This document shows, one piece after another, positions 1-24,228 of a stretch of DNA of 24,228 bases (the first letter of the stretch is position 1; the number at the start of each line of letters is the position of its first letter). Source of the DNA: a virus; the IMG/VR virus record IMGVR_UViG_3300038457_000077, positions 1 through 24,228 of that record, one strand, 5' to 3'. The notes under the pieces were generated by a model. The model did not search any database. It had not been told where the DNA came from and saw only the letters and a list, made by a program, of their open reading frames with translations. The position numbers and the translations under genes are program-made.

Positions 1-390
1 TATAGATGCCTAAAACCCGTCCACCATTTGTTCTTATTCTACTAAATGTAGGGATTTCCTACCTTGGACACTAGATATAGCGGGTATGTATTATGGAACA
101 TTTTGGTAAATCAGCCGTAGTGGAAATGGGAATAAAGACCGACCCACCATCCCTAGTGGGTATCGCGTTCGACTAGGCACATTATCTTGTGTGACTTGAC
201 AGCCTATTTTTGGCGCTATCTCCTACGCGCGGTTCCTCCCCCCGAAGATTCTCCAAGCGTCGAAGATCATCAGTTGATCTCTGGTCTTGATACCTCCTGC
301 GACGATAAGCCTCTTCCTCGCTGACGAGCCGAGAAGAAGGGCGGTAGTTGTTGAAGGGCGACAAAAAAATGGGGAAATGGGATTAAATTC
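1..390. other. Left-end region without a convincing gene
   Basis: This stretch precedes the helicase gene and is richer in A+T than what follows. The only ORF of note is a leftward 60-codon frame (364 to 182) that needs a TTG start and has no clear ribosome binding site. Visible structure is limited to a perfect 6-bp inverted repeat (ACCCAC 142-147 with GTGGGT 156-161, 8-nt loop, no T tract) and a near-exact 15-bp direct repeat listed separately. It may hold control elements for the rightward early genes, but no strong promoter was identified. Confidence 0.5.
122..387 (+). repeat. Direct repeat pair, 15 bp (14/15 identical)
   Basis: GGAAATGGGAATAAA at 122-136 recurs as GGAAATGGGATTAAA at 373-387, with a single mismatch. 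The second copy ends 3 nt before the helicase ATG and includes its weak Shine-Dalgarno-like GGGA. The first copy has no start codon nearby. A regulator or ribosomal-protein-type binding site is possible; chance is not excluded. Confidence 0.4.
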
Positions 391-2958
391 ATGGCCATAG
401 AATTATGGGATCACCAGAAAGCGGCGCTAGACGCCCTGCGGTTATCGGTGCGGCAGGGAGTTAGGCGGATAGTGCTTCAAAGCCCGACAGGGTGCCATGC
501 TCCTGGCACATCGATTCTTATGTTTGATGGCAGCATTAAGCCAGTCGAGGAAATTAAGATCGGCGACAGAATTATGGGGCCAGATAGTTCCCCTCGATAT
601 GTTTTGTCTCTCCACCACGGCAAGGATGAGATGTTTAGAATCGTCCCGAATACTGGAGGGGCACCGTTTATAGTTAACGGAAATCACCTTTTATCGGTCG
701 AGCAAACATCACTCCCAGATTCGGATTGGAGATCAATTTACAATAGTGAGTGGACTGTTGTCTCAGTTCTAGAGTGGCTGGCAGAGACTAAAGAATTTCG
801 TCATCTGCACAAATTGCATAGAGCGAACGCGATAGAGTTCTCTAGCGACCGAGAGGCCAGAGAAATATTTGATCCGTATTTGCTCGGGTTGATTTTAGGA
901 GATGGGAGCATTGTTAAGGGAAGCCCAAGCGTTTGCACCGATGATATCGAGGTAGTTGATGCGCTAGGTGAGATAGCAACCAAGTACGGGGTGTCTGCCA
1001 AACTAATAAAACAAGCCGCTAAGAGGACACCACAATATTCATTAACTGGGCCACGTGGGAGGTCAAACACAGTCATTGATATTTTGCGGTCCCTAAAGCT
1101 GTGGGGATGTAGAAGCGGGACAAAATTCATTCCGCATATTTTTAAGACAGCATCGCGGGATGATCGACTCGAATTGCTCGCAGGAATTTTGGACACCGAT
1201 GGGTACCTTTCTGGGAAGGGGTTTGATTATATCTCAAAATCAAAAGACCTTGCTGATGATGTGGCATTTATCGCCAGATCACTAGGTTTTTGTGTTTCAG
1301 AATCTCAAAAGATTATCAGCAGCGGAGATTACGCAGGGAATATTTATTATCGGCTCAATGTGTGGGGCGATACAAATTTAATTCCAACTCGGATCGCTCG
1401 CAAAAAAGCGGACAAGAGACTGCAAATAAAATCACCATTACTGAGTGGGTTTGTCCTTGAAGCGGCAGGCGTTGGAGAATTTTTTGGGTTCGAGGTAGAT
1501 GTTGACAATCTTTACCTCACTGCCGATTTTACGGTTCATCATAATAGCGGAAAAACCAAGATTGCGGCGCAAATTGTCGATGGCGCGCTGAGGAAAGGCA
1601 ACCGTCTGGCGTTCGTCGTCAGTAGCATTTCACTGATTGACCAGACGCTAGAATCGTTTGCGAGCGAAGGTATCCGCGGCATGGGCGTGATTCAGGCAAA
1701 TCATGAGGCTACAGATTGGGCCCAGCCGGTGCAGATATGCAGCATTCAAACGCTAAATAAGCGCGGCAAATTTCCAGCGGCCCAGGTCGTTGTCTATGAC
1801 GAGTGTCATTCGCTCCACAAAACACACAAAGATTGGATCACTCATCCAGAATGGACGAATATACCGTTTATAGGATTGTCCGCTACACCGTGGGCAAGAG
1901 GACTTGGAAAGTATTTTGATTCATTGCTGGTTGTCGATACGACGCAGAACTTAATCGAAAAAGGTTTGCTATCCAAGTTCAAGGTTTTTGCTACCGGGCA
2001 TCCTGACTTGACCGGAGTCAAAATCGTAGCTGGAGATTACCACGAGAAACAATTGTCGGATGCGATGCAGAAAGGATCATTAACGGCGGATATTGTGAAA
2101 ACTTGGCAATTACGCTGGGGCAAAGACAAGACGCTGATATTTGGTGTCGATCGGGCTCATGCCAAGTCGTTGCAGGAACGGTTTACGGAGAGTGGAATTA
2201 GTTGTGCTTATCAGGACGCTCTAACCACTACGCTGGAGCGGGCCGAGATAAAGCGGCAGTTTCACAACGGCGAAGTTAGGGCGATCTCAAATGTCGGCAC
2301 ATTGACGGTAGGGGTTGATTATGATGTGCGCTGCTTGATTTTGGCGAGGCCGACACGTTCTGAAATACTCTACACGCAAATCGTCGGCCGGGCGCTCCGT
2401 ACTGCTCCTGAGAAAGACTATGCGATTATTTTGGATCATTCCGATACTACGCAAAATCTTGGTTTAGTCACCGACATTCATCATGAGCATCTCTCCGGTG
2501 GTAAATCTCCGGAGGTCGAGCGGAAGTACAAAAAGCCTTTGCCTAAGCCTTGCCCGAAATGCGCGTGTGTTCTGCCTCGCGTTGCCGGCGTATGCCCGAA
2601 TTGCGGCGAGGAGATAAAGCCCCACGTTTCTGGGCTGGTTGAGATCGATGGCGAGCTTGTCGAGATCACCGCGGCTGGCTATCGCGCGGATAAGAAGTCG
2701 AGGACGAATAGGTATACCGCGACGATAGAAGAGAAAGCAAAGTTTCTCGCTGGTTTGAAATATATCGGGATCGAGCGAGGCTACAAAAGCGGATGGTCGG
2801 CAAATCAATACCGGATGAAGTTTCAAGTATGGCCAGATCACAGCATTCAAGAAATTCCGCCTTCGCCGCCAACGATGGAGGTTAAAATGTGGGTGCGCTC
2901 ATCACAAATAAGATGGGCGATATCGAAGAAGAAAGACCATCATCAATCGGCTAGTTGA
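391..2958 (+). CDS. SF2 DEAD/DEAH-type helicase interrupted by an intein
   Basis: The 855-residue precursor is an ATP-dependent superfamily 2 helicase of the kind phages use in replication or recombination. The Walker A motif is split: residues 31-34 read SPTG, an intein occupies residues 35-385, and SGKTK follows at 386. After splicing the helicase would be 504 residues with an intact PTGSGKT. Motif II is DECH (470-473), motif III SAT (497-499), and motif VI QIVGRALR (663-670). Four cysteines at 721, 724, 735 and 738 (CPKC and CPNC) form a probable zinc ribbon. The ATG at 391 has only a weak GGGA about 8 nt upstream. The stop overlaps the next gene's ATG. Family assignment is firm; the exact role in the phage is inferred. 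Confidence 0.93.
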   Translation: MAIELWDHQKAALDALRLSVRQGVRRIVLQSPTGCHAPGTSILMFDGSIKPVEEIKIGDRIMGPDSSPRYVLSLHHGKDEMFRIVPNTGGAPFIVNGNHLLSVEQTSLPDSDWRSIYNSEWTVVSVLEWLAETKEFRHLHKLHRANAIEFSSDREAREIFDPYLLGLILGDGSIVKGSPSVCTDDIEVVDALGEIATKYGVSAKLIKQAAKRTPQYSLTGPRGRSNTVIDILRSLKLWGCRSGTKFIPHIFKTASRDDRLELLAGILDTDGYLSGKGFDYISKSKDLADDVAFIARSLGFCVSESQKIISSGDYAGNIYYRLNVWGDTNLIPTRIARKKADKRLQIKSPLLSGFVLEAAGVGEFFGFEVDVDNLYLTADFTVHHNSGKTKIAAQIVDGALRKGNRLAFVVSSISLIDQTLESFASEGIRGMGVIQANHEATDWAQPVQICSIQTLNKRGKFPAAQVVVYDECHSLHKTHKDWITHPEWTNIPFIGLSATPWARGLGKYFDSLLVVDTTQNLIEKGLLSKFKVFATGHPDLTGVKIVAGDYHEKQLSDAMQKGSLTADIVKTWQLRWGKDKTLIFGVDRAHAKSLQERFTESGISCAYQDALTTTLERAEIKRQFHNGEVRAISNVGTLTVGVDYDVRCLILARPTRSEILYTQIVGRALRTAPEKDYAIILDHSDTTQNLGLVTDIHHEHLSGGKSPEVERKYKKPLPKPCPKCACVLPRVAGVCPNCGEEIKPHVSGLVEIDGELVEITAAGYRADKKSRTNRYTATIEEKAKFLAGLKYIGIERGYKSGWSANQYRMKFQVWPDHSIQEIPPSPPTMEVKMWVRSSQIRWAISKKKDHHQSAS
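493..1545 (+). mobile_element. LAGLIDADG-containing intein in the helicase P-loop
   Basis: A 351-residue in-frame insertion begins with Cys35 and ends His-His-Asn (383-385) followed by Ser386, the standard chemistry for protein splicing (Cys1, C-terminal HN, Ser+1). The N-terminal block (C..PGTSILMFDG, then VEEIKIGD) and the block B histidine (H99 in VNGNHLL) are present. The C-terminal block is GFEVDVDNLYLT followed by DFTVHHN. Two dodecapeptide motifs, LLGLILGDG (164-172) and LLAGILDTDG (262-271), keep their catalytic-type aspartates, so the homing endonuclease may still be active. The insertion sits exactly between the G and S of PTG/SGKT, a conserved active-site location typical for inteins. 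Confidence 0.93.
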
Positions 2959-3353
2959 TGATGGAGCATAAAACTATCTTGATGCAGACAGAGCCGCGTT
3001 TCGTGCATCAGCCGGGGTGCTGTTGTTGGTCGTGCATCCGAGAATTACAGCGATGGATCACGGCGACAAACTATGATCGAGAATCACGCAGAGAGGCAGA
3101 AAATAAATGGAGGGCTAAGAGGATGACATTCACGATATTGCAACAGATTGAAGAAGCCGAACGAGAAATAAAAATGCGGGTAAACGTCTATCCACGATGG
3201 GTTGGAAGTGGGAAGATGAAACAGGACGAAGCCGATCTGCACTTAGCACGGATGAAATCGATCCTGAAAACATTGGTATGGTTACGCGATAACAAAGACA
3301 CGATTAAAGAAAAGTTAACGAGTTCAAAAACATTGGATGAGGTAGCACCATGA
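2958..3353 (+). CDS. Phage protein of unknown function, 131 aa
   Basis: The ATG at 2958 overlaps the helicase TGA (TGATG), implying translational coupling; a second ATG follows directly at 2961 and a TTG lies at 2955. The N-terminal part carries a cysteine cluster (GCCCWSC) that could bind metal. The C-terminal half is a charged helical segment containing the pattern MRVNVYPRWVGSGKM and then EADLHLARM, which resembles a small protein segment often seen in early regions of alphaproteobacterial phages. No enzymatic motif is visible. The stop overlaps the next start. Function unknown. Confidence 0.8.
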   Translation: MMEHKTILMQTEPRFVHQPGCCCWSCIRELQRWITATNYDRESRREAENKWRAKRMTFTILQQIEEAEREIKMRVNVYPRWVGSGKMKQDEADLHLARMKSILKTLVWLRDNKDTIKEKLTSSKTLDEVAP

Positions 3354-3658
3354 GATTTGACAACCTCGCTCCGCTTGCTCCTTCCGATCGAATGCTCGGG
3401 CTCGCACTCATGCAATTTGTCAGGATGATTGACGAAGGAGTTGCGGTAATTCCTCCTCCGCGTGGCTGGCCGGTTGTGCCTCTCCTGCATGTGCCAATGC
3501 ACGCCAATGCATATCCGTCCTCTACCGAAAAGCAGGCGCTGGATTCGCTCTGGCGTGCTGGCCGGCAATACGCCAAGGGCAATCTGACTGACGAGGAATT
3601 CGTTGAAATAGACCGGCGTTGCAATATGGTCTTGGCGCTTAAATCCGATCAAGATTAA
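3350..3658 (+). CDS. Phage protein of unknown function, 102 aa
   Basis: The gene starts with an ATGA overlap on the preceding stop and has TGAGGT about 7 nt upstream as a ribosome binding site. The protein begins MRFDNLAPLAPSDRM, has a proline-rich middle (IPPPRGWPVVPLLHVP) and ends in a helical stretch (GRQYAKGNLTDEEFVEID) that resembles short oligomerisation-type tails. No signal peptide, membrane segment or catalytic motif is seen. Its place between the helicase and the GcrA homologue suggests an early gene. Confidence 0.78.
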   Translation: MRFDNLAPLAPSDRMLGLALMQFVRMIDEGVAVIPPPRGWPVVPLLHVPMHANAYPSSTEKQALDSLWRAGRQYAKGNLTDEEFVEIDRRCNMVLALKSDQD

Positions 3659-3673
3659 CCCAAGGGGATCAAA

Positions 3674-4138
3674 ATGGACTATTGGCACGAAGATCAAAAA
3701 GCCGTTGTAAAAGAAAAATGGGAATCTGGCATTAGCGCAGGGACTATAGCTGCTGAGTTTTGCACAAGTCGCAGCGCCATTATTGGATTAGTTCATCGCA
3801 ATCATTGGATCACGCCAAACACAATCGCAAATCGAACCGCAAATCAGAGAGAAAAGAAGGAAACGCGCCAAGTCCCTATCAACATTCAGCGAACCATGGA
3901 CCGGCGCCACAGTCCGCAACCGCAGCCGCCGCTCGAGCGGGATCCGGCACCGACCGTCAATGACCTGGCGATTCCGATGAAACAACGCCGGACGTTGATG
4001 GAGCTCACGAGCAAAACCTGCCGGTTTCCTGTTGGGTATCCTGGCAGTGCTGATTTTTTCTTCTGCGGGGCCATTCCGCGCGATGACAGCCCGTATTGCA
4101 CCGGGCATTATCGCCGATCAATCCAGCCGCCACGATAG
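3674..4138 (+). CDS. gcrA: GcrA-family cell cycle regulator, phage-encoded
   Basis: GcrA proteins bind RNA polymerase sigma70 and stimulate promoters carrying GANTC sites methylated by CcrM in Alphaproteobacteria. Here 154 residues show both family ends. The N-terminal helix-turn-helix (residues about 4-45) contains WHEDQKAVVKEKW, GISAGTIAAEF and SAIIGLVHRNHW. The C-terminal conserved block (about 108-152) contains LMELTSKTCRFPVG, DFFFCGA, PYCTGHYRRSIQPP. The linker is basic and proline-rich, as in cellular homologues. AAGGGGA sits 5 nt before the ATG. A phage copy could redirect host RNA polymerase or exploit methylation state; that role is inference, while family membership is well supported by the paired N- and C-terminal motifs. 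Confidence 0.88.
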   Translation: MDYWHEDQKAVVKEKWESGISAGTIAAEFCTSRSAIIGLVHRNHWITPNTIANRTANQREKKETRQVPINIQRTMDRRHSPQPQPPLERDPAPTVNDLAIPMKQRRTLMELTSKTCRFPVGYPGSADFFFCGAIPRDDSPYCTGHYRRSIQPPR

Positions 4139-4152
4139 GAGGCATGAACCCA

Positions 4153-4350
4153 ATGGCTGAAAAAATGGTGAAGTATCGGGCCCTCGCCGGCGATCTATGC
4201 GATGCAATCCTGCTCGATGAATCCGATGGGCTGGCGCTGCTCGATATTACGTTCCCGAATAGCACCGAGGGCTTACGGCTATCGCGGATTCCGCTGGTGC
4301 TGGCCGATGACGGGCGCCGCGGCATTTGCTTTCGGGCTGGCGCTGCGTGA
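4153..4350 (+). CDS. Small protein of unknown function, 65 aa
   Basis: An AGGAGG (4137-4142) supports the ATG at 4153 (10-nt spacing) over the in-frame ATG at 4144, which lies only 1 nt after it. The protein is MAEKMVKYRALAG onward, acidic in the middle (LLDESDGLALLDI) and ends ICFRAGAA. No known domain is recognised. It follows the GcrA homologue by 14 bp and its TGA overlaps the next GTG, so the three are probably co-transcribed. Confidence 0.7.
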   Translation: MAEKMVKYRALAGDLCDAILLDESDGLALLDITFPNSTEGLRLSRIPLVLADDGRRGICFRAGAA

Positions 4351-4592
4351 TCGACGATCTTGACGAGATTCTTTCCCGCATAACTGGCGGCGCAATATCG
4401 TCCAAGGCGGCTGATCCTCCACCTGCCACAAGTGATGGCACAATGCGAGGTCGCTGCCCGAATTGCGGGAAGTTCGCAAATGCCAGAATTACGGCTGAGA
4501 TAATCGAAGAGGCCGAGAAGGTTCCGCCTAAACCAGCCCCTAAGCTTGTGCCGTGGCAAAGACGTCGCCGTAGACGGTTGCCAACGGCCTAA
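4347..4592 (+). CDS. Small CPNCG zinc-ribbon-like protein, 81 aa
   Basis: The most likely start is the GTG at 4347, which overlaps the preceding TGA (GTGA). A TTG at 4326 would add seven residues. The sequence starts VIDDLDEILSRI, has a single CPNCG knuckle in its middle and a strongly basic tail (PWQRRRRRRLPTA), suggesting nucleic acid contact. Only one cysteine pair is present, so a full zinc ribbon would need dimerisation. It is the last rightward gene of this block, and its TAA overlaps by 3 nt the TAG of the converging leftward gene. Confidence 0.65.
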   Translation: MIDDLDEILSRITGGAISSKAADPPPATSDGTMRGRCPNCGKFANARITAEIIEEAEKVPPKPAPKLVPWQRRRRRRLPTA

Positions 4593-4798
4593 GCCTCAGA
4601 AATCGTCCCAGGCGCGTTCTTTCGGCCTTTAGAATGTCGGGGTGCCACTTTCATCACAGGGACGCCCAACGCCCGCCCTAGGGCTTTTACGGCGGCATCC
4701 TTCTTGGATTGCCTGGGCTCTTTCCGGGTATTCTGCTGGAATCGCTGTTCGCGCTGGGCGCGGAGAGCAGCTTCCCGGGGGCCGATTGGCTTTGACAT
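4589..4798 (-). CDS. Leftward small basic protein, 69 aa
   Basis: The last gene of the leftward cluster. It starts MSKPIGPREAALRAQREQ, is rich in Arg, Lys and Gln, and has no membrane segment or recognised domain. The start lies 3 nt after the stop of the upstream leftward gene, and it ends tail-to-tail with the rightward gene, overlapping it by 3 nt. The absence of any spacer means transcripts from both sides must run into each other unless a terminator acts inside the genes. Function unknown. Confidence 0.65.
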   Translation of the reverse strand: MSKPIGPREAALRAQREQRFQQNTRKEPRQSKKDAAVKALGRALGVPVMKVAPRHSKGRKNAPGTISEA

Positions 4799-4801
4799 GG
4801 C

Positions 4802-5044
4802 CTATTTTGTCTCAGGGTGAAGCAATGCGGTCCGGTAACGCGATCTCAGCATTAGATCGGGGCACGGGCTGTCTATCTCGCTCATAAACTTACCCTCCGC
4901 GCTCTGCAAATATCCCGGCTCTCTGATGACGCGACGATGAGCTTCAACCGCTCGCCTGCGATCATCATCATAGCTCGCATTGTTGGGGGCTGAGCCACGC
5001 GCTACCGCGAGGATCATTAGGTGTTCATCGGCTCGTAACGGCAT
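4802..5044 (-). CDS. Leftward protein of unknown function, 80 aa
   Basis: Begins MPLRADEHLMILAVARG and ends LLHPETK; the middle is highly charged (SYDDDRRRAVEAHRRVIREPGY would form helices). No domain is recognised. Upstream on this strand lie AAGGA and TAGG in the 16 nt before the ATG, partly inside the end of the preceding micro-gene. Spacing of 7 bp to the upstream gene and 3 bp to the downstream gene supports an operon. Confidence 0.62.
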   Translation of the reverse strand: MPLRADEHLMILAVARGSAPNNASYDDDRRRAVEAHRRVIREPGYLQSAEGKFMSEIDSPCPDLMLRSRYRTALLHPETK

Positions 5045-5051
5045 GGCTGAC

Positions 5052-5120
5052 CTATTCCTTGGTGACGAGCATTATAGCCGCCACGGCCAAATATCCGGCA
5101 ATGGTGATTATCAGCAGCAT
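5052..5120 (-). CDS. 22-residue membrane micropeptide
   Basis: A complete ATG-to-TAG frame of 22 codons with a good ribosome binding site (GAGGG, 6 nt before the ATG). Nearly the whole peptide is hydrophobic: MLLIITIAGYLAVAAIMLV followed by a charged TKE end, which reads as a single membrane helix. It sits 9 bp after the 48-residue membrane gene and 7 bp before the 80-residue gene, exactly filling an otherwise unexplained gap. That fit, the site and the composition are the evidence; it is too short for routine gene calling. Possible roles include a holin-like or regulatory membrane peptide. Confidence 0.5.
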   Translation of the reverse strand: MLLIITIAGYLAVAAIMLVTKE

Positions 5121-5129
5121 AGCAGCCCT

Positions 5130-5276
5130 CTATCGGTTGGTCGCGCAGGCATAACTAGGTGCCGTGCCATTCCACGGGCAGGAATGCTCCCGCTGGCTGG
5201 CAAAGGCTAGAATCGCGATCACTGTGGCGATCAGTGCGGTGCCGAGAAAGCGGGTGGCTGTGGTGTTTTTGAGCAT
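5130..5276 (-). CDS. 48-residue small membrane or exported protein
   Basis: Reads MLKNTTATRFLGTALIATVI, then AILAFASQREHSCPWNGTAP, then a short tail with a second cysteine (SYACATNR). The basic start and 17-residue hydrophobic run (about 10-26) look like a signal anchor, leaving a short periplasmic tail with two cysteines. AAGGG lies about 7 nt before the ATG, and the upstream gene ends 9 bp before the start. It fills a gap between two leftward genes exactly. Not recognised as a known family; small-protein predictions carry uncertainty. Confidence 0.58.
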   Translation of the reverse strand: MLKNTTATRFLGTALIATVIAILAFASQREHSCPWNGTAPSYACATNR

Positions 5277-5285
5277 GGCTGGCCC

Positions 5286-5510
5286 TTATCGTTTGAGTGC
5301 TTCATAGGCGATGGCGGAAGGGTCAGATGTCCCGTCATTAGCAATTAGTCCCAAGACGCACCGCAGATTCTCAATCTCGTCTGCGGCTTCCGCCATATCG
5401 GATATGGTTCTTTTGACGTCCAGATCAGCCGGTTTGCCGCGTGTTAATCCGCTGCCGTGGTAGGCAGGATTGCGGAGGCGTTCGACTAAAGTCATCGGCT
5501 TATCGGTCAT
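5286..5510 (-). CDS. Leftward protein of unknown function, 74 aa
   Basis: The frame stays open upstream, but ATG at 5510 is preferred because it follows the preceding leftward gene's stop by 7 bp. The protein starts MTDKPMTLVERLRNP and contains a helical acidic segment (DMAEAADEIENLRCVLGLI), a composition common in small phage proteins that pair an N-terminal LVERLR segment with a coiled-coil-like helix. No catalytic motif is visible. Role unknown. Confidence 0.7.
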   Translation of the reverse strand: MTDKPMTLVERLRNPAYHGSGLTRGKPADLDVKRTISDMAEAADEIENLRCVLGLIANDGTSDPSAIAYEALKR

Positions 5511-5517
5511 TGGGTCA

Positions 5518-5805
5518 TCAATCGTTGGTGCGGAGTGAGAAATCGGTCGGGCGGTGGCTTTCGACCGGCTTCGATGCGCGGTCAACGAGAACATAAGCCG
5601 CTGCGTGCATCCACTCGGCCAAAAGCTGCAATCGGCGTCCGGTGCTGGCCCGCATCCACTCGCGGCGATCCGGGATGTCGATATCGGCAGTATCGCAATC
5701 CTCAATGCCAAGGGCGCGCGCCAGCATGCGGCAGGCGTCCTGCGGCTCGGCAAGGAGCGCGGCGGTAAAGATTCGATTTTCGTTGGAAATTGTGGCGTTG
5801 GTCAT
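5518..5805 (-). CDS. Leftward protein of unknown function, 95 aa
   Basis: ATG at 5805 is chosen over the upstream in-frame start at 5868 because an AGGAG lies 8-9 nt before it. The protein begins MTNATISNENRIFTAALLA and continues with a helical, acidic segment (IEDCDTADIDIPDRREWM) and a C-terminal AEWMHAAAYVLVD. It carries its own promoter-like sequence and a 13-bp palindrome upstream (5822-5868), so it may head a second leftward transcript. No recognised family. Confidence 0.7.
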   Translation of the reverse strand: MTNATISNENRIFTAALLAEPQDACRMLARALGIEDCDTADIDIPDRREWMRASTGRRLQLLAEWMHAAAYVLVDRASKPVESHRPTDFSLRTND

Positions 5806-5821
5806 TGTCGTGTTCTCCTGA

Positions 5822-5834
5822 CGGGTTTTCCCGC
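5822..5834. promoter_or_regulatory. Candidate operator, copy 1 (CGGGTTTTCCCGC)
   Basis: A 13-bp sequence with a perfect CGGG-TTTT-CCCG dyad lies between a leftward promoter-like sequence and the ribosome binding site of the 95-residue gene. The same 13 bp recurs exactly at 6493-6505, also just upstream of a leftward gene start. Position relative to the promoter fits a repressor binding site, by inference. Confidence 0.5.
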
Positions 5835-5840
5835 AAACGG

Positions 5841-5868
5841 ATAATGCGCTTTCTATCCCGGCTGTCAA
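5841..5868 (-). promoter_or_regulatory. Leftward sigma70-like promoter
   Basis: On the minus strand TTGACA (5868-5863) is followed after 16 nt by CATTAT (5846-5841). The -35 box is a perfect match and the -10 box matches four of six positions. It sits in the 75-bp gap between the 53- and 95-residue leftward genes, 36 nt before the ATG at 5805, with the candidate operator just downstream. Confidence 0.5.
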
Positions 5869-5880
5869 GCGCCTTCATGC

Positions 5881-6042
5881 CTAGCCCAGGATAGCCGCCC
5901 ATGTTGCCAGCGCGGCCACGAATAGGCCAAGTGCCACCATCCGCAATGTCTCGCCGGCGATGAACCGTGCGACACTTTGGCGGTAATGTTCTGGGCAAAC
6001 ATAGCGGCCATCGAGTCGGCATCCGCAGGGCAATTGTTGCAT
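5881..6042 (-). CDS. 53-residue cysteine-motif membrane protein
   Basis: A complete small gene with a strong ribosome binding site (AAGGAGA, 5-6 nt before the ATG). The soluble N-terminus carries CGC and, after 8 residues, C-x-x-H (LPCGCRLDGRYVCPEHY), which could bind a metal ion. The C-terminal half is one hydrophobic helix (MVALGLFVAALATWAAILG, about 35-53). Larger frames overlapping on the same strand lack this site and have poor composition. The gap to the upstream gene is 52 bp. Function unknown; a membrane-tethered zinc knuckle is the simplest description. Confidence 0.68.
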   Translation of the reverse strand: MQQLPCGCRLDGRYVCPEHYRQSVARFIAGETLRMVALGLFVAALATWAAILG

Positions 6043-6094
6043 AGGGTTCTCCTTGGTTGGAGGCCCACAATCGCCGCGAAACCTTAATAAATCG

Positions 6095-6454
6095 TTAGTC
6101 GGCGGCCATTATGCGCGCCAAGGCGAGCTCGCGGTCTAGCCCGGCCATAATCGAAGGGGAGGCCATTCGTTCGAGGAAGGTTCGATGCGCTACAAGGGAA
6201 TCGGCGTATTGGCCCAAGATGCAGCAGACTGTCTCCCGGCCGAGTGGTGTTAGGGCGCTGTGGGTTGGCGCCGAGACGTTGTGATTGCCCTTGGAATTGG
6301 TCCAAAATATCAGATCGTACCTCTTGAGAACGACCCGGCTTCCTTCCCGCGGACTGCTCCGGTCGATCTGGTTTGGCCCATTGGCGTGTTCGATTAAAAG
6401 GTCACGCTGCGAAACTTTCAAAATAGACGCTAATTGGGTTGGTCCGACTGCCAT
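6095..6454 (-). CDS. First gene of leftward cluster, 119 aa, unknown
   Basis: ATG at 6454 is preceded by GAGGAA at 7 nt and is preferred over the longer frame starting at 6559, which would run through the promoter region and across the start of the divergent exonuclease gene. The protein starts MAVGPTQLASILKVSQRDLL, where the LASILKVSQRDLL segment could be a helix-turn-helix, though this is not secure. The C-terminal half (SALTPLGRETVCCILGQY onward) is helical. It is the first gene after the divergent control region, so a regulator is a reasonable guess only. Confidence 0.7.
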   Translation of the reverse strand: MAVGPTQLASILKVSQRDLLIEHANGPNQIDRSSPREGSRVVLKRYDLIFWTNSKGNHNVSAPTHSALTPLGRETVCCILGQYADSLVAHRTFLERMASPSIMAGLDRELALARIMAAD

Positions 6455-6487
6455 GGCTTTGTTCCTCTTTTTTGACGCCTTCGGTGC

Positions 6488-6516
6488 ATAGTCGGGTTTT
6501 CCCGCTTGGAAGTCAA
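6488..6516 (-). promoter_or_regulatory. Possible leftward promoter for the small-gene cluster
   Basis: On the minus strand TTGACT (6516-6511) is followed after 17 nt by GACTAT (6493-6488), or after 19 nt by CTATGC. The -35 box is good, the -10 box weak. The candidate operator occupies the spacer. It lies 34 nt before the ATG at 6454. Confidence 0.35.
6493..6505. promoter_or_regulatory. Candidate operator, copy 2 (CGGGTTTTCCCGC)
   Basis: An exact second copy of the 13-bp palindromic element, in the 103-bp divergent gap between the leftward 119-residue gene and the rightward exonuclease gene. Here it overlaps the spacer of the leftward promoter-like sequence, an arrangement that would let a bound repressor block RNA polymerase. 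Confidence 0.5.
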
Positions 6517-6557
6517 ACGGGGTCGTGGTAGGGAGTCTGATCGAAAGGGGAGCCACC

Positions 6558-7256
6558 ATGTCTGACCGTTATGTCATAATCGATACTGAGGGCACCGGCC
6601 TGTTTTCCTACAAGGATGCAGCCGACGCGCCAGGCCAGCCTCGGGTAGCCAGCGTGGCTATGATTTTCCTCGATAGCGAGATGGGCGTCAAAGAGGAATT
6701 CTTCACGCTCATCAAACCGGAAGGCTGGACCTTCGACGACAACTCGGACGCTGCGAAGATCAACGGTCTTACGCAGGCAAAGCTTGACTCGGAAGGTGTG
6801 CCGATTAGCTCGGTGCTCGCGCGCTATACCGATGCGGTGAAGGCGGGTTATGTCATGGTAGCTCACAACGCACAGCACGATTTGAAACACATGCGGGCCG
6901 AGCTTCGCCGGGCTCAAATGGATGATATGTTTATGGTCACTCGCAACATTTGCACCATGCGCGCCATGACCGATGTCTGTCAGTTGATGCCGGCGAACGG
7001 TCGTGCCGGTTTCAAATTCCCAAAGCTGGCCGAGGCATTGGCATATATCGGCGTTCCGGTTGCGGACGAAGGGGCTCACACTGCAATGGGCGATGCGCGC
7101 GGTGCCTTGGAAATCACGCGCTGGCTGGCCAAGAATCAGATGTTGCCTATGGCCGGCGTGCATTTGGCGAAGAAGAAGCCCGATCTGGTGCCGACGCCTC
7201 GGCGGTCGAGTGGTAAGCCGAAGCCTGCGGCAGCCGGGGATGAAATCCCAGCATGA
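6558..7256 (+). CDS. DEDDh 3'-5' exonuclease (DnaQ-like)
   Basis: A 232-residue 3'-5' exonuclease of the proofreading-type DnaQ fold. The five metal-binding and catalytic residues of the DEDDh class are visible: D9 and E11 in IIDTEGTG, D108 in VAHNAQHDLKHM, and H174 with D179 in HTAMGDARG. The C-terminal tail (about 195-232) is basic and proline-rich. The ATG at 6558 follows AAAGGGGAG with good spacing and is preferred over the GTG at 6525. It is the first gene of a rightward set and lies next to a divergent control region. In phages such enzymes act in replication, repair or degradation of ends; the partner polymerase is not in the window. Confidence 0.93.
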   Translation: MSDRYVIIDTEGTGLFSYKDAADAPGQPRVASVAMIFLDSEMGVKEEFFTLIKPEGWTFDDNSDAAKINGLTQAKLDSEGVPISSVLARYTDAVKAGYVMVAHNAQHDLKHMRAELRRAQMDDMFMVTRNICTMRAMTDVCQLMPANGRAGFKFPKLAEALAYIGVPVADEGAHTAMGDARGALEITRWLAKNQMLPMAGVHLAKKKPDLVPTPRRSSGKPKPAAAGDEIPA

Positions 7257-7360
7257 CCACCTTCCACGCCATCATCGCGTTTCTCGACATGCCGCTGGCA
7301 ATGTTCGCAATCCTTGTCGAGATGGTGGCGCGGGCTCCGGAGTTGCCTTGGCATGACTGA
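7253..7360 (+). CDS. 35-residue hydrophobic micropeptide
   Basis: Starts with an ATGA overlap on the exonuclease stop and ends 8 nt inside the next gene. The peptide (MTTFHAIIAFLDMPLAMFAI, then LVEMVARAPELPWHD) is hydrophobic through residue 26 and could be membrane-associated. The two overlaps argue for coupled translation and explain an otherwise empty 96-bp gap in a packed operon. No independent strong ribosome binding site is seen, so confidence is moderate. Confidence 0.45.
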   Translation: MTTFHAIIAFLDMPLAMFAILVEMVARAPELPWHD

Positions 7361-7589
7361 CGATCCCAAGGTTTTGACCGAGAACGGCCACCGGATTCTC
7401 TCGCGCGGTGGTGCTGACGGCGTATCTGACGATGATCTGCTGGTACTGGAAATTCTCAAACGTGCGCCTGGAATGAACAATGCGGATTTAGAAACTTGCT
7501 TTGTCAATATCCGGATGGAGTATGGTGAGGATTCGATGAAGGCGATAAAGTCGGGCCACGTGAAATTCGAGAAAAGGAAACCGCAATAA
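7353..7589 (+). CDS. Phage protein of unknown function, 78 aa
   Basis: ATG at 7353 gives a protein beginning MTDDPKVLTENGHRILSRGG; the longer frame from 7314 would overlap the upstream micro-gene heavily. The sequence is acidic in the centre (SDDDLLVLEILKRAPG) and ends basic (KFEKRKPQ). No known motif. Its TAA shares its last A with the ATG of the next gene. Confidence 0.68.
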   Translation: MTDDPKVLTENGHRILSRGGADGVSDDDLLVLEILKRAPGMNNADLETCFVNIRMEYGEDSMKAIKSGHVKFEKRKPQ

Positions 7590-7825
7590 TGGGCCTCGCA
7601 GGAGACGAAAGAAACCTCGCCGCAAATGGGAGAGGATGTTTGGGCAAAGCGCCCGCCGATGAGCCGGTATTCATTCTCCGAGCACAGGACGCGCTCGCTG
7701 CCGACTGCGTTGAGCAATGGGCTATCCATGCTCGCGCTGCTGGCTGTCCGGTTGACAAGGTGAGGGAAGCCTTCGAATTGGTCGATGAAATGCGGCGATG
7801 GCCAAAGCGCAAGATGCCTGATTAA
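7589..7825 (+). CDS. Conserved-type small phage protein, 78 aa
   Basis: Starts with TAATG coupling to the previous gene. The sequence MGLAGDERNLAANGRGCLGK, then PADEPVFILRAQDALAAD and a helical C-terminus ending EMRRWPKRKMPD, resembles a family of short proteins common in proteobacterial phages, in which the FILRAQD segment is the best-conserved part. Function is not known. It ends the coupled run that begins with the exonuclease; a 166-bp gap follows that holds no convincing gene. Confidence 0.75.
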   Translation: MGLAGDERNLAANGRGCLGKAPADEPVFILRAQDALAADCVEQWAIHARAAGCPVDKVREAFELVDEMRRWPKRKMPD

Positions 7826-7991
7826 ATCGAAACAGTTACGGCAAGGCCAATCCACGTCGGGTATCATGGGATTCGATGGACGCAAACCAAAGGCAGCATG
7901 TAACGAGGGTCCTTGCCCGCTCGAAAGGGCGCCATCTACAACCCCTCCAATGTTGTCGTGCCCATGAACTGTTGGAAGGATTGATTACGTT

Positions 7992-8474
7992 ATGAGCCGA
8001 TCGACTAGATCCGCACGTCGCCATCCGCCGAAAGAGCATCCGATCCAGACCAAGAAAGGTCGCAAGTGGGCGATTGCTGACGTTGAGGCTGCAAAGCGTG
8101 TGCTCGGCGGACTGGGTGCTTTGATGGCCACATGGGCTGAATGCGCTACTGCGCTGGGTATTTCGGAGGCTACGCTGTCTCGCATATTCAAACGATGGCC
8201 CGATGCAAAAGAGGCTTACGAGGACGGCAAGAACGGCGGCAAGATCAGTCTGCGCCGGACGCAATTCAAACTGGCCGACCGCAACGCCACGATGGCGATA
8301 TTCCTCGGCATGAATTATCTCGAACAAAAGGACATGCGGAATTTCAATCATTCCGGCGACGTGAAGCATTCGCACGAGCATACGGTTATCGGCATGATGC
8401 TGAAGGAGATCGATGAGGAAGCGCGTGAGATGCCGATGATTGAGCATCAGCCGAACAGGGAGGATGCGGCGTGA
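7992..8474 (+). CDS. Helix-turn-helix DNA-binding protein, small-terminase-like
   Basis: 160 residues with a basic N-terminus (SRSTRSARRHPPKEHP) and a clear helix-turn-helix in the middle (about 47-72): TWAECATALGISEATLSRIF. This is followed by YEDGKNGGKISLRRTQFKLA and NATMAIFLGMNYLEQKD, the pattern of many phage DNA-binding proteins related to small terminases, where a K/R-rich helix and a WLG or FLG-type segment follow the fold. The better positioned small terminase candidate is at 15356, so this may be a regulator. GGAAGGA lies 11-12 nt before the ATG. Confidence 0.75.
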   Translation: MSRSTRSARRHPPKEHPIQTKKGRKWAIADVEAAKRVLGGLGALMATWAECATALGISEATLSRIFKRWPDAKEAYEDGKNGGKISLRRTQFKLADRNATMAIFLGMNYLEQKDMRNFNHSGDVKHSHEHTVIGMMLKEIDEEAREMPMIEHQPNREDAA

Positions 8475-8653
8475 GTGAAGCCACAATCCACGCGATCGAT
8501 CTTCCTCTGAGCGACGCAAATATTGCGCGTGACTATTCGATCCGCATGCGCGCGGTACAGCCTTTCAAAATTCACGCCGAAGGGTGGGCGCTCATCATTG
8601 CCGCCGTGGCAATAATTACTCTTGCTGTCTACCTTTTTGTTCACGGCCTCTGA
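8471..8653 (+). CDS. Small single-pass membrane protein, 60 aa
   Basis: GTG start overlapping the preceding TGA (GTGA). The first 38 residues are soluble (SEATIHAIDLPLSDANIAR), and residues about 39-58 form one hydrophobic helix (WALIIAAVAIITLAVYLFVH). It is a tail-anchored topology. No charge pattern or partner identifies it as a holin or spanin; the location among early genes makes a lysis role less likely. Confidence 0.72.
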   Translation: MSEATIHAIDLPLSDANIARDYSIRMRAVQPFKIHAEGWALIIAAVAIITLAVYLFVHGL

Positions 8654-8677
8654 GACCTGATCGCATAGGAGACGCGC

Positions 8678-9025
8678 GTGACCGAACGTGATCGCTTCAA
8701 AACATTGAATGGCAAATATAGCTCGCTCTGCCATTCGTGCGGTCGCATCGTCTATAATCTGTGGGTCACTGACGAAGCGCCGCCACTTGGATGCAGCGAA
8801 GGGCACGATGCAGAGATATGGAAATGCGGAACGGTCTACACCGCGCTGGTCGCCGTGGTGATTGGTATCGACCATTTTAACCGCGCTCCCGATGAGCGGC
8901 AGAAAGCATTGCTCAAATTGCTTGGAGAGAAACGAGTTGCCAAAATGATGGCTCACATTCGATCCGGTAAAGAGCCGCCGCATCACAAGCCGAAAGAACC
9001 CTCCTACGAGGCGCGGTTCGCATGA
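8678..9025 (+). CDS. Cysteine-rich small protein, 115 aa
   Basis: GTG start at 8678 with AGGAGA about 5 nt upstream. A CHSCG knuckle (residues 18-22) and a later C-S-E-G-H (GCSEGH) could together bind zinc. The C-terminal half is helical and basic (DERQKALLKLLGEKRVAKMM, then HHKPKEP). Likely nucleic-acid-associated but no family is recognised. Its TGA overlaps the next ATG. Confidence 0.72.
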   Translation: MTERDRFKTLNGKYSSLCHSCGRIVYNLWVTDEAPPLGCSEGHDAEIWKCGTVYTALVAVVIGIDHFNRAPDERQKALLKLLGEKRVAKMMAHIRSGKEPPHHKPKEPSYEARFA

Positions 9026-9147
9026 AAACGCCGAAGGCTCTAGACGCGATGGTGAAAGTTGTTTTGGCCTATCGGCCGCCAGCAAAGACCGCGCAAGCGA
9101 AGCGACGGAAGCGCCGCGCGAAAAAGGTACGTGATGAGGTACGGTAG
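9022..9147 (+). CDS. 41-residue highly basic small protein
   Basis: Starts with an ATGA overlap and extends 14 nt into the methyltransferase gene. The peptide begins MKTPKALDAMVKVVLAYRPP and continues with a lysine/arginine block (AKRRKRRAKKVR). A hydrophobic VKVVLAYRP followed by a KR-rich tail recalls a short protein seen in other alphaproteobacterial phages; I recall the pattern rather than a named family. It is too short for standard cut-offs. The methyltransferase ribosome binding site lies inside it. Confidence 0.6.
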   Translation: MKTPKALDAMVKVVLAYRPPAKTAQAKRRKRRAKKVRDEVR

Positions 9148-10565
9148 CGTTTGCAGCGGGATCGAAGCGGCCAGCGTGGCGTGGCACGGCTTGGGCTGGC
9201 GGCCTAGTTTCCTGTCGGAGATCGAAGCGTTCCCGTGCGCCGTTCTCAAACACCATTGGCGCGACGCGCCGTTGCATGGCGATTTCACCACGATCAAAGA
9301 GGGCGAATATGACCCAATCGACATTCTCGTGGGCGGAACCCCATGCCAAGATTTCAGCGTCGCCGGACTCAGAGCGGGAATGGCTGGCGACCGTGGCAAC
9401 CTCACCCTTCAATTCCTTACGCTTGCTTGCCGACTGCGGCCCGAGTGGCTGGTTTGGGAGAACGTCCCCGGCGTCTTGTCGAGCAACGAAGGAAGGGACT
9501 TTGGTTCCTTCCTCGGGGGCCTGGGCGAACTCGGGTATGGGTGGGCCTATCGAACCCTTGACGCTCAGTTCTTTGGAGTTCCACAGCGGCGCCGCCGCGT
9601 GTTCGTTATCGGACATCTTGGAGACTGGCGACGTGCCGCGGCGGTACTTTTTGAGCGCCACAGCTTGCAAGGGCATCCTACGCCGCGCCGGCAAAAGGGG
9701 AAAGGAATTGCCCCCACAATTAGCAGCCGCCCTACAGGCGGCGGCGGACTTGGCACCGACTTTGATCTCGACGGCGGATTGATTACTGGTTCGCTCAATA
9801 CGAGCATCGCGCGGGGGACGGGGCAGGGAAACGAAACCGATTTTTTGATCGCTAATTCCCTGACGACAAAGGCTGGCGGACGCGAGCGCGATGCAGGCAG
9901 TCAGGGTCATATCGTTGCCACTCCTTCGACCGGCGACGTATCGCATTGCCTCAACGGGGGGGGGCATGGGCCGACAAGATTACGAGACGGAAACTCTCAT
10001 ATCCCACGCGCTCACGGGAGGTGGCTTTGACGCCTCTGAGGACGGCACTGGGCGCGGCACGCCGATTATTTCCTTCCAAACGCGCGGATCGAATATCGAT
10101 ACAGGCGACGTGCCTGGAACCATCGGCAGCAATGCTGATCGAGCGAGCGGAAGCGCGCCGATGATCGCTTTTCAATCCAAGCAATCCGCGAGCGCGCAAA
10201 GCCCAAGTTTTGATGACGTTTCTCCTACGCTCGATGTTGCTAAATCTGGCGGCATGGCTGTTGCCGTTGCGCTTCGCGGGCGGGAAGGCGGTGCAACGGC
10301 CGAACTCAGCGAGATACCAAGCGCCTTGCGCGCTTCGCAGGGCGGCGGGGATAAGCCATACGCGCTGACAAGCGCCGTCCGCCGCCTCACTCCCCGCGAA
10401 TGTGAGCGCCTGCAAGGCTTCCCCGACGATTACACGCTTGTCCCGTATCGGGGTAAATCCGCCGCCGATGGCCCCCGCTACAAGGCACTCGGCAACAGCA
10501 TGGCCGTTCCGGTCATGCGATGGCTTGGGGAAAGGATCAAACTTGTTCATGGGCAATTTCAATGA
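9134..10565 (+). CDS. C5-cytosine DNA methyltransferase, frame broken at a nine-G tract
   Basis: Methylates cytosine at C5 in a specific sequence. Motif I is YGSVCSGIEAAS at the N-terminus, the catalytic PCQ is at residues 70-72 (GGTPCQDFSVAG), ENVPGV starts at 109, and QRRRRVFVIG follows near 150. A long Gly/Thr-rich target-recognition region comes next, then motif IX (RRLTPRECERLQGFPDDY) and motif X (RYKALGNSMAVPVM) at the C-terminus. The first frame stops at 10030 and the rest lies in the +1 frame. The switch maps to nine consecutive G at 9956-9964; with eight, one 476-residue protein results. In the present state the product lacks motifs IX and X. ATG at 9134 has AAGG about 7 nt upstream. 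It could be phase-variable, decayed, or a sequencing error. Confidence 0.88.
9956..9964 (+). repeat. Nine-G homopolymer tract in the methyltransferase gene
   Basis: Nine G between CAAC and CATGGG. Loss of one G joins the two halves of the methyltransferase and gives NGGGMGRQDYETET across the junction; nine G leads instead to a stop at 10030. Homopolymer tracts of this length are classical slippage sites and also frequent sequencing-error sites. Confidence 0.85.
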
Positions 10566-11476
10566 CTTGCAGGACCACGGGAGTCAAGCGTATAATTCCC
10601 TATCAAATCGACGGGGTGACACCCATCGAGGATGTAATAGCAAGTCTTGTCGCTATAAAATTACTTATCGAAGAAGGTGGTTACAACCTGCCGCATTTTG
10701 TGCGCGGGCTTCAGGTCGAAAAAGTCCAAGTCAATATGACTCGACTCTCACAAGAGAGTCACCTGAAAGAGTTATTGCTCGTTGGTATGTTTCTGGCTTT
10801 TCAAAAGAACCTCGAAACCGAGGTTCCAGCTATGTTTGAAAAGATTACCGGAACGCATGTTCCAGATGAGTTCAAGACCATTCTCACGCTGTCCGTTTTG
10901 ATAGTGATTTTTTATGGAGTGGCATACGTGAAAGATTTGATGACGGCTGTTTCTACTAATTCAAAGGTTAAAGGCCAACTAGACAACCTGATAGAAGATT
11001 TGGCGTCGAGAACTGGAAGAACCGTAGATGAGGTTAGGGCCTTCCTTGATGCTAGGTACAAACCAAAAGGCCGCATAAAAACTCTCGCCGCAGCCGCGTA
11101 TGGATTTTTTAAGCCGAGCAAAACTCAACTCAATGCGCCAATACGGGTAAATGAGAGAATGATAGCGTCGGAAACTGTCGCTGACGTTCCACAAGATTAT
11201 TCCTACGAAGAAATTATGGACGCCGAAACGGCTACAGCGTTTCAGGGCGTTGAACTTGAACTTCACGCTCAAGATAAAGATCGTGAAGCCAGTGGATGGG
11301 CCGCAATTCCGAAAGGACTCTCGGACAAAAGAATAAAAATGCGACTGCTTGACGGCGTTACGCCTGGACAGCTTTGGGGTAAAAACCATGTGCGTGGTGA
11401 CATTATCATTAAATATAAGCGAACCGGCACCGATATAACGCCAATCGAAATTCATCTTATGCGCGTCCATGATTAG
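10562..11476 (+). CDS. Unrecognised 304-residue protein with one membrane segment
   Basis: ATG at 10562 overlaps the methyltransferase TGA (ATGA); an ATG at 10520 would extend it into that gene. The N-terminal 100 residues look like a mixed alpha/beta domain (IIPYQIDGVTPIEDVIASL, then VEKVQVNMTRLSQE). Residues about 105-123 are a hydrophobic helix (FKTILTLSVLIVIFYGVAY), followed by a soluble domain of about 175 residues with EEIMDAETATAFQGVELEL and VRGDIIIKYKRTGTDI near the end. It is visibly richer in A+T than the methyltransferase and the packaging genes, suggesting recent acquisition. It sits between two DNA methyltransferases, so a defence, anti-defence or restriction-linked role is possible but not shown. 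Confidence 0.8.
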   Translation: MTCRTTGVKRIIPYQIDGVTPIEDVIASLVAIKLLIEEGGYNLPHFVRGLQVEKVQVNMTRLSQESHLKELLLVGMFLAFQKNLETEVPAMFEKITGTHVPDEFKTILTLSVLIVIFYGVAYVKDLMTAVSTNSKVKGQLDNLIEDLASRTGRTVDEVRAFLDARYKPKGRIKTLAAAAYGFFKPSKTQLNAPIRVNERMIASETVADVPQDYSYEEIMDAETATAFQGVELELHAQDKDREASGWAAIPKGLSDKRIKMRLLDGVTPGQLWGKNHVRGDIIIKYKRTGTDITPIEIHLMRVHD

Positions 11477-11622
11477 TTTGTAGTCTCCCATTCTTCTAGC
11501 ATTTCAACTACATCACCAATCTCCCAAAGCTTAGCCGAAGCGGCGCTGCGCTGACCTAGTTCGCCCGTTTGATGTGCAGATAGGGGTTGCCGGGCGGGGG
11601 AGACTCACCCAAGGTGGTGCGC

Positions 11623-11700
11623 ATGGTGACGCTCCACCTTGTCCCAAAAGACATCATGACGACTTACGATTGGCCTTTCCCAGCCAAGGGGCAACTCTGA
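11623..11700 (+). CDS. Possible 25-residue leader peptide
   Basis: ATG at 11623 with AAGGTGG 5 nt upstream opens a 25-codon frame (MVTLHLVPKDIMTTYDWPFP, then AKGQL) whose TGA overlaps the ATG of the next gene (TGATG). The coupling and site are suggestive, but the frame is short and could be chance. It lies at the end of the 223-bp gap after the 304-residue gene, the rest of which shows nothing recognisable. Confidence 0.35.
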   Translation: MVTLHLVPKDIMTTYDWPFPAKGQL

Positions 11701-11927
11701 TGGCTAAACCGAAGATCACACGCGATGGAAAGACCTACTACACGGTCGGTGCTACCGCCAAACTTCTCCGAACTAATACCATGAAGATAAAGCAGCTAAT
11801 GGGCGATGGTAGTTTGGACTGGTCGAATTTGCGCACGAATGGTCCGTTGTATATCAGCGAAGCAAGTGTTTTATCTTACCAACGGAAGCAGGTGGAGATT
11901 AAGCGCGCACAATTCGAGCGGCCATGA
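11700..11927 (+). CDS. Small helix-turn-helix DNA-binding protein (excisionase-like), 75 aa
   Basis: ATG at 11700 with AAGGGG about 9 nt upstream is preferred over the frame opening at 11574. The protein starts [20 protein letters not shown] and has the short winged-helix pattern of excisionase or MerR-like proteins: [20 protein letters not shown], a turn with a hydrophobic LDWS, then [16 protein letters not shown]. It precedes the adenine methyltransferase by 10 bp and may regulate it. No integrase is in the window to support an excisionase role. Confidence 0.68.
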
Positions 11928-11937
11928 CGGGGGGTCG

Positions 11938-13551
11938 ATGAACGCGCTCTACTACGGCGACAATCTCGCGGTGCTGCGTGAGAGCATCGCGGACGAAAGC
12001 GTTGATTTGGTCTATCTCGATCCGCCTTTTAATTCGAGTGCTACCTACAACGTACTTTTCAAAGCGCCATCGGGAGAAGGTTCACAAGCGCAGATCGAGG
12101 CATTCGAGGATACTTGGCACTGGAACGAGTCTGCCGAGCGCGCCTTTGATGAAGTTATAACCGGGCCACATTCCGACGCCTCGATCATGCTCAAGGCTAT
12201 GCGCTCGGCGCTCGGCGAAAATGACATGATGGCGTATCTCGCCATGATGGCCGTCCGGCTGATTGAATTGCATCGCGTGTTGAAGCCGACAGGCTCACTT
12301 TACCTGCACTGTGACCCGACAGCGAGCCATTACCTCAAAACTTTACTCGATAGCATATTTGACCCCATCAACTTTCGGAATGAAATTGTATGGAAGCGTC
12401 GTTACGGAAGTTTCAGTACCGTCCATGAGTCGCGCAAATTCGGCGCGGTGACAGATAGCATCCTCTTTTATGTCAAGAGCGATAATGCCGGATTTCATCC
12501 TCAGTACAGTTTTGCCGATCCAGAATATTTGGCTTACGTCGAAAGAACATTCAAACATTTCGACGAACAAGGGCGGCGTTATAGAATTGCAGACCTTGCA
12601 AATCCAGCCCCGCGACCAAATCTGATGTACGAATATAAGGGCTATAAGCCGCCAGCGAATGGGTGGGCCATTTCCTTAGAGAAAATGAAACAATGGGACA
12701 AGGAAGGGCGGCTACATTTTCCCAAAAGCAAGACCGGACGTATTCAGCGACGGCGTTTTTTCGATGAACTTAAAGGCAAGCCCGTTCAAAGTCTTTGGGA
12801 TGATATTGACATGCTTTCGTCTCAAGATCAGGAGCGGCTTGGGTATCCAACTCAGAAACCACTCGCACTTTTAGAACGTATCGTCGCCGCGTCATCGAAT
12901 GAGGGCGACGTTGTACTTGATCCGTTTTGCGGTTGCGGAACTACGATCCATGCAGCGCAAAAACTCAATCGCCATTGGATCGGCATTGACGTAACGCACC
13001 TTGCGATTGCTCTAGTAGAGCGCCGACTTAAAGAAGCCTTCCCCGGTATCACATATGAAGTGCATGGCGTTCCGAAAGACGTTGCTGGCGCTCGCAATCT
13101 TGCAGAGCGTGACAAGCATGAATTTCAAAAGTGGATCACCGCGACCATCGGCGCGCAACCCTACAAGGGCGGCAAGAAAGGAATGGATCGCGGCATTGAT
13201 GGCTATCTGCATTTCCGCGACGCCGATAACAAACCGCAGTTCGCCATCGTCTCAGTGAAGGGCGGCGAGAATATCACGTCTGGAATGGTGCGCGATCTTA
13301 AGGGCACGATGAACCGCGAGAAAGCTGCGCTTGGCCTATTCCTGACCCTTAATGAGCCGACACGCGAAATGGCGAAGGAAGCGAGCGCGGCGGGCTTCTA
13401 TGAAACCGGCGGCAAGAAATTTCCGCGCTTGCAAATTCTCACAGCGGCGCAAATTCTCGACAACCGACGCCCTCAAGTTCCGTTCGGGTTCACCGAAGGG
13501 TTTAAAAAAGCGGAGCGCGAAAAGTCAGGCGGACAGGGCGAATTGCTTTAA
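11938..13551 (+). CDS. N6-adenine-type DNA methyltransferase fused to Mrr-like nuclease domain
   Basis: A 537-residue two-domain protein. The N-terminal methyltransferase has the catalytic motif DPPF at 28-31 ([17 protein letters not shown]) and the S-adenosylmethionine motif at 328-336 (DPFCGCGTT), the motif order of the beta class that includes CcrM and type III Mod enzymes. From about residue 390 a second domain follows: [28 protein letters not shown] with D421, AIVSVKGG with K441, then [21 protein letters not shown]. This is the pattern of Mrr-type restriction endonuclease folds fused to methyltransferases, though the usual QVK is SVK here. The longer frame from 11806 is rejected since it overlaps the helix-turn-helix gene. 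It may be a single-chain restriction-modification enzyme; the sequence specificity cannot be read. Confidence 0.88.
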
Positions 13552-13613
13552 GTGTGGCCGCTGCGGCTCTACTTCGCGACCTGATCCGAAAGTCGATAGG
13601 GAAATAAAAACGG

Positions 13614-13646
13614 ATGGCCGGGGCACCCGCTCCGGCCATTTTCTTT
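13614..13646 (+). terminator. Intrinsic terminator after the methyltransferase gene
   Basis: A perfect 8-bp stem, ATGGCCGG (13614-13621) with CCGGCCAT (13632-13639), 10-nt loop, followed by TTTTCTTT (starting with the last stem T). It is 62 bp after the stop and marks the end of the modification block. Confidence 0.85.
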
Positions 13647-13707
13647 ACCCGCATCAACGCGATGGCTTATCAGGCCACGGTCAAAAACACGTTGCCTCAG
13701 ACCCCGG

Positions 13708-13736
13708 TTGATAAAATCGCTTTTCTGTTCTAGACC
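13708..13736 (+). promoter_or_regulatory. Weak promoter-like sequence before the packaging block
   Basis: TTGATA and TAGACC separated by 17 nt, about 170 nt before the first ATG and 60 nt after a strong terminator. The -35 box matches five of six consensus positions, the -10 box only three. Position favours it; the sequence alone does not. Confidence 0.25.
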
Positions 13737-13903
13737 ATCATCGCTCGCGACCATAGCGGCCAGCCATAAAGCGCACCGCTTTCCCGCGACAAGTCCCCAA
13801 CGCCAGAACTGAAACTGCGGCCCGGCGCGTGCTGATAAGGCACGCGGAAGTCATGCGCCGTCCAAGCGCCGGGCCGGTCCCCCATAACGAAGGTGAAATC
13901 CGA

Positions 13904-14089
13904 ATGAGCGCCATCGCGTATTCAATTCCACAGGTTGGAAAACAGTTCACGCCCGCGCTGAGCCTGAGGCTTGTCAGACTCCTTATAGCGCAAGGCATCT
14001 TTCGACCGATCACTCTTGGGCGCAGGAAATATATTTTGCACGACGAGATAGTAGAGGCGCTACGCGCCATCGGCAGCGAAACAAAATAA
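13904..14089 (+). CDS. Small helix-turn-helix protein, 61 aa
   Basis: ATG at 13904 with GAAGGTGA about 8 nt upstream. The 61 residues start MSAIAYSIPQVGKQFTPALS and continue LRLVRLLIAQGIFRPITLGR, then RKYILHDEIVEALRA: helix, turn, helix with a short beta wing, the layout of excisionase-like or MerR-like DNA-binding proteins. It resembles in size and layout the protein at 11700. As the first gene after a terminator it may control the downstream block. Confidence 0.7.
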   Translation: MSAIAYSIPQVGKQFTPALSLRLVRLLIAQGIFRPITLGRRKYILHDEIVEALRAIGSETK

Positions 14090-14100
14090 AGGGGAGTCCC

Positions 14101-14790
14101 ATGGATGAAGGTCTAGAGGCTGTACTCGCCGCGCAAAGGCTCAGTGACGCGGTGTACGATTTGTTTTTGAATGAGCTTGGATCGACCATGGAACAGGCTG
14201 AGGCAGCGGCTTGTAACCGCGCCGTGATGAAAAACTTTTCAACGTCGCCCGGTGGTGCCGTGCTGAAATTCCAAGACAAGGCCATCATGCGCCACGATCA
14301 AGGCGCGCCGGTCAAAGCATTCCTGAAAGCGACTCGATTGGACTTCTTGCTTCCCGCCGAAGTAGCGGACCCGGTTAAGTCGCTCGCGATACCGCAGGAC
14401 ATTCTAGCGGCGGCAAAGGCAAATAACCTCACGGCCAAGGCCCAACTCTTTACGCTTGTACACGGCAGCAAGCCGAAGTCGGCAGAGGCTTCGACTTTGG
14501 CGACGGTCAACGCATTGATCGCGGGCACCGCGCTAACGGAACCTGTACTCGACAATCAACTGACACCTGAGGACCAAGCCCGCGCACGTCGATCCGCCGC
14601 GACCACGGCGCACGATAGCGCCGCTAATCCTTGGGGTGCGACAGCGTGGTCGATTACGAAACAGGGCGAAGTTTTGAGAATGCTGCAAAAAGCTCACGGC
14701 GAGGCAGAGGGATTGAAGCGCGCAGAACAGATTGCGGCTGCGGCAAATAGCCGAATTGGGGCCACGCGTCCCGCAAAGGTGACGGCATGA
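14101..14790 (+). CDS. Phage protein of unknown function, 229 aa
   Basis: GGGGAG lies 5 nt before the ATG. The protein is largely helical and alanine-rich. Its C-terminal 55 residues (SAANPWGATAWSITKQGEVL, then AEQIAAAANSRIGATRP) match a pattern I know from phage proteins of the head region, in which NPW...W..T.QG is followed by A..A...GS..GATRP. Such proteins are often virion-associated, but no function is established. It lies between the small regulator and the terminase genes and its stop overlaps the next start (ATGA). Confidence 0.75.
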   Translation: MDEGLEAVLAAQRLSDAVYDLFLNELGSTMEQAEAAACNRAVMKNFSTSPGGAVLKFQDKAIMRHDQGAPVKAFLKATRLDFLLPAEVADPVKSLAIPQDILAAAKANNLTAKAQLFTLVHGSKPKSAEASTLATVNALIAGTALTEPVLDNQLTPEDQARARRSAATTAHDSAANPWGATAWSITKQGEVLRMLQKAHGEAEGLKRAEQIAAAANSRIGATRPAKVTA

Positions 14791-15131
14791 AATACCGACA
14801 GGGCCATGATGCTCCCGAACGCGTCAAGATCAAGCCGAACGTGAAACCCGGCACACTGCCGCCATCGCGCATTCCAATTTATGCAGGCACCGTTCGCAAG
14901 GGCCATGTCGGCTATCTCGCAAGCGAAGCACTTGTCGCCGGTCACTTCGGCGTGCGCAACCCTAAACTGGTCAAGATTGACGGGAAGCCCGCATGGCGGG
15001 GCGAGTCCGGCGCGTTCAATCAACGTCGCGCGGCAATCAAATTGCAGCAACAGCGCACCATAGCCAAAGGCTCTGTCACGAAGTCCCCAACGAAACCGGC
15101 TCTTGCAAGACGCCCTGAGCGCGGCGGTTGA
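14787..15131 (+). CDS. Basic protein of unknown function, 114 aa
   Basis: ATGA overlap with the preceding stop. The protein is basic throughout (KIKPNVKPGTLPPSRIPIYA, later KLVKIDGKPAWRGESGAFNQ) with a Lys/Arg/Gln-rich C-terminus (RRAAIKLQQQRTIAKG). The core GHVGYLASEALVAGHFGVRN looks folded. No recognised domain; charge suggests DNA or RNA contact. Confidence 0.7.
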   Translation: MKYRQGHDAPERVKIKPNVKPGTLPPSRIPIYAGTVRKGHVGYLASEALVAGHFGVRNPKLVKIDGKPAWRGESGAFNQRRAAIKLQQQRTIAKGSVTKSPTKPALARRPERGG

Positions 15132-15148
15132 CATAAAGGGGAAAACCA

Positions 15149-15337
15149 ATGAGCGACAAATTGAAAACACACCCGGGCATCGGCCACGCGCATCCGCTCG
15201 CCGAAGCCGCAACTAATATTGCCGGTCAGATCGACCATACCAACGTCAAGGTCAATCTCGGCAAGCCGCCGCTTCCGAAAAAGGCTTTCACTACCGCGCC
15301 TGGACACCCGGAACGCCTATTTGATTTCTCCGCTTAA
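15149..15337 (+). CDS. Small protein of unknown function, 62 aa
   Basis: AAGGGG 8 nt before the ATG. The sequence MSDKLKTHPGIGHAHPLAEA has a histidine-rich start, and the rest is polar with a KPPLPKKAF turn. No domain recognised. It is the last gene with the lower G+C and codon use of the left half; the next gene begins the G+C-rich structural module. Confidence 0.65.
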   Translation: MSDKLKTHPGIGHAHPLAEAATNIAGQIDHTNVKVNLGKPPLPKKAFTTAPGHPERLFDFSA

Positions 15338-15355
15338 ATACCAAATAGTGCACCG

Positions 15356-15928
15356 ATGTCAGGCAAGCCAGGAACGACGGGGGGGCCACGTCCGGGTTCG
15401 GGACGCCCGCCGGGAGCTAAGAACCGGGCGACGCTCGAACGCGAAGCCGAAGCCGCGCGCGCGATGGCAGCTGCGGCGGCGCTCGAAGACCCGAAGGTTC
15501 AAGAGGCCATCGCCGCCGTCTCTGACCCAGAGATTGTCGCGCAGGCTCAGGCCGCTGGGCGCCGAACCGGCAAGTCGATCCTGGACGACTTCGCGAACGT
15601 ATTTGCCGAGATTGCCGCGTATTACCAGCCGCGCCCGGACGGCACGAACGCGAACGCCGACGAGAAGAAGTTTCTGGCCTATTCCGGGATGGCGATTATC
15701 GCGGCCGACAAGGTTTCGCAGTATCAAACACCGAAGCTTTCGGCGGTCATGGTCGGGATGGCGCAAGTCCGGACTATCCAGGTCGACGGCGGGCTGCCTA
15801 GCCCGGTCCGCCCGTCCCCGCCGATGATCGAAGCCAAGCCCGACCCGCAAGCCCAGGGCGCGCCCGAGAAGCCCGCCGCGGGGGGTCCGGCGCCAGTTCC
15901 CGTGCCGTTCTCCGAGGCGGCGGAATGA
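15356..15928 (+). CDS. Probable terminase small subunit, 190 aa
   Basis: The gene lies directly before the large terminase and overlaps it by 4 nt (ATGA), the standard place for the small subunit, which recognises phage DNA for packaging. The N-terminus KPGTTGGPRPGSGRPPGAKN is a glycine/arginine/proline-rich leader common in small terminases and related phage DNA-binding proteins. A long helical region follows (ATLEREAEAARAMAAAAALE), then GKSILDDFANVFAEIAAYYQ and a proline-rich tail after residue 145. No obvious helix-turn-helix was found, so the call rests on position and leader. Confidence 0.65.
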   Translation: MSGKPGTTGGPRPGSGRPPGAKNRATLEREAEAARAMAAAAALEDPKVQEAIAAVSDPEIVAQAQAAGRRTGKSILDDFANVFAEIAAYYQPRPDGTNANADEKKFLAYSGMAIIAADKVSQYQTPKLSAVMVGMAQVRTIQVDGGLPSPVRPSPPMIEAKPDPQAQGAPEKPAAGGPAPVPVPFSEAAE

Positions 15929-17308
15929 ACGCCGAGTTCGCGTCTCCCGTCGACGACCAGGGCGTCCTGCGGATCAGGCTCCCGACGCTCCACCCGGACC
16001 AGGTCAACGCGTTCTGGGCGGCCCAGGACCGCCGGTTCTTCGCGCTCCGCTGCGGGCGGCGCTGGGGCAAGACCGACTTCGACATAACGCTCGGCTGCGA
16101 CGAAGCGATCAAGGGCGGCGAGGTCGGATGGTTCGCGCCCGAGAACAAGCGCCTGATCGAGGCCTACAACCAGATCGTCGAGCTGCTAGAACCGGTCAAG
16201 AAGTCGTCGTCGAAGACGGAAGGCATCATCCGGACGATCACCGGGGGCCGAATAGACTTCTGGTCGCTCGAGGACGAGGACGCGGGGCGGTCGCGCAAGT
16301 ACCGCCTTGTGATCATCGACGAGGGGGCGTTCACGAAGCCGACGATGGTCGACACCTGGAACAAGGCGATCAAGCCGACGCTGCTCGACTACGGCGGGCG
16401 GGCCATCGTGTCGTCGAACACGAACGGGATCGACGCCGACAACTTCCTCTACCAGATATGCCACGACCCGCTGCTCGGCTTCAGCCTGCCCGGGGAGCGG
16501 CCCCCGTTCGGCTTCCACGCGCCGAGCTACAACAACCCGCACGTTCCGAAGCGCGACAAGTTCGAGTCCGAAGAAGACTACGCGGTCCGGCGCGCGGCCG
16601 ACTACGCGAAGCTGATCGCCGACACGCCGCCGCTGGTCTACCAGCAGGAATACCTCGCCGAGTTCGTCGACTGGTCGGGGGCGTCGTTCTTCACCCGGGA
16701 TAGCTTGCTCGTGAACGGCCAGCCGGTCGAGTTCCCGGTTCGCTGCGAAGCGGTGTTCGCGGTCATCGACAGCGCGACCAAGACCGGGACGAAGAACGAC
16801 GGGACCGGCGTCGTCTATTACGCGATGACGAGGGACGTCGTCAGGCCGCTCACGATCCTCGACTGGGACCTCCAGCAGATCGAGGGCGACCTGCTGATTA
16901 CCTGGCTGCCGACGGTGTTCCAGAACCTCGAACACCTGGCGAAGGCCTGCCGCGCGCGCATGGGCTCGGTCGGCGCGCTGATCGAGGACAAGGCGTCCGG
17001 GATGATCCTGCTCCAACAGGCGATGCGGCGCGGTATGAAGGCGAGCGCGATCGACAGCAAGCTCACCAGCGTTGGCAAGGACGAGCGGGCGATTTCGGTT
17101 TCAGGCTACGTCTACCAGGGCAAGGTCAAGATCGCCCGGCTTGCCTACGAGAAGGTGAGCACTTACAAATCTACGTCCAGAAACCACCTTTTAGGGGAAG
17201 TCGTCGGCTTCCGGATCGGCGACAAATCGCCGGGCCGGCCCGACGACTTACTTTGACTGCTTCACTTATGGTATCGCTATAGCCCTGGGAAACAGCGAAG
17301 GCTTCTGA
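15925..17308 (+). CDS. terL: Terminase large subunit, probable +1 frameshift near the C-terminus
   Basis: ATP-driven packaging motor and nuclease that fills and cuts concatemeric DNA. Walker A is GRRWGKT (44-50), Walker B LVIIDEGAF (from 128), and the nuclease domain starts with VFAVIDSATKTGTK (D282) and LIEDKASGM. The open frame ends after residue 443 at ...GRPDDLL-TGA (17254-17256). Shifting +1 at CTT-TGA-C gives 17 more residues (DCFTYGIAIALGNSEGF), restoring the DDxxD ending expected of TerL nucleases, and stops at TGA 17306-17308, which overlaps the next ATG. CTTTGAC is the release factor 2 frameshift heptamer, although no Shine-Dalgarno-like stimulator is evident. The frame may instead be broken. 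Base composition drops in the last 100 bp. Confidence 0.9.
17251..17257 (+). promoter_or_regulatory. Candidate +1 frameshift site CTTTGAC in terL
   Basis: The zero-frame codons are TTA CTT TGA C. Slippage of the leucine tRNA from CTT to TTT moves the ribosome to GAC and continues terL for 17 residues. The heptamer equals that of bacterial prfB. The AGGGGG that stimulates prfB is not present in the preceding 15 nt. Confidence 0.5.
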
Positions 17309-17982
17309 TGCGAGCCGATTATTACGTCTACGTCCTTTTCCGCCCCGACGGGTCGCCCTGCTACGTCGGGAAGGGCAGCGGGCAGCGATGGCTTCATCAC
17401 GAACGGAAGGGAAAGTGTTCGAACCACCGTCTTGCGGCGATCATCCGACGCGCTGGCGGCGAGCTGCCGAAGGTTAAGGTTCGGGAAGGGCTCACGAGCG
17501 CGGAGGCCTGCAAGGTCGAGGTCGCATTCATAGGCGCTATAGGTCGAGGTCGCGACGGACCCCTGGTCAACATGACGAACGGCGGGGAAGGTCTCGGCGG
17601 GATTCCGATGGCGGAAGATATAAAACGCAAAATCGCTAAATCGAACAGCGGTCGAAAGTTCACCGCTGAGCATCGGGAAAACATCAGCAGGGGGCGCAAA
17701 GAGATGTTCGCTAAACGGCGCGCGGCTGGTATACCGACCAAACTGTCGCCCGAGCATCGGGCAGCCATTGGTCGCGGGAACGTAGGTAAGACGATGTCGG
17801 TCGAATCGCGAACGAAGATGAGCGCGGCCAAGAAGGGGCGACCGTGCGGCCAAATCCAGCGCCAGCGGCTTGCCGAATACTCGCGAAATAAAACCCCAGC
17901 GCACCGTGCGAAACTTTCGGCTATGTGTCATGCTCGCAACACCGGCGTGGCGATCGCGCTGGGCAACGCAGAGGGGTTTTGA
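17270..17982 (+). repeat. Duplicated terL tail flanking the homing endonuclease
   Basis: Two 39-nt segments, 17270-17308 and 17944-17982, encode GIAIALGNSEGF-stop and GVAIALGNAEGF-stop. Ten of 12 residues match, yet only the Leu, Asn and stop codons are identical; nearly every other codon differs. The first belongs to the shifted terL frame, the second is fused to the end of the endonuclease. They look like homologous terL ends from two lineages, not a recent direct duplication. Confidence 0.8.
17308..17982 (+). CDS. GIY-YIG homing endonuclease inserted at the 3' end of terL
   Basis: A 224-residue free-standing homing endonuclease. The catalytic GIY-YIG module spans about 5-90: YYVYVL, then CYVGKG (18-23), R27 and E71 of the AEACKVEVAF segment. 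Three NUMOD3-like DNA-binding repeats follow, each with an [E/A]HR..[LI]S or similar core: FTAEHRENISRGRKEMF, LSPEHRAAIGRGN with MSVESRTKMSAAKKGRP, and KTPAHRAKLSAM. The last 12 residues (GVAIALGNAEGF) match a terminase tail, not an endonuclease, so the gene appears fused to leftover terL sequence. The ATG overlaps the shifted terL TGA (TGATG) with GAAGG upstream. Such genes spread by cutting endonuclease-free alleles. Confidence 0.9.
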   Translation: MRADYYVYVLFRPDGSPCYVGKGSGQRWLHHERKGKCSNHRLAAIIRRAGGELPKVKVREGLTSAEACKVEVAFIGAIGRGRDGPLVNMTNGGEGLGGIPMAEDIKRKIAKSNSGRKFTAEHRENISRGRKEMFAKRRAAGIPTKLSPEHRAAIGRGNVGKTMSVESRTKMSAAKKGRPCGQIQRQRLAEYSRNKTPAHRAKLSAMCHARNTGVAIALGNAEGF

Positions 17983-17984
17983 CC

Positions 17985-18353
17985 ATGTCGAACAACGGAA
18001 ACGGGGTGAACCTCGACGCGCCGCCGGACAACGCGCCGTCGCAGCCGATCTCGCCGGAAGCCGCGACGAGCGCCATCGAGCAGCAGCTCGACCCCGTCGT
18101 GCGCCAGGTCGTCGGCACCGTGATCCGCGGCCTGCTGGTCTCGGCCCCCGGCGTCCCGCCCCACCTCCTGCTCAACAGCATCGCGCGGCAGACCGGTTCG
18201 CTGCTCGCGGGCGCGATAACGGCGGACCTCGCGACCGTCCTGAGCATGCGGAAGGGGTTCAAGGACGCGTTCGGGAACGGGGTGGCGCGGGAGAAGGTCA
18301 CGCAGCCGCCCATCCCGAATGGGCCATCGATGACGGTCGTCCGCAAAGGCTGA
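17985..18353 (+). CDS. Protein of unknown function between terL and portal, 122 aa
   Basis: ATG at 17985, 2 bp after the endonuclease stop; the binding site (AGAGGGG) lies within the old terL tail, consistent with terL having been the direct upstream neighbour before the insertion. The N-terminus is polar and proline-rich (SNNGNGVNLDAPPDNAPSQP), the middle helical and moderately hydrophobic (VVRQVVGTVIRGLLVSAPGV, then GSLLAGAITADLATVLSM). No recognised domain. Confidence 0.75.
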   Translation: MSNNGNGVNLDAPPDNAPSQPISPEAATSAIEQQLDPVVRQVVGTVIRGLLVSAPGVPPHLLLNSIARQTGSLLAGAITADLATVLSMRKGFKDAFGNGVAREKVTQPPIPNGPSMTVVRKG

Positions 18354-18356
18354 CTG

Positions 18357-18515
18357 ATGCCGCGCGACGTCCGGGAAACCATCGACTTCCTGCGGCGCGA
18401 AGCCCACGTTGCCGGAAAGCCGGAACTCGCTAGGATGTTCACCGCGTCGCTGCTCCGCATCGACGAAGAGGCCGAAGCCGCCAGGCGCCCGCCGAAGAAG
18501 GACGAGAAGGCATGA
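18357..18515 (+). CDS. 52-residue charged small protein
   Basis: Starts 3 bp after the preceding stop and ends in an ATGA overlap with the portal gene, which fits a coupled operon gene. The sequence MPRDVRETIDFLRREAHVAG continues KPELARMFTASLLRIDEEAE with a basic tail (AARRPPKKDEKA); it is likely one helical hairpin. It is below typical ORF cut-offs. Codon use matches its neighbours. Function unknown. Confidence 0.7.
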   Translation: MPRDVRETIDFLRREAHVAGKPELARMFTASLLRIDEEAEAARRPPKKDEKA

Positions 18516-20086
18516 GCGTCGCCGGCGTCAACATCAACGGGTCGCTCCTCGGCAGCTCGCTCCAGGAGATGCTCGTCGCCCAGGAGATCCAGCCGGGCGA
18601 CCAGCCGTCCTACCAGCTCTGCAAAACGATCTACATGTACCACCCTCTCGGCTCGAAGATGGCCGAGTCGCCCATCGCGATGGCGCAGAGCCAGAAGCGA
18701 AACATCAGCGTCCCGAACTCGCCAGAAGACCGCGTGCGCGCCGCGTTCACGGAGCAGCACGAGAAAGACGGCATCGACGACCGAATCATGAACGTGATGG
18801 CGCTGTCCCGGGTCTACGGCATCGCGTCGATCGCCGCGCTCGCCGCCGGCGTCTCCCCGAACGTCCCGCTCGATTCGAAGAAGCTCTGGGAGTACGACCT
18901 CGCCTGGAACGTGCTCGACCCGCTCAACACCGCCGGGTCGCTGGTTCTAAGCCAGGACGCGAACGCGCTCGACTTCCAGAAGGTGACCGCGATTTCGGTC
19001 AGCGGCGTTCCCTACCATCGGTCCCGCACCATCACGGTCATGAACGAGCGGCCGATCTACATCGGCTACACGTCCTCGGCGTTCGGCTACGTGGGGCGGT
19101 CGGTCTACCAGCGCGCGCTGTTCCCGCTCAAATCGTTCGTCCAGACGATGGTGACCGACGACATGGTGTCGCGGAAAGCGGGCGTCCTGATCGCCAAGCT
19201 CAAGCAGCCCGGGTCGATCATTGACAACCTGATGCAGACGATGGCGGGCATCAAGCGGGCGCTTCTTCGGGAGGCGGCGACGAACAACGTGATCTCGGTC
19301 TCCACCGACGAAGACATCGAGACGCTCAACATGCAGAACCTCGACGGCGCCTACAGCCTGGCGCGGAAGAACATCCTGGAGAACATCGCGGTCGCGGCCG
19401 ACATGCCGGCGAAGCTGCTCAACAGCGAGACGTTCGCGGAGGGGTTCGGCGAGGGCACCGAGGACGCGAAGAACGTCGCGCGGTTCGTCGACCGAATCCG
19501 GGAGCAGATGGACCCGCTCTACCGGTTCTTCGACCGCTTCACGATGCACCGCGCCTGGAACCCGGAGTTCTACAAGATCATCCAGGCCGAGTTCTCAGAA
19601 TACAAAGGGGTGCCCTACGAGCGGGCGTTCTTCCAGTGGCAGAACTCGTTCGCCACCGAGTGGCCGTCGCTCCTGACCGAGCCGCCGTCGGAGAAGATCA
19701 AAGTCGACGACGTCAAGCTAAAGGCGATCATCGCGATGCTCGAAGTGCTGATGCCCGCGCTCGACCCGGACAACAAGGCGGCGGTCATCGCGTGGGCGCA
19801 GGACAACTTCAACGAGCTCAAGCTTCTGTTCCAGAACCCGCTGCTGCTCGACTTCGACGCGCTCGAAGCCTACGTCCCGCCGGCGCCGCCCGCTTCGCTG
19901 GAGGAGCCGAAGGAACCGAAGCCGTTCGCGGCCCAGGACGCGCAGCCGCGAATCAGCCGAGCGCGCCGGGCGATCGAGCGGCTCGACGCGGCCGAGAACG
20001 ATTTGTTCGCCACCGTGGCGGCCAGGGAATCGAGGGCCAAGTCGGCCATGAACGGGCGCGCGGGGATGAACGGGAGGGCGCAATGA
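18512..20086 (+). CDS. Phage portal protein, DUF1073 type
   Basis: 524 residues. The portal forms the dodecameric ring at the unique vertex through which DNA enters and leaves. Features typical of the DUF1073 portal family are KMAESPIAMAQSQKRNI-type N-terminal sequence, the SRVYGIASIAALAAGV strand-helix, FGYVGRSVYQRALFPLKSF, and the conserved AADMPAKLLNSETFAEGFGE block (near 310), followed by a long helix (FVDRIREQMDPLYRFFDRF). The C-terminal 60 residues are proline- and alanine-rich. It starts with an ATGA overlap, follows the terminase by three small genes and precedes the head morphogenesis gene, as expected. DUF1073 is sometimes named after the unrelated anti-CBASS protein Acb1; nothing here supports that activity. 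Confidence 0.88.
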   Translation: MSVAGVNINGSLLGSSLQEMLVAQEIQPGDQPSYQLCKTIYMYHPLGSKMAESPIAMAQSQKRNISVPNSPEDRVRAAFTEQHEKDGIDDRIMNVMALSRVYGIASIAALAAGVSPNVPLDSKKLWEYDLAWNVLDPLNTAGSLVLSQDANALDFQKVTAISVSGVPYHRSRTITVMNERPIYIGYTSSAFGYVGRSVYQRALFPLKSFVQTMVTDDMVSRKAGVLIAKLKQPGSIIDNLMQTMAGIKRALLREAATNNVISVSTDEDIETLNMQNLDGAYSLARKNILENIAVAADMPAKLLNSETFAEGFGEGTEDAKNVARFVDRIREQMDPLYRFFDRFTMHRAWNPEFYKIIQAEFSEYKGVPYERAFFQWQNSFATEWPSLLTEPPSEKIKVDDVKLKAIIAMLEVLMPALDPDNKAAVIAWAQDNFNELKLLFQNPLLLDFDALEAYVPPAPPASLEEPKEPKPFAAQDAQPRISRARRAIERLDAAENDLFATVAARESRAKSAMNGRAGMNGRAQ

Positions 20087-20253
20087 GCCATTATCCTGTG
20101 GATAAGACGGAACCGAGAGAAGCCGACGTCGTCAGCATCTTCGACTTCGAACCGCGCTGCCATCGGATAACGATCCGGCACGACGAGCTTGCCGACGTGA
20201 TCCCGATCACCATTTCCCGCATCGATCTTCCGTCGGACGTGACCGAGAGGTAG
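20083..20253 (+). CDS. 56-residue protein of unknown function
   Basis: Starts with an ATGA overlap on the portal stop and ends 4 bp before the next GTG. The sequence MSHYPVDKTEPREADVVSIF, then RCHRITIRHDELADVIPITI, has a beta-rich appearance. A longer open frame on the same strand (from 19636) is a shadow of the portal gene. No family recognised. Confidence 0.68.
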   Translation: MSHYPVDKTEPREADVVSIFDFEPRCHRITIRHDELADVIPITISRIDLPSDVTER

Positions 20254-20257
20254 CGCC

Positions 20258-21076
20258 GTGCCGACCGACGATTTCTATACGGTGCTGACCGCCGCGATAA
20301 CCGATCTGGCGGAGTTTGGATTCGACAGCATCGAGCGTGTTTCCAAGTGGACGGCGGCGCTGCGAGCGGCGGCCGAACGGTCGATGATCTCCCCGATAGC
20401 GCTGGAGCAGATGCTCCGCGACGGGCTGGCCTCGATCTACAAGAAGATGGTCGACGAAGGCGACATCGTTCGGTTCAACCCCGGTGTCGCGCGTTTCACG
20501 CTGGAGCAGGTCAAGCCCAAGCTGCGGGCCGAGCTGGAGCGGAGGATCTTCGCGTCCGCCGACCTGATCAAGCTCAACCGCAAGCAGTCGATCGACGACA
20601 CGATCCAGAGGTTTCAGGGTTGGGCGACGTCGGTCCCGCAGGGCGGTTCGGACGTGACCCGAAAGCAGGACACGAAGGACTCGGTCCGCAAGTCGCTCGC
20701 GTCGCTGCCGTTCGAGGAGCGGCGCGTGATCATCGACCAGGGCCACAAGCTGGTGTCCTCGCTCAACGACATCCTGGCGACGGACGGCGGGGCCATTGCG
20801 GCGGTCTGGCGCCACCACCACGTCACCTACCCACGCCCTGAGCACGTCAAGCGGGACGGCGATGTGTTCCTGATTCGGGGGAGTTGGGCGCACAAGCGCG
20901 GGTTCGTGAAGCCGGGAAAGCCGGGCTACACCGATCAGATCGAGAAGCCAGGAGAAAAAATCTTCTGCCGATGCACATACACGTATTATTTCGGACTTAG
21001 AGAATTGCCGCCGAACATGCTAACGAAGAAGGGCGCGGCCGACCTCGAACGGGTGCGCAAGGAGATCGCGGCGTGA
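20258..21076 (+). CDS. Phage head morphogenesis protein (Mu F-like minor head protein)
   Basis: 272 residues from a GTG at 20258. The N-terminal 150 residues are helical (AALRAAAERSMISPIALEQM onward); the C-terminal part has FLIRGSWAHKRGFVKPGKPG, then GEKIFCRCTYTYYFGL. In the Mu F/SPP1 gp7 group a C-R-C segment near the end, preceded by a glycine/proline-rich loop, is the hallmark, and the position directly after the portal matches. These proteins are minor head components carried with the portal during procapsid assembly. The CRC motif and context give the call. Confidence 0.75.
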   Translation: MPTDDFYTVLTAAITDLAEFGFDSIERVSKWTAALRAAAERSMISPIALEQMLRDGLASIYKKMVDEGDIVRFNPGVARFTLEQVKPKLRAELERRIFASADLIKLNRKQSIDDTIQRFQGWATSVPQGGSDVTRKQDTKDSVRKSLASLPFEERRVIIDQGHKLVSSLNDILATDGGAIAAVWRHHHVTYPRPEHVKRDGDVFLIRGSWAHKRGFVKPGKPGYTDQIEKPGEKIFCRCTYTYYFGLRELPPNMLTKKGAADLERVRKEIAA

Positions 21077-21366
21077 AAGAGCTACGCTTCAGCGACCGGG
21101 ACCTGCAGAGGCTCGTGGCGACGGGCCTCAAGGACGCGCTGCGCCGCGCGGGGTTCAAGATTGGGGAGAACGGCGACGGGCACGCGTGCGTTATGCTTCC
21201 GGTCAACATCGGGCTGACCGGGATTTCCCAGGTGACGCACTTCGAAGATGGTTCCTGGATGTTCGAGCAGGAAGAGTCCGAGCAGATTCACGACCGCATG
21301 GCCGACGCGGGGGTCGCGCACTTCGAGGCCATGCGCGCGGCCGCGATCAAAAACGCAGGAGGCTGA
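21073..21366 (+). CDS. Small protein, first of a tandem paralogous pair, 97 aa
   Basis: GTG at 21073 overlaps the previous TGA (GTGA). The sequence shares the layout of its downstream neighbour: FSDRDLQRLVATGLKDALRR, a turn, a beta strand pair ending THFEDGSWMFEQEE, and then an extra helical tail (HDRMADAGVAHFEAMRAAAI). The composition is G+C-rich like the head genes. Function unknown. Confidence 0.72.
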   Translation: MKELRFSDRDLQRLVATGLKDALRRAGFKIGENGDGHACVMLPVNIGLTGISQVTHFEDGSWMFEQEESEQIHDRMADAGVAHFEAMRAAAIKNAGG

Positions 21367-21367
21367 C

Positions 21368-21589
21368 ATGCCCGTAGTTAAAAACCATACTATCGACGGG
21401 GCGACATTCCAGAGATTAGTCGGTGGAGCTTTGCGCCAAGAAATTCTTAATGCTGGATTTGAACAAGTATCGTCTGGATCAGAGAAACAGCTTGTCGTAA
21501 TAATCGATGTACCGTTTCACAACTTAACGATGATAAAAAATAAAGACGGTTCAATTACATTCAAAACGGAATCGACTGATGCCGCTTGA
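21368..21589 (+). CDS. Second, diverged paralogue, 73 aa
   Basis: ATG at 21368, 1 bp after the previous stop. [19 protein letters not shown] aligns with LQRLVATGLKDALRRAGFK of the upstream protein, and [14 protein letters not shown] with THFEDGSWMFEQEES. The helical tail of the first copy is absent. The gene is far richer in A+T than its neighbours, so it probably arrived from another phage rather than arising by local duplication. The stop overlaps the next gene by 11 nt. Confidence 0.75.
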
Positions 21590-21908
21590 AGGAGGGTCGA
21601 GCCGCGCAGCCATCTCCGCGAACATCGCGACGGAACGCAATGCTGGAAAGCCAGAGAAACAATCGGTCGCGATCGCGTATTCGAAGGCGCGCGGGGACGC
21701 CGCCGTCGCGTCGCTTGATCCTGTTCGCCTTGACGCGATCTGTGCCGGCATGACAAAGCTGCAGGGGCGTTTCGACGCTTACTGCGCGCGGCAGGATTCG
21801 AACACTTCGAACCCGCTGACCACCGCGACGAGGGTCGCCGCGCAGCAGGTGTCCGGGAAAGACGTTCCACTTATGGAATACGCGCTGTCGCGGAAACCGC
21901 CCGGATGA
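21579..21908 (+). CDS. Conserved-type phage protein, 109 aa
   Basis: ATG at 21579 inside the end of the previous gene. The N-terminus [20 protein letters not shown], then [20 protein letters not shown], is a pattern common in phages next to head genes, where MPL..GSS...IS.NI......G.P..QAVAIA...AR recurs. I know of no function. The C-terminal part ([20 protein letters not shown]) is not recognised. The gene ends in an ATGA overlap with the Nudix fusion gene. Confidence 0.75.
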
Positions 21909-23770
21909 TCAAAGCCGCAGGCATCCTTTTCATCACGCCGTCGCGCACCGCGCTGTTCCTAAAGCGCGGGCCGGGGTCCGACTGCCCGGGCTGCTGGTGC
22001 TTCCCCGGCGGCACCCAGGAAGGCGACGAGACGGCCGAGCAGACCGCCGTTCGAGAAACCAAGGAAGAAATCGGGTTCCTGCCAGAGGGCGAGCGTCGCG
22101 TTCACACCAGGCAGAAAACGGGTCCCGCGCTGGTAGCTACCCAGCCCGCCAGCGCGGCCGGCCCCGGCGCGGCGGCGGTCCCTGTTCCGCTTGCCGCGCC
22201 GATGCCGGTCGACGTCGACTTCACGACGTTCGTCCAGAAGGTGCCCGGGGAGTTTTCCCCAGAGGTCAACGAGGACGAGCACGTCGGCTACGCCTGGGCG
22301 CCGGTCGGTTCACCGCCCGAACCCCTTCATCCCGGCTGCCAGGTCGCGCTCGACCGCCTGTCGATGCACGAGCTCGGGGTCGCGACCGCCATCGCGGTTG
22401 GCCGGCTGACGTCGCCCCAACGCTACGAGAATATGTGGCTTTTCGCGTTGCGGATCACCGGCACCGACACGGCGTACCGGCGCAAGCGCGACGAGTTCGT
22501 CTACCGGCCGCCGGAGCATTACTTGACCGACGAGTTCCTCGCGCGGTGCAACGGGCTGACGGTCACGTACTTGCACCCCCCGAAGTCGCTGCTCAATTCC
22601 GAAGAGTTCGCGGAAAGAGTTGTAGGGAGCGTTCTCTTGCCGTACATTGACGGCGACGAGGTTTGGGGTATAGCCAAGATTTACGACGACCACGTCGCCG
22701 CGCTGATGGAGGAGAAGACGCTTTCGACCTCCCCGGCCGTGTTCTTCGGTGAACCGGGCGTCAACAAAAAGATGACGCTCGAAAATGGTTCGACGTTGTT
22801 GATCGAGGGTAAGCCTAGCCTGCTCGACCACCTCGCCATCTGCGAGCAGGGCGTCTGGGACAAAGGCGGGGAGCCATCCGGAGTTCGTTCCGAAACACGA
22901 GAGGACGCTGACATGCCGAAGACCGCGGAAGAGATGAAGGCCGACGAAGAAGCCGAAACCAAGAAAAAGGCTGATGCCGAAGAAGAGGCCAAGAAGAAGG
23001 CCGACGCCGAGGCCGAAGAGAAGAAAAAGGCCGACGCCGACGCTGGCCAGAAGCTCGACCAGGTCCTGACCCATCTCGACTCGATGGGCAAGCGCATGGA
23101 CGCGATGGAAGGCAAAGACAAAGCCCGCGACGACGCCGAAGCCAAGATGAAGGCCGACGCCGAAGAAGAGGCGCGCAAGGCGGGCGACCCGAAGCAGGTC
23201 GCGGCCGACAAGGCGAAGAAAGACGCCGACGAGAAAGAGGCCGAGGAAAAGTCCAAGAAGGACGCCGAAGACAAGGCGAAGGCCGACGCGGAGGAAAAGA
23301 CCGCCCTCCGCAGCCGCATCGACGAGGTCGCTTCGATGATCCCGAAGCACCCCGGCGACAAGGACTACGACGCCCTGATCGACGCGCAGGCGAAGGCCGA
23401 CTCGGTCTACGGCGAGTTCGGCAAGAGCGCGCCGCACCCGGTCCGCGGCGAGACCGCCCCGCTTTACCGCAGGCGCGTCCTTCGCGACCTCAAGGTCTAC
23501 AGCCCGGCCTGGAAGGACGTCGACCTCAACGCGATCGCGGACGACAACGCGCTGGTGCCCATCGAGGCGCAAATCTTCGCCGACTCGACCACGGCGGCGC
23601 GCAACCCGGTCGACATCGAGCCCGGCATCCTGATCCCGCGCACGCGCAAGGACCCGGTCACTGGGCAGGTCATCACCACGTTCGTGGGGAAGGACTCGTT
23701 CTTCCATACGTTCAACCGAGCGCCGCGCTACGTCACGCGGTTCAACACGGGCAACGACAAGCGGGCTTAA
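21905..23770 (+). CDS. Nudix hydrolase fused to DUF2213 and a charged coiled-coil region
   Basis: A 621-residue protein of three parts. Residues about 1-150 form a Nudix domain with an intact Nudix box (G36-x5-E42-x7-R50-E-T-K-E-E-I-G-F58), which hydrolyses nucleoside diphosphates linked to another group. Residues about 174-282 match DUF2213 ([38 protein letters not shown]), a domain found next to phage capsid genes and thought to relate to prohead proteases. Residues about 340-466 are a lysine/glutamate/aspartate/alanine coiled-coil, like scaffolds, and the rest is globular and ends NTGNDKRA. Position just before the capsid genes fits protease-scaffold function; the Nudix domain at the front is unusual. 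ATGA overlap links it to the preceding gene. Confidence 0.88.
22913..23770 (+). CDS. Possible nested scaffold from an internal start
   Basis: Met337 of the fusion gene has GAGAGGA 7 nt upstream, and translation from it would give 285 residues containing only the coiled-coil and C-terminal domain ([20 protein letters not shown] onward). Many phages make a scaffold from an internal start inside the protease gene, lambda C/Nu3 being the best known. Here the start falls exactly at the domain boundary. Use of this start is inference from the site and position. Confidence 0.5.
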   Translation: MPKTAEEMKADEEAETKKKADAEEEAKKKADAEAEEKKKADADAGQKLDQVLTHLDSMGKRMDAMEGKDKARDDAEAKMKADAEEEARKAGDPKQVAADKAKKDADEKEAEEKSKKDAEDKAKADAEEKTALRSRIDEVASMIPKHPGDKDYDALIDAQAKADSVYGEFGKSAPHPVRGETAPLYRRRVLRDLKVYSPAWKDVDLNAIADDNALVPIEAQIFADSTTAARNPVDIEPGILIPRTRKDPVTGQVITTFVGKDSFFHTFNRAPRYVTRFNTGNDKRA

Positions 23771-23827
23771 CCGCCAGGCGTCACCCCACGGCCCACGGCC
23801 ACATCTAGCTAGGAAAGTTCGAACCCC

Positions 23828-24228
23828 ATGACTGGCATCACGATCAACCCGGCCCTGACGCAGAACGCCCTCGGGTCGTTCAACGTCGAGACGACTGGCT
23901 ACATTCAGGGCCAGGCGCTCGACCAGCCGTCGATCCGCAACTCGCTCGCTGGCGGCATCCTCGGCCCGAACGAGACGCTCCCGATGTGGGGCGGCGTCGG
24001 CATCTCGGAAGCCGTCCCGTCCGGCATCGCGTCCGGCACCATCCCGCAGACCGGCAGCGCTTCGGCGCTCGGCGGGTTTATCACCCGGGCGCTCACGCTC
24101 ACGGCCGGTGCCGGCTGCCTCACGGGGTTCTCGGTGTTCGACCAGAACCACTCGATGGTGAACTCGCCGGAAAGCCCGGTCCCGCTGTCGGCCCCGTCGA
24201 TGCAGGTCAACTTCTACCGGCTCGGCTC
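23828..24228 (+). CDS. Capsid-region structural protein, partial at right edge
   Basis: ATG at 23828 after AGGAAAG; the frame is open to the window edge (133 codons seen). The protein is MTGITINPALTQNALGSFNV onward, with YIQGQALDQPSIRNSLAGGI, TLPMWGGVGISE, LGGFITRALTLTA, and CLTGFSVFDQNHSMVNSPES. Low charge, many Gly, Ser and Thr, and the DETLPMWGGVGI-like pattern recall virion proteins of the cement or capsid type from proteobacterial phages. Major capsid versus decoration protein cannot be settled from the fragment. The 57-bp gap before it shows nothing else. Confidence 0.6.
   Translation, partial: MTGITINPALTQNALGSFNVETTGYIQGQALDQPSIRNSLAGGILGPNETLPMWGGVGISEAVPSGIASGTIPQTGSASALGGFITRALTLTAGAGCLTGFSVFDQNHSMVNSPESPVPLSAPSMQVNFYRLG

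Follow-up and report, generated by a model that had tools for sequence, protein, structure and literature searches.

In the viral DNA analysed here (24,228 nucleotides, hereafter the window), the end of the terminase large subunit (TerL) is encoded twice, once at the 3′ end of terL and once at the end of the endonuclease ORF that follows it, which raises the question of which copy is native and how TerL is completed. The endonuclease ORF (17308–17982) ends in GVAIALGNAEGF and a stop, and 10 of these 12 residues are the same as in the upstream copy, GIAIALGNSEGF, whereas 10 of the 12 codons differ. An earlier note on this DNA had described both features correctly, but it had placed the upstream copy in the terL frame. 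This was not the case: terL stops at TGA 17254–17256, and the upstream copy, which ends at 17308, lies in the +1 frame and is reachable only via a +1 shift. The meaning of the find changes with this frameshift, which the note had missed. Our reading, to which we give a probability of roughly 0.8, is that a homing cassette lies in terL together with an imported 3′ end carrying a built-in +1 frameshift, and that the native tail was left stranded on the endonuclease.

The two copies were compared with L001, a viral contig with an uninterrupted terL whose product is 96% identical to TerL of the window. As the earlier note had predicted for an uninterrupted relative, the tail and the next gene of L001 match the downstream copy. 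Identity between both sequences was about 97% through position 17154 and only 69% over 17155–17307, with a sharp break at 17155, the coordinate at which the note had the foreign tract begin. The claim that the end of terL is richer in A+T was also borne out, with a GC content of 0.54 over 17155–17307 vs 0.65 in the terL body, where no 150-bp window fell below 0.60. A terL-tail profile scored the downstream tail at 32.2 bits, the best reverse-strand score over all downstream regions being 14.2. Because L001 matches the downstream copy, and because identity falls and A+T rises over the tract, the upstream end is taken as imported and the downstream tail as native. A foreign C-terminus, an endonuclease, a stranded native C-terminus and an uninterrupted sister are thus present together, and arrival by homing with co-conversion is well supported by these sequence comparisons. 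From the scenario of the earlier note, homing with co-conversion and the fusion of the recipient's tail to the endonuclease were retained, while an imported recoded tail in frame with terL was replaced by one that needs a +1 frameshift. The donor of the tract was not found in the comparison with relatives; L002 was rejected as such, its identity to the window being 78% in the tract and thus not above the 78–87% of the body. The place that the endonuclease takes in the window, after the shifted tail and before the next gene, is filled in L002 by an ORF of 94 amino acids (2576–2860) with no Pfam match.

The endonuclease shares the GIY-YIG residues Y6, Y8, Y19, R27, E71 and N88 with its relatives, and a NUMOD3 domain scored just below the Pfam cut-off (19.9 vs 20.4 bits). 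Close relatives were not found in viral contigs, and only distant ones were recovered from the phage collection. Two of these, from Achromobacter phage Motura and Rhizobium phage RHph_X2_25, end without a terL tail, and the downstream tail was therefore rejected as a native part of the endonuclease family; its presence in all related endonucleases is what the earlier note had named as evidence against its model. An intron also seems unlikely, since a search of 16800–18400 for group I or other intron RNA in Rfam gave no match up to E 1 and the 0-frame stop ahead of the tail argues against splicing. The matches in Escherichia and Actinobacillus phages, where terL might have been split, were discarded, as each is a single annotated terL gene.

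Table 1. Features of the terL region in the window and, in the last line, in L009.
Feature	Position	Strand	Remarks
terL, 0-frame part	15925–17256	+	443 aa, ends ...GRPDDLL, stop TGA 17254–17256; PHROG terminase large subunit 1.2e-23
terL 3′ end, taken as imported (co-converted)	17155–17307	+	Drop in identity to L001, lower GC
AGGGG, Shine-Dalgarno-like element, putative role	17193–17197	+	In all shifted lineages (GGGGG in L005)
52-nt hairpin directly 5′ of the shift site	17198–17249	+	Outer stem 17198–17207 with 17240–17249; synonymous constraint over its codons
prfB-type +1 shift site CTT TGA C	17251–17257	+	Common to five terL lineages; motif as in prfB (PMC12421855)
terL tail in +1 frame, DCFTYGIAIALGNSEGF	17255–17308	+	17 codons plus stop; purifying selection in +1 frame
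GIY-YIG homing endonuclease ORF	17308–17982	+	224 aa, ATG overlaps tail stop; PHROG homing endonuclease 8e-17
Stranded native terL tail, GVAIALGNAEGF	17944–17982	+	In frame with endonuclease, ends in its stop; matches uninterrupted L001; tail profile 32.2 bits
Next gene (MSNNGNG...)	17985–18353	+	Same post-terL gene in L001 and L002
HNH endonuclease, L009	2403–2933	–	Pfam HNH 1.4e-8; same terL site as the GIY-YIG ORF of the window; stop overlaps terL stop

Across the shift site the window reads GAC GAC TTA CTT TGA C TGC TTC, that is, DDLL and, after a one-base slip, the 17 residues of DCFTYGIAIALGNSEGF up to a stop at 17306–17308 that overlaps the endonuclease ATG (TGATG). A pattern scan for GAYGAYYTNCTTTGACNNNTTY in viral contigs returned 45 stretches, 18 of them terL, from contigs of four other lineages: the L081 group (13 contigs), L082/L087/L107 (the contigs of L005–L007), L099 (the contig of L002) and L104. 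In all 18 the tail is open only in the +1 frame, which together with the window makes 19 sequences in five lineages; in about 80 distinct unshifted relatives the tail is in frame. A pattern scan of bacterial genome contigs, like that for GAYGAYYTNCTTTGACNNNTTY, gave 16 matches, all due to chance, so no host was identified. When viral contigs were scanned for the block preceding the site, 18 stretches were obtained, all of them these terL genes. Over the 17 post-shift codons of the five lineages, pN was 0.18 and pS 0.88, and of the 172 differences, 104 were at third codon positions when read in +1. TerL residues 253–459 align with terminase nuclease domains in an AlphaFold model (mean pLDDT 77.6), in which the last helix (441–454) begins where the shift occurs. 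Two residues past the 0-frame stop, D444 and Y448, are invariant in 24 relatives. According to this model, the unshifted product would retain the ATPase domain and would be without most of the last nuclease-domain helix. Since unslipped TerL ends before that helix, packaging would depend on the slip.

The site itself, CTT TGA C with a continuation in +1, is that of prfB, the release factor 2 gene, in which the motif is AGGGGG-N3-CTTTGAC (PMC12421855). The gene is terL here, with the shift at its 3′ end, and no Shine-Dalgarno-like sequence was present in the window at the prfB spacing, three nucleotides before CTT; instead, AGGGG lies 53 nt upstream, across the hairpin. This distance to CTT is always 53 nt in the shifted lineages, and only one of 81 unshifted terL genes has GGGG at that position. 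In the 20 codons (60 nt) before the site, synonymous variability was 0.27, compared with 0.50 in 100 upstream codons (p 0.0016) and 0.61 in the tail (p 0.0007). Across the shifted lineages 98.4% of the hairpin cells are paired, and in each lineage the folding energy was within the lowest 0.3–4.7% of synonymous shuffles. The hairpin is in part a by-product of the protein motif, since codons for VV are complementary to those for DD, and a similar stem is present in L001, which is unshifted; covariation was not significant in the five sequences, too few to tell. Given the shared site, the purifying selection in the +1 frame, the synonymous constraint and the hairpin with AGGGG, terL very probably uses programmed +1 frameshifting, with the hairpin and AGGGG probably serving as stimulators of the slip. 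Among 125 Leu codons counted over four gene stretches, the window never uses TTA, but the imported tract has this codon twice (17191–17193 and 17248–17250).

The following series of events would account for this arrangement. The insertion, the foreign tract and the conserved +1 reading frame are shown by the sequences. The cassette entered terL at about codons 448/449 (TAC^GGC), the putative place of cleavage. Co-conversion would have brought about 150 bp of terL 3′ end from another phage, with the native tail left behind as the end of the endonuclease ORF, and the recoded gene end copied along with the cassette would keep the host gene functional. During translation, the ribosome would pause when the weak stop UGA C occupies the A site, and the P-site tRNA on CUU would slip to UUU so that GAC is read, which would add the last 17 residues as in prfB. 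AGGGG may serve as a Shine-Dalgarno stimulator that the hairpin brings near the site; alternatively, the hairpin may exert a pull on the mRNA as it reforms behind the ribosome. The carrier is probably made uncleavable by the recoding and the extra base, as proposed for T4 gene 60 (PMC5009743), and immunity of the carrier to its own endonuclease is plausible.

In order to follow the shift among relatives, a TerL tree was built without the tail. The shifted label required five gains or losses on this tree, all forced by well-supported branches, and three sister pairs differ in the shift (window/L001, L005/L009 and L104/L151). Because of these forced changes and differing sisters, movement of the shifted tail appears more likely than descent with losses. 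Of the five shifted lineages, one alone has the endonuclease, and what ties the shift to the endonuclease is therefore the common site together with the stranded tails.

Several other explanations have to be weighed against this reading. If the extra T were a sequencing error or a dead base, TerL would end at L443 and the tail would be unmade; a single base does separate the two frames, and the support for a +1 product comes from sequence. Nevertheless, error or decay was rejected on conservation, as the base stands at the same position in all 19 sequences of the five lineages, pN is far below pS in the +1 frame, and the part that would be lost holds both invariant residues and most of the last nuclease-domain helix, all of which makes this explanation very improbable. 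The hairpin could also have been selected as DNA, for instance as a binding or nicking site of the endonuclease or as a recombination end, and not as an RNA stimulator. The palindrome adjoins a mobile insertion, and pairing in RNA is not proved by the weak covariation, but the constraint stops exactly at the shift site, and AGGGG and CTTTGAC occupy fixed positions, all these parts being known from prfB; we consider selection at the DNA level unlikely. Less probable still is a shifted tail that the ancestor of the clade already had and that was passed on vertically and lost repeatedly, with no movement of a cassette. Although one homologous block is found in all shifted lineages and the tree alone cannot separate gains from losses, such a history has to accommodate the five forced changes, the sharp edge of the foreign tract and the presence in L001 of the very tail found stranded in the window.

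A stronger contender, whose chances we place not far below even, is that the frameshift is primarily regulatory and unrelated to immunity, setting the ratio of nuclease-less to complete TerL or throttling the downstream gene via TGATG. It agrees with a predicted 0-frame product in which the ATPase domain is retained and most of the last nuclease-domain helix is missing, with a tail stop that overlaps or adjoins the next start in the window, L002 and L081, and with the persistence of the shift in lineages devoid of the endonuclease. However, the approximately 80 unshifted relatives manage without it, and the shift is confined to one tail block, located at the insertion site. Only tentatively, and with the odds leaning against it, do we propose a mobile frameshift cassette in the full sense: a homing element whose imported terminase end would carry a prfB-like +1 signal (AGGGG, a hairpin looping AGGGG to the site, CUU UGA C), whose extra base and recoding would confer immunity, and which would make the terminase nuclease dependent on host RF2 levels.

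The usual example of a link between translational recoding and homing has been T4 gene 60. There, recoding occurs beside a homing endonuclease gene, mobA, as a 50-nt bypass (PMC5009743, PMC3014915), and a likely bypassing has been mentioned for a Streptomyces phage terminase (PMC5009743). T4 mobA/gene 60 is the nearest precedent for such a link: in both cases a homing endonuclease lies in an essential phage gene beside a recoding signal through which the complete protein is still made and which is believed to guard against cleavage. In T4, however, the signal is a bypass in a split topoisomerase gene, whereas here it is a one-base slip at CTT TGA C in a recoded end that travels among several phage lineages. 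An imported C-terminus, an endonuclease and a stranded native tail are known together in fungal mitochondria, in Allomyces atp6 and in Glomus atp6, atp9, cox2 and nad3 (PMC3630166). The arrangement, which the earlier note had called unusual, is so in phages but has these fungal counterparts. As in the window, the fungal endonuclease ORFs lie near the 3′ end of an essential gene, with a foreign C-terminus in place of the native one, which is stranded downstream, and with conservation of the protein although the DNA differs; the imported fungal tails are described as in phase with the host gene, whereas that of the window, whose host gene is a phage terminase, lies in +1 behind a prfB-type site. 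Free-standing homing endonucleases are also known beside terminase genes at exchange boundaries (PMC10448857), but here the endonuclease lies inside the last terL codons and comes with a replacement tail. No report of a frameshifted terL of this kind was found in the openly licensed literature, and the combination is taken as a new variation on these systems. A selfish gene in a DNA-packaging gene would thereby link a mobile element to translational frameshifting at the release factor 2 signal. If true, this would be a case independent of T4, with another recoding mechanism and more than one transfer, and it would suggest that recoding signals evolve repeatedly in homing cassettes and preserve the function of the genes they hit. 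A phage gene would also join the users of the prfB shift site, here with a hairpin lying between this site and the Shine-Dalgarno-like element. terL genes of this kind will be annotated as truncated or broken.

The terL end has also received a second type of cassette. Identity between L005 and L009 is 97.6% as far as the end of terL and 99% after the site, with different inserts in between: in L005, the shifted tail and about 170 nt, and in L009, its own recoded tail, in frame, and a minus-strand HNH endonuclease, each followed by a stranded native tail. L150 retains a stranded tail and, in decayed form, part of the HNH insert, so that stranded tails lie downstream of terL in the window, L005, L009 and L150. 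Shorter remnants, each ending in a stop, were read in the L081 group (NNAKGF) and in L104 (ALGNAEGF), and these could instead be tandem copies of the tail. A possible stranded tail (GNWEGY and a stop) also lies some 388 nt past terL in L201, a distant TerL relative (51%), which suggests that such insertions occur in other parts of the family too. Immediately upstream of the packaging genes, at 11806–13551, the window encodes a fusion of a DNA methylase (Pfam N6_N4_Mtase, 6e-44) with an Mrr-type restriction domain (7.5e-7).
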